From: an uncultured Prochlorococcus sp.
Lineage (GTDB): Bacteria > Cyanobacteriota > Cyanobacteriia > PCC-6307 > Cyanobiaceae
Assembly: GCA_902624105.1 (NCBI GenBank)
Contig: CACNWH010000008.1
Location: 1-49,304, forward strand
DNA: 49,304 bases
Direction of reading: 5' to 3'
Position numbers and translations under genes: made by a program. This document shows, in pieces, positions 1 through 49,304 of this stretch. Within the stretch, counting starts at the first letter, position 1. Each line of letters begins with the position of its first letter. The notes below the pieces were generated by a model. The model saw only the letters and a list, made by a program, of their open reading frames with translations. It made no database searches and was not told the origin of the DNA.

Positions 1-626
1 AGCATCCTAAATTAAATTATTCACAACTAAGTGATTTTTTGATTAACGCTGAGTCCTTGATGGTTAAAGTATCTTTAATCCTAACAAAATCAGATTTAAT
101 TCCTCCTGAGAAGCAAGTTCAACTCTTTGAAAAATTTAAAAATTGGGGTTATGAGCCGAAAATACTTTCATTGACTTCAAATAATGAATTGAATGATCTT
201 ATTGATGAATTAAAAACAAAAAAATGCTCTATATTTATGGGCCCTTCTGGTGTAGGTAAAACTACGTTATTGAATAAAATTATCCCGAATGTTAATAGAG
301 CAACATCAGTAGTTTCAAATAAAATTAAGAGAGGTAAAAATACTACAAGAAATATTGAGTTATTTCGGCTTTCTAGTGAAAATTATATTGTTGATACACC
401 AGGTTTTAATATCCTAAATAATTATGTGAAACCAAAAGAAATAGCTCTTCTGTTCCCCGAGTTTAAAAATCAAATTGATCAAAATCTTCTTAAGTGTAAG
501 TTTAGAGATTGTTTACATATTGATGAGCCAGGATGCAATTTAAATAAAAATTTTGAAAGGTATAAATTTTATAAAAATCTAATTAGAGATTCTAAGATTC
601 TTTGTCATCAAATCCAGGCAAATTAA
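1..626 (+). CDS. rsgA: Ribosome small subunit-dependent GTPase RsgA (5' truncated by window edge)
   Basis: Circularly permuted GTPase that acts late in 30S ribosomal subunit maturation. The reading frame is open from base 3, so the start codon lies outside the window; the N-terminal OB domain is missing. Visible motifs are the G4-like TKSD early in the fragment, the P-loop GPSGVGKTT (about 241-267), the G3 motif DTPGF (about 397-411), and the C-terminal zinc-binding segment with C-x-F-R-D-C-x-H...C. The order G4 then G1 then G3 is the permutation typical of the RsgA/YjeQ family. Its last 35 bases overlap the convergent ebfC gene. Identification is secure; only the N-terminus is unseen. Confidence 0.95.
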
Positions 627-942
627 AATTCAACCCACCTGTTAAATCATTCATCCTATCTTTCATTGTTTTAGTAGAGCTTTCATGAGCTTTTTGAATA
701 GCATCTAAAATATTTTTTTCGATAGTTTCTTTATCAGAATTTAAAAAATCTTCACTGACCTCTACACGTAAAGGAACTTGATTTCCACTAATCCATACTT
801 TAATCGACGCATCTTCACTTTCTCCTTCAATTTCCATTAATTCAAGTTCTTCTTGCAATTTTTGAGCATCTTGTTGAATTTGTTTTGCTTTTTTAAAAGC
901 TTCTGTTATTTGTCCAAAGTTTGGGAGTCCGAAACCAGCCAT
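592..942 (-). CDS. ebfC: YbaB/EbfC family nucleoid-associated protein
   Basis: Small DNA-binding protein of the YbaB/EbfC family, 116 aa, the usual family length. It has the expected start [12 protein letters not shown], a long charged N-terminal helix rich in K, Q and E, then a short beta region with [17 protein letters not shown], and a C-terminal helix ending in Lys/Met-rich sequence with a Gly-Leu tail. Family members bind DNA as dimers and coat the nucleoid. It lies 31 bases downstream of murB on the same strand, so it could be cotranscribed with murC-murB, and its 3' end overlaps rsgA by 35 bases on the opposite strand. Confidence 0.92.
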
Positions 943-972
943 GTGAGAAATATATTATTTAATTAAGGATAG

Positions 973-1854
973 TCAATATCCAATCATTCTTACTTCAGGA
1001 TGAAGAAATATTCCTTTTTTTTGTAGCACTTTTTGTTGAATCACACTTATTAATTCATAAATTTCTTCAGAGGTAGCATCTCCATTATTAACTATGAAAT
1101 TCGAATGCATCATAGATACCTGTGCACCTCCAATTGCAAATCCTTTTAAACCAGCTTCCTCAATAAGTTTTCCTGCATAATTATTGATTGGATTTTTAAA
1201 TACGCTTCCAAAGCTGGGAAGATGATAAGGTTGAGTACTGGTCTTTTTTTTGAGATTTTGCTTTGTTTCTTGTGTGATTTTTTTAATATTTTTGTTTGGT
1301 CGAAAAATAAAATTAGCTCTTAGTATTGTAAGATTATTTGTTTGAAATGAACTGAATCTATATTTAAAAATAAGATTTTCCTTGTCTATTTTATAAATTG
1401 AGAGATTTTCTGTATCCAAGACTTCAACAGATAATAAATATTTTGAAATCCAAAGTTTTCCAGAGCCTGCATTCATAAAAATTGCTCCGCCAATTGTGCC
1501 TGGAATTCCTATAAGCCATTCCCCACCTTCACAGCCATTTTGAGCGAGTAAATTTGCCATCACTGGTAACATAACTCCACATTCAGCTTCTACTAATCCT
1601 GAAATTTTATTGATTTTGATTTTTTTTAATTTTCTAGTACATATTGTTAACCCTTTATGAAAAGTATTTTTAATTAGTAAATTTGAACCAGCTCCAATAA
1701 TTCTATATTTTAAATTATTTAGTTTAACCCATTTTAAATATTCTATTACTTCAAATATAGTTTCTGGCTCAGCAAAAAATTCTGTGTAGCCACCAATTTT
1801 TATCGTTGTATAATTTAGAAGTTTTATATTATTCTTCACTTGTATATTGACCAT
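973..1854 (-). CDS. murB: UDP-N-acetylenolpyruvoylglucosamine reductase MurB
   Basis: FAD-dependent cytoplasmic enzyme that reduces UDP-GlcNAc-enolpyruvate to UDP-N-acetylmuramate, the second committed step of peptidoglycan synthesis. It shows the FAD-binding PCMH-like region with GAGSNLLI and GIPGTIGGAIFMNAG, and the C-terminal catalytic part with LPSFGSVFKNP and GGAQVSMMHSNFIVN; the Ser in GSVFKNP fits the family's proton donor. An in-frame ATG at 1908 would overlap the end of murC by 44 bases. The ATG at 1854 lies just past the murC stop and gives 293 aa, nearer the usual length, so it is preferred. It follows murC in one operon. Confidence 0.94.
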   Translation of the reverse strand: MVNIQVKNNIKLLNYTTIKIGGYTEFFAEPETIFEVIEYLKWVKLNNLKYRIIGAGSNLLIKNTFHKGLTICTRKLKKIKINKISGLVEAECGVMLPVMANLLAQNGCEGGEWLIGIPGTIGGAIFMNAGSGKLWISKYLLSVEVLDTENLSIYKIDKENLIFKYRFSSFQTNNLTILRANFIFRPNKNIKKITQETKQNLKKKTSTQPYHLPSFGSVFKNPINNYAGKLIEEAGLKGFAIGGAQVSMMHSNFIVNNGDATSEEIYELISVIQQKVLQKKGIFLHPEVRMIGY

Positions 1855-1864
1855 AAAAATATAA

Positions 1865-3289
1865 TTAAGAGTGTAATAATGACCATAAATTATGACAATC
1901 ACCTGCACCCATATTTAATATAAAATCTCCTTTATTTGTTAAATCAAGAAATTGTTTTGCTATCTCATGATTACTATTTATATATTTTACATTTTTATTA
2001 ATTTTATATATTTTATCTGCAATAAATTGAGAATTTATATTATTTAATTTATTTTCACCAGCGCTAAAAATATTTGTAATTATAATGTAATCAGCTTTTG
2101 AAAGTTCTTTTACAAATTCATCTAAAAATTTATTAACTCTGGTATATCTATGTGGTTGAAAAATTATAACAAGTCTTTTGGCATTATGATTTCTTTTAAT
2201 GAATAATCTTGCCAACTCAAGAGTTGCTTTAATCTCATTAGGATGATGCCCATAGTCATCAATGATTTTCCTCCCTAAAATCTCGCCTCTGAAGTCAAAT
2301 CTCTTTTTGGGTAATTGCAAGAACTGGATATTTTTCAGAATGAAATTAATATCTATATTTAAAATTCGACAAGCCGAAATTGCTGCAGTGATATTGGATA
2401 GATTATGTATTCCAGGGATAGGTATTTCAAGTCTTTTTATTGCTTGCCCATTCTCGTAATAATCTGCAATTGTGTATTTTGAATCAAATCTTCGTGAAAT
2501 CATTGCAAAATTTACATTATTAATTTTTTTTATAGACCATGTATAGTCTGAAGTAATATTTTCTTTTGTGATTTTGCAATCATCATTTGATAGTAGTATT
2601 TCTGAATTTGATCCAAATTCATTAAAAGACGAAATTAGTTCTCCTATATTCGAATAATAATCACAATGATCAAAATCAATGTTATTTATAATTCCTAAAT
2701 AAGGTTTATATTTTGATGTTGTTCCATCTGATTCATCAATTTCTGCTACTAGATATTTACTATTTTTTATTATTGTATTGGATTCGTATTTAGGTAAAAT
2801 ACCACCTACTATTGATGAAGTGTCTTTAGTGCACAAATCAATTAGAGTGGTTAATAAAGTGCTCGTAGAGGTTTTTCCATGAGATCCTGCGACTGCTATT
2901 GATTTGTAAGATTTCATGAGTATAGATAAGATTTCTGATCTATGCTTAATCTTTAGTTGTTGGTTAACACAATAATTTAATTCTTTATTATCATCATTTA
3001 TTGCAGAACTGATAACTATTGTAATGTTTTTAGGATTAAATTTTTTTTTGATTAAATCTATATTTTCAGGTTTTTGCGAGTTAAATACAATCCCACCATT
3101 ATTTTTTATTTCTATGAGTCGATCACTTTTGGCAATATCAGAACCTGAAACAGTTAACCCTTTTTTTAATAGAAATAGAGCAATACCTGACATACCGATA
3201 CCACCTAGACCAATAAAGTGATAATGATCTTGATTTAACAATTTATTTTTAATTAAGTCTTTAAACTTCAGATTAAAGATAACTTCCAA
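1865..3289 (-). CDS. murC: UDP-N-acetylmuramate--L-alanine ligase MurC
   Basis: ATP-dependent Mur ligase, 474 aa, which adds L-alanine to UDP-MurNAc in the cytoplasm. The N-terminal Rossmann-like UDP-binding domain has GLGGIGMSG (residues about 27-35). The central ATPase domain has AGSHGKTST (about 134-142) and the metal- and substrate-binding EIDESDGT. The C-terminal domain has DDYGHHPNEI and FQPHRYTR, typical of MurC. It is the first gene of murC-murB and diverges from gap2, with about 158 bases between them that must hold both promoters. Confidence 0.96.
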   Translation of the reverse strand: MEVIFNLKFKDLIKNKLLNQDHYHFIGLGGIGMSGIALFLLKKGLTVSGSDIAKSDRLIEIKNNGGIVFNSQKPENIDLIKKKFNPKNITIVISSAINDDNKELNYCVNQQLKIKHRSEILSILMKSYKSIAVAGSHGKTSTSTLLTTLIDLCTKDTSSIVGGILPKYESNTIIKNSKYLVAEIDESDGTTSKYKPYLGIINNIDFDHCDYYSNIGELISSFNEFGSNSEILLSNDDCKITKENITSDYTWSIKKINNVNFAMISRRFDSKYTIADYYENGQAIKRLEIPIPGIHNLSNITAAISACRILNIDINFILKNIQFLQLPKKRFDFRGEILGRKIIDDYGHHPNEIKATLELARLFIKRNHNAKRLVIIFQPHRYTRVNKFLDEFVKELSKADYIIITNIFSAGENKLNNINSQFIADKIYKINKNVKYINSNHEIAKQFLDLTNKGDFILNMGAGDCHNLWSLLHS

Positions 3290-3447
3290 AAAACTATTTG
3301 GCTTTAAATCTTACAAAATATTGTCTTAAATCAAAGATTTGAATTAATACAATTATCGTTTTTTTGCTTAACAAAACAAAAAATACCTACGATATTGCAA
3401 ATTATTCAGTATGATCAGCAGCTTAGGTACCAATTAGAAATTATTTT

Positions 3448-4470
3448 ATGACTTTGCGAGTTGCGATTAATGGGTTCGGTAGAATCGGTAGAAATTTCAT
3501 GCGTTGTTGGCTTAGTAGAGGCGCATATACCAACATTGAAGTTGTTGGGATTAACGTCACTTCTGATCCAAAGACTAATGCCCATCTTCTTAAATATGAT
3601 TCCGTGTTAGGAGCTCTTGAAGATGTGGATATTAAATACACTGATGATACTTTTATCATTAACAATAAAACCATCAAATGCTTTTCAGATAGAAATATTT
3701 TGAATTTACCTTGGAAAGATTGGGGAGTTGATTTGGTTATTGAGTCTACTGGCGTTTTTAACACGGATGTTGCGGCAAGTAAACATCTTGAGGTTGGAGC
3801 TAAAAAGGTTATATTAACTGCTCCTGGTAAAGGTGATGGGGTAGGTACTTACGTTGTTGGAGTTAATGCAGATACTTACAATCACAATGATTTTGATATC
3901 TTAAGCAATGCAAGCTGCACGACCAATTGTTTAGCTCCTGTTGTTAAAGTTCTAGACCAAAATTTTGGAATAAATAAAGGCCTAATGACAACAATTCATA
4001 GCTATACAGGAGATCAGAGAATTTTAGATAATAGTCATAGAGATCTCAGAAGAGCTAGAGCTGCCGCTACTAACATTGTTCCTACTTCTACTGGTGCTGC
4101 AAAAGCTGTAGCTTTGGTTTATCCAGAGATGAAAGGTAAATTAACGGGAATTGCTATGCGAGTTCCTACTCCAAATGTTTCTGCAGTGGATTTTGTTTTT
4201 GAATCTTCTAGATCTGTAACAGCTGAAGAGGTTAATAATGTCCTTAAAGAAGCATCTATTAGTGGAATGAAAGGCATCATTAAGTATGGCGATCTTCCCT
4301 TGGTTTCTAGCGACTACGCGGGAACTAATGAGTCTTCTATTGTTGATAGTGATCTGACTATGACTATTGGAGATAACCTTGTGAAGGTTTTAGCTTGGTA
4401 TGATAATGAATGGGGTTATAGTCAAAGGGTTGTTGATTTAGCTGAAATAGTTGCTGAAAAGTGGCAATAA
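3448..4470 (+). CDS. gap2: Glyceraldehyde-3-phosphate dehydrogenase (Calvin cycle type)
   Basis: Type I GAPDH, 340 aa. The Rossmann start [15 protein letters not shown] is followed by the catalytic SNASCTTNC with active-site Cys at residue 157, and the C-terminal [11 protein letters not shown]. In cyanobacteria the gap2 isoform uses NADP(H) or NAD(H) and runs in the reductive direction of the Calvin cycle; length and start [12 protein letters not shown] match that isoform, which is an assignment by similarity rather than by a decisive residue. It ends one base before the stop of the convergent thiL. A run of small A/T-rich boxes precedes the ATG without a clear Shine-Dalgarno. Confidence 0.96.
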
Positions 4471-4471
4471 C

Positions 4472-5455
4472 TTAAAAATGAGAGTATGAAATATTATTCA
4501 AATATTTATTTGGATAATTTTTAATTTCTACATTTGGACTCCCTTGAGCAAAATATCCTATTTCTGAGATTTCATTATCTATTTGCATCAATTTTGTTGC
4601 TAAATCCCTAGGGAGTGAAATTAATAATTCATAATCTTCTCCTCCAAAAAAATAAAACTGATCCCATTTTTGTCCTTTTGGCCAATAATCTTTTTTTGGT
4701 ATTTTTTGATAATCGATTATAGCTTTACATTTACTCTCTTTGCATAAATCTAGAATTGCTTGGTAAAAACCGTCGCTACTATCAGTGCATCCAATTTCTT
4801 TGTTTATTGAAAATTCACTTGATCGTAAAATTGTTTTAAAGATCTTGTTCTTGGGTGTTGGTCTGCAAAAGGCATTAATAGAATCCCTAATTAATTCTTC
4901 GTTTAGGTTCAGATCTTTTCTCTTTATTTGCTTTGTCCTTATTTGCAAGCCTAGTTTGCTTAATCCGTGAATACCTGTGGTAAGTAAAACTTCTCCAGGT
5001 TTACATGCATTTCTTCTGAGTTTAAGTTTACTCTGTAATCCTATAGCAGTAACGGAGATCATCTTGCTTTCTCCTCTTGAACAATCCCCTCCTAAAATTG
5101 AACCTCCAAACTGATTTAAAGCTTCATTAAAGCCCTCATACAATTCTTGAACCCATGCCCATTCCGTCTTGGGGGTAAGAACTAATCCAATATTTACTCC
5201 AATAAATTCAATACATCCACTAGAAATCAAATCTGAGTAGTTTGTTGTAACTGCTTTCCATCCAATATCCCTTGGAGAAATTATTTTGTTATTAAAGTGG
5301 GTTTTCTCAACCATTAAATCAGTATTTATTAATAAATTTTCTCTTTTGGTATCTATGAATGCGCAGTCATCTGATGCTTGATCGGGCGGCATATATTTTG
5401 CGAGTCTCTTTATTAGTTCTTTTTCTCCAATATCTTTTACTGTTTCTTTATGCAT
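4472..5455 (-). CDS. thiL: Thiamine-monophosphate kinase ThiL
   Basis: ATP-dependent kinase of the PurM/AIRS superfamily, 327 aa, converting thiamine monophosphate to the active cofactor thiamine diphosphate. It has the N-terminal DDCAFID (metal and phosphate binding), TDLMVEKTHF, a DIGWKAVTTNYSDLISSG block, GGDCSRGE, and the C-terminal TDSSDGF and GGEDYELLISLP motifs. Start ATG at 5455 overlaps the end of the upstream cyclophilin gene by 8 bases, so the two are translationally linked. A thiamine link recurs in the window with the ThiO-like oxidase at 33923. Confidence 0.94.
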   Translation of the reverse strand: MHKETVKDIGEKELIKRLAKYMPPDQASDDCAFIDTKRENLLINTDLMVEKTHFNNKIISPRDIGWKAVTTNYSDLISSGCIEFIGVNIGLVLTPKTEWAWVQELYEGFNEALNQFGGSILGGDCSRGESKMISVTAIGLQSKLKLRRNACKPGEVLLTTGIHGLSKLGLQIRTKQIKRKDLNLNEELIRDSINAFCRPTPKNKIFKTILRSSEFSINKEIGCTDSSDGFYQAILDLCKESKCKAIIDYQKIPKKDYWPKGQKWDQFYFFGGEDYELLISLPRDLATKLMQIDNEISEIGYFAQGSPNVEIKNYPNKYLNNISYSHF

Positions 5456-6548
5456 GTGCTTTTAAATTTTCTTCTCCCTCAATTATTTCTATAGAAGTAA
5501 TCCTATCATCCATATTGAGCTCTTCAAGAATATCTGCACCATCTACAACGTATCCAAAAGCAGCGTTTCGACCATCAATTAAATTTCTTCCAGCAGGATT
5601 AAGTTCCGCTTCATAAAGGAAGAAGAAAAATTGTGAAGACCCATCATTAACTGCTTCACTTGAATGAGACCATCCTAATGTTCCTAATGTGGCAAACGGT
5701 AATGTAGGTGTTTCAGTATAAAACCCTAAATCCTCAAATGTCTCATTGTAGAAGGTCTCTGGTTCTCCTGGTACTCGTATCTCCAGGGGAACAAGCCTCT
5801 GCTCATTTGTTTCTGGATCTACATAGCCAATGTCATCTCCCTTTGGATCTCCTGTTTGTAAAACAAAAAATTCTTCAGCTCTATTTATTGGTAAATCATT
5901 ATAAAAGTTTTTACTTACGAGGTCTATAAATGCCCCACCAGTAAGTGGTGCATTATAGCCATCTATAATTGCTTCCATAGATCCTTTTGTAGTATTAATT
6001 TTGACGTTTGCTCTCCCTAGTAATCTTGGTAGATTATCAAATTCGCTAGGAATCTTATAAGGAAATTTATTTGGCAAGAAAAATTCTTCTAAATCTCCAA
6101 TCTTTTCAAGAGCTTCCTTGCGAACGTCGATGAATGCATACTTGTCTTTAATTTTTGCTGTATCTGCGAGATTATCTAAATCTGTTTTTAGATCGTTTAG
6201 TGTATTCTCAGCAATAGTTTTATTGTCGTTTTCAATTTTCTCTAGAATTGAACGATTATATTTTTTTAAAAGAGATTGACTTTTTGCAACAGTTTTTGTT
6301 AACGCGGGCCATCTCCCTCCTCTCACAAGATCGCTTGTGTCTTCAAGCCGATGCTGGATGTCTTGCAGTTCTATCTGTTTTATTGGCAAAGAGTTTCTTA
6401 AGATAGCATTTGGGTCTTTGACTGCATTTCCATTTGGTAAATCAGCGAAAACTATAGTAGGATTTACTAAGAATATTTGAACAAAAATAATTAATACAAA
6501 AAAATAATTTTTGTTCAAATTTGATAAAAATTTTTGCATAGGACTCAA
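5448..6548 (-). CDS. Lumenal/periplasmic cyclophilin-type peptidyl-prolyl isomerase (CYP38/TLP40-like)
   Basis: About 366 aa. An N-terminal signal peptide (hydrophobic stretch around residues 14-36, ending VFADLP) predicts export to the thylakoid lumen or periplasm. Next comes a roughly 120-residue helical, charged domain that resembles the PsbQ-like helical bundle of the plant CYP38/TLP40 group, then a divergent cyclophilin domain with [45 protein letters not shown] and a [10 protein letters not shown] end. Proteins of this group assist photosystem II assembly; that role is inferred by family. Start could be the ATG at 6548 or 6539. It diverges from efp and overlaps thiL downstream. Confidence 0.88.
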
Positions 6549-6582
6549 ACAGGTTTATGATCTCTGGGGATGTAATACAGGA

Positions 6583-7143
6583 ATGATTTCCAGTAACGAT
6601 TTTCGCACAGGTACTTCCATTGAGATGGATGGGCAAGTTTGGCGGGTTGTAGAATTTCTACATGTAAAGCCTGGCAAGGGATCTGCCTTTGTAAGAACAA
6701 AATTAAAATCAGTTCAAAATGGGAATGTTATTGAAAAGACATTCCGAGCTGGTGAATCTGTACAGCAGGCTATTCTAGAGAAGTCTAACCTCCAACACAC
6801 ATATGTGGAGTCTGGAGATTATGTTTTTATGAATATGTCAAGTTTTGAAGAAACAAGATTAACTTCAGATCAGATTGGTCAAAGTTGTAAATATTTAAAA
6901 GAAGGAATGGAGGTTAATGTTGTTTCTTGGAATGGTAGAGTTTTAGAGGTAGAGTTGCCTATTTCTGTGTCACTTAAAGTTACAGAAACCGATCCTGGGG
7001 TCAAAGGCGACACAGCTAGTGGTGGCACAAAACCAGCTATCCTGGAAACAGGAGCACAAGTAATGGTTCCTTTGTTTATTTCTGTTGGAGAAATGATTAA
7101 AGTTGATACCAGAAACGATAGCTATTTAGGACGGGAAAACTAA
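6583..7143 (+). CDS. efp: Translation elongation factor P
   Basis: EF-P relieves ribosome stalling at polyproline stretches. The start [15 protein letters not shown] at 6583 gives 186 aa, the standard length; the frame stays open 72 bases further upstream, but that extension overlaps the start of the divergent cyclophilin gene and is not part of the family. Domain I carries [13 protein letters not shown], whose lysine is the position modified in many bacteria; domains II/III follow with [13 protein letters not shown] and [16 protein letters not shown], the terminal EF-P signature. The stop and the next start share a base (TAATG), so efp and accB form an operon, an arrangement common in cyanobacteria. 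Confidence 0.96.
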
Positions 7144-7646
7144 TGGCACTAAAATTAGATCATGATGATTTAAATCATTTAATAGAAAAGATATCTACAA
7201 GTGATATTCAAGAATTTTATCTCGAGGGAGAAGATTTTAAACTTGAAATAAAGAGAAATTTAGTTAGTAATCAACAAATTATTCAAAGCCAACCTGCAAG
7301 CGATGTAAGAAGTCAGGAAGATGAAAATAAATCAGGTGAAAAAAATAATTTCTCATCATCCCCTCCTGAGCTAACTCCTTCAGTGGCTCCTCCAGGACGC
7401 TCTGACCTCCTTGATATAACTTCACCTATGGTAGGAACTTTTTACAGAGCATCAGCTCCTGGAGAAGATCCTTTCGTTGAGATAGGAAGCTCAATAGCTG
7501 TTGGCCAAACAATTTGTATCTTAGAAGCGATGAAGCTTATGAATGAAATTGAATCTGAGTTTAATGGGGTAGTAGTGGAAGTATTGGTCGATAATGGTAC
7601 TCCAGTTGAATTTGGCCAAGTTTTAATGCGAGTAAAGAAATCTTAG
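7143..7646 (+). CDS. accB: Biotin carboxyl carrier protein of acetyl-CoA carboxylase
   Basis: BCCP subunit of acetyl-CoA carboxylase, 167 aa; it carries carboxybiotin between the carboxylase and transferase in fatty acid synthesis. An N-terminal helical segment (1-45) is joined by a Pro/Ser-rich linker (about 48-90) to the C-terminal biotinyl domain, with SPMVGTFYRA and the biotinylation motif EAMKLMNEIE, target Lys 131. It starts by a one-base overlap with efp and its TAG stop overlaps the stop of convergent pdxA in the tetranucleotide TTAG. Confidence 0.96.
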   Translation: MALKLDHDDLNHLIEKISTSDIQEFYLEGEDFKLEIKRNLVSNQQIIQSQPASDVRSQEDENKSGEKNNFSSSPPELTPSVAPPGRSDLLDITSPMVGTFYRASAPGEDPFVEIGSSIAVGQTICILEAMKLMNEIESEFNGVVVEVLVDNGTPVEFGQVLMRVKKS

Positions 7647-8644
7647 TTATTTAATAAATCATTAGCAGTCTTTATTGCCTCTATCATGCTTTGACATTGA
7701 GCGATGCCTTTTCCTGCAATGTCAAAACCAGTTCCATGGTCTGGTGACGTTCTAACTATTGGTAATCCTACAGTTGTATTTACTGAATAGCTTAATGAGA
7801 TAATTTTTACAGGTATTAAACCTTGGTCATGATAAATAGCAAGTATACCGTCAGGCGCTTTAGTTTTATTCTCCCTCCATGCTTTTGCAGAAGATATCCA
7901 ACAGCTATCAGGGGATATTAATTGGCTTAAATTAACCAGCGGATTTTTTATTTTCCAATCTTGTATCGCTTGGTTCATAAAATCAATTTCTTCAGTTCCT
8001 AAAATCCCTTCTTCACCTGCATGTGGATTTAATCCTGCAATTTGTAAAAAGGGCTTTGCTTTGAATTTATTGCAGAATTTGTAAAGTAAATCTAATTTTG
8101 AATTTATTAAATTTTTATCTAATTTATATGGCACTTCTTTTAATGGAATATGAGTTGTAGCTAATAGAGTATTAAATCGCCAACCTGTGAACGGAGATTT
8201 GGCAGTAAATAGCATTCCAACATTAGGAGACTTACAAATTTCAGATAATAATTCGGTTTGTCCAGAATAATTATGACCTGCTGAATTCCATAATTTTTTG
8301 CATATAGGGCTTGTTACTAAAGCAGAATTTGGTGAATTTCTAACAATTTCAATAGCATGTTTTAGGTATAGAAAGCTTGCATTTCCAGTATCATTTGAAG
8401 GCTCTTTAACGTTATAATTCGAGATTTTTAAGTCGTCTATATTTAATTGATTAGGGTCAACAATTTTTTCTATACCTAGTGACTTAAGAAATAAATATTT
8501 AGATATTAAATTTTTCTTATTTCCAACTATGAGTATATTAATTTTTTTTGGTATCTCTTCTGATGCTAATGCTTTTAAAATAATTTCAGGTCCAACACCA
8601 GCTTCATCCCCTACTGTAATAACAATTTTTGGATTATCTTCCAT
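7643..8644 (-). CDS. pdxA: 4-hydroxythreonine-4-phosphate dehydrogenase PdxA
   Basis: NAD-dependent, metal-requiring oxidoreductase of pyridoxal 5'-phosphate synthesis or a close paralogue, 333 aa. Visible are the N-terminal TVGDEAGVGPEI, the region with ALVTSPICKKLW and HNYSGQTELL, the metal-site HIPLKEVP and GLNPHAGEEG, and the C-terminal YHDQGLIPVK and GLPIVRTSPDHGTGFDIAG blocks. All are PdxA family signatures. The downstream end shares four bases with the end of accB. It is 29 bases downstream of the epimerase-like gene on the same strand and may share its transcript. Confidence 0.93.
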   Translation of the reverse strand: MEDNPKIVITVGDEAGVGPEIILKALASEEIPKKINILIVGNKKNLISKYLFLKSLGIEKIVDPNQLNIDDLKISNYNVKEPSNDTGNASFLYLKHAIEIVRNSPNSALVTSPICKKLWNSAGHNYSGQTELLSEICKSPNVGMLFTAKSPFTGWRFNTLLATTHIPLKEVPYKLDKNLINSKLDLLYKFCNKFKAKPFLQIAGLNPHAGEEGILGTEEIDFMNQAIQDWKIKNPLVNLSQLISPDSCWISSAKAWRENKTKAPDGILAIYHDQGLIPVKIISLSYSVNTTVGLPIVRTSPDHGTGFDIAGKGIAQCQSMIEAIKTANDLLNN

Positions 8645-8673
8645 AAGTTTATTTTTAATAAATGAATATTAAT

Positions 8674-9591
8674 TTAATTTTTTAGATAGTTAAATTTTAT
8701 GAGGTTTTTTTCTTTAATTACATCAAGACAATTTCTTAAACCAGATTTGTAATTTTCATGTATAAGTTTATACCCTAAGTCTTTGCAGAGTAATGCATTG
8801 GATACTCTTCTATTTTCTTGCCAAAATGATAAGGCAATAGGAGAAAGTAATTTTTTTGCATCTTCAAAATTTATTGGCTCAGGCATTTTTAATCCTAACA
8901 ATTTATAGCTATGCTCTATTACTTCAATCTGAGAAGTGGGATAATTATCGGCTATATTTATTACTTGCTTAAAGTTTTCATTATTAATTTTTAGTAATAA
9001 ATATATTATTGCGTTAGCTATGTCTGCGATATGAATCCTTGAAAAAACCTGATTTTGTTTATGAATAACTTTGATATTTTTTTTTAATATTGATTCAAAT
9101 GTTGATCTTCCTGGCCCATAAATACCAGGTAGCCTGAAAATTTGTATTGGTAAATTTGAATCAAGCCAGCTTTTTTCGCATAGTAATCTTCTTTTGCTTC
9201 TGTCTTGTAAGGGGTTGGGAGTGTCTTCCTCTGTAACCCATTCGCCAAATGTATTACCGTATACACCAGTTGTTGATAGGTATCCTGCCCATTCTAAATT
9301 AAGACTTTTTAATTTCTGAAGTAGTCGCGATAAGACGGGATCTTTTCCACTTTTGTCTGGAGGAATACAACTTATAACATGAGTAGTCCTATCAAAAATG
9401 TCCTCAGGCGGAAGTTCTTTAGAAAGACTGTCAAAGACAAAACTTGTTGTATCGTTTTGCATCCTCCTAGAGCTCGTTAGTGCTTCACAGCCTAATTTCC
9501 TTATTTCATGTGCAATAAATTGACCGCTGAAACCTCCTCCAAATATTATGAATTTTTTATTTTTTAATGAATTTCTTGCAAAGTTTTTCAT
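8674..9591 (-). CDS. NAD(P)-dependent epimerase/dehydratase-like protein (extended SDR, YeeZ-like)
   Basis: About 305 aa Rossmann-fold protein. The N-terminus has a cofactor-binding glycine motif FGGGFSGQFIA (residues about 17-27), then SSRRM, a middle GYLSTTGVYGN segment containing the SDR Ser/Thr and Tyr, and FRLPGIYGPGRST. The classical YxxxK is not obvious, since the tyrosine is followed by GNTFGEW, as in the YeeZ/atypical SDR branch. Substrate is unknown. It lies upstream of pdxA on the same strand and diverges from the small membrane protein at 9625. Confidence 0.8.
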   Translation of the reverse strand: MKNFARNSLKNKKFIIFGGGFSGQFIAHEIRKLGCEALTSSRRMQNDTTSFVFDSLSKELPPEDIFDRTTHVISCIPPDKSGKDPVLSRLLQKLKSLNLEWAGYLSTTGVYGNTFGEWVTEEDTPNPLQDRSKRRLLCEKSWLDSNLPIQIFRLPGIYGPGRSTFESILKKNIKVIHKQNQVFSRIHIADIANAIIYLLLKINNENFKQVINIADNYPTSQIEVIEHSYKLLGLKMPEPINFEDAKKLLSPIALSFWQENRRVSNALLCKDLGYKLIHENYKSGLRNCLDVIKEKNLIKFNYLKN

Positions 9592-9624
9592 ATGATATTA
9601 TAACTAGTACAAGTGTATTAATAA

Positions 9625-9864
9625 ATGATGAAGACTTTAGAAAAGCCTTTGGCCAAATTAAATACAGACATTTATTTTAGCCAGTTGTATCGTCAAAATA
9701 GATTAAAAAGCTATAATTTTCAACATAAGAAATTCCATATAAAATGGAAATTTTTACTTATAGCAATGTCAATTTTTACTTTTATCTCTTTTCCTGATTC
9801 ACCTGAAATTGATGGAGATATTTGTAATAAATTTAATAATGAACAAGTGTGTAATATTTGGTAG
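9625..9864 (+). CDS. Small single-span membrane protein, unknown function
   Basis: A 79-aa ORF starting ATGATG, so the start may be at 9625 or 9628. It has a basic, Gln/Asn/Tyr-rich N-terminal half (about 1-44), one hydrophobic segment KFLLIAMSIFTFISF (about 43-57), and a short acidic tail with two cysteines (GDICNKFNNEQVCNIW). The two Cys after the membrane segment could form a disulfide if the tail is outside. It stops on the base directly before the convergent HNH gene ends, which supports it as a real gene. I do not recognise the family. Confidence 0.6.
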   Translation: MMKTLEKPLAKLNTDIYFSQLYRQNRLKSYNFQHKKFHIKWKFLLIAMSIFTFISFPDSPEIDGDICNKFNNEQVCNIW

Positions 9865-10266
9865 TTAAGCAGCCTTAAATTCTATTATCGTTTCTTCAAG
9901 AATTTTAGCTGTATTTTCTTTCTGAGGATTAGCCCACTGTAATAATCTTACAGCGAGTCTTATATCTCCATCCATCCAAGCTCTTAATGCCATAGCTCTT
10001 CTTGGGTCATAAAATTTTTGTCCTCTATACCAATAAAAAGCTTCGTTATTTGACTTGTCTCCATTGCAAGCAAGGCAAGCTGGAACGCAATTTTCAGTTG
10101 TACTTAAACCTCCTTTGCTTCTAGGTAAAATATGATCTATAGATTCCGATGTATTCCCACAATAAATACAACTTTTTTTTGTAAATTTATGAATAGATTG
10201 TCTCCATTGCCTGAATTTTAATTTAGGGCATAAATCCTCTAAATATACTGCATCATTGGTATGCAT
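9865..10266 (-). CDS. HNH endonuclease family protein
   Basis: A 133-aa protein with a complete HNH (beta-beta-alpha metal) core: C33-x2-C36 (CIYCG), then SIDHILPRSKGG with the catalytic-type D44-H45, N59, and a second zinc pair C64-x2-C67 followed by NGDKSNN, in the typical HNH order. The C-terminal 60 residues (YWYRGQKFYDPRRAMALRAW) are unlike restriction enzymes. Solitary HNH proteins of this size are common in cyanobacterial chromosomes; the target and role are unknown. No methyltransferase or other restriction partner sits beside it. Confidence 0.85.
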   Translation of the reverse strand: MHTNDAVYLEDLCPKLKFRQWRQSIHKFTKKSCIYCGNTSESIDHILPRSKGGLSTTENCVPACLACNGDKSNNEAFYWYRGQKFYDPRRAMALRAWMDGDIRLAVRLLQWANPQKENTAKILEETIIEFKAA

Positions 10267-10392
10267 TCAGTTTATTTTATTTAAATAGATAATGGCTCAC
10301 TATGCTAAAAAGTCAATATATTAAATATTAATTTTTAATAGTAATTACCTGATTAAATTATTAATTTGTATACGAATATACTTTTATTTAAA

Positions 10393-10848
10393 TTAATAGT
10401 CATATCGATCAAATGAATCTCCAGAAATGTCTCCATTATCTTCTTCTATAAGATCTTCAATTTTTTTTCTTCTATTTTCTTTGCTAGTTATCTTTTTTTT
10501 CTTTACTCTTTCATTTTCTTTTAGTTTTCGTTGTAATTCTCTGTCAGGATAAAGTTTGTCTAAATACTCTACGCAATTGCTGAATTTATCTTTTTCTCTC
10601 ACCACAGTCTCGATGATTTGAGCTGCAGCTTGCCTGGGTGACGTTTTAAAAATCCCACCTTTTTGGCGTTTAATGTAACTATAAGCTGCTTCCCAACTAC
10701 TCTCATGGTCATTTCCCCCATCTCTCATAGTGCAAAATATTTCTGCCCCAAATGATCCTGCTAGTATCTTGGGAGTAAGTATTGAAAAATTTATAAGAAA
10801 TCCAAATAATAATAAAAAAAATATCTTGATATCTTTAGTAGTAAACAT
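10393..10848 (-). CDS. Exported small protein of unknown function, Lys/Glu-rich C-terminus
   Basis: A 151-aa ORF with an N-terminal signal peptide: charged start, hydrophobic FFLLLFGFLINFSIL and a likely cleavage after ILA-GSFG. The mature part has two cysteines (EIFCTMRDG and NCVEYLD) that may pair, a SPRQAAAQIIETVV helix, and a strongly charged, low-complexity tail rich in KKKK, EENR and acidic residues. Location is probably periplasm or lumen. I do not recognise the function. It is flanked by about 126 and 210 bases of AT-rich non-coding DNA, unusually long gaps for this genome. Confidence 0.7.
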   Translation of the reverse strand: MFTTKDIKIFFLLLFGFLINFSILTPKILAGSFGAEIFCTMRDGGNDHESSWEAAYSYIKRQKGGIFKTSPRQAAAQIIETVVREKDKFSNCVEYLDKLYPDRELQRKLKENERVKKKKITSKENRRKKIEDLIEEDNGDISGDSFDRYDY

Positions 10849-11058
10849 GCAATAACGACAACACTTTATTAAAAAATATCTTTTATTTCAATATTGTCTA
10901 TAGTTTTTAAGAATTAATAATTTTGTTTTGCAATAAATTTAATAAAAGGTTATTACTTAAATTTTGGGAGGATTTTTTTTAAGTATTAAAATCTTAATAA
11001 TTAAGTTGCTGCAAAAAGTACCATTGACTTGGCATAATATTAAAAAATAGAAATTGTT

Positions 11059-11256
11059 ATGTCATCTAAAATTTCTTACAAAGGCAAAAATAATCACATA
11101 AAAAAGAGATTTTCTTTTATTGAAGGTGGTCATCAATTAGAAAAACTTGAATTTGCATTAGCAGTAGCTCAAACAAAGGGTGAAGGCAAAAAATCTGAAA
11201 TATTAAAAAGAAAGATTGTAGAGCTTGGTGGTAATGTTGAAGAACCAGGAACTTAA
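11059..11256 (+). CDS. Small conserved hypothetical protein, basic
   Basis: 65 aa, basic, no membrane segment. After a Lys-rich start (MSSKISYKGKNNHIKKRF) comes a predicted helix HQLEKLEFALAVAQTKGEGKKSEILKRKIVELGG. A TAATAT box near 11035 is placed where a -10 element would fit, 24 bases before the ATG, but no convincing -35 is seen. It ends two bases before the end of the convergent aminotransferase gene, which supports it as a real coding unit. No function can be assigned. Confidence 0.65.
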   Translation: MSSKISYKGKNNHIKKRFSFIEGGHQLEKLEFALAVAQTKGEGKKSEILKRKIVELGGNVEEPGT

Positions 11257-11257
11257 T

Positions 11258-12418
11258 TTATCCTTCTAAATGTTTTTTTGCTTCAATTAATGCTTGCCCA
11301 ATATCATTCTCATTAACCATATTTCTTTCATAGAGTGTTAAACCTATAGCTGAAATGACAGAAATAATGTCTCGATCATTAATGTAACCCAGATGTCCTA
11401 CTCTAAAGATTTTTCCTTTTAAGTGATCTTGTCCCCCTGCTAATTGAATACCATATTTGTCATTAATATTTTTCCTAAAAGATTCAGCGTCAAAATTTTG
11501 AGTTTCTATCGATGTTATAGATGGACTAAGAGATTTTTCACTGGCAAATAACTTTAGGTTTAATTTCTTTGCAGCTTCTGAAATCGCTCTTTTGTGTCTT
11601 TCATGCTTTTGAAAAATATTTTTTAATCCTTCTTCTCTCATCATTTTTAATGCTTCATCTAAAGCAAACATTAAATTTACTGATGGAGTAAAGGGATTAC
11701 TATTATTTAGTAAGCTTTTTTTATATGACTTTAAATCTAAATAAAATTTTGGTAAGTTTGATAATTCATTTGCTTTCCAAGCTTTCTCACTTACAGAAAT
11801 AAAGCTTAATCCTGGAGGAATCATATATCCTTTTTGAGATCCTGAGGCTACTATATCTAACTCCCATTCATCAATAGGGACATTAAATGCGCCTATGCTT
11901 GTGACACAATCAATAATTGACAAAGCTTTTTTATGATTTCTTATATATTGACTGATAGTTTTTAAATCATTTATAACACCTGTTGAGGTTTCTGAGTGGG
12001 TCAAAATAACTGCTTTAATATCTTTATTGAAATCATTTTCTAAAATATTTTTAAATTTTTCTGGGTCTAATGCTTTCCCCCATTCAGCATTAATTTGAAC
12101 TACTTCTAAACCAAATTCTTCAGCTACTTTGACCCATCTTTGTCCAAACTTGCCATTCTCACCACATATTACTTTATCTCCTTTACTTAGAGTATTTATT
12201 ATTCCAGCTTCCATAGCGGCCGTCCCGCTTCCAGTAATTGTTAAGACTTCATTTTTAGTTTGATGAAGCCACTGTAAATTTTCAGTTGTAGATTTAACAA
12301 TATTTTGAAAATCTTTACTTCTGTGTCCAATAGGATGTCTGCCTAGTGCCTCTAGCACTCTTTCAGGAACAGGAGTTGGTCCTGGAATCATGAGTGAAAA
12401 TTTTTTTTGTATGGCCAC
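11258..12418 (-). CDS. Class V aminotransferase (alanine--glyoxylate / serine--pyruvate type)
   Basis: PLP-dependent enzyme of the small-subunit hydrogenase/alanine-glyoxylate transaminase group, 386 aa. N-terminal MIPGPTPVPERVLEA and GHRSKDF are typical; TGSGTAAMEAG binds PLP phosphate; the internal aldimine lysine is K196 in ASGSQKGYM; C-terminal RVGHLGYIND is also a family signature. In cyanobacteria this enzyme probably handles glyoxylate from photorespiration using Ala or Ser as amino donor; the exact substrate pair is inferred. It diverges from cbiD across 60 bases. Confidence 0.92.
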   Translation of the reverse strand: MAIQKKFSLMIPGPTPVPERVLEALGRHPIGHRSKDFQNIVKSTTENLQWLHQTKNEVLTITGSGTAAMEAGIINTLSKGDKVICGENGKFGQRWVKVAEEFGLEVVQINAEWGKALDPEKFKNILENDFNKDIKAVILTHSETSTGVINDLKTISQYIRNHKKALSIIDCVTSIGAFNVPIDEWELDIVASGSQKGYMIPPGLSFISVSEKAWKANELSNLPKFYLDLKSYKKSLLNNSNPFTPSVNLMFALDEALKMMREEGLKNIFQKHERHKRAISEAAKKLNLKLFASEKSLSPSITSIETQNFDAESFRKNINDKYGIQLAGGQDHLKGKIFRVGHLGYINDRDIISVISAIGLTLYERNMVNENDIGQALIEAKKHLEG

Positions 12419-12478
12419 TTTTTAATTAATAGGTCATTCTAAGAGTAGTTCTCATTTCTTATTTTTCAATTACTTGAT

Positions 12479-13603
12479 TTGAAAAAAGGATTTTCTTTAC
12501 CTTTATGGGTTACGGCTTCAGCTAAGGCAGCAGTGAAAAAGTTGCTTGATTTACCCTTTGAAAATTATGAATTTATAAAAATAAATAATAATAAAGATTT
12601 AAAAAGGATCAAAGTACATTCTGCTGCTTTTATCAAAGAAAACAATGTGGCACTTGCTATAACTTTTGTAAATTCAGGTTTAGATCTTGACCTCACAAAT
12701 AATTTAGAAATATGGGTTGTCGCTTCATTTGTTAAAATTAAAAATTTAGAGAATCATTCAAAAGCAATAATTGATCTTGTTCCAGGTTTTGGCGTTGGAA
12801 TTGATTCCAGTACAGAAAAGATATGTATTTCAGAATTTGCAAAAAACATTATTGAAATAAATTTGTTGGAAATGATTCCCCAAGGTTCAAAATTACGTTT
12901 AGAAATTATTTTTCCTAAAGGTAAATTCTTAGCTGAAAGAACAAGTAATAAAGCTTTTGGGATAGTAGAGGGTTTATCTATTATTGGAACTACCGCAGAA
13001 ACACACATAAGTGCATCTCCAGAACAATTAAAATATGCAATGGATCAATTAAATCAAGCAATTTCATCCTCTGTTTCTGATTCTATTACATTTGTAATTG
13101 GGGAGAATGGCTTAGATCTTGCCCAGAAAATTGACATACCCTCACCGATAATTAAGGTAGGTAATTGGATTGGCCCTCTACTGGTTCATGCAGCTACAAA
13201 AAAAGTAAGCAAGATTTTATTACTTGGTTACTATGGAAAGCTAATAAAATTAGCTGGAGGTATTTTTCATACTCATAATCATTTAGCAGATGCACGAATT
13301 GAAATACTTGTATATTTTGCAGTAAAAGAAAAATTACCTTTAAAAATTATTCACTCATTTATGAACAGCCAAACAATTGATGATGCTATAAAAATTGTTG
13401 AAGGATTTAATATGCAGGTTGCTGAAAAGTTAATATTTGAAATTTCTAATCAAATTGAAATTCGCTCTAAAAAATATATTGAGAAATATATCTCAAGTGA
13501 TATAAAAATTGGAGTGGCTTTGTTTGATCGAGAACGAAAGATAAGATCAATTAGTCATAATTCACAAAAAATGTTTTCAAAATTTTTTACTTTTAAATCT
13601 TAA
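12479..13603 (+). CDS. cbiD: Cobalt-precorrin-5B (C1)-methyltransferase CbiD
   Basis: SAM-dependent enzyme of the anaerobic, early-cobalt-insertion route to the corrin ring of (pseudo)cobalamin, 374 aa. It starts LPLWVTASAKAAVKKLL, has GFGVGIDSSTEK, a long central GIVEGLSIIGTTAETH motif, and KILLLGYYGKLIKLAGGIFHTHNHLADARIE, all CbiD signatures. The only suitable start is a TTG at 12479. The canonical early TGxCAAAA motif reads VTASAKAA here, that is, the Cys is replaced, as in other marine picocyanobacterial copies I can recall. It precedes guaA by 38 bases on the same strand. Confidence 0.92.
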   Translation: MKKGFSLPLWVTASAKAAVKKLLDLPFENYEFIKINNNKDLKRIKVHSAAFIKENNVALAITFVNSGLDLDLTNNLEIWVVASFVKIKNLENHSKAIIDLVPGFGVGIDSSTEKICISEFAKNIIEINLLEMIPQGSKLRLEIIFPKGKFLAERTSNKAFGIVEGLSIIGTTAETHISASPEQLKYAMDQLNQAISSSVSDSITFVIGENGLDLAQKIDIPSPIIKVGNWIGPLLVHAATKKVSKILLLGYYGKLIKLAGGIFHTHNHLADARIEILVYFAVKEKLPLKIIHSFMNSQTIDDAIKIVEGFNMQVAEKLIFEISNQIEIRSKKYIEKYISSDIKIGVALFDRERKIRSISHNSQKMFSKFFTFKS

Positions 13604-13641
13604 GTGAATTATAATTTACAAATAATTGATAAATTTTATAG

Positions 13642-15228
13642 ATGGTTGAAACTTTAGATAAAGAAGAGAGATATCCATCTATTTTGATAATGGATTTTGG
13701 TTCGCAATATTCAGAATTAATTGCGAGAAGAATTAGAGAAGCTAATGTCTTTTCTTTAGTAATAAGTCACCTCACTTCGTTTACTGAAATAAAGGAGTTA
13801 AATCCTAAGGGCATTATTTTAAGTGGTGGACCAAGTTCAGTCTATGAAAATCATGCTCCTTTATGTGATGAAGAAATTTTTAGCTTAGGGATTCCAATCT
13901 TAGGTATTTGTTATGGTATGCAATTAATGGTCAGACAACTTGGAGGAAATGTAACTCCTGCTAAAAATAAATCAGAATACGGAAGGGCGCCTTTATTTAT
14001 TGATAATCAAAGTTTACTCTTGAATAAAGTAAAAGATAAATCAATAATGTGGATGAGTCATGGTGACTCAATTAATCAATTACCAAATAATTTTTTTCAA
14101 ATAGCTCATACGAGTAATACTTCGCATGCTGCAATAGCTAATGAAAAGCAAAATCTATTCGGTGTACAGTTTCATCCTGAGGTTGTACATTCTGAATATG
14201 GATTTACAGTTATTAAAAATTTTGTTTATGAAATATGTAATTGCGAAGCTGACTGGAATGCACAAACTTTTATTGATGAATCTATTCCAATAATTAAAAA
14301 GCAAGTTGGTAATAAGAAAGTTTTATTAGCCCTTTCTGGAGGAGTAGATTCATCAACATTGGCATTCTTATTACATAGAGCAATTGGGGATCAATTAGTT
14401 TGTATGTTTATTGATCAAGGTTTTATGAGAAAAGCTGAGCCAGAATTTCTAATGAGCTTTTTCGATGAAAAATTTCATATAAGAGTTGAATATATTAATT
14501 CTAGAGAACGTTTTATTAATAAACTTAAAGGAGTCACTGATCCTGAAGAAAAGAGGAAAATTATCGGAACAGAATTTATTAGAGTTTTTGAAGAGGAAAG
14601 TAAAAGATTAGGCCCCTTTGACTATTTAGCTCAAGGCACTCTGTACCCAGATGTGATTGAAAGTGCTGGAACAAATGTGGACCCAAAGACTGGAGAAAGG
14701 ATAGCAGTAAAAATTAAAAGTCATCATAATGTAGGAGGTTTACCAAAAGACTTGCAATTTAAATTAGTAGAGCCATTAAGAAAGCTTTTTAAAGATGAGG
14801 TCCGAAATGTCGGCAAAAGTTTGGGTTTGCCAGATGAAATTGTTAGAAGACATCCCTTCCCAGGGCCAGGCTTAGCTATAAGAATATTAGGAGAAGTATC
14901 TAATGAGAAACTTAATTGTTTGCGGGATGCTGATTGGATAGTTAGAGACGAAATAAAGAAAGCTGGTCTCTATAATGAAATTTGGCAAGCTTTTGCAGTT
15001 CTTTTACCAGTTAAAACAGTGGGAGTAATGGGAGATAAAAGAACATATGCATGGCCGATCGTTTTAAGGTGCGTTTCTAGCGAAGATGGGATGACAGCCG
15101 ATTGGTCTAAAATTCCTTTTGTAATCTTAGAGAAAATTTCTAATAGGATCGTGAATGAGGTAGAACAAGTAAATAGAGTTGTATTTGACATTACAAGTAA
15201 ACCTCCAGGAACGATTGAGTGGGAATGA
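13642..15228 (+). CDS. guaA: GMP synthase (glutamine-hydrolysing)
   Basis: Two-domain amidotransferase, 528 aa, that converts XMP to GMP. The N-terminal class I glutaminase has GICYGMQ with nucleophile Cys 90 and the FHPEV histidine/glutamate pair. The ATP pyrophosphatase domain has the PP-loop LSGGVDSS (about residues 231-238), and the dimerisation domain has [15 protein letters not shown] and ends KPPGTIEWE. The gene is intact. Its last 15 bases (15214-15228) are repeated twice downstream and appear to be a site-specific recombination target, so the C-terminus may have been donated by an integrating element. Confidence 0.97.
15214..15228 (+). repeat. guaA 3'-tail repeat, copy 1 (putative attachment core)
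   Basis: ATTGAGTGGGAATGA encodes the last residues IEWE and stop of guaA. Copies with one changed base (GGGAGTGA) lie at 17838 and 17977, same strand. The 3' end of guaA is a known integration hotspot for genomic islands in other bacteria, so this is read as an attachment core; that it is used here is inference. Confidence 0.75.
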
Positions 15229-15232
15229 AAAG

Positions 15233-15270
15233 TAGGGTGTAAACCCAGTTATAGATTCAAAAAGTTGGTT
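15233..15270 (+). repeat. Inverted-repeat block shared with 17996-18033
   Basis: This 38-base block starts five bases after the guaA stop and matches 17996-18033 at 34 of 38 positions. It contains the short inverted repeat GGGT-GTAA-ACCC (15235-15246), conserved as GGGT-ATAA-ACCC in the other copy. Placed between the tail core and the paired 10-mers, it could be part of a recombinase recognition region or a small hairpin. Confidence 0.7.
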
Positions 15271-15289
15271 TCCCGTAGGTTTCCCGTGG
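15267..15289 (+). repeat. Paired direct repeat, TCC type, left pair
   Basis: Two copies of GGTTTCCCGT spaced 11 bases apart, followed by GG. The whole 23-base block is repeated exactly at 17743-17765 on the other side of the methyltransferase gene. Paired 10-mers next to an attachment core resemble arm-type binding sites of tyrosine recombinases; that reading is inference. Confidence 0.75.
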
Positions 15290-15328
15290 AAATTTAATAA
15301 CCTATTTGCAATGGATTTGAGCATAGCA

Positions 15329-15360
15329 GTTTCCCTTAGGTTTCCCGAGGTTTCCCGTGG
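15329..15360 (+). repeat. Triple TCC-type direct repeat, degenerate
   Basis: Three successive units of the same 10-mer: a degenerate GTTTCCCTTA, then GGTTTCCCGA (one base short), then a perfect GGTTTCCCGT followed by GG. It lies 40 bases after the left pair in non-coding DNA. It shares the TCC triplet with the pairs at 15267 and 17743, tying all three to one unit. Confidence 0.7.
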
Positions 15361-15686
15361 AGTGAAAATCCTGTCTCTATAGAGAAATCGTAGAGTTTAA
15401 AATTTCTCTACACTTTCCCCTTTAAATGGTGTTATTTTTTGATTCATGGGAACAAAAGGGATCAACAAAAAATCTTATGTATTAAACAGTTACCTATGTT
15501 GCGTGTTACTCAAGATGCAGAAATATAATACATCCATAAAAGGTTAGGTAGCGATCTTTCAAAAGAAATTGAATATAGAAAGTCTTGGTTATTAAAATTA
15601 TTAATTTAGATAAATCTTTTATTTTCATTAGGTTCAACTACATATTGATTATATGATTTATATTGAGTTTTATTTTGTCATTAGAA

Positions 15687-17606
15687 ATGAAAGGTTTTGG
15701 AGAAAATAATAAACCTAAAAAGAAACTTAGAAGAAATATTCACATAACACACTCTAAAGAACAACTAATTAGACAAGCATTTAAGTTTCACTCAGAGGGC
15801 AATATTTCAGAAGCAGCAAAATATTATCAATATTTGATTAATCAAGGTTTAAATGATTACAGGATTTTTTCTAATTATGCAGGAATTTTACAAGGTCTTG
15901 GCAAATCACAAGAAGCAGAAGTATCACTACGCAAAGCAATTCAACTTAATCCAGAATATGCAGAAGCACATGCAAATCTGGGAATCATATTAAAAGATCT
16001 TGGTAAATCACAAGAAGCATTTGTCTCTTATCTAAAAGTGATTGAAATTAATCCAAATTTACCTGATATTTATGCAACAATCACAAGATTTTTAAAAGAT
16101 TCTGATCTCTCTAAATTAAATAAATCAAAATTAAAATATATATTAAACATTTTACTAGAAAAAAATGATATTTCCCATAATGAATTATCAAGAGCATTTA
16201 ATTTTTTATATAGAAATAAAATAATCCATAGTCTAGAAAAATTTGATTCAGATTTTTCTCAAATAGAATCTCTTATCAATAATAAAATAATAATTAATGC
16301 ACTTAAAAAGATAACTTTTAGGGATATTTTATTGGAGAAATCACTAACCAATTTAAGAAGAAATATAGTTCTTCATATCGCTAAAAATACAAAGAGTATT
16401 AATTACTCTGAATTAAAATTTGTTATCGCTTTAGGTGAACAATGCTTCCTTAATGAATATGTTTACTCATTAACAGAAGAAGAAAATTTATCCCTTGATA
16501 TCATCATAAACAGATGTAAAGATATTGAATTAAATGAAACAGATATTTCGATTTTATCTTGTTATTTTCCTCTATATAAACTTCTTGATCAAATACCATC
16601 CTTAGAATCTTTTAATTCTCCTAATAAAATTTTTAAAGAACTAATAGAATTGCAAATAATTGAACCTCTAAAAGAAATTCAATTATCCCAAAATATCAAA
16701 AGAATAGGTTCAATTAGTGACAATGTTTCTCAAAAAGTAAAAATTCAATATGAAGAAAATCCATATCCTAGATGGAGATATGGAAATTATCAAGAAAATC
16801 AAAAGTTATCTATCAATCAAGCAATTAATATTGAAATCAAACCTAACTACATCAATAAAAAAGAAGAAGAGCATCAATTAAACATACTCATTGCTGGATG
16901 TGGTACGGGTAATCAAATCTTACAAGCACAGAGGTATAAAAACGCTCAAATAACTGCTATAGATTTAAGTTTATCTAGTCTTGCTTATGCTCAACGTAAA
17001 ATGAATGAACTTGAGATTGATAAAGTTGAATTGATTGAGATGGATATCTTAGAAGTTAGTTTATTAGAAAAACAATTTGATGTTATTGAATGTAGTGGCG
17101 TTTTACACCATATGAACGATCCCTTCATAGGTTTGAAAGCATTGTTAGGAGTTGCAAAAAAAAATGGTTATCTTAAATTAGGTTTATATAGCGAACTAGC
17201 AAGACAAGATATAATCAAAGCAAGGAATCATATTGCCGGCAAAAATTTAAAAACAACATCAAATGATATTCGTCGGTTCAGACAAGATGTAATTTCTGGA
17301 ACTTACCCAGAGATTGCAAATCTTCAAAAGAGATCTAGTTTTTATTCAATTTCAGAATGCCGTGATCTATGCTTTCACGCAAAAGAACATAGATTTACCA
17401 TTAACCAGTTACAAGAAACTCTCAAATCTAATGAATTAGAGTTTCTTGGATTTTTGCTCCCCACACCAGTTCAATCTATCTATAAGCAGTATTTCCCTGA
17501 AGATAAAAAACAAACCAACTTACAAAAATGGGCAAAGTTTGAGGAAAAATATCCTAATACTTTCAGAGGAATGTATCAGTTCTGGGTTTCGAAAATTTCT
17601 TCCTGA
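15687..17606 (+). CDS. Modular TPR protein with C-terminal SAM-dependent methyltransferase
   Basis: 639 aa from the ATG at 15687; a TTG eight codons upstream is possible, but the second island protein also begins MKGFGE, which fixes this start. Residues 1-25 are a basic leader (GFGENNKPKKKLRR). TPR units follow to about 135 (GNISEAAKYYQYLINQG, LGKSQEAEVSLRKAIQLNP, a further LGKSQEAF repeat). About 135-350 is helical with no recognised domain. A class I methyltransferase fills the rest: entry motif YEENPYPRW (from residue 356), SAM-binding ILIAGCGTGNQ (about 400-410), acidic ITAIDLS, and CSGVLHHMNDP (from 469). The substrate is unknown; proteins of this design are typical of Prochlorococcus variable islands and are often linked to cell-surface or protein modification. 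It sits between two guaA-tail repeats. Confidence 0.88.
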   Translation: MKGFGENNKPKKKLRRNIHITHSKEQLIRQAFKFHSEGNISEAAKYYQYLINQGLNDYRIFSNYAGILQGLGKSQEAEVSLRKAIQLNPEYAEAHANLGIILKDLGKSQEAFVSYLKVIEINPNLPDIYATITRFLKDSDLSKLNKSKLKYILNILLEKNDISHNELSRAFNFLYRNKIIHSLEKFDSDFSQIESLINNKIIINALKKITFRDILLEKSLTNLRRNIVLHIAKNTKSINYSELKFVIALGEQCFLNEYVYSLTEEENLSLDIIINRCKDIELNETDISILSCYFPLYKLLDQIPSLESFNSPNKIFKELIELQIIEPLKEIQLSQNIKRIGSISDNVSQKVKIQYEENPYPRWRYGNYQENQKLSINQAINIEIKPNYINKKEEEHQLNILIAGCGTGNQILQAQRYKNAQITAIDLSLSSLAYAQRKMNELEIDKVELIEMDILEVSLLEKQFDVIECSGVLHHMNDPFIGLKALLGVAKKNGYLKLGLYSELARQDIIKARNHIAGKNLKTTSNDIRRFRQDVISGTYPEIANLQKRSSFYSISECRDLCFHAKEHRFTINQLQETLKSNELEFLGFLLPTPVQSIYKQYFPEDKKQTNLQKWAKFEEKYPNTFRGMYQFWVSKISS

Positions 17607-17742
17607 ATACTAAAAAGTATCTATGTTTAATAGTTTGTTTAAAAATGTGTACACACTTAACAACATTCGTATGAATATAAAATGAAATCTCCACTAAAGT
17701 ATCGTAGTAAACCTTTTTCGCTGAGAATGGTTATGAATACTG

Positions 17743-17765
17743 GGTTTCCCGTAGGTTTCCCGTGG
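17743..17765 (+). repeat. Paired direct repeat, TCC type, right pair
   Basis: Two GGTTTCCCGT units at 11-base spacing plus GG, identical over 23 bases to 15267-15289 and in the same orientation. It lies 73 bases before guaA-tail copy 2, so the methyltransferase unit has TCC-type pairs at both ends, as expected of an element with arm sites next to both attachment junctions. Confidence 0.75.
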
Positions 17766-17837
17766 AAAAATGTGTGTTATTATGGGGTCAAACATGTTGC
17801 TATGACTGTGTTTTTATTTGCAACTTTTGGCGGTACT

Positions 17838-17852
17838 ATTGAGTGGGAGTGA
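17838..17852 (+). repeat. guaA 3'-tail repeat, copy 2 (putative attachment core)
   Basis: ATTGAGTGGGAGTGA, differing from the guaA end by one synonymous base (GAG for GAA). Preceding bases continue the protein match: GGT-ACT-ATT-GAG-TGG-GAG-TGA reads GTIEWE-stop, the exact GuaA C-terminus. Conservation at codon level suggests the copy once ended, or can end, a guaA gene. Confidence 0.75.
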
Positions 17853-17890
17853 CGGAAAATTCGCCCATTTCGTGAATAATTGAATTTTTT

Positions 17891-17915
17891 GGTTTTACGT
17901 GGGTTTTACGTAAAA
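17891..17915 (+). repeat. Paired direct repeat, TTA type
   Basis: Two GGTTTTACGT units at 11-base spacing, ending in a perfect 12-base palindrome TTTTACGTAAAA (17904-17915). It has the frame GGTT-nnn-CGT of the TCC pairs but triplet TTA in both members. It follows tail copy 2 by 38 bases. Confidence 0.7.
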
Positions 17916-17976
17916 ATCTTATATTTATAAATCTAGTGAAATCAATGGGTTTCAAGGATAAAAATTGGGTGGTTCT

Positions 17977-17991
17977 ATTGAGTGGGAGTGA
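17977..17991 (+). repeat. guaA 3'-tail repeat, copy 3 (putative attachment core)
   Basis: ATTGAGTGGGAGTGA, identical to copy 2. Upstream codons read GGT-GGT-TCT, giving GGSIEWE-stop, close to the GuaA end PGTIEWE. Five bases after the stop begins the block 17996-18033 that matches the DNA right after the real guaA stop at 34 of 38 positions. Confidence 0.75.
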
Positions 17992-17995
17992 TCGA

Positions 17996-18033
17996 TAGGG
18001 TATAAACCCAGTTATAGTTTTAAAAAGTAGGTT
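17996..18033 (+). repeat. Inverted-repeat block shared with 15233-15270
   Basis: Matches the block downstream of guaA at 34 of 38 positions and keeps the inverted repeat GGGT-ATAA-ACCC (17998-18009). Together with tail copy 3 and the following pair it makes a duplicate of the whole guaA 3' junction, 17977-18049 against 15214-15289. Confidence 0.7.
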
Positions 18034-18049
18034 ACACGTGGGTTACACA
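18030..18049 (+). repeat. Paired direct repeat, ACA type
   Basis: GGTTACACGT followed at 11-base spacing by GGTTACACAC. The frame GGTT-nnn-C is the same as in the other pairs, with triplet ACA in both members. It is the last repeat before the glycosyltransferase gene; no right-hand partner of ACA type was found further downstream. Confidence 0.65.
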
Positions 18050-18263
18050 CAAGAAAAATTATATTATTTTATGCTTTAAATCCATTTATATCATTGTGTT
18101 CTTAATTCTGTGATTTCTTCATTGCTTAATAGTGATTAGTGATTTCCTAATTAAGATTAGAATATATCAGAAGATAATAATAATTTCTTATTCAGTTAAA
18201 AATATGAAAAAATAAGTAATAAAGGGAATCATTTATTCTTATTTCATATTGGATATTTGAAAG

Positions 18264-20243
18264 ATGAAAGGTTTTGGAGAAGATAAAGAAAAGATTTCTT
18301 TAAAAAAAATTAATCCTCCTCCAACCGAAGAGATTATTCATGCTGCAATTCAATTTCAATTAAGAGGCAATCTTAAAGAAGCAAGTAAGTATTATAGATA
18401 TTGTTTGGATAATGGTATTAATGACCCAAGAATTTTTTGTAATTATGGATTAATTTTGAGGGAGTTGGGTGATTTAAGTAATGCTCAATTAATGATGCAG
18501 AAATCAATTGAAATTTCTCCAAATGATACTGCTGCTTATCATAATCTTTCAGGTATTTTAAAAGAACTAGGTCAATATAATGATGCGGAGGCTATCTTAA
18601 ATAAATGCTTGGAAATAGATCAAGATAATTCAATAACCTTAAATAATCTTGGTAATATTTTAATTTTTCAAGGCAAACCTAATAAAGCGGAATTAATTTT
18701 CAAAAAGGCAATCTCAGTTAATAAGAATGATCATAATGCATATTTAAATTTAGGTACTTGTATGAAAATTTTTGGAAATATCACAAAAGCTATTGAATAT
18801 ACTCTTAAATCTATTGATATAAAATCCAACAATCCTACAGCATATAGTCATCTTGGAGAGTTTTTTAGAATATCTGGTGATTATAAAAAAGCAATTATCA
18901 ACTATGAGAAAGTTTTAGATTTTAATAAAAATCATGCATCTGCAAGATATGGTTTATTGAAATGTAAGAGTTTAATTTGTGATTGGAATAATTTTGATAA
19001 TGATCTTATTTGGATAAATTCTCTTGGTTTAAAAGGTGATCCTGTAGATCCATATCTTTTTTTTCTTTATGAAGACAATCCAATAAATCATTTAAAAAGA
19101 GCAAAAAGATATTCAAGGATGAATTTTCAAAGAAATAATATGTTTAAGCAAAAATCTAAAAATAGTCAAAAAATTCGGATAGGTTATTTTTCTGCAGATT
19201 TTAGGGATCATCCAGTAACGCATATGATACTCTCCTTTTTAGAATTACATGATAAAAATAAATTTGAAATATTTTTATATTCATTTACTTTAAAAGAAGA
19301 CAAATATACAAATATTCTTAAAAATTTAGGATTTAATTTTAAAGATATAAAAGAATTAAATGAATTTGAAATAATAAAATTAGTTAGATCAGATAACTTA
19401 AGTATTGCTGTCGATCTTATGGGTTATACAGATAAAAATAGGACAATAATTTTTAGTCATAGAGTTGCTCCCATTCAAATAAATTATTTAGGCTTCCCAG
19501 GTACTCTGGGTTCAAAATATTATGATTTTATTGTTAGCGATAAAATTGTTATCCCTAAAAAATATGAAAGATTTTATACAGAAAAAGTAGTAAAGCTAAA
19601 AAATTTTTTTCCTCCAAATCTATCCCCAAGAAATATATCTTCAGGGAAAAATTATTTAAGAAGTGATTTTAAGATTCCAGAAAATGTATTTGTTTTTACA
19701 TGCTTTAATGGGAATCAAAAAATTACATACAAAGAATTTGATATTTGGATGCAACTTCTTAATGAAATTAAAGATAGTATCTTATGGCTAAGAAAATCAA
19801 ATAGCTACTCTATTGTGAATTTAAGAGAGGAGGCTAAAAAAAGAAATATTGATCCAGATAGGATATTTTTTGCAGAAAGATTAGAAAATAAAGAACAACA
19901 TTTGGCTAGATATCAAATTAGTGATTTGGGATTGGATACATTTAATTACAATGGACATACCACTACTTCAGATGCTTTATGGTCAGGATTACCTGTTCTA
20001 TCAAAAATAGGTCATAGTTTTGCATCTAGAGTTTCAGCAAGTATTTTAAACTCTGTTAATCTTGACGAATTAGTAGTATCTACAGATCATGAATATACTA
20101 AGAAAGCTTTATATTTTGCACAAAATAGAGAGGAGTTAGAAAAGCTGAAGCTTAAATTGAGAGATATCAAGGACAAAAATCTTATCTACTCTGAAAACTA
20201 TGTAAAAGATCTCGAGTCTTTATATATTAAGATTATTAATTAA
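18264..20243 (+). CDS. Modular TPR protein with C-terminal OGT-like (GT41) glycosyltransferase
   Basis: 659 aa. Leader MKGFGEDKEKISLKK is shared in design with the protein at 15687, as is the following GNLKEASKYYRYCLDNG and NDPRIFCNY region. About six TPR units run to about residue 245. From 305 the protein resembles SPINDLY/O-GlcNAc transferase (family GT41): GYFSADFRDHPVTHM (from 307), VDLMGYTD, QINYLGFPGTLGSKYYDF, FNGNQKITYKEF with a Lys in the position that binds UDP in OGT, and YNGHTTTSDALWSG (about 562-575) followed by ASRVSASIL. These are donor-binding and catalytic signatures, so it is probably active on a protein Ser/Thr or on a glycan; acceptor unknown. It is an island gene following tail copy 3. 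Confidence 0.9.
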   Translation: MKGFGEDKEKISLKKINPPPTEEIIHAAIQFQLRGNLKEASKYYRYCLDNGINDPRIFCNYGLILRELGDLSNAQLMMQKSIEISPNDTAAYHNLSGILKELGQYNDAEAILNKCLEIDQDNSITLNNLGNILIFQGKPNKAELIFKKAISVNKNDHNAYLNLGTCMKIFGNITKAIEYTLKSIDIKSNNPTAYSHLGEFFRISGDYKKAIINYEKVLDFNKNHASARYGLLKCKSLICDWNNFDNDLIWINSLGLKGDPVDPYLFFLYEDNPINHLKRAKRYSRMNFQRNNMFKQKSKNSQKIRIGYFSADFRDHPVTHMILSFLELHDKNKFEIFLYSFTLKEDKYTNILKNLGFNFKDIKELNEFEIIKLVRSDNLSIAVDLMGYTDKNRTIIFSHRVAPIQINYLGFPGTLGSKYYDFIVSDKIVIPKKYERFYTEKVVKLKNFFPPNLSPRNISSGKNYLRSDFKIPENVFVFTCFNGNQKITYKEFDIWMQLLNEIKDSILWLRKSNSYSIVNLREEAKKRNIDPDRIFFAERLENKEQHLARYQISDLGLDTFNYNGHTTTSDALWSGLPVLSKIGHSFASRVSASILNSVNLDELVVSTDHEYTKKALYFAQNREELEKLKLKLRDIKDKNLIYSENYVKDLESLYIKIIN

Positions 20244-20330
20244 GTTCATTCTCAGTGTTCAATAATTAAGACTTCATATAGATATTTTCATTCCTCCTCA
20301 TTTTTAATTTAGATCATTCATGATTATTAA

Positions 20331-20486
20331 ATGACTGATCCAATTTTATTAATCTCAATGGTCCTTGGCCTAGGAGGAGTTTTCGTTTTAATTGACTCCT
20401 TTAGTGATGATGATGATAGTGATAATGATGGGGGTATGGGATCATATATTTATACACTTGAGACAGCACAAGTTGGAAGAAATTAA
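20331..20486 (+). CDS. Small membrane-anchored protein with Asp-rich segment (51 aa)
   Basis: Short ORF from the ATG at 20331, 51 codons. One hydrophobic segment (residues 5-22, ILLISMVLGLGGVFVLI) is followed by DSFSDDDDSDNDGGMGSY and a neutral tail. The clean membrane-plus-acidic design and the good isolation between stops suggest a real gene, but no family is recognised and coding is not proven. It follows the OGT-like gene by 87 bases. Confidence 0.5.
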   Translation: MTDPILLISMVLGLGGVFVLIDSFSDDDDSDNDGGMGSYIYTLETAQVGRN

Positions 20487-20749
20487 AATCTACCTATTAT
20501 TAAAAATTTGAACTCTGCTTGTTCCTTATTTCTTATCTTTTGAATAAATAATAAACAAAACAATGTTTTTAATTAAATGCTTTTCATTTGTTTTCTTTAA
20601 AGGTTTAATAGTGCATTAAATTTATACTGTTTTGTTAGATTTTTGGCTAATTTGTATAATTGATCTATTTCATATTGATTCTTAAATATTTAATTAAATT
20701 AGTGATGTAAAAAAAATTATTTTAGTGTATTATAAAAAAAATTTTTGAA

Positions 20750-20914
20750 ATGAATTTTAAAGAAAGGGGCATAACAGTTGGTGATTTAACAATATTATTA
20801 ATTGTTATTTTATTTTCATTTTTTTTAATAAATAAAATCAGAGAATCAAAAGCTCAAAAACAAATTATTAATACTTTTCAATTAGATATACATAAAACAT
20901 TAGTTAACAAATAA
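20750..20914 (+). CDS. Small single-span membrane protein (54 aa)
   Basis: Starts at the ATG at 20750 and encodes 54 residues: a short polar N-terminus MNFKERGITVGD, a strong membrane helix LTILLIVILFSFFLINK (residues 13-29), then a basic/Gln-rich tail (RESKAQKQ). The start and the positive residues after the helix suggest N-out, C-in topology, which is inference. It lies 62 bases ahead of the nuclease-like gene. No function can be assigned. Confidence 0.5.
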   Translation: MNFKERGITVGDLTILLIVILFSFFLINKIRESKAQKQIINTFQLDIHKTLVNK

Positions 20915-20976
20915 TTTTGTAATTTAATTTTAAAGGCTATTCGATTTATTTGAAATATAGGCAAATTATTAGAAAT

Positions 20977-21699
20977 ATGAATAAAATCATTAAATTAAGT
21001 AGATCAACCGTAGAAAGATTTATTAGCTGCCCAAGATGCTGTTTCCTTGAGAAGATTTATGATATTCGGCCCCCTTCTTTACCATTTTCCCTAAATATAG
21101 CTGTTGATAATTTATGTAAAAATGAATTTGATTATTTTAGAGAAAGAGAAGAACCTCATCCTTTATTCGATAAAAATAATATCGATGCGATTCCTTTTAA
21201 GCATACTGAATTCAATAATTGGAGAAATAATTATAAAGGGATTAGATATAAATCAGCTCAATATCAATATGATTTTGGTGGAGCAATCGATGATATTTGG
21301 GAGAAAAGTAATGGTGAATTAATTATTGCAGATATAAAGGCCACTGCAAAGAAAACTTTTAATTGGGATGATAGTTGGAATAAATACGATTATCCTAAGT
21401 CCTATAAAAGGCAACTAGAGATGTATCAGTGGCTGTTCAGAAAGAATGGCTTTAAAGTTTCGAATGAAGCATATATTGTATATTTTAATGGAAAAAAAAA
21501 TGAGAAATTTTTTAAAAATACATTAGAGTTTGAATCTCATTTTATTAAATTAATTTGTTCAACTGATTGGGTAGAGCCAAAGATTATTGAGACTGTCGAA
21601 TTACTTAGATCAAATACTTTTCCAAAGCCATCCTCAAATTGTCAAAATTGTAATTATTTAAAGAAACGTTGGGATTTATTTAAAGAACTTAATAATTAA
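20977..21699 (+). CDS. PD-(D/E)XK nuclease-superfamily protein with Fe-S type cysteines
   Basis: 240 aa from the ATG at 20977; a TTG nine codons upstream is less likely. The nuclease core shows FGGAIDDIW (D105/D106), then ELIIADIKA with D119-x-K121, and a QLEMYQWLF helix, the RecB/Cas4-like order. Cys18, Cys21 and Cys22 near the N-terminus and C222-x2-C225 near the C-terminus are placed as in nucleases with a 4Fe-4S staple. The likely role is DNA processing or repair. It is not in a CRISPR setting, so a Cas4 role is not supported. The genes after it are unknown and then mrdA. Confidence 0.75.
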   Translation: MNKIIKLSRSTVERFISCPRCCFLEKIYDIRPPSLPFSLNIAVDNLCKNEFDYFREREEPHPLFDKNNIDAIPFKHTEFNNWRNNYKGIRYKSAQYQYDFGGAIDDIWEKSNGELIIADIKATAKKTFNWDDSWNKYDYPKSYKRQLEMYQWLFRKNGFKVSNEAYIVYFNGKKNEKFFKNTLEFESHFIKLICSTDWVEPKIIETVELLRSNTFPKPSSNCQNCNYLKKRWDLFKELNN

Positions 21700-21793
21700 A
21701 TAAGAATTTTTATAGAAAAAAAATCATTAAAAGTATAAATTGATATAAAGTATTTCTTCCTTTTACTAATCAGAAATTTAAAATTATATAAAA

Positions 21794-22366
21794 ATGATTT
21801 TGCAGCAAGATATTATAAAAATAAATGGTGAAAAAATTTTTATAAACCCTTTTCTATATTCAAGAAAATTTGATGAAAAGACTAAAATTTGGTTGAGAAA
21901 TTCTGGACAAATTTCTCAATCAAAAATTGATTTAAATAGAAGCAGATTTTATCCAGATATTAATTGGGAAATCTTAAGTTTGAATGAAAAGCTTTTGAAA
22001 GATACTACTATCGAATTATTTTTAAAAACTATTGAAATAATAAAGATTTTTCATCCATATCTAAAATTAGAAGAATTATTAGAGGTAGAAAAAAAATTAA
22101 TTTATTACAAAAAGATTGCGTTTGAAAAATGGTCAAGGAAAGAATTAATAAAAAAAAATAGATTATTAATAAAGGAAAAAAGAAAATTAAAAAGAGATAA
22201 TTTTTTTAATACTTGGTATAAATGGTTAGCCTTAAAAGAAACACAGAAAGTACTTTTTCCAATTTTTGTTATTATATTAACGTCAACTTTAATAGGATGG
22301 TTTGCAGGCGTTTCAAAAAATAGTTGCAATCCTTATTTTGAAAGTAGTTTTAGTAATCAATTATAA
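21794..22366 (+). CDS. Unknown protein with C-terminal membrane segment
   Basis: 190 aa, no family recognised. The first 140 residues are hydrophilic and basic, with a Lys-rich helix around 105-135 (KKNRLLIKEKRKLKRDNFF). One hydrophobic segment (about 155-172, VLFPIFVIILTSTLIGWFAG) anchors the C-terminus, followed by a short tail with a Cys. It is followed after five bases by a 108-aa gene and then mrdA in overlap, so these three probably form an operon; that suggests, but does not show, a link to envelope growth. Confidence 0.65.
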   Translation: MILQQDIIKINGEKIFINPFLYSRKFDEKTKIWLRNSGQISQSKIDLNRSRFYPDINWEILSLNEKLLKDTTIELFLKTIEIIKIFHPYLKLEELLEVEKKLIYYKKIAFEKWSRKELIKKNRLLIKEKRKLKRDNFFNTWYKWLALKETQKVLFPIFVIILTSTLIGWFAGVSKNSCNPYFESSFSNQL

Positions 22367-22371
22367 GAATC

Positions 22372-22698
22372 ATGTCTGATCTTTTTGGTGATTTTAGTAA
22401 AATTTTTAAAAAAGATTTAGTCCCTGTCTTAGTTAAATTTTTAAAGGATCCAAATAATAAAGTAACTGATAATTTAAATAATTTTCTTAATGATCCACAA
22501 AGATTAATTAATGATTTTTTTGATGGATTTGTAAAAAATCAAGGTAATTATAATAAGCCAGAAAATTATACAGATATTGAAAATATAACTGATATCGATC
22601 CAGTACTTGATGATGAATATGATCAATTATTTAAGCGTTTAGTTGCAATTGAAGATAATATGATTGAGATTGAAAAGATATTGAAAGATAAAAAATGA
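22372..22698 (+). CDS. Unknown acidic soluble protein, cotranslated with PBP2
   Basis: 108 aa. N-terminal amphipathic part (MSDLFGDFSKIFKKDLVPVL), an Asn/Asp-rich middle (NNFLNDPQRLINDFFDGF) and a C-terminal helix DQLFKRLVAIEDNMIEIEKILK that looks like a short coiled coil. Its TGA stop overlaps the ATG of mrdA in ATGA, so the two are translationally coupled. No function is recognised. Confidence 0.65.
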   Translation: MSDLFGDFSKIFKKDLVPVLVKFLKDPNNKVTDNLNNFLNDPQRLINDFFDGFVKNQGNYNKPENYTDIENITDIDPVLDDEYDQLFKRLVAIEDNMIEIEKILKDKK

Positions 22699-24485
22699 AG
22701 AATATTAAATTTAATAAAAAAGTTTTACATCTAAATAATCAATATTGGATTCTTTTGCTTATGAGTTCTTTTGCTTTTTTATTAATTTTCTTTAGATTAT
22801 TTTTTTTGCAAGTTATTAATAGCCAAATATTTAAAAAAATGTCTGATCAGAACAGAATTAGACTTATAGCAACCGAACCTATAAGAGGAAGGATTCTTGA
22901 TAAGAATGGTGAAGTACTTGCAAGAAGCAAGCTTAATTATTCTCTAATAATCAAACCTCAATTTATAAATGAAACTTTATGGCAGAGATATAAATATAGT
23001 ATTGCTAATTTGTTAAATCTTCAAACGGATAAATTAGATTTGAAGTATAAAAACGGTGTTAAAAATGAACAATATTCTATTAATTTAGTCAATAATTTAT
23101 CGGTTGATCAGATTATAAGGTTTAAGGAAAATGAGGATAAATTTTTAGGTATTGAGATCTTAAGAAAAGTAAAAAGAGATTATCCTCACAAAACTCTTGC
23201 TGCCCATGCTCTTGGTTATACTTCAGCAATTACAAATTCAGAATTTAAGATACTATCAAAAAAAGGATATAGAATCAATGATCTTATTGGAAGAACAGGA
23301 GTTGAAGCGGTTTATGAAAATTATTTAAGAGGTGATTGGGGAGGAGAGATGATTGAAGTCAATGCTAATAATGTGGTTCAAAAGTCATTAGGTATTAAGC
23401 CATCTAAGAAAGGAAAAGATATTACCTTAACTATAGATCTTTCTTTGCAAAAAATTGCAGAAGAAGTTTTAAAAGATAAAAAAGGTGGAGCAGTGATAGT
23501 TATGGATCCAAGGGATGGAGCCATAAGAGCAATTGCTAGTAAACCTACTTTTGATTTAAATTTCTTCACTAAGGATTTTAAGCCAGAGAAAGAATACAAT
23601 AATTTATTCTTTTCGGATTCAAAGCCGCTTTTTAATAGAGCATTAAATGCTTATGACCCAGGTAGTGTTTGGAAAATTGTGACTGCTTTGGCGGGTATGG
23701 AAAGTGGTAAGTTTCCCCTTGATACTCAACTTCAGACTGCACCATGTATCGTTTATGGCAGCCAATGTTTTAGGGAGCACAATGATGAAGGATTTGGTTC
23801 TATAGGATATGAAGATGCATTAAGAGTTTCCAGTAATACTTTTTTTTATCAGATTGGTTACGGAGTTGGAGTAGATGAAATCAATAGAATTTCTAAAATT
23901 TTAGGTTTTACCAATTTGTCAGGTATAGAAATTAACTTTCAAGAAGATCGGGGTTTAATCGCAAGTAGTGAATGGGCAAAGAATGGAAGAGGTTGGGGAA
24001 AGCCAGGGCAAACTCCATGGATTCCTGAAGATATTGCGAGTATGTCTATTGGCCAATTTGTCGTTCAAACCACGCCAATACAAATAGCGAGAGCGTATGC
24101 AGTGATAGCTAATGGAGGATATTTAGTGACACCTCATTTGTCAAAAGTAGATAAAGAAAATTTATCTTATAAGGATTCTATAAAAGTAGATATTGATTCT
24201 AAACATTTAGATGTTATAAGAAATGGTTTATCTAAAGTTGTTCAGTCTGGAACAGGTGTATCTATAAACTATGGATCTTATAATTTGCCTCCAATTTCAG
24301 GTAAGACTGGTACAGCTGAAGATGCTTTGGGAGGCCCTGACCACGCATGGTTTGTATGTTATGCGCCTTCTAAAGATAGTGAAATACTGATAGTTGCATT
24401 TGCAGAAAATACACCTGGCGGTGGTGCTGTTCATGCTTTACCTATGGCAAAAAAAATTTTAGAAGAATGGCATAAAAAAAATTAA
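22695..24485 (+). CDS. mrdA: Penicillin-binding protein 2 (elongation transpeptidase)
   Basis: Class B PBP, 596 aa, a DD-transpeptidase of the cell-elongation machinery acting in the periplasm. One N-terminal membrane anchor (about 18-40) is followed by the dimerisation domain with RGRILDKNGEVLA and the GRTGVEAVYE segment. The transpeptidase domain has the active-site S324-V-W-K327 in DPGSVWK, SSN at 379-381, and KTG at 537-539 (SGKTGTAE). The order and spacing are those of active class B PBPs. Its start overlaps the 108-aa gene; its end lies six bases from the end of the convergent reductase-like gene. Confidence 0.94.
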   Translation: MKNIKFNKKVLHLNNQYWILLLMSSFAFLLIFFRLFFLQVINSQIFKKMSDQNRIRLIATEPIRGRILDKNGEVLARSKLNYSLIIKPQFINETLWQRYKYSIANLLNLQTDKLDLKYKNGVKNEQYSINLVNNLSVDQIIRFKENEDKFLGIEILRKVKRDYPHKTLAAHALGYTSAITNSEFKILSKKGYRINDLIGRTGVEAVYENYLRGDWGGEMIEVNANNVVQKSLGIKPSKKGKDITLTIDLSLQKIAEEVLKDKKGGAVIVMDPRDGAIRAIASKPTFDLNFFTKDFKPEKEYNNLFFSDSKPLFNRALNAYDPGSVWKIVTALAGMESGKFPLDTQLQTAPCIVYGSQCFREHNDEGFGSIGYEDALRVSSNTFFYQIGYGVGVDEINRISKILGFTNLSGIEINFQEDRGLIASSEWAKNGRGWGKPGQTPWIPEDIASMSIGQFVVQTTPIQIARAYAVIANGGYLVTPHLSKVDKENLSYKDSIKVDIDSKHLDVIRNGLSKVVQSGTGVSINYGSYNLPPISGKTGTAEDALGGPDHAWFVCYAPSKDSEILIVAFAENTPGGGAVHALPMAKKILEEWHKKN

Positions 24486-24491
24486 TTTGAA

Positions 24492-25022
24492 CTAATTATC
24501 TAAAGTAAGTCTATTCATTTGCATCAGCCTTTTAAGAATATCTTCAATGGTATTCTCATCAGCAGGTTTACTATAATTCGAAGATAAATGTCTACCAACG
24601 ACTTGACTTCCTAAATGAGCTAATTGAATTCTTAGTGATGTAATTAACTCAATCCCTGGTCCTCCTGAAAATGTTGCAATAGCTATTGGCTGCCCATTAA
24701 AAAGATTTCTGAAATCATCACCTGATATAGATAGCCAGGCGATAAAGTTAGAAAGTATCGGAGGAATAGAGCCATTATATTCTGGTGCACAAATTATCCA
24801 TTTTTCTGTTTCAAATAATTTATTCTTCAATGAAATAATTTCACTAGGTATTTCATTTTTAGAATGAATTCTTGGATTATATAAAGGTATATTCAGTTCT
24901 GTAAGGTCCAAGATTTCAGATGTAATTTTTAATTCGTTACTTTTTTTTAGGAATTTTTTAGAGAGTTCTAAATTTTTTCCATTGCTTGATGAAATAATAA
25001 TTAAGTCAGTTTTACTTGCCAT
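24492..25022 (-). CDS. NAD(P)H-dependent FMN reductase-like flavoprotein
   Basis: 176 aa flavodoxin-fold protein of the NADPH-dependent FMN reductase family. N-terminal IIISSSNGKNLELSKKF matches the FMN-phosphate loop, and CAPEYNGSIPPILSNFIAWLS is the family signature for flavin binding. It follows flv1 by 17 bases on the same strand. Its placement after flv3-flv1 makes an electron-transfer partnership with flavodiiron proteins possible, but those proteins already carry their own reductase domain, so the link is speculative. Confidence 0.85.
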   Translation of the reverse strand: MASKTDLIIISSSNGKNLELSKKFLKKSNELKITSEILDLTELNIPLYNPRIHSKNEIPSEIISLKNKLFETEKWIICAPEYNGSIPPILSNFIAWLSISGDDFRNLFNGQPIAIATFSGGPGIELITSLRIQLAHLGSQVVGRHLSSNYSKPADENTIEDILKRLMQMNRLTLDN

Positions 25023-25039
25023 TTTTGAATAATAAGGAA

Positions 25040-26809
25040 TTAATAATTTGATCCACTTTTACGATGATGTACTGCTGTTAAATCATCTTTATTAAGGACA
25101 TTTCCATAGTTTACCTCAGCATAAATTACCCAATGATCTCCACACTCCATTCTTTCTTTTACAGAAGCATCAAGCCATGCAAGGGAATCTGGAATTATTA
25201 TTTGTCCATTAGGTGTTTCTTCTGTCTCCAAACCTGCAAACCTATCCTCCCCTGGAGCAAAAGGTTTAGCGAATCTTTTCATTGGTTTCTTTAGGTTATT
25301 AGAACTAAGTATATTTAGAGCGAATGCATCTCCTATCTGCAAGAGAGATTCAACAGCTCTATCTTTTGCCACAGAAATACTTAAGCCAGGAGGAGAAAAG
25401 CTGGCTTGGCTTACCCACGAAGCTAACATTGCACTTTTAATGTTGTTTTCTCCTTTACCTTTAGAGGCTGTAAGTACGCATAAAGAACCTACTATTCTTC
25501 CGAGGGCTTGAAGAGTTGGATTAGTTTTACTTGATATCATTCCTGTATCAGAGCGTCTATTTTTTTGTTTAGATTTTTTAAGAATACTTCTTCCAAAATG
25601 AGTTCCAATCTCTTCGATTTCTTTAATTTTCGGTTTGTTGGGACTAAATTTCACTCTTATTGGGTCGAAACTAAAATCAAAGCCACCATCTTTTAATTTT
25701 GATTCGAGCATATCAATAGCTTCACCACTCCAGCCAAAACTTCCAAAAATGCCTATCGGCTTTTCTCTATCTCCCTCAGATAAAACACTCCCTAGAGCAC
25801 TGATTATTGGTGTAGGAGCATGTCCTCCCAATGTAGGTGATCCTAAAAGATATCCATCAGCTTCTTTGATAGTTTGAATTAAATCATCATTAGATGAAAA
25901 TTCGCAATTTATACTTTCAACTTCAACGGATGTTGACGTAATACCCTTGGCTAGGGCATCTCCAATGGAAGCAGTATTACCATATGCGCTAGCATAAATT
26001 AAAGCAACTTTGGGTCTGTTTATAGATAAATTTTCTCCCCAACGAATGTAATCATTTAAAAAGCTTTTCAAACTATATTCAATTGCGGGGCCGTGAAGTG
26101 GTGCAATGCATTTGATATCAAATTCAAATACTTTTTCAGAGAGAGAGGTAATTTGAGATGACATAGGAGCCATTAAGCAGTTATAGAAATGCTTCCTATC
26201 TGATTCTGTACTTATTCGATTATTCTCAGACCAATCTTCACTCGCAATATGGCATGAAAATAATTTTTCACTAAAAAGGTATCCATCATTCTTTTCAAAA
26301 ACTATTAAGCCGCCAGGCCATCGAGCAGTAGGAGCAGGGATTAATTGGAAACTATTATTTTTAAATTCAAGGGTGACTTCTTTTTTTATTACCTCTATAA
26401 CAGGCAAGCTTACTGATAGTTCATCTTTTTCACCAGGTTTTTTTTGTTTCCATAATTCACAAATAAGTTTGTTCCCTGGAACAGAGCTTGTAAGAATTAA
26501 ATTATTAAAGTAAGTTTTAATTTTTTTTATTGTTTCTACAATTTTTGGATTTATATGTCCAGTGAAAATATTAATTTTTTTTGGACTAAATTCATCAATA
26601 TAATTATTTATGATTTTGAGAAAAGAATCAAAATTATTTGTTTCTGGCGGGTGAATAATAATTAAGCAATCATCTTCAATAGAAAAGAATGTATTAAACG
26701 AAGTTCCTTGTTCAAGGTTAAATTCTAATTCAAATTTTTCCTTTTTTTTATCTAAAAATCTTATGCATTTAAGATTTTTCTTTAAAAAATATTGTTTTAT
26801 GTTATCCAT
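25040..26809 (-). CDS. flv1: Flavodiiron protein Flv1 (subunit of Mehler-like O2 reductase)
   Basis: 589 aa: an N-terminal metallo-beta-lactamase-like domain, a flavodoxin domain (ALIYASAYGNTASIGDAL, from about residue 265), and a C-terminal flavin reductase domain (GSLCVLTASKG...ASWVSQASFSPPGLSISVAKDRA). The canonical di-iron motif H-x-E-x-D-H reads H-I-N-P-K-I, so most ligands are lost; that loss is known for the Flv1/Flv2 class and separates it from the neighbour. With Flv3 it reduces O2 to water at the PSI acceptor side using NAD(P)H or reduced ferredoxin. It is 49 bases downstream of flv3. Confidence 0.93.
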   Translation of the reverse strand: MDNIKQYFLKKNLKCIRFLDKKKEKFELEFNLEQGTSFNTFFSIEDDCLIIIHPPETNNFDSFLKIINNYIDEFSPKKINIFTGHINPKIVETIKKIKTYFNNLILTSSVPGNKLICELWKQKKPGEKDELSVSLPVIEVIKKEVTLEFKNNSFQLIPAPTARWPGGLIVFEKNDGYLFSEKLFSCHIASEDWSENNRISTESDRKHFYNCLMAPMSSQITSLSEKVFEFDIKCIAPLHGPAIEYSLKSFLNDYIRWGENLSINRPKVALIYASAYGNTASIGDALAKGITSTSVEVESINCEFSSNDDLIQTIKEADGYLLGSPTLGGHAPTPIISALGSVLSEGDREKPIGIFGSFGWSGEAIDMLESKLKDGGFDFSFDPIRVKFSPNKPKIKEIEEIGTHFGRSILKKSKQKNRRSDTGMISSKTNPTLQALGRIVGSLCVLTASKGKGENNIKSAMLASWVSQASFSPPGLSISVAKDRAVESLLQIGDAFALNILSSNNLKKPMKRFAKPFAPGEDRFAGLETEETPNGQIIIPDSLAWLDASVKERMECGDHWVIYAEVNYGNVLNKDDLTAVHHRKSGSNY

Positions 26810-26858
26810 TTAGAATTTTTTATACTTTGGTTTATTTATAAACAAAGGCTATGTTTTG

Positions 26859-28679
26859 CTAGTAGTGATTTGCAACTTTTCTATGATGTACAGCAGTTTT
26901 GCAAGTTAGGTCAGAAACACTTCCATTTTCTACAATGCCATAAATTATCCAATGGTCAGGAGTCTCTAGCCTTGAAACAACTTTACAATCAAGGAAGGCT
27001 AAGGCTTCTGATAATACTGGTCCACCTTTAGCAAGATCTTTAATGATATCGACATCAGCAAATCTATCAGCACCTGGAGCAAATCTTTTTAAGAAATGTC
27101 TAAACATTTTTTGAAAATTATCTTCCCTTAAAATATTAATTACAAAAGTTTTATTTACTTGCATAAAGGATTCTATCGCTCTATCTTTTGCTACAGCAAC
27201 TGTAATACCAGGAGGGGAGAAGCTTGCTTGACTAACCCAGCTAGCAACCATCGCGCTTTGTCTTAAAGTTTCATCTGATCCTTCACTAGCTGTTACAACA
27301 TATAATCCTCCACTTAAGCGTCCTAATGCTCTGTCAAGATTTGCGTCAAGATTTTTAATCGTAGCAATATTTTTTTTCTTATTAATTAATTGACCAAGGT
27401 CTGTTCCTGCCTCTTCAAATTTTTGATAAATGATCGGATTAGGAGTTTCTTTTACTCTAAGAGGAGCTAAAGCTTCTTTTTGTTTTAATTCTCTTAATTT
27501 ATTCGCTAAGGAATCGATTGGCTCATCATTGCCTCCAAATGAATCATAGGTTGCGGTAAATTGCTTTGGTTTCAAAGCGGCAAATAGAGTACCAATTGAT
27601 TCTTGGATTTCAATATCTGAATTATTTGGCCATGTAGGAATTACAACTGCTTTGGCTTCGGTAATTAATGCAGTTAATTCTTGTGGATCAGAAGATCTTA
27701 AATCGACCAGTTGAACTTGAGCATCAGCTTTCCCAATACCATGTGATAATGCTTGGCTTAATCGATCACAAAATCCATAATCGCTTATGTAACAGACAGC
27801 TACGAAATCATTACCTTTGTTTTTGTTGTTACTCCATTCAGAATATTTATCTTTCCAAAAATCAACGTGGTTTTCAAGGATAGGTCCATGTCCAACAGCT
27901 ATAGCTTTAACTTCCGGTAATTTGTCAATTTTTTTAATAGCTTGTACAACACTTCTTGCATTTGGACCCATTAAGCAATCGTAATAAAAACGAAAATCCT
28001 TAAAAATTTCTTTTTGATTTGAATCATAAAATTCATTTGAGCAATAATGTAATCCGAAAGCATCACAGGTATAAAGGACTTTTGTCCCATGATCATACGA
28101 AAATATTGTATCTGGCCAATGTAAGTTTGGAGCACTAATGAATTCCATTCTATGATCTACACCGCTTTCGTTATTAATACCTAGATCTAAAAAATCTCCA
28201 CTTTTAACTTCTAGTCGATTAAATGGTCTATGTATTTGATCTTCAATAAATTTAAGTGCTATTTTTGAGCCAACTATAGTAATTTCAGGATTCAAGTCTA
28301 ATAAATCTGAAATTAGACCTGAATGGTCTGGTTCAGTATGACTAGATATTAAATAACTTATATTTTTAGGATTAATTTGTTTGATTAGACTTTCTAGCCA
28401 TAATTTTTCAAATTTAGAATGACTTGTATCTATTACGGCTGTTTTTTCACCTTCAACTATAAAACTATTGTATGTAGTACCATTTCTTAATCCAAACTCG
28501 ATATCAAATCTACTTCTATCCCAATCTAATGATCTTATAGCAGTGGTATCAGTTGTAAATGTTTTACATTGCACAGATAACTTCTGCTCAACATGTGACA
28601 AACTTGAAGTCTCGGTTTTTGTAGAAGATATCATAATACAAAAAACTTTATTTATTAACTTTAGTTGAGTAGAATACAA
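26859..28679 (-). CDS. flv3: Flavodiiron protein Flv3
   Basis: 606 aa, same three-domain plan as Flv1. The metallo-beta-lactamase-like domain retains SSHTEPDHSG, the intact H-x-E-x-D-H motif, together with a later GHGP histidine, so the di-iron site is probably functional. The flavodoxin domain is VAVCYISDYGFCDRLSQAL and the flavin reductase domain carries YVVTASEGSDE and ASWVSQASFSPPGITVAVAKDRA. The ATG at 28679 may be replaced by the ATG at 28634, since the 15 extra residues are not conserved. First gene of a three-gene cluster, divergent from alaS. Confidence 0.93.
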   Translation of the reverse strand: MYSTQLKLINKVFCIMISSTKTETSSLSHVEQKLSVQCKTFTTDTTAIRSLDWDRSRFDIEFGLRNGTTYNSFIVEGEKTAVIDTSHSKFEKLWLESLIKQINPKNISYLISSHTEPDHSGLISDLLDLNPEITIVGSKIALKFIEDQIHRPFNRLEVKSGDFLDLGINNESGVDHRMEFISAPNLHWPDTIFSYDHGTKVLYTCDAFGLHYCSNEFYDSNQKEIFKDFRFYYDCLMGPNARSVVQAIKKIDKLPEVKAIAVGHGPILENHVDFWKDKYSEWSNNKNKGNDFVAVCYISDYGFCDRLSQALSHGIGKADAQVQLVDLRSSDPQELTALITEAKAVVIPTWPNNSDIEIQESIGTLFAALKPKQFTATYDSFGGNDEPIDSLANKLRELKQKEALAPLRVKETPNPIIYQKFEEAGTDLGQLINKKKNIATIKNLDANLDRALGRLSGGLYVVTASEGSDETLRQSAMVASWVSQASFSPPGITVAVAKDRAIESFMQVNKTFVINILREDNFQKMFRHFLKRFAPGADRFADVDIIKDLAKGGPVLSEALAFLDCKVVSRLETPDHWIIYGIVENGSVSDLTCKTAVHHRKVANHY

Positions 28680-28754
28680 TTTCGCGTGATTTTCGTGATG
28701 AAATGCAAGAAATTGTTTATTTCTTAATTATTTAATTCACAACTTAATCTATAA

Positions 28755-31403
28755 ATGGCAACTGTTATCGAAAAATATCCTCAGTCTGGAGATGAAATAA
28801 GAAAGGCTTTTTTAGAGTTTTATGAAAAAAAGGCGCATAAAGTTATTCCAAGTTCATCATTAATACCTGATGATCCTACTGTTTTACTTACGATTGCTGG
28901 AATGCTTCCTTTTAAATCTGTTTTTCTGGGTTTAAAAGAAAAACCATCAAATAGAGCCACCTCAAGTCAGAAATGTATTAGAACTAATGACATTGAGAAT
29001 GTTGGAGTGACTGCAAGACATCATACTTTCTTTGAAATGTTAGGAAACTTTTCATTTGGTGATTATTTTAAAAGAGATGCAATTGAATGGGCCTGGGAAT
29101 TAGTGACTAATGTTTATCATTTGGATAAAAAGAATATTGTAATAAGTGTTTTCAATAAAGATTCAGAATCAAAAAAGATATGGGCAGAAAATATTGGTAT
29201 AGAAAGAGAAAAAATTGTCCAATTAGGGGAAAAGGATAATTTTTGGTCTTCTGGGCCAACTGGACCATGTGGTCCATGTTCAGAGCTTTATTACGATTTT
29301 TATCCTGAAAGAGGTATGAATAATATTGATTTAGATGATGATGATCGATTTATAGAATTTTATAACTTAGTTTTCATGCAATATAATCGTGATCCTAATG
29401 GTTCATTAACTGATCTTAAATATAAAAATATCGATACGGGAATGGGCTTAGAACGTATGGCTCAAATACTTCAAAAAAAGAAAAATAATTATGAAACAGA
29501 TTTAATATTCCCTATTATTGAAAAATCATCCCAGTTATCAAAAATTGATTATTTCTCTGCAAATTCTAATCAAAAAGCATCTTTAAAAATACTTGGTGAT
29601 CATACAAGAGCTATCATCCATTTAATTTCAGATGGTGTCATTGCAAGTAATTTAGGAAGAGGTTATATATTACGTAGATTGCTAAGAAGAATGATAAGAC
29701 ATGGAAAGTTATTAGGAATAAAAGATAAATTTATTTCTCAATTAGCATTAGTTGGTATTCAACTTATGAAGAATACATATCCTGAATTACAAAATAATTC
29801 AAAAAGAATTTTTAGTGAGATAGATATTGAAGAACAAAGATTTCTTAATACATTAGAGCGAGGTGAAAAGTTATTAAATGAAATTATTGCTTCTGGAGTA
29901 AAATTAATTTCTGGAACTCAAGCTTTTGAGCTTTACGATACTTATGGTTTTCCTTTGGAACTCACAAAAGAAATTTTAGATGAAAAAAATATAGAGGTTG
30001 ATCTAAAAGGTTTTGAGAGAGAAATGAACTCTCAAAGAGCCAGAGCTAAGGCTGCATCTCAAACAGTTGATTTAACCTTAGAGGGATCTATCGAGAGAGA
30101 GATTGAATTATTTGAAAAAACAAATTTTGTAGGATATGAATTTTTAAATACTGAAGGAAATATAAATGGAATATTTATCAATTCAAATTCTGTAGAAAAT
30201 GCTTCTGAAGGTGAAACTGTACAAGTTGTTTTAAATCAAACATCTTTTTATGCTGAGTCTGGAGGACAAATTGGTGATGTTGGGGTAATAATTTCAGATA
30301 ATGCGGAAATATTAGTCAAAAAAGTAATAAAGAAAAAAGATATTTTTTTACATTATGGAATTATTCAAAGAGGAAGTATAAAAATAAATCAGCTCGTAGA
30401 GACTAGAGTTGATAAATCTAAAAGAGTAAAGGCTGAATCAAATCATACTGCTACACATTTGTTACAGTCAGCACTAAAACTTGTAGTAGATGAAAGCGTT
30501 AGTCAAAGAGGATCGATGGTTGCTTTTAATAAATTAAGATTTGATTTTAATTCGCCGAATCCTGTTTCAGAAAATCAAATTTTGGATATTGAAAAGCTTG
30601 TAAATAAATGGATCTTGGAGAATCATTCTATTTACATAAAAATGATGAAGAAAGATGATGCTTTAAAAGCAGGAGCATTAGCAATGTTTGGAGAAAAATA
30701 TGGCGAAATTGTAAGAGTAGTTGATGTCCCAGGTGTTTCTATGGAACTTTGTGGAGGCACTCATGTCAAAAGAACATCAGAATTAGGATGCTTTAAAATA
30801 ATAAGCGAAATTGGTATATCCTCTGGCATAAGAAGAATTGAGGCCTTATCTGGACAGTCAATATTATCTTATTTGAGTGAAAATATTGCAGTAATTAATA
30901 AACTAAATGACTTGTTAAAATCGAATTCAAATCAATTATTTGAAAGAGTAAGTGCACTTCAGTTTGAATTAATTAATAAAAATCAAGAGATTAAAAAAAT
31001 AAACTCTGAATTAGCTTCTCTCAAATATATGTCTTTACTATCTTCTGTTGAAATAATCTCTTCTTGCTCGACAATAATCCATCAACTAGATGGATTAGAT
31101 GGAAAGATGTTGCAGTCTGCTGGCCTAGACTTAATTTCCAAACTTGGCTCAAATAGTGCTGTTGTTATTGGTGGGATTCCTGATGAGAAAAATAAAAAGC
31201 TTTTATTTGTAGTCTCTCTCGGGAGTGATTTGGTTAGAAGAGGTTTCCATGCAGGTAAAATCGTTAATAATATTGCTGCGATTTGTACGGGAGGTGGAGG
31301 AGGTAAACCAAGTATTGCGCAAGCAGGAGCTAAAAATATTGATAAGATTGATGAGGCCTTCAAATATGCTAAGGATTTTTTGTTAGAAAATTTGAATAAT
31401 TAG
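28755..31403 (+). CDS. alaS: Alanyl-tRNA synthetase
   Basis: 882 aa, full length for class II AlaRS. It has the catalytic core with [56 protein letters not shown] and GMGLERMAQ, the editing domain with [14 protein letters not shown] and [14 protein letters not shown] (a Cys and two His for Zn), and the C-terminal oligomerisation domain ending [16 protein letters not shown]. The TAG stop overlaps the speA stop by four bases (TTAG). Confidence 0.97.
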
Positions 31404-33346
31404 CTTGCTAAGTAAGTGCTATTTCTCAAGCTAGTTTCTATTTGAGCTAATAATTTTTGAGACTCTTCAATAGTTAAAGTGCCATTACTAATAGCAGATT
31501 CAATTTTCAATCTAATCATTTCTACTAAATCATCAGATTTGTAATCTAAAACTTTTAAGACATCAGTTTTGCTGTCTTCTTTGATCATGTCACTAATTTT
31601 GTAACTATTATTCTGATTAATATCAATATGAATGATATTTGTATTGCCGAATAAATTATGTAGATTGCTTAAGGCTTCTTGATATGCTCCAGCTAAGAAT
31701 ATACCAATATAATATTCTTGATTATCAATTAACTCATGCAGTTTAAGAAGAGTTTTGATATCTCCATTGTTTATAAAATTATTTATTTTACCATCAGAGT
31801 CACATGTTAAATCTGCGAAAGTTGCATTTACTAAAGGTTTTTCTTTATGTCTATGAATTGGAATAATTGGAAAAACCTGATTAATTGCCCAGGTATCTGG
31901 AGTTGATTGAAAAATTGAAAAATTTGCATAATAAGTTGAAGCAAGAATTTTATTTATATCTTTTAAATCTGAATGTTCAATACCTTTAATTTCAATAATG
32001 TTTGCGATTTCTTTTGCACATGCCCAATGTATTTTCTCTGCTAAAGCTCTTTCCTGAAGGCTAGCGAAGCCTAATCTAAATCCATTAAAAGAATCTTCTT
32101 TAAATTTTTTCGCGTCATTCCATAATTCAATTATTTTTGATAAATCCAAGTCATTTTGACTATTTAATTTTAATTGGTTTAATGTTTCAATAAGATTTTT
32201 GATGATAAGGGATGATTCTCTTAATTCAGAAACATCAATCTTATAGTCTTCATTACTTTTGCCTAAAATATTGAAAATTAAGACAGAGCAGTGGCTAGTG
32301 ATCGATCTCCCGCTTTCAGTAATTATCACGGGATGTTTAACATTATTTTGATCGCATGAATCTTTAATAGTAGCGACAACATCATTTGCATAATTCTGCA
32401 AAGAGTAGTTAGTAGAATTATCTGAAGAGGTTTTACTCCCGTCATAATCTATACCTAAGCCACCTCCAACATCTAAATACTCCATAGGAGCACCAAGTTT
32501 TGCAAGCTCAACAAATATTTGACTAGCCTCTTGTAAAGCATCTTTAATTATTTTTATATCACTGATCTGACTCCCAATATGAAAATGTAATAGTTTTAGT
32601 TCTTTTAATAAATCTGCTTTCTTTAGATCTTGAATTGTCAGAATAATTTCTGGAGCAGACAGTCCAAATTTAGATTTCTCTCCTACCGATTTACTCCATC
32701 TACCTATACTCTTACTGGAAAGCTTAGATCTAATTCCAATTAAAGGTGTTGACCCTAATTTTTTTGCAGCTTCAATAATTCTTTTTACTTCTTCTCTTTG
32801 CTCAATAACAACGATTGGCTTTTTTTCTAGCTTCCTTGCAAGGATTGCCATTTCTATATAGTTATTGTCTTTATATCCGTTACATATAAGCAGTGAGTTT
32901 TCATTTTTAAGATTTGATAAGCCAATGATAAATTCTGATTTACTTCCAACTTCTAATCCAAAATTCCATTCGGAACCATATTCAATAATTTTTTCAACCA
33001 AATTTTTTTGTTGATTACATTTGATAGGAAATACTCCTTGATAAACATTGTTATATGAATATGTTGTGATAGCTTGTTCAAAAGAATTATTTAACTCTTT
33101 GATCCGATCTTTTAAAATGTCATTAAATCTAATAATTAGTGGTGGATTAACTTTTCTACTTTTTATTTCTTGAATAAGTTGATATAGATCGATTTTTTTA
33201 TTCGAATTTTCTGCAGAGGCTACAGCAATATTTCCATGTTCATTTATGCAGAAATATTTATGCCCCCATTTATCTATGTTGTAATAATTATTACTGTCTT
33301 GTATAGTCCAATTTTTAGTTGTTTTTTTAGATTGAGAATTTTTCAA
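31400..33346 (-). CDS. speA: Biosynthetic arginine decarboxylase
   Basis: PLP-dependent enzyme, 648 aa, fold type III, converting arginine to agmatine at the entry to polyamine synthesis. The barrel has [20 protein letters not shown], with the PLP lysine in that block, and [12 protein letters not shown], followed by [14 protein letters not shown], all conserved in this family. The C-terminal part has the active-site region with [17 protein letters not shown] and a conserved ADLTCDSDG. The C-terminal stop shares TTAG with alaS. It diverges from ndk with about 121 bases between. Confidence 0.95.
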
Positions 33347-33467
33347 TTTATAGATTAATTAAGTTAGTTTTTCTTAGAGTTTCGGTAGAATATAAATAAT
33401 ATTTTAATCAATACTTGCCAAGATGCTACTTGAACAACGAATATACATAAAGAAATTTTTTTACTAA

Positions 33468-33926
33468 ATGCATCAAGAGAAAACTTTTATTGCCATAAAA
33501 CCAGATGGGGTACAAAGAGGCTTTATATCTGAGATTATTGGTAGGTTTGAGAGAAAAGGTTTCAAATTAGTAGCTTTAAAACAATTGATACCTTCTAAAG
33601 AATTAGCACAAAAACATTATGGTGTTCATAAAGAAAGACCATTCTTTAATGATCTTGTTGATTTCATTTCTAGTGGACCAGTAGTTGCGATGGTTTGGGA
33701 GGGTGAAGGTGTAATTTCTAGTGCGAGGAAAATCATTGGTGCAACAAAACCTTTAGAGGCTGAGCCTGGAACTATTAGAGGAGATCTAGCTGTAAACATT
33801 GGAAGAAATATAATTCATGGTTCTGATGGTCCTGATACTGCCTCTTTTGAAATAAATCTCTGGTTTAATAACGAGGAGATTTGCGATTGGAATCCATCTG
33901 ATAGTATTTGGAGGGTTGAAAATTAG
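33468..33926 (+). CDS. ndk: Nucleoside diphosphate kinase
   Basis: 152 aa. ATP-dependent NTP pool enzyme with the classic [15 protein letters not shown] start, [11 protein letters not shown] loop, and the phosphorylated histidine H117 in NIIHGSD. The length and motif set are exactly those of the family. Its stop overlaps the stop of the convergent oxidase gene in TTAG. Confidence 0.97.
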
Positions 33927-35053
33927 CTAATTGCTGAGAATCTTTTCAGGCTAAAATTATTTATGAATTTTTGTTCTGATTCTTTCAGGTGCTCGTTTTG
34001 GATGAATTTATACATAATATTACTTGTTATGGCTGAAAAAAGAACACCATTTCTATAGTGACCAGTAGCAATAAAAAGGTTTCTAATTTTAGATTCTCCA
34101 ATAATGGGCTTTAAGTCTGGAGTGGAAGGCCTAAATCCCCACCAATGTTCCATTTGAGGCCAAAGTATTGCTTCGGGGAATAGAGAATTGATCCCTATTT
34201 GTAGTTCTTTGATCCCTTGTGGAGTATTACCTTTATTGAAATTAGCATTTTTTTCTACAGTGGCTCCTACGACGATCAACCCATCTTCTCTTGGGACTAA
34301 ATATGTTTTTGGACCAAATAAAATTTTATTTAGTTTTTTTATAGGACCTTGTATCGATAGCATTTGACCTTTAACTGGATCAATGGGTATTTCGTTGACT
34401 ACTTGTTTACTCCATGCACCACAGCAGACAATAGCTTTCTTACAAAAGATTGACTGAGTTTCACCAGTGGCATTTAGAATATTAACTCCAACAAAGTGAT
34501 TTTTTTCTGAAATTATTTCTTTAATTTCTGAACCTTCTTGAAACTTCACATTATTGACTGTGCATGCAATTTCTAAAGCTCGCATGAGTCTTCTTCTATT
34601 ATCGATTTGCCCATCTTGCGCAAATAATAATCCATGCTTCCAACTTTTATTCAGTCCATGGATTTCTCTATTTAAATCATTTTGATTTAGGTATTGTCCG
34701 TATTCATATGTTGGAAATTTTTTTAAATTTTTTATACTTTTAAAAGGCAATAAAATTCCGCACTGTTTTAAGCCGCAATTAATGCCGCTATCGTTTTCAA
34801 TATTTTTAATCCATTCTGGTATTAATTTTTGACTGGCTTTACCAAAATCGAGTAAATCATCTTCAAGACCTTCTGCATGAGGAGCTAGCATTCCTGCAGC
34901 AACAAACCCTGCAGCTTCAGATCTATTCCTGCTGATTATCTGTACCTTATAGTTTTTTCTTGCAAATTCGTAAGCTATAGATAATCCTATTAAACCGCCT
35001 CCAAGTATCAAGATTGAATTCTCTATCTCTGAATTCATACAATTATTTTCCAA
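33923..35053 (-). CDS. thiO: FAD-dependent amino acid oxidase, ThiO (glycine oxidase)-like
   Basis: 376 aa DAO-family flavoprotein. The N-terminal dinucleotide motif [16 protein letters not shown] binds FAD; the middle has GILLPF and [13 protein letters not shown]; the C-terminal part has [26 protein letters not shown] and [15 protein letters not shown], typical of ThiO/DadA oxidases. ThiO makes the imine of glycine for the thiazole of thiamine, the proposed role here, in line with the linked thiL; another small amino acid as substrate cannot be excluded. Confidence 0.85.
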
Positions 35054-35118
35054 ATTATCAAATGTTGATACTCTTTTAACTTATATCTCATAGTATTTAA
35101 TTAGGAAACATTTTGTTA

Positions 35119-36591
35119 ATGAAAAATTCTAAATCTTGGGAAGCAGTTATTGGTCTAGAGACTCATGTACAGCTTAGTACTAAAAGTAAAATTTTTACAT
35201 CTGCTTCAACTGCATTTGGAGATGATCCTAATACTCATATTGATCCAGTTGTTTGCGGCTTGCCAGGAACTCTTCCAGTATTAAACCAGAAGGTTTTAGA
35301 ATACGCAGTTAAAACTTCATTAGCTTTAAATTTACATGTTGCCGAACATTGTAAATTTGATAGAAAACAATATTTTTATCCAGATTTACCTAAGAATTAT
35401 CAAATCTCACAATTTGATGAGCCATTGGCTGAAAATGGTTGGTTAGAAGTCGAAGTAGCAGAAAAAGGAAAAGAAACTTATATAAAAAAAATCGGTATCG
35501 AAAGACTTCATATGGAGGAAGATGCTGGGAAGCTTGTTCATGCTGGAAGTGATCGCTTAGCAGGTTCAAAATATTCTCTTGTAGACTATAATAGAGCTGG
35601 TATAGCTTTAGTTGAGATAGTTAGTAAGCCTGATATAAGAACTGGGAGAGAAGCTTCTGAATATGCTTCTGAGATAAGAAGAACTGTAAGATATCTTGGG
35701 GTTTCAGATGGCAATATGCAAGAAGGTTCATTAAGGTGTGACGTGAATATCTCAGTGAGAAGAGGACCTGAAGCACCTTTTGGTACAAAAGTAGAAATTA
35801 AAAATATGAATTCATTCTCAGCCATTCAAAAGGCCTGTGAATATGAAATTGAAAGGCAGATTGGTGTCTATGAAGAAGGCGGTGAAATATTTCAAGAAAC
35901 AAGATTATGGGATGAATCAAAGCAAATTACGAAGAGTATGAGGATGAAAGAGGGTAGTAGTGATTATAGATATTTCCCTGATCCAGATTTAGGACCAATA
36001 GAAATTTCAAAAGAGCAAAGAAATTTTTGGCTAAAAGAACTACCAGAATTACCTGCTCAAAAGAGAGAAAAATACGTTAAAGAATTTGGACTTTCAGCTT
36101 ATGATGCAAGAGTTTTATCAGATGAGATTTGTATGGCAATTTTTTTTGAGACCACTGTAAAATATGGTGCAGATGTAAAATTAGCCGCAAATTGGATAAC
36201 AGGTGATATTGCAGGATATTTAAAAGCTAACAAACTAAATTTTAATAATATAAAGTTAACTCCACAAAATCTTTCAGAGATGATTCAATTAATAACTTCA
36301 AATATTATTAGTGGAAAAATAGCTAAAGAAATTTTACCTGAAATTATTGAAAATAATCTATCACCTAAAAAGTTAGTAGATGATAGAAATTTGGGAATGA
36401 TCAGTGATTCATCCAGTATTTTGCCTTTAGTTGAAGAGGTTATTAATAACAATCCCAATGAAGTTCAAGCTTTTAAAAATGGTAAAACAAAATTATTAGG
36501 ATTTTTTGTTGGACAACTTATGAAGAAAACAAGAGGGAAAGCTGATCCAAAGCTTGTTAATAAACTTATATCCGAGAAATTAGCAGACTAA
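35119..36591 (+). CDS. gatB: Aspartyl/glutamyl-tRNA amidotransferase subunit B
   Basis: 490 aa from the ATG at 35119; the frame opens with a TTG two codons upstream. GatB carries the kinase-like activity of the GatCAB complex, which converts Glu-tRNA-Gln and Asp-tRNA-Asn. It has WEAVIGLETHVQL, CGLPGTLPVLN, RKQYFYPDLPKNYQISQF, the GSLRCDVNISVR block and KSMRMKEGSSDYRYFPDPDL, then the C-terminal tRNA-binding tail domain. The gatA and gatC genes are not in the window. The last bases CTAA are shared with the end of coaE. Confidence 0.96.
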   Translation: MKNSKSWEAVIGLETHVQLSTKSKIFTSASTAFGDDPNTHIDPVVCGLPGTLPVLNQKVLEYAVKTSLALNLHVAEHCKFDRKQYFYPDLPKNYQISQFDEPLAENGWLEVEVAEKGKETYIKKIGIERLHMEEDAGKLVHAGSDRLAGSKYSLVDYNRAGIALVEIVSKPDIRTGREASEYASEIRRTVRYLGVSDGNMQEGSLRCDVNISVRRGPEAPFGTKVEIKNMNSFSAIQKACEYEIERQIGVYEEGGEIFQETRLWDESKQITKSMRMKEGSSDYRYFPDPDLGPIEISKEQRNFWLKELPELPAQKREKYVKEFGLSAYDARVLSDEICMAIFFETTVKYGADVKLAANWITGDIAGYLKANKLNFNNIKLTPQNLSEMIQLITSNIISGKIAKEILPEIIENNLSPKKLVDDRNLGMISDSSSILPLVEEVINNNPNEVQAFKNGKTKLLGFFVGQLMKKTRGKADPKLVNKLISEKLAD

Positions 36592-37205
36592 ATTATTTCA
36601 TTTATTTTTTTAAAAAGTTTTTCTCTATTCTGATCATTATTTTCAAATATTTTTTGAGATTTCTCTTCTTTTTTAAGATTATTTGATTGGATTCTAATAA
36701 TTTTTTCAGCTTCAGCACGACTGATTTTATCTCTATCCATTAATCTCTGAATTTGATTTTCCTTTGAACATTTAATTAACCAAATTTCTGTACATATTGA
36801 TTCGAATTTTGCTTCAAATAATAGTGGTATCTCTAAAATTAATACCCTATCATTTTTATATTTTATACAGTCCTCAACCATTTTTATTTTAATTAAGGGG
36901 TGTAATACACTCTCGAGCCACTTCCTTTTATTCTCATTATTAAATATTATTTTTTTTAAAAATTTAAAATTTATTCGTTCACTGCTTGAGGATTGATCAA
37001 GAATTTCCTTCCCAAAATAAGCTATTACTTTTTCATACGTCTCAGGTCTATTACTTAGAATTCTTTTTGAGTAATTATCAGCATTTAATATCTTTAAATT
37101 CTTACTATCTGCAATATATTTTGCAATCGTTGATTTCCCCGAAGCTATATTCCCTGTTAAACCTATTCTTTTTTGAGTAATTGATAAATTATCTGTGATA
37201 GACAT
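36588..37205 (-). CDS. coaE: Dephospho-CoA kinase
   Basis: 205 aa P-loop kinase that makes coenzyme A from dephospho-CoA. The P-loop is GNIASGKST (residues 18-26), followed by NADNYSKRIL, the CoA-lid region VLHPLIKIKM and a LEIPLLFEA acidic segment, then the RLMDRDKISRAEAEKII arginine-rich lid. The start MSITD gives a short N-terminal extension before RIGLTGN. It is convergent with gatB by 4-nt overlap and divergent from argJ. Confidence 0.94.
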   Translation of the reverse strand: MSITDNLSITQKRIGLTGNIASGKSTIAKYIADSKNLKILNADNYSKRILSNRPETYEKVIAYFGKEILDQSSSSERINFKFLKKIIFNNENKRKWLESVLHPLIKIKMVEDCIKYKNDRVLILEIPLLFEAKFESICTEIWLIKCSKENQIQRLMDRDKISRAEAEKIIRIQSNNLKKEEKSQKIFENNDQNREKLFKKINEII

Positions 37206-37281
37206 TTTATTAATAGATCAGTGTAAAAAAAATGAACTGGAGTTAATATTAAATTGAAAATTAATAATATGAGTTCTTAAT

Positions 37282-38505
37282 TTGACTTGGTTTGATAATG
37301 ACGATACCAACATAACACCTGAAGGTTTTTATTTTTCTGGAATTTCAGCTGGGTTGAAAGATTCTAAAAAAAAAGATCTAGGTCTCATATTAGCTCCTGA
37401 AAATACTATATGTACTGGATTGTTTACTCAATCAACCGTTAGAGCTGCTTGCGTAGATTTATGTGAACAAAGAATATCTAAAACAGGTAATTTGATAAGA
37501 GCGATTTTAATAAATTCTGGTCATGCTAATGCTTGTACAGGAGACTTTGGATTAAGAGATTCCTTGAAGGCTACAAGCAAGGCCGCACAATTATTGGGTC
37601 TAAATGATAGCCAAGTGTTAATTTGTTCAACTGGCATTATTGGTGTTCCTATTCCCATATCAAATCTAATAAGTAATTTACCTGTCTTAATTGATAAATT
37701 GTCTAATAGTAATTCTAGGGATATCGCAGAAGCAATTTTAACCACTGATCTTACTATTAAAAGATTACTTATTGAGACAGAGATAGAAGGAAGGCGAATC
37801 AAAATATTAGGTATTGCAAAGGGATCTGGAATGATTTATCCAAATATGGCTACTATGCTCTCTTTCCTTGTTTGTGATGTGGGAATTGAAAAAAATATTT
37901 GGGACTCAATGATAAAAGAAGCCGCTCGAATCTCTTTTAATGCAATATCTGTCGATGGAGATATGAGTACTAATGACTCTTTGATAGCTTTAAATGGAGG
38001 AAATAAAATAGATTCTCAATATTTACCTATCATTGAAGAGGGAATAAATATTGTTTGTCAAAGACTCGCTAAGGCTATTGCAAGAGACGGAGAAGGTGCA
38101 AATTGTTTAATCGAGGTAAGAGTGGATGGTGCAAAGAATGATTTTGATGCATTGAAAATCGCTAGAAAAATAAGTAGTTCCTCTCTTGTTAAAACAGCAA
38201 TTCATGGATGCGATCCTAATTGGGGTAGAATAATTTCAGCAGCTGGAAGTTCAGGTGTTGATTTTAATTTGAGTGATGTTGATTTATTTATTGGCGAATA
38301 TCAGATTTTGAAAGGTGGTGATCTAATTCAATTTGATAAAGAAGAAATATCTTTCTACATAAAATCAAAAATGAAAGGAAAATATCTTGTCTCGGATACA
38401 GTTGAAATAATAATACATTTAAATAATGGGAAAGGAATGGGAAGGTCTTGGGGTTGTGATTTATCAAAAAGATATGTTGAGATAAATAGCGAATATACTA
38501 CATAA
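37282..38505 (+). CDS. argJ: Bifunctional ornithine acetyltransferase / N-acetylglutamate synthase
   Basis: 407 aa. Enzyme of the cyclic arginine pathway that moves acetyl from acetylornithine to glutamate. It has GFYFSGISAGLK, the NSGHANACTG oxyanion region and the autocleavage site KGSGMIYPNMATML with nucleophile Thr191, followed by DGDMSTNDS and HGCDPNWGRI. The usual N-terminus is shortened and the only fitting start is TTG at 37282, as the nearby ATG at 37269 hits a stop after three codons. It precedes a 187-base non-coding stretch. Confidence 0.93.
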   Translation: MTWFDNDDTNITPEGFYFSGISAGLKDSKKKDLGLILAPENTICTGLFTQSTVRAACVDLCEQRISKTGNLIRAILINSGHANACTGDFGLRDSLKATSKAAQLLGLNDSQVLICSTGIIGVPIPISNLISNLPVLIDKLSNSNSRDIAEAILTTDLTIKRLLIETEIEGRRIKILGIAKGSGMIYPNMATMLSFLVCDVGIEKNIWDSMIKEAARISFNAISVDGDMSTNDSLIALNGGNKIDSQYLPIIEEGINIVCQRLAKAIARDGEGANCLIEVRVDGAKNDFDALKIARKISSSSLVKTAIHGCDPNWGRIISAAGSSGVDFNLSDVDLFIGEYQILKGGDLIQFDKEEISFYIKSKMKGKYLVSDTVEIIIHLNNGKGMGRSWGCDLSKRYVEINSEYTT

Positions 38506-38692
38506 GTCTAAATTAACATCAGGGCAGCCGATTATTGATACTCTAAAAACTATGTGATACTAGATTTCAACGAAAATAATTTTTAAAATAAACAACTTAT
38601 TAAAATATTATTAGCAAGGTTAGCCAGTATTGAAGGTCTATTTTGGAGATATTCAACGTTTGATTGGTTAGTGTACTTTCAGATAATTCTTT
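38506..38692. other. Intergenic region after argJ, nothing recognised
   Basis: About 187 AT-rich bases between argJ and the end of the small membrane gene, which is convergent. I looked for a tRNA, a terminator hairpin with T-run and small ORFs and saw none that could be supported. Confidence 0.5.
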
Positions 38693-38926
38693 TTACAACT
38701 TCAAAAAATCTAGAGGAATGATTTGATTTATATCAAGGAATAACATTGTTCCAGCTCCAATAAGTGCTCCAAAAAAACCAGTGAAAAAATAAGTTGATAA
38801 TTTAAAACCGCTTACTGAAGAGTCTATAGAGCTTCCTTTTGGTGCTTTGTCAACAATTTTTAGGCGCTTATTGGCATTTGGTTGCTTAAGTTGTTGGTGT
38901 CGGATAAGGGCTTCGAAATCAGGCAT
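38693..38926 (-). CDS. Small membrane protein overlapping the ParA gene
   Basis: 77 aa from the ATG at 38926; an earlier in-frame start at 38962 is buried further in the ParA gene. The first 45 residues are basic and polar (MPDFEALIRHQQLKQPNANK), then a hydrophobic segment around 48-68 (YFFTGFFGALIGAGTMLFL) anchors the protein. It overlaps the ParA coding end by 67 bases, so the two are tightly linked in translation. No family recognised; a role as a membrane or cargo partner of ParA is conjecture. Confidence 0.6.
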   Translation of the reverse strand: MPDFEALIRHQQLKQPNANKRLKIVDKAPKGSSIDSSVSGFKLSTYFFTGFFGALIGAGTMLFLDINQIIPLDFLKL

Positions 38927-39531
38927 GATACTTGAGATGCTATGGAACAATAAGCAGACCAACCCGTCATTCTCCGGGGGTCTGATCTGCCTAAATCATC
39001 TACTGCTTCAAAAACTGTATTGCCAGATGCCTCTGCTTTGTCGAATGCTGATAATAGGGGTATAAATCCATCAAAAACTTTCAGTCCAAATTTTTGAAGA
39101 GCTTCTCTAGCTTGAAAGGCAGCTTTTTGCTTCCTTGCATCAACTTTGACAATCAAAACAGCGTGATTCACTTTTAAGGTATTTAATAAATTTGCTAATT
39201 CAACTGTTAATTCTACGGATCTTGCTTTAGGAGTAGTTGGGATTATTACCAAATCTGATCCATAAGCCAAGTGTTTTAATTCTTCTTCATCACTACTTGC
39301 TTGACCATCTGTAATAACAATATCTGAAGCTCTTGATGCTTTAGCTGCTGCACTTACTGGAAAGATAGGAAAAGGTAGATTGCCTCTGGAGGCATAAGCT
39401 AAGGCCGATCTGTTTTTGTCTGCATCAACAATACAAACATTTTTGCCTTGGCGATCCCAAACACTTGCTAAGTGAATACTTGTGCAAGTTTTTGCTACCC
39501 CTCCTTTTTGGCCGCAAACAGTAATAAACAA
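38860..39531 (-). CDS. ParA-family ATPase (orphan, no ParB)
   Basis: 223 aa. Deviant Walker A CGQKGGVAKTCTS at residues 6-18 with signature Lys, then IVDADKNRSALAYASRG (Walker A'-like), DIVITDGQ (Walker B), and later LIVKVDARKQKA. ParA proteins position cargo such as chromosomes, plasmids, carboxysomes or chemoreceptors on the nucleoid. No ParB is nearby; the overlapping small membrane protein is the only linked candidate partner. The C-terminal 20 residues (Ser/Asn-rich) run into the overlap. Divergent from the aldo/keto reductase gene. Confidence 0.88.
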   Translation of the reverse strand: MFITVCGQKGGVAKTCTSIHLASVWDRQGKNVCIVDADKNRSALAYASRGNLPFPIFPVSAAAKASRASDIVITDGQASSDEEELKHLAYGSDLVIIPTTPKARSVELTVELANLLNTLKVNHAVLIVKVDARKQKAAFQAREALQKFGLKVFDGFIPLLSAFDKAEASGNTVFEAVDDLGRSDPRRMTGWSAYCSIASQVSCLISKPLSDTNNLSNQMPISA

Positions 39532-39661
39532 TGATTTTAATATTTTTCCTACTTTGGGTAATATTTGATTAATGTCAAGTGAAAATCAAATAAAAAATAT
39601 AAATAATCAAAATTAATAATATTTTTTTGGTAAGTTTGTAAATGTAGTATTCAAGATTGTA

Positions 39662-40624
39662 TTGAAAAAGAAAATTGGGTTAGGAACTTGGTCATGGGGC
39701 AATAAATTTTTTTGGAACTATAATGTTAGTTCGGATGAAGAGCTGTATGAGACTTTTTCTGAGGCGTTAAATCAAGGCTTCTCATTTATTGATACTGCTG
39801 ACTCATACGGAACTGGAAGTTTATCTGGAAAGAGTGAAGAATTAATAGGTCAGTTTTTGCAAAGAGTAGTTAAGACAAAAAAAAATAACATTAAAATTGC
39901 AACAAAATTAGCACCTTACCCATGGAGGATAGGAAGACAAGGGTTTAGCATCCCTTATAAGAAAAGTTTAAATAGACTAAATAATCAATTAGATATTGTT
40001 CAGCTCCATTGGTCGACTCAAAGATATAATCCTTGGCAGGATTTTCAGCTTTTAAATAATCTATGTGATTTAATTGATGAAGGATTTCAATTCCAGATTG
40101 GTCTATCAAATATTGGGCCTAAAAGATTATTAAAAATAATACATTTTTTAAAAGATAAAAATAAAAGAGTTAGTAGCGTTCAAGTACAGTTCTCTTTACT
40201 TTCGCCTAATAATGAAAAACAAAAATATGTAAAAAAAATTTGCGAACAAAATAAAATTGATTTTCTTGCTTATAGCCCTTTGGCTTTTGGGATTCTTTGC
40301 CAAGACCCTTCAATGACCCAAAAAGGTAAGAGATCTCTATTAAGAAATTTTATTTTTCAAGCATATGATAAACCAACATTAGATTTGAGAAAAGTAATGA
40401 AGGAAATCGCTAAAGCAAGATCAGCTTCCTTAGCACAAGTTGCATTAAATTGGTGCTTTTATAATGGGGCAATACCAATAGTTGGTTTACGCAAAAAAAA
40501 TCAAGTTCTAGATATTTCTAAGGTATTTAAGTGGAACTTAACTAGGAGTGAATTTGAGACACTTGATAATGCTTCGAAAAATTGTCTTAAAAAAATGCCA
40601 GCAAATCCATTCTCAAGTCTATAA
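39662..40624 (+). CDS. Aldo/keto reductase
   Basis: 320 aa (beta/alpha)8 NAD(P)H-dependent reductase. It has LGTWSWGN at the N-terminus, FIDTADSYGTG with the catalytic Asp and Tyr, KIATKLAPYPWR with the catalytic Lys, the LDIVQLHWS histidine, IGLSNIGP, and a C-terminal cofactor loop PIVGLRKKNQ. The substrate is unknown. The start is TTG at 39662; the nearest upstream ATG is followed directly by TAG, so it cannot be used. Members of this family occur widely in cyanobacteria, often in carbonyl detoxification. Confidence 0.9.
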   Translation: MKKKIGLGTWSWGNKFFWNYNVSSDEELYETFSEALNQGFSFIDTADSYGTGSLSGKSEELIGQFLQRVVKTKKNNIKIATKLAPYPWRIGRQGFSIPYKKSLNRLNNQLDIVQLHWSTQRYNPWQDFQLLNNLCDLIDEGFQFQIGLSNIGPKRLLKIIHFLKDKNKRVSSVQVQFSLLSPNNEKQKYVKKICEQNKIDFLAYSPLAFGILCQDPSMTQKGKRSLLRNFIFQAYDKPTLDLRKVMKEIAKARSASLAQVALNWCFYNGAIPIVGLRKKNQVLDISKVFKWNLTRSEFETLDNASKNCLKKMPANPFSSL

Positions 40625-40635
40625 ATCTGTTTTAA

Positions 40636-40773
40636 TTATTTAGATGCAATATTTTTTCCGTTTTTTACTGAAGATGTACTCCAAAGCTCAGAAGGAAATT
40701 TTTCTCCAGTAAATCTGAGAACCTTAGGATTTAAATTAACTAGTAGATCATTTATATTTTTGCTTGAGCTCAT
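40636..40773 (-). CDS. Small conserved-looking hypothetical protein (45 aa)
   Basis: A short ORF on the minus strand, ATG at 40773. The sequence opens MSSSKNINDLLVNLNPKVLR and continues FTGEKFPSELWS with a Ser/Lys/Asn-rich tail. There is no membrane segment. It ends 12 bases after the stop of the convergent aldo/keto reductase and lies upstream of the ssrA end in the same gap. Proline/tryptophan content makes it look like a real protein, but there is no recognised family. Confidence 0.5.
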   Translation of the reverse strand: MSSSKNINDLLVNLNPKVLRFTGEKFPSELWSTSSVKNGKNIASK

Positions 40774-40930
40774 TTTAAAAATAAAATTTTTAATACATTA
40801 AAAGAATTATGAGTTAATACTCTCGGTATATATACCTATATCTTTACATTAATGTTCTATATTACATATTTTTGAAGCAAAAATTACATGATTTAACAAG
40901 ATTATTTACGGCCACTTAATTATTTTTTTA

Positions 40931-41206
40931 GAATTGAAGAGCCCTTCCAGGCTCTCTGTATCATTTGGTTTATAAGGCTGATATAACCCCATCTCCTTTT
41001 GATCAAGCAGCAACTGGTGCTGTTTGACGGGAGAAACTAACGATTTTGTTAGCGTTTATGTTTTTGCTCTTGCCGAGCAGGCTTCAGTCATCTTCCTTAT
41101 ACCCCGTCGAAACCATTGCAACCCCAAAAATGGAGCTGAGCGGAATCGAACCGCTGTCCGAAATATCGGTTGAGATCACCTAGTCCAGTTGGACATTTAT
41201 ATTCTG
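40931..41206 (-). ncRNA. ssrA: Two-piece (permuted) transfer-messenger RNA
   Basis: tmRNA rescues stalled ribosomes by trans-translation. On the minus strand the acceptor piece comes first: T arm GCGGTTCGATTCCGC and 3' end CAGCTCCA (about 41131-41206; CCA is added later). After only TTTTT the coding piece begins with GGGGTTGCAATGG and GACGGGG (from 41125). GGGGUUG pairs with CAGCUCC as a 7-bp acceptor stem. The tag reading frame (41053 down to 41003) starts at GCT and encodes ANKIVSFSRQTAPVAA-stop. This permuted order is known from picocyanobacteria. The outer ends are approximate; a hairpin at 40929-40950 may mark the 3' end. Confidence 0.95.
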
Positions 41207-41255
41207 ACAGGCAAAATTAATATTGGATAGATATTTCCATATTTTTACAAATTTT

Positions 41256-42380
41256 ATGAATGTTGTTGCATCATCTCCAGAAGGATTGGAGAAACTTCTA
41301 GCAAAAGAAGTTTCTGATTTTGGTGGAAAACAAGTAAAAATTTTGAAAAGAAGTGTTTCTTTTAAGTGCGATTTAGCAACATTTTATAGACTTCATTTCT
41401 ATTCGAGAATTGCTTTTCGCTTTTACAGAGAGGTTTCACGTTTTCCATGCTCGGATAAAAACAGCTTATATAAAGGTATTCAATCTTCTTTTGATTGGAT
41501 GAAGTGGCTTCCAACTAATAAAAGTTTTTGTGTACAAGTAACAGGTAAAAATTCATTTTTAAGACATACTCATTTCACAGCTTTACAAGTTAAAAATGCG
41601 ATTATTGATTTACAAAAAAAATTTTTAGGTTCTAGATCAGATATCTCTATTAAAAATCCTTACTTAATAATTCATTTGCATCTTAATAATGAAGAAGCCA
41701 TTCTAAGTTTACAAAGTACTTTTGAGAGCTTACATAAACGAGGATATCGACCACTTATGGCTGATGCTCCTCTTAAGGAAAATTTAGCTGCAGGACTGTT
41801 ACAAATTACTGAGTGGGAAGGAAAAACCCCTTTAATAGATATTATGTGTGGATCAGGAACTCTATTAATTGAAGCTATATCTCAGTATTTAAGGATTCCA
41901 AACTTAACTAGAAAAAATTATCTTTTTGAAAATTGGATTGATTTCAAAAAAGATATTTTTACATCAGAAAAATTGAAATTAATGAATAATGATTTGGGAG
42001 ATTTAAAAATATCCAAGGTCATGGGATGTGAAATTGATATTGATATCCTTGAACAAGCTAAAAAGAATATTTCTTTAGCAGGTTTAGAAAATTATATTGA
42101 ATTGCATAATATGGATTTCTCTAATCTAACTATTAATGATGAACCAGGAATTATATTGTGCAATCCTCCCTATGGCAGAAGAATTGGAGATGAACACGAA
42201 TTAATTGATTTATATTCTAAATTAGGAGATTTTTTAAAGCAGAATTGTTCTGGCTGGACCTTTTGGTTGTTAAGCGGCAATCCTAAACTTACTAAATATT
42301 TAAAGATGAAGGCAAGCTTAAAAATACCTATAAATAATGGTGGGATAGATTGTAGATGGATTAAATATTTAATTAATTAA
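41256..42380 (+). CDS. rRNA (guanine-N2)-methyltransferase, RlmL/YpsC type with THUMP domain
   Basis: 374 aa from the ATG at 41256; an upstream TTG would run close to the tmRNA gene. The N-terminal MNVVASSPEGLEKLLAKEVSDFGG and FRFYREVSRF belong to the ferredoxin-like/THUMP region that binds RNA. The C-terminal class I methyltransferase has LIDIMCGSGTLLIEA for SAM and ILCNPPYGRRIGD, the N-P-P-Y motif of amino-group methyltransferases, and GCEIDIDILEQAKKN. Likely methylates a guanine of 23S rRNA; exact site is inferred by family. It lies close to ssrA, divergently. Confidence 0.9.
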   Translation: MNVVASSPEGLEKLLAKEVSDFGGKQVKILKRSVSFKCDLATFYRLHFYSRIAFRFYREVSRFPCSDKNSLYKGIQSSFDWMKWLPTNKSFCVQVTGKNSFLRHTHFTALQVKNAIIDLQKKFLGSRSDISIKNPYLIIHLHLNNEEAILSLQSTFESLHKRGYRPLMADAPLKENLAAGLLQITEWEGKTPLIDIMCGSGTLLIEAISQYLRIPNLTRKNYLFENWIDFKKDIFTSEKLKLMNNDLGDLKISKVMGCEIDIDILEQAKKNISLAGLENYIELHNMDFSNLTINDEPGIILCNPPYGRRIGDEHELIDLYSKLGDFLKQNCSGWTFWLLSGNPKLTKYLKMKASLKIPINNGGIDCRWIKYLIN

Positions 42381-42382
42381 AT

Positions 42383-42769
42383 TTATTTCTTTCCTAAAAC
42401 AGCTTTAGTGGTTTTCCCTAATCCTTCTAAAGTTTGTGGTAAGTAAGGACCCTTAACAAGCTTTCCTCCAAGTTTTAGACTTAAACCTGCTAGAAATAAA
42501 TCAATTAATATTAATAATAATAAATTGTATTGAGGCTCCCAAGTATTGAATGCGTCAAGAAAAAGATAGGAAATTATATGTATGGTTATTAGCACCATTA
42601 ATAATAAAATTGCTCCAATAGCAATAAATACCCCTCCACTAATCAATCGTCTTTTTTCCCTGTCAACTTCTTTTAGAGCAATTCTTACATGTAAGTCCAT
42701 TACTGAACTAGCAATGGCAGAAAGTCTTGAGGCTGCGCTTGCAAAATTTTTGTTCTTGGATTTATCCAT
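42383..42769 (-). CDS. Holin-X/YqjE-like membrane protein (phage holin family)
   Basis: 128 aa from the ATG at 42769; a GTG at 42772 is an alternative. An amphipathic N-terminal part with RLSAIASSVMDLHVRIALKEVDREKRR is followed by two membrane helices (about 45-70 and 81-102). This layout matches the YqjE/Holin-X family of inner-membrane proteins, which despite its name is mostly chromosomal and not lytic. TGATG overlap couples it to the preceding gene. Function unknown, possibly stress-related. Confidence 0.75.
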   Translation of the reverse strand: MDKSKNKNFASAASRLSAIASSVMDLHVRIALKEVDREKRRLISGGVFIAIGAILLLMVLITIHIISYLFLDAFNTWEPQYNLLLLILIDLFLAGLSLKLGGKLVKGPYLPQTLEGLGKTTKAVLGKK

Positions 42770-43230
42770 CACTTTTTACCACTTGAAATGATGCTACCAA
42801 TTAAAACACCAATGCTTGCTGCTATAGCAATAGATAATATAGGTTTTTTTCTGATTGGGCGTTCAATTTTTGGTCTTAATGTTTTATTTAATTCGTCAAG
42901 TAATTCTTCTAATTGACTTTCTATAGGTTCAATATGTTCTCCTATCTCCAAATTGTTAGCTTGAATGGAGTCTATTATGTCAAATAATTGTTGTTTAATA
43001 CCTGCTGAGGACTTTCCAGTATGATTTGAAATTATATTGACTAGATCGTCAATTTTTCCTTTGGAGGTTTCAATAGTTTGCTTAGCAATAGAGGGCCATT
43101 TTTCTTGTATTAAAGGTATTAAGCCATCAAGTTTTTCAGTCAACCATTTATCTGATAGATTTTCTATCTCAGGCAGTTTATTATTTTCTTTCGTTTCATC
43201 GGTATCTTTTGGAGGATGAAAAGTTTCCAT
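42769..43230 (-). CDS. YqjD/ElaB (DUF883)-like C-tail anchored protein
   Basis: 153 aa. Acidic start (METFHPPKDTDETKENN), a long helical region with heptad-like pattern (about 60-125), and one C-terminal membrane segment (ILSIAIAASIGVLIGSIIS) with GxxxG-type glycines, preceded by basic RPIRKK. YqjD/ElaB proteins have this plan and bind ribosomes in stationary phase. It is upstream of and overlaps the Holin-X-like gene, the same neighbour order as in the yqjD-yqjE operon of enterobacteria. The identification rests on architecture more than on residue identity. Confidence 0.65.
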   Translation of the reverse strand: METFHPPKDTDETKENNKLPEIENLSDKWLTEKLDGLIPLIQEKWPSIAKQTIETSKGKIDDLVNIISNHTGKSSAGIKQQLFDIIDSIQANNLEIGEHIEPIESQLEELLDELNKTLRPKIERPIRKKPILSIAIAASIGVLIGSIISSGKK

Positions 43231-43412
43231 TAATCAAGATTAATTTATCTTTACATTAATCCCTATTAACTGAATTTGAAACCCTTATATATATTTTCTG
43301 GAAAAAATAAAAAACTAAAACATATAAAAGTTTATTTACATTTCTAGTATCTTTTTTCTTAGTGTAATAAGGTTTTGTTAAGCTTATTTTGTTTAAAATT
43401 AACTTCTTTATC

Positions 43413-43550
43413 ATGTATATCACTTTTGCGACTCTCTTTTTTGCTTCAAGAACTATACCAACCGATTTTGGATTAATAGCTGCTGCAATAGCTGGAGCTG
43501 GAAGTCTAATATTAATTGCTTTAAGATTTGTTCCTGATTCAGGCAATTAA
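43413..43550 (+). CDS. Small membrane protein (45 aa)
   Basis: ATG at 43413; 45 residues. After MYITFATLFFASRTIPTD comes a glycine/alanine-rich membrane span FGLIAAAIAGAGSLILIALRF and a short VPDSGN tail. It lies between the divergent membrane-protein pair and the 120-aa gene. Size and shape recall low-mass thylakoid subunits, but it does not match any photosystem or NDH subunit that I know, so no function is proposed. Confidence 0.5.
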   Translation: MYITFATLFFASRTIPTDFGLIAAAIAGAGSLILIALRFVPDSGN

Positions 43551-43623
43551 ATATCATAAATTTTTATTATTAGTAAAATCTTTAAATAATACATAATTAA
43601 AAATTTTATTTACAAGTTATCTA

Positions 43624-43986
43624 ATGAATAGATGGACTTTACTTAAGCATGAAAAAATAAATAACAAAATACTTGATATTCACTACGACTTTTTACTTGA
43701 GAATGGACAAGATTGTAAAACTTGGAAATTATTAATTTTTCCAGAACTTGATGGCGTATCAGTTGATATTGTTGAACATTCAAATCACCGTTTAATTTGG
43801 TTGACAATAGAAAATAAGCTCTTAACAAACAATAGGGGTTATGTTCAAAGGGTTGATAATGGAATATTTAAACCACTTGGAGTTGATATTAATAGTAATA
43901 ATTTTACGATAATTCTTAAAGGTAAGTCCATTAATGGATTGTTTAAAAAGAATGCTAACTTATGCCAGCTAGTTTCCTTGAATTAA
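43624..43986 (+). CDS. Small protein resembling LigD N-terminal phosphoesterase domain
   Basis: 120 aa. MNRWTLLKHE, then IHYDFLLENG with H20-Y21-D22 and E26, CKTWKL (W34), the region EHSNHRLIWL with H52 and H55, and RGYVQRVDNGIF follow the order of the LigD 3'-phosphoesterase family, whose motif H-Y-D-L-R-L-E is here H-Y-D-F-L-L-E. The arginine of that motif, known to contribute to catalysis in LigD, is replaced by Leu, so activity may be altered or lost. There is no ligase or primase domain. Role unknown; the next gene is smc. Confidence 0.6.
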   Translation: MNRWTLLKHEKINNKILDIHYDFLLENGQDCKTWKLLIFPELDGVSVDIVEHSNHRLIWLTIENKLLTNNRGYVQRVDNGIFKPLGVDINSNNFTIILKGKSINGLFKKNANLCQLVSLN

Positions 43987-44065
43987 TAAATATATATTAA
44001 TCTTAATATTTCTATTGAGATTTTCTATAAATTCGTTATTCTTACTTAGCTATTGAGACTTAAGA

Positions 44066-47000
44066 TTGGTACACATCAATCAAGTCGAGTTTGAAAATTT
44101 TAAGTCTTTTGGTGGAACTGTAAAAGTTCCATTAGAAGAAGGTTTTACTGTAGTAACCGGTCCTAATGGATCTGGTAAAAGTAATATTCTTGATGGTATT
44201 TTGTTTTGTTTAGGATTAGCTAGTAGTAGAGGTATGAGGGCGGAAAGATTACCTGATTTAATAAATACATCAAAAGTAAAAGAGGGAAAGTCTTCTGAAA
44301 CATCTGTTTCGGTAAAATTTCATATTGGGGATTGGTCTCCAAGAGTGAATATAAAAGATTTAGATATTAATGAGGATGAATTATCCTTTTCTCAAGGACA
44401 AAAGGAATGGACTGTATCTCGAAAATTGAAATTAATGCCTGGAGGTTCTTATGCTTCAACATACTTCTCAGATGGTAAATGTTGTACATTGCAGCAAATA
44501 CAGAAACTTTTAAGAGATATTAGGGTGGATCCTGAGGGTAGTAATGTCGTTATGCAAGGCGATGTTACAAGGATCGTATCTATGAGTAATAAAGAAAGGA
44601 GAAATTTAATTGATGAACTTGCTGGAGTTGCATTATTTGATAGCAGAATCGAACAAACACATTTAAAACTTAATGATGTTTATGAAAGACAGGAAAGATG
44701 TGAAATACTTAAGAATGAATTAGAATCTAATAAAGTAAAGCTTGAAAAAGAATGTCAAAAAGCAAAAAAATATAAGGCTCTTAAAGAGAAATTAAATAAT
44801 TTAAATGAAATTAAAAAAGTCTTTTTATATAACAATCAATTACAAAGATTAAAAGAGATTAATAAAAAAGAACTGGATTATGAAAATAAGCAAAATATTT
44901 TTAAAAAAGATTTGAAACAATTGGAAAAAGAAGTAGAAGTTTTGATTAATGCATTGAAAGTAATAGTTGCAGATCTAAAAGGAAAAGGTGAAGATGAATT
45001 GATTCAAGTTAATTCTGAGATTGGAAGTATTAATACTAATTTAAGAGAATTAGAGAGATTATCTGAACTTAACAAAAATGAAGGTCTTAAATTAAAGGAA
45101 AATAGAGATAAAATTGCAGTTTCTAAAAGAAATATTGAAATTGATAAGAAAAATTTAAAAAGTTTTGATGAGAATAAATTAGTTGAATTGGAAGAGGAGA
45201 TAAAAAATTTATCTAATACCCATAAATTATCAAGAAAAAAACTATCTGAGGCTGCAGATGAATCTGGTGAATTTTCTAAGAAAAATTTAGAAATAAATAA
45301 TGAAATTGATAATATAAAAAAAATAATTGAGCCACTTGTAAATAAACAAAGAGTAATTGAAGAAGAAATACTTGAAAATAACACACAAAGAGATGAGATT
45401 TCTTCACAAATCAAATTATTGACAGTAGATAAAAATAGCTTGATCAAATTTGACTCAAGTCAAGACATAGAGATTAAAGACCATACTCACAAATTAAAAA
45501 ATATAAAATCTAAAATAAGTAATTGTAAATCTGAGATAAATGTTCTAACAAAAACTGTTGATAGATTGGGTTATGAAAGATTAAAAATTGAAAAAGATTT
45601 ATCTAAACTTGAAAGTCGTAAAGAAACTTTAAATGAGACTAGGGGTTCATTCGCTTTAAGGATTCTTCTCGAGGCGGGCCTTGAAGGTATTCACGGATAT
45701 GTAGCTCAATTAGGAGAAGTAAAAGAAAAATATCGATATGCTCTTGAAATTGCTGCTGGGAGTAGATTAGGACAAATTGTAGTTGATAATGACTTTGTTG
45801 CTTCTAAAGCAATTGATATTCTTAAGAGAAAAAAAGCGGGTAGATTAACTTTTCTTCCGCTCAATAGATTAAAAAAGTCTAGTAATAATTTTTCTACTGC
45901 AAGATTTGAGATGAAAGATTCGGAGGGTTATGTAGATAAGGCTATCAATTTAATTGATTATGAAGATATTTACAGTGATGTTTTTAATTATGTATTTGGA
46001 GATACTAAAGTTTTCACTGATTTAGATAGAGCAAAGAATGTCAAAATTAAAACAAGAATTGTCACTTTAAGTGGAGAGCTACTTGAAAGTACTGGTGCAA
46101 TTACTGGAGGAAGTAAATTAAATAGAGAATTAATTTTTAGATTTGGTTCTAATGATGATATTGATGAAATTAGTCCTTTTAAAAAACGTTTGTTAGAAAT
46201 TAACGAATCAATTGAGATTGCAAATAATGAGCTTAAAAACAAAAATCTGTTATTAGAGAATCTTCTTCTTAATCAAAGAGAATTAAATGAAATTTTTGTC
46301 TCTATAAAAAAAGAAATAGATTTGAATCATAAATCTATGCAATTAGTTGAAAATAAAATTCAGACGAATTTGTTGAGATTGAAGAAATTAAATGATAAGA
46401 ATAATTTATTGAAAGATAACTTAGATAAAGTTCTGAATGATTCTCTTCCTCATCAAAATAAGTTAAAACAATATGAACAGAATCTTATCAAAATTAATGA
46501 AAATCACCAGAATTCTTCTTTACTCTCAATCAATAAAGATTTTGAGGGGGTTGACTTTGAATTGGAACAATTAATTAAAAAAAGAAATTTATTATTAGAA
46601 CAAAAAAATAATTTAGCATTAAATGAAGAAAGGATTTGTCACGAGCAGAAATTAATTTTATTAAAAGAGAAAAATCTTGTTGACTCTATAAAAGAACTTG
46701 CAACATCGCATCAGGATTGGATCGTTAAGAAAAATGATTTGAAAAAGGAATTATTAAATCTAGAGTCACAGAAAAATAACCTAGAGCAAAATTTAGGAGT
46801 AATGAGGCGTAAAAGAGATGAGTTGAACTCAAAAATATCAAATAATAGACAAGAACAAAATGAAATATCATTAAAATTAGATTATTTAAAAAGAGATATT
46901 GAAAGTCTTGCTGGGGAAAAAAGAAATGAAACTATAAAACTTCAAGAATATAGAAAAATCCTCCCAGATCCTTTACCAGATTTAAATGAATATTCATATA

Positions 47001-47650
47001 AAAACATAGAAGAATTGCAAGTAGAAATATTATCTTTAAATTCGTCTTTAGAAAGTTTGGAGCCAGTGAATATGCTTGCTTTGGATGAATTAGCAGAACT
47101 TGAAGACAGATTGAATGCTCTAGTTGAACGCTTACATATTTTATCTAATGAGAGATCAGAATTATTATTAAGAATTGAAACTGTTTCAACGATGCGTCAA
47201 GAAGCATTTATGGAGGCTTTCGTCGCAGTAGATAAACACTTTAGAGAAATATTTGCAATGCTTTCAGATGGGGACGGATTTCTGCAGCTTGAAAATAAGA
47301 CTACTCCTTTAGATGGAGGATTAACATTAGTTGCTCATCCTAAAGGAAAAAATGTGAGAAGACTAGCCTCAATGTCAGGAGGAGAAAAGTCGTTGACTGC
47401 ATTAAGTTTTTTATTCGCTCTTCAAAAATATAAACCATCTCCTTTTTACGCATTGGATGAGGTTGATAGTTTCTTAGATGGTATAAATGTTGAAAGATTA
47501 TCAAAGCTAATTACTTCTCAGTCTTCAAATGCACAATTTATTGTAGTAAGTCATAGACGTCCTATGATTAATGCATCAATGCGAACTATTGGGGTTGCAC
47601 AAGCGAAGGGTTCCCATACACAAGTAATTGGGTTGCCAAATGCTGCTTAA
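44066..47650 (+). CDS. smc: Chromosome segregation ATPase SMC
   Basis: 1194 aa. N-terminal ATPase head with Walker A TGPNGSGKSN (residues 31-40), two long coiled coils (about 165-500 and 680-1010) rich in Lys, Glu, Asn and Leu, a hinge between them with GIHGYVAQLGEV, LEIAAGSRLGQIVVDND and TGAITGGSKLNRE, and a C-terminal head with SMSGGEKSLTALSFLFAL (ABC signature) and FYALDEVDSFLDG (Walker B). The protein compacts chromosomes and helps segregate origins. The start codon is TTG at 44066 in place of the usual ATG before VHINQVE. ScpA/ScpB genes are not in the window. Confidence 0.96.
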   Translation: MVHINQVEFENFKSFGGTVKVPLEEGFTVVTGPNGSGKSNILDGILFCLGLASSRGMRAERLPDLINTSKVKEGKSSETSVSVKFHIGDWSPRVNIKDLDINEDELSFSQGQKEWTVSRKLKLMPGGSYASTYFSDGKCCTLQQIQKLLRDIRVDPEGSNVVMQGDVTRIVSMSNKERRNLIDELAGVALFDSRIEQTHLKLNDVYERQERCEILKNELESNKVKLEKECQKAKKYKALKEKLNNLNEIKKVFLYNNQLQRLKEINKKELDYENKQNIFKKDLKQLEKEVEVLINALKVIVADLKGKGEDELIQVNSEIGSINTNLRELERLSELNKNEGLKLKENRDKIAVSKRNIEIDKKNLKSFDENKLVELEEEIKNLSNTHKLSRKKLSEAADESGEFSKKNLEINNEIDNIKKIIEPLVNKQRVIEEEILENNTQRDEISSQIKLLTVDKNSLIKFDSSQDIEIKDHTHKLKNIKSKISNCKSEINVLTKTVDRLGYERLKIEKDLSKLESRKETLNETRGSFALRILLEAGLEGIHGYVAQLGEVKEKYRYALEIAAGSRLGQIVVDNDFVASKAIDILKRKKAGRLTFLPLNRLKKSSNNFSTARFEMKDSEGYVDKAINLIDYEDIYSDVFNYVFGDTKVFTDLDRAKNVKIKTRIVTLSGELLESTGAITGGSKLNRELIFRFGSNDDIDEISPFKKRLLEINESIEIANNELKNKNLLLENLLLNQRELNEIFVSIKKEIDLNHKSMQLVENKIQTNLLRLKKLNDKNNLLKDNLDKVLNDSLPHQNKLKQYEQNLIKINENHQNSSLLSINKDFEGVDFELEQLIKKRNLLLEQKNNLALNEERICHEQKLILLKEKNLVDSIKELATSHQDWIVKKNDLKKELLNLESQKNNLEQNLGVMRRKRDELNSKISNNRQEQNEISLKLDYLKRDIESLAGEKRNETIKLQEYRKILPDPLPDLNEYSYKNIEELQVEILSLNSSLESLEPVNMLALDELAELEDRLNALVERLHILSNERSELLLRIETVSTMRQEAFMEAFVAVDKHFREIFAMLSDGDGFLQLENKTTPLDGGLTLVAHPKGKNVRRLASMSGGEKSLTALSFLFALQKYKPSPFYALDEVDSFLDGINVERLSKLITSQSSNAQFIVVSHRRPMINASMRTIGVAQAKGSHTQVIGLPNAA

Positions 47651-47695
47651 ACTCACTATTTTAAATTTTTACGTCAGAATATTAAAAACTGATTT

Positions 47696-48745
47696 ATGAG
47701 TTTGTCTAACATTTCCGCTAATAACGATCCACTGAAAACAATTCCTAGTGATCGTTTATGGCTGCGTTCTGAATTAATGGGGACACAGGTCATTACAACT
47801 GATACTGGCAGAAGACTTGGAGTCGTAGGGGAAGTGGTAGTCGATATTGATAGGAGAGAGGTGGTTGCTCTTGGCCTTAGAGATAATCCTTTAACAAGAT
47901 TTTTGCCTGGATTGCCTAAATGGATGCCTCTAGAGAGTATTAAACAAGTAGGAGATGTAATACTTGTTGATTCTCTCGATTCTTTAAATGATAATTTTAC
48001 TCCTGAAAGGTATAGTAAGGTTATTAATTGCCAAGTCATAACAGAATCAGGCGAATTACTTGGAAGGGTTCTTGGGTTTTCATTCGATATTGAAACTGGA
48101 GAACTTATTTCATTAGTGATGGGAGCGATTGGAGTTCCTTTATTAGGAGAAGGCGTTTTAAGTACATGGGAAATACCAGTAGATGAAATTGTTAGTAGTG
48201 GAACAGATAGAATAATTGTTTATGAAGGAGCTGAAGAAAAATTAAATCAATTAAGTAGCGGATTTCTTGAAAAACTTGGAGTAGGCGGATCTTCCTGGGA
48301 TAATAGAGAATATAGTAAGTATTCATCTAATTTAGTTCCAGTAGAGAATCAATTACTCTCGGGTTCAGAAACAGAAAAAAATAATTATCTTTTAGAAGAA
48401 TCTAAAGAGAACGAATACAACTATGAAGATAGCTATGAGGATGAAATGGAATATGTTGAGGTTGATAATTCTCAAGATAATACTCAAGGTAAAAAGAAAC
48501 TTTACTTGGAGAATGATGATTATCTTGATGAAAGAAAAAGAGATAGGGAATCGAAGAGGAGAAATATTATTGATAATGATTTAGATCAAACAAATAAAAA
48601 AAGAATTAGTTCAAGAAAACTAGCTTCAAAAAGACCCGTTGAGCAAGTTAAAGATACTTTAGATATTGAACCTATTGATACTAAGGAAAAATCATCAATT
48701 GATAATCAAGCTTTAAACTTAAATGAGATAGATGACCCATGGTAA
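47696..48745 (+). CDS. PRC-barrel domain protein with acidic/charged C-terminal tail
   Basis: 349 aa. Two PRC-barrel units (about 25-95 and 104-180: SELMGTQVITTDTGRRLGVVGEVVVD and GELLGRVLGFSFDIE) are followed by a long low-complexity region rich in Asp, Glu, Asn, Lys and Ser (about 215-349) with no predicted fold. PRC-barrel proteins in cyanobacteria are linked to photosynthetic membranes or RNA handling; no substrate can be named. It follows smc by 45 bases on the same strand and ends three bases before the partial LpxB-like gene on the other strand. Confidence 0.85.
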   Translation: MSLSNISANNDPLKTIPSDRLWLRSELMGTQVITTDTGRRLGVVGEVVVDIDRREVVALGLRDNPLTRFLPGLPKWMPLESIKQVGDVILVDSLDSLNDNFTPERYSKVINCQVITESGELLGRVLGFSFDIETGELISLVMGAIGVPLLGEGVLSTWEIPVDEIVSSGTDRIIVYEGAEEKLNQLSSGFLEKLGVGGSSWDNREYSKYSSNLVPVENQLLSGSETEKNNYLLEESKENEYNYEDSYEDEMEYVEVDNSQDNTQGKKKLYLENDDYLDERKRDRESKRRNIIDNDLDQTNKKRISSRKLASKRPVEQVKDTLDIEPIDTKEKSSIDNQALNLNEIDDPW

Positions 48746-48748
48746 AGA

Positions 48749-49304
48749 TTAATTTGTTATTGTTTTTAAAATCAAATTAGATAATTTTTTTACAGCTCCC
48801 TTTTTACCCCTTATCTTTAATAAATTAAATTTTTGTTCTGATAAAATGTTTTTTTCATTTAATAAATAAATAGCTTCATCTGCAATATCTTTTGGTGAAA
48901 TTATGCCAATCCTTTCTGGAATAATTTGTTTATTTGTTTTTATATTTGGCCAAGCAAAGAATTTATTATTTTTTAAATACCATCTTTTAATTATAAAAGT
49001 TTGTATTCTATTGAGTAAGGTAATTTTTCCTATAATCCCAAAGATTCCATCCCATGCATTCATAGCATTTAAGTGTTGTGTAGGTAAAACAACAATCATA
49101 GGAAGATTTATTGCAGCTAATTCAGCAGTATTAGCTCCTACTGTTGTTAGAGCAAGTTTACATTGACTCAAAATATTTTGATTAGAATTTTGGTTTAGGA
49201 TAAAGATTTTTGTATTTTTACAAGTTTCTAAAACATAATCAAAAATAGAATTCTCAATTTTCTTTATGGATTTTATGTTAGAGGAGTAATGTTTAGTGAT
49301 TGGA
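48749..49304 (-). CDS. Lipid-A-disaccharide synthase-related glycosyltransferase, N-terminus beyond window
   Basis: Partial; the frame is open to the last base of the window, so the start is not seen. About 185 C-terminal residues are present. ALTTVGANTAELAAINLPMIVVLPTQ and HLNAMNAWDG are the donor-binding side of a GT-B fold as in the LpxB-related group, which is widespread in cyanobacteria, although most of these lack lipid A of the classic type. Acceptor and product are unknown. Confidence 0.75.
   Translation of the reverse strand, partial: PITKHYSSNIKSIKKIENSIFDYVLETCKNTKIFILNQNSNQNILSQCKLALTTVGANTAELAAINLPMIVVLPTQHLNAMNAWDGIFGIIGKITLLNRIQTFIIKRWYLKNNKFFAWPNIKTNKQIIPERIGIISPKDIADEAIYLLNEKNILSEQKFNLLKIRGKKGAVKKLSNLILKTITN

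Follow-up and report, generated by a model that had tools for sequence, protein, structure and literature searches.

The DNA studied here is a stretch of 49,304 nucleotides from an uncultured Prochlorococcus sp., referred to as the window. Behind guaA it carries paired 10-mers of the form GGTT-NNN-CGT whose middle triplet differs from pair to pair, which raises the question of what protein reads these repeats and why both members of a pair change together.

Paired repeats at the 3' end of guaA

The guaA gene (GMP synthase, 528 aa; Pfam GMP_synt_C and GATase) was located at 13642..15228 on the plus strand, and its 3' end, with the tail GAGTGGGAATGA (15217-15228, plus strand), is the integration site (attB/attL). 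The pattern GGTT-NNN-CGT-N-GGTT-NNN-CGT matched the window exactly at 15267, 17743 and 17891, and with two mismatches at 18030, always on the plus strand, which confirmed the triplets TCC, TCC, TTA and ACA given in the earlier note; with up to two mismatches allowed, 0.02 matches were expected by chance. Element 1 starts with a TCC/TCC pair (15267..15287, plus strand, exact), followed 61 bp after the start of that pair, at the same offset as in its relatives, by a second arm cluster made up of three units of the TCC type, with spacings of 11 and 10 bp (15328..15358, plus strand; read from the sequence, repeat family D1). These three units at 15328-15358 had been overlooked before. Next come the decayed start of a guaA-type integrase with an in-frame stop (15448..15579, plus strand), a gene for a TPR protein with a methyltransferase domain (15663..17606, plus strand; Pfam), and a distal TCC/TCC pair (17743..17763, plus strand, exact). 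An exact guaA-tail copy (17841..17852, plus strand; repeat D3) forms the junction with element 2, a 139-bp remnant bearing a TTA/TTA pair (17891..17911, plus strand, exact). A further exact tail copy (17980..17991, plus strand; repeats D2 and D3) separates it from element 3, which has an ACA/ACA pair whose last unit ends in CAC (18030..18050, plus strand, two mismatches) and encodes a TPR protein with a glycosyltransferase family 41 domain (18264..20243, plus strand; Pfam). Downstream of this gene the window showed neither an exact guaA-tail copy nor a motif pair, and in the whole window ARAGORN reported only a tmRNA, at 40912. A pair had been proposed behind each guaA-tail copy. This holds for the pairs at 15267, 17891 and 18030, each of which follows the start of a tail by 50 bp, but not for the pair at 17743, which lies 98 bp before the tail at 17841 and so marks the distal end of the element beginning behind guaA.

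In the same genus, the exact pattern gave 93 matches in 51 of 266 genomes, while a reversed-pattern control gave 5 matches in the same 266 genomes. Fixed registers to a guaA-tail copy were occupied by 88 of the 93 pairs, at offsets picked after the offsets in the data had been viewed. Of the two checks proposed earlier, the one for clustering at guaA favoured the earlier reading. The five pairs off register were found in G101, G177, G199, G252 and G256; those of G199 and G256 are directly behind guaA, but there the stop was missed by the tail expression or the match is a further unit. Of 53 regions, 47 were oriented from guaA and the remaining 6 from the motif itself; the absence of opposite-strand matches is therefore partly by construction. 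Unrelated TCC pairs turned up in two IMG/VR contigs, in high-GC sequence that lacked any guaA match and matched no integrase significantly, as chance or low-complexity hits would. The control counts (0.02 matches expected in the window; 93 versus 5 across the genus) refute this explanation, the fixed registers also speak against it, and its probability is negligible. The paired 10-mers are real and occur far beyond chance.

Agreement of the units within and between elements

As had been claimed, the two members of a pair change together: both units bore the same triplet in 86 of the 93 exact pairs. At its left end, a typical element has two pairs that follow the start of the guaA tail by about 50 and 111 bp; the pair at its right end precedes the next guaA tail by about 98 bp. 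Pair 1 and pair 2 had identical triplets in 12 of 12 cases, the two ends of one element agreed in 24 of 25 (0 of 100,000 shuffles reached 24), and neighbours across one guaA tail shared the triplet in only 2 of 11, all counted outside the second G257 region and regions G009x, G138x, G038x and G089x. The variation proved not to be confined to a triplet: in related elements the variable unit extends beyond it, and the count came to twelve variants, in classes named by the analyst before the class count. A frame-free test on 48 elements, taken only where a tandem of at least 8/10 matches was present in both of the end windows, gave a mean end-to-end distance of 0.86 versus 3.59 between elements (p 5e-5). 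Unlike ends were seen in G055 and G264.

The segment between the pairs, TTTGCAATGG, is common to ends of different codes, and the ends are homologous outside the units. Such homology would fit matching ends that merely reflect a single inherited lineage per element type, with differing letters that have no function, and same-code elements are indeed related, so that the agreement counts are not independent events. However, at least six units on two ends kilobases apart have changed in the same way although the stretch separating the pairs is conserved, cargo has been exchanged between codes, and the unit sequence follows the N-terminal part of the integrase (see below). Separate units do not come to change together through descent alone, and we regard this explanation as very improbable.

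An avoidance of equal codes within one array was also considered. Same-code pairs numbered 1 of 48 under a strict classification (shuffle mean 5.7, p 0.0145), 7 of 68 under a looser one (shuffle mean 8.8, p 0.34), and 2 of 31 under the looser one with TTA excluded (mean 3.6, p 0.28). Since significance depended on the classification, the claim was dropped.

Integrases behind guaA and their probable arm units

Genes for tyrosine integrases lie next to guaA in Prochlorococcus and relatives. In G186, G114, G148, G178, G276, G508, G274, G449 and G475, for example, the integrase behind guaA has paired units to either side, and some integrase-bearing ends had incomplete pairs (pair 1 of G514, the distal end of G517). 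The arm codes of the G186, G517 and G114 integrases were TCC, TCA and TTTGTTGC, respectively. The decayed integrase start in element 1 matched the TCC-coded G186 integrase at 55.6% over 45 residues (E 8e-7), and of 14 integrases this one alone matched it at E 0.01. An integrase encoded now or formerly was found for 8 of the 12 codes and none for TTACGT, ACACGT, TGTCAC and TCCCTY, so that the TTA and ACA codes of the window may be linked to an integrase by analogy. A search of genome contigs with the guaA integrase returned 5 loci, and plasmids gave one distant match (21.8%). Phage records gave no match; viral contigs contained no relative of the integrase, no guaA tail together with a pair, and no TTA, TCA, ACA or ATA pair.

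Arm distance was correlated with the N-terminal part of the integrase (Mantel r 0.772, p 1.5e-4, n=11), in a small sample of related sequences whose arm units were read and framed by hand, with an arbitrary unit frame in G148 and G183; L116 (partial), G341 and G475 (interrupted), G349 (decayed) and G545 (close to G508) were left out. The partial correlation was 0.71 when the rest of the integrase was controlled for, compared with 0.13 (p 0.24) for the rest when the N-terminal part was controlled for. With the seven distinct arms only, the values were 0.657 (p 0.03) for the N-terminal part and -0.048 (p 0.55) for the rest. The correlation suggested in the earlier note between triplet and recombinase therefore stands for the arm sequence and the N-terminal part of guaA integrases, but the variation concerned is wider than the triplet. 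At residue 49 (G186 numbering, second predicted strand), Gln was found in 7 integrases with ..TTTCAC.. or ..CTCAC.. arms and Tyr in one with ..TTTCCC.. arms; L116 did not fit this pattern simply. A reading rule may be visible here.

The N-terminal domain is predicted to fold as strand-strand-strand-helix (71-aa domain model, mean pLDDT 74). Such a topology would fit an arm-binding domain of the Tn916 type, which is described as having three strands and one helix (PMC8138268). Foldseek with the integrase models gave no match at E 0.001 or better: the low-confidence full model had lambda Int (1z1b) at rank 3 (E 0.096, probability 0.96), and the 71-aa domain model gave nothing useful. The catalytic part may be related to that of Tn916/Tn1549 integrases: its best sequence matches were the PDB chains 3nkh, 6en0 and 6emy, which bear the names Integrase and Int protein, and XerA and XerH matched too.

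Short tandem direct repeats are also typical of excision-factor sites and iterons, and the units could be sites of another element-specific protein, either an excision factor (Xis/RDF) or a replication initiator. Xis sites, though, lie as a rule in one arm only and iterons near the rep gene. The guaA repeats flank the junction at fixed distances on either side (88 of 93 pairs; both ends in 25 elements and in the integrase-bearing elements), as is expected of arm-type sites on either side of a core, and they track the N-terminal part of the integrase and not the remainder. Such a protein is therefore an unlikely reader of the units. The guaA registers and the tracking of the N-terminal part support the earlier reading as arm-type sites of tyrosine integrases. 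On this comparison of sequences, the pairs are probably (about 0.87) arm-type sites of guaA-specific tyrosine integrases that flank mostly integrase-less, CIME-like cargo elements.

Integrase-less cargo, known relatives and a model of movement

Most elements were seen without an integrase, and element 1 of the window keeps only the decayed start. Elements flanked by att sites and lacking an integrase were found in the 51 motif-bearing genomes, with the ORFs of 17 stretches inspected. None of these 51 genomes had a close guaA integrase (G138 had only a distant one), so same-code helpers are rare among the genomes examined. Derivation from an integrase-bearing element was shown for the TCC element of the window, and the other cargo elements of 89 regions had no recognisable integrase remnant. 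Cargo was swapped between codes in the ORFs of the 17 stretches, and defence and TPR proteins were among the integrase-less cargo. The PF00589 integrases nearest to the motif pairs in G009, G138, G038 and G089 lie about 12-25 kb away and were set aside; those of G009, G138 and G038 matched guaA integrases at only 19-22%.

With the pairs as arm-type sites, integrases of one family would recombine at the 3' end of guaA. Their N-terminal domain would bind the arm pairs, and the unit sequence would therefore decide which integrase integrates or excises which element. Elements of different codes sit stacked at a single shared attB, and those without an integrase would be movable only in trans, by a same-code integrase from another element. 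The repeats resemble address labels for different integrases, since their letters follow the presumed DNA-reading part of the integrase. Tentatively, and with somewhat less than even confidence, we suggest that the arm unit serves as an identity code. Some twelve integrase/arm-site pairs, mutually specific, would operate on one attB, elements would stack at guaA and move one by one, and integrase-less cargo would be carried by whichever same-code integrase arrives.

We know of no arm-type sites in the lambda sense for serine recombinases. The integrase of the Dehalococcoides ssrA islands is described as a serine recombinase, which separates them from the guaA elements; they are alike in that islands stand in tandem, delimited by direct repeats of the end of one gene, and 15 of the ssrA islands lack an integration module and were called possible cis-mobilizable elements (PMC3146451). 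CIMEs are described as having lost integrase and transfer genes and kept attL and attR, with later insertions stacking them at the target-gene end (site-specific accretion), much like the integrase-less guaA elements; the passages on them mention no arm code (PMC5704250), and for guaA elements movement by a related element is a prediction. The same source places ATE-1, the Brucella IncP island and GIsul2, elements of other hosts with a tyrosine recombinase, at the guaA 3' end (PMC5704250). Tycheposons are reported as Prochlorococcus cargo elements with a tyrosine recombinase, and additive flexible genomic islands as having repeated target-gene ends, in both cases at tRNA genes (PMC10872708); cargo, recombinase and repeated ends are shared with our elements, which sit at guaA and not at a tRNA gene.

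The earlier note knew of no description of such covariation; one exists in Cluster K mycobacteriophages, for which arm-type sites were proposed in the form of paired 11-bp repeats. A single position of the repeat changes from phage to phage in step with residues 17 and 19 in the N-terminal part of the integrase, and Pixie and Tweety have a common core and different arm sites (PMC3203893). The principle of paired arm sites varying with integrase N-termini is thus already known, as that report describes it. The phages it covers are few, with one integrase each and tmRNA or tRNA sites (PMC3203893), in contrast to twelve codes at one protein-gene attB, tandem stacks and mostly integrase-less elements at guaA. 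The number of codes at one attB, the stacking of codes and the orphan cargo elements with matched ends are new.

The guaA integrases form a natural set of related enzymes with one common core site and differing arm sites, so that the specificity of the arm-binding domain would be decodable by comparison and testable by swapping one small domain or residue. Should the pairs prove orthogonal, they would provide a ready toolkit for insertion at a single site. For Prochlorococcus, a very abundant phototroph, the units would provide a concrete rule that assigns to each orphan cargo island the helper able to move it, and such islands can be found by sequence.

Paired units in the window and in the genus

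A pattern search of the window placed four pairs of tandem GGTT-NNN-CGT units at 15267, 17743, 17891 and 18030, as the earlier note had stated, where 0.02 would be expected at ≤2 mismatches. The earlier note set all four behind copies of the guaA tail, but the one at 17743 precedes such a copy by 98 bp. Three more units of the TCC-pair type were found at 15328-15358. Named by triplet (the code), the elements are a TCC element (15229-17852) carrying a TPR/methyltransferase gene, a 139-bp remnant of code TTA, and an ACA element carrying a TPR/glycosyltransferase gene, whose far end was not found when the window was searched for motif pairs and guaA-tail copies.

The cargo genes at 15687 and 18264, under different codes, have a common start (ATGAAAGGTTTTGGAGAA, 22/23 bases, repeat family D10), and both encode TPR repeats followed by differing enzyme domains. 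A short inverted repeat, TCTCTATAGAGA, was seen at 15374-15385, 3' of the second arm cluster. Many elements have one: it was in the same place in locus L086, altered in L134 and L137, and immediately ahead of the integrase start in elements with an integrase.

The exact pattern GGTT-NNN-CGT-N-GGTT-NNN-CGT gave 93 matches in 51 of 266 same-genus genomes, the window's own among them, while the reversed-pattern control gave 5 matches in 4 of the same genomes. The triplets were nearly always TCA, TTA, ACA or TCC. The 53 regions around matches, including the window, were oriented by guaA (47) or by the motif itself (6), and none had an exact pair on the other strand. The check for clustering at guaA showed that 88/93 exact pairs lay at few distances from a guaA-tail copy, either behind it at +50 (29), +111 (10) and +120 (15) or before it at -98 (24), -109 (4), -90 (4) and -78 (2).

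In a typical element, measured start to start, the guaA tail is followed after 50 bp by pair 1 and after another 61-62 bp by pair 2; behind the cargo, the distal pair precedes the next guaA tail by 98 bp. Most TTA elements place their pairs 120 bp from the preceding tail and 78-90 bp ahead of the next. In two TTA loci (L145, L086) a lone unit followed the guaA tail at about 49 bp, with a pair only at +120, unlike other codes. Twelve classes of code were found among 101 left ends (66 regions). Tandem elements carried TCA, TCC and ACA in genome G199, and TCCCTC, TCACGT, TTTGTTGC and TTACGT in G061.

Covariation within elements

Both units had the same triplet in 86/93 exact pairs and in 121/134 pairs at ≤2 mismatches; these counts and those that follow reflect related sequences and not independent events. 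Pairs 1 and 2 agreed in 12/12 cases, and the first and last pairs of one element in 24/25 elements of 0.7-8.3 kb (shuffled mean 7.7/25, maximum 18 in 100,000 shuffles). Pairs flanking one guaA tail, 139-218 bp apart, agreed in 2/11 cases, both TTA. Randomly paired ends are expected to agree in about 31% of cases (7.7/25), so neighbours across a guaA tail were no more alike than strangers. A frame-free test of 48 elements revealed further codes; the two ends of one element were on average at a distance of 0.86 from each other, compared with 3.59 between different elements (p 5e-5). Two elements, in G055 and G264, had unlike ends, which the fusion of two neighbours through deletion would explain.

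Integrases behind guaA and their arm units

A profile built from the four integrases first found behind guaA detected five close relatives in the 266 same-genus genomes, all behind guaA (G114, G148, G178, G183, G186), and a distant sixth match in G138. Matches came from 16 of 300 family-sampled genomes, some of which belong to the same genus. New integrases shared a locus with guaA in eight (G517, G449, G276, G514, G508, G274, G341, G475), G349 had a decayed one some 2 kb behind a copy of the guaA tail, and a further integrase was found in G545. Four integrase-bearing relatives are Prochlorococcus by name in another collection. The arm units were GTTTCCCGT in G186, GTTTCACGT in G517 and G514, GTTTCACCY in G449 and G475, GTTTCACAC in G276, CTCACC in G178, CTACCCC in G508, G274 and G545, TCACACA in G148, G183 and G341, and GTTTGTTGC in G114. 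A contig labelled proteobacterium (L116:3741-5643) carries paired CTACACAC units and the beginning of a related integrase (55% over 173 residues), located behind the gene for homogentisate dioxygenase; the family seems to use a different target gene there.

The guaA elements with an integrase also encode a small serine resolvase (PF00239) and a primase-like protein (DUF5906, PHROG 864), as seen at L086:8748-9338 and L087:5877-7868, which recalls small integrative elements or phage satellites.

The expectation that arm sequence tracks the integrase was borne out: among 11 integrases, arm distance correlated with distance in the N-terminal part (r 0.772, p 1.5e-4; columns 1-97 of the alignment) and more weakly with distance in the rest of the protein (r 0.447, p 0.0095). 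The partial correlation was 0.71 (p 1.5e-4) for the N-terminal part given the rest, while the rest given the N-terminal part showed no association (0.13, p 0.24; n=11 for both). Without G148 and G183, whose arm-unit frame is arbitrary, r was 0.768 (p 0.0016) for the N-terminal part and 0.214 (p 0.12) for the rest. Seven distinct arms gave 0.657 (p 0.03) and -0.048 (p 0.55), and adding G148 gave 0.643 (p 0.012) and 0.395 (p 0.17).

Residue 49 of the G186 integrase, within the second strand (48-52) of the fold-like part, is a lead, not a result, as a possible reader of the unit letter. It is Tyr in G186 (unit TCCC) and Gln in seven integrases with TCAC at the corresponding place (G517, G514, G449, G475, G276, G178, G349). 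The exceptions are L116, with CTACACAC units and Gln, and G148 and G183, with Tyr and TCAC within the unit in another frame. Residues 381 and 407 of the G186 integrase (alignment A2), which we take to be the places of lambda Int's two catalytic histidines, are apparently Tyr and Val/Ile/Ser in these integrases; either the active site seems unusual or the positions seem misassigned.

Lambda-type integrases use their N-terminal domain to bind the arm sites next to the core, and the remainder of the protein to bind and cut the core itself. The guaA elements have one core in common, the guaA tail, and arms that differ along with the N-terminal part, in keeping with this division of labour. Arm recognition may then allow selective excision or integration. 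The arm-binding domain is described in the accessible part of PMC8138268.

Elements without an integrase and known systems

At 15448-15579 of the window, 45 residues match the beginning of the TCC-coded G186 integrase (55.6%, in-frame stop, E 8e-7), and of 14 integrase queries this one alone matched there at E 0.01. The TCC element thus most likely once had an integrase of the TCC-coded type. No recognisable remnant was found in the other integrase-less cargo elements of 89 regions; matches in G138, G239 and G264 are to integrases of other types. No close guaA integrase was found in the 51 motif-bearing genomes, so mobilisation in trans by a helper is proposed as a possibility only. The window's own genome (67% complete) had no PF00589 match.

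The cargo examined included a type IIG restriction enzyme, an HKD/Snf2 protein, restriction helicases and TPR proteins. One TCC and one ACA element carry helicases that are 63% identical; such homologous cargo under different codes indicates that ends and cargo have been exchanged. TPR proteins with the common start MKKRTAFIGAILSL occur in small elements of different code (L037:2123-3703, L086:10894-12216, L067:8735-10249), and the two scanned gave a weak match to a matrixin-like protease.

The earlier note knew no description of such a triplet code. Similar covariation is reported in the accessible part of PMC3203893 for Cluster K mycobacteriophages, whose paired 11-bp arm repeats vary at one position along with integrase N-terminal residues, some of these phages having a common core and different arms, like the guaA elements. 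Stacked elements without an integrase are also known, as CIMEs and accretion (PMC5704250) and as tandem ssrA islands (PMC3146451), and guaA is already a target of other tyrosine-recombinase elements (PMC5704250), as far as the accessible parts of these papers go. A search of titles and abstracts, which missed most subscription literature, found no treatment of the Prochlorococcus guaA integration site. What is new is that many codes share a single attB and that orphan cargo elements carry the same one at their two ends.
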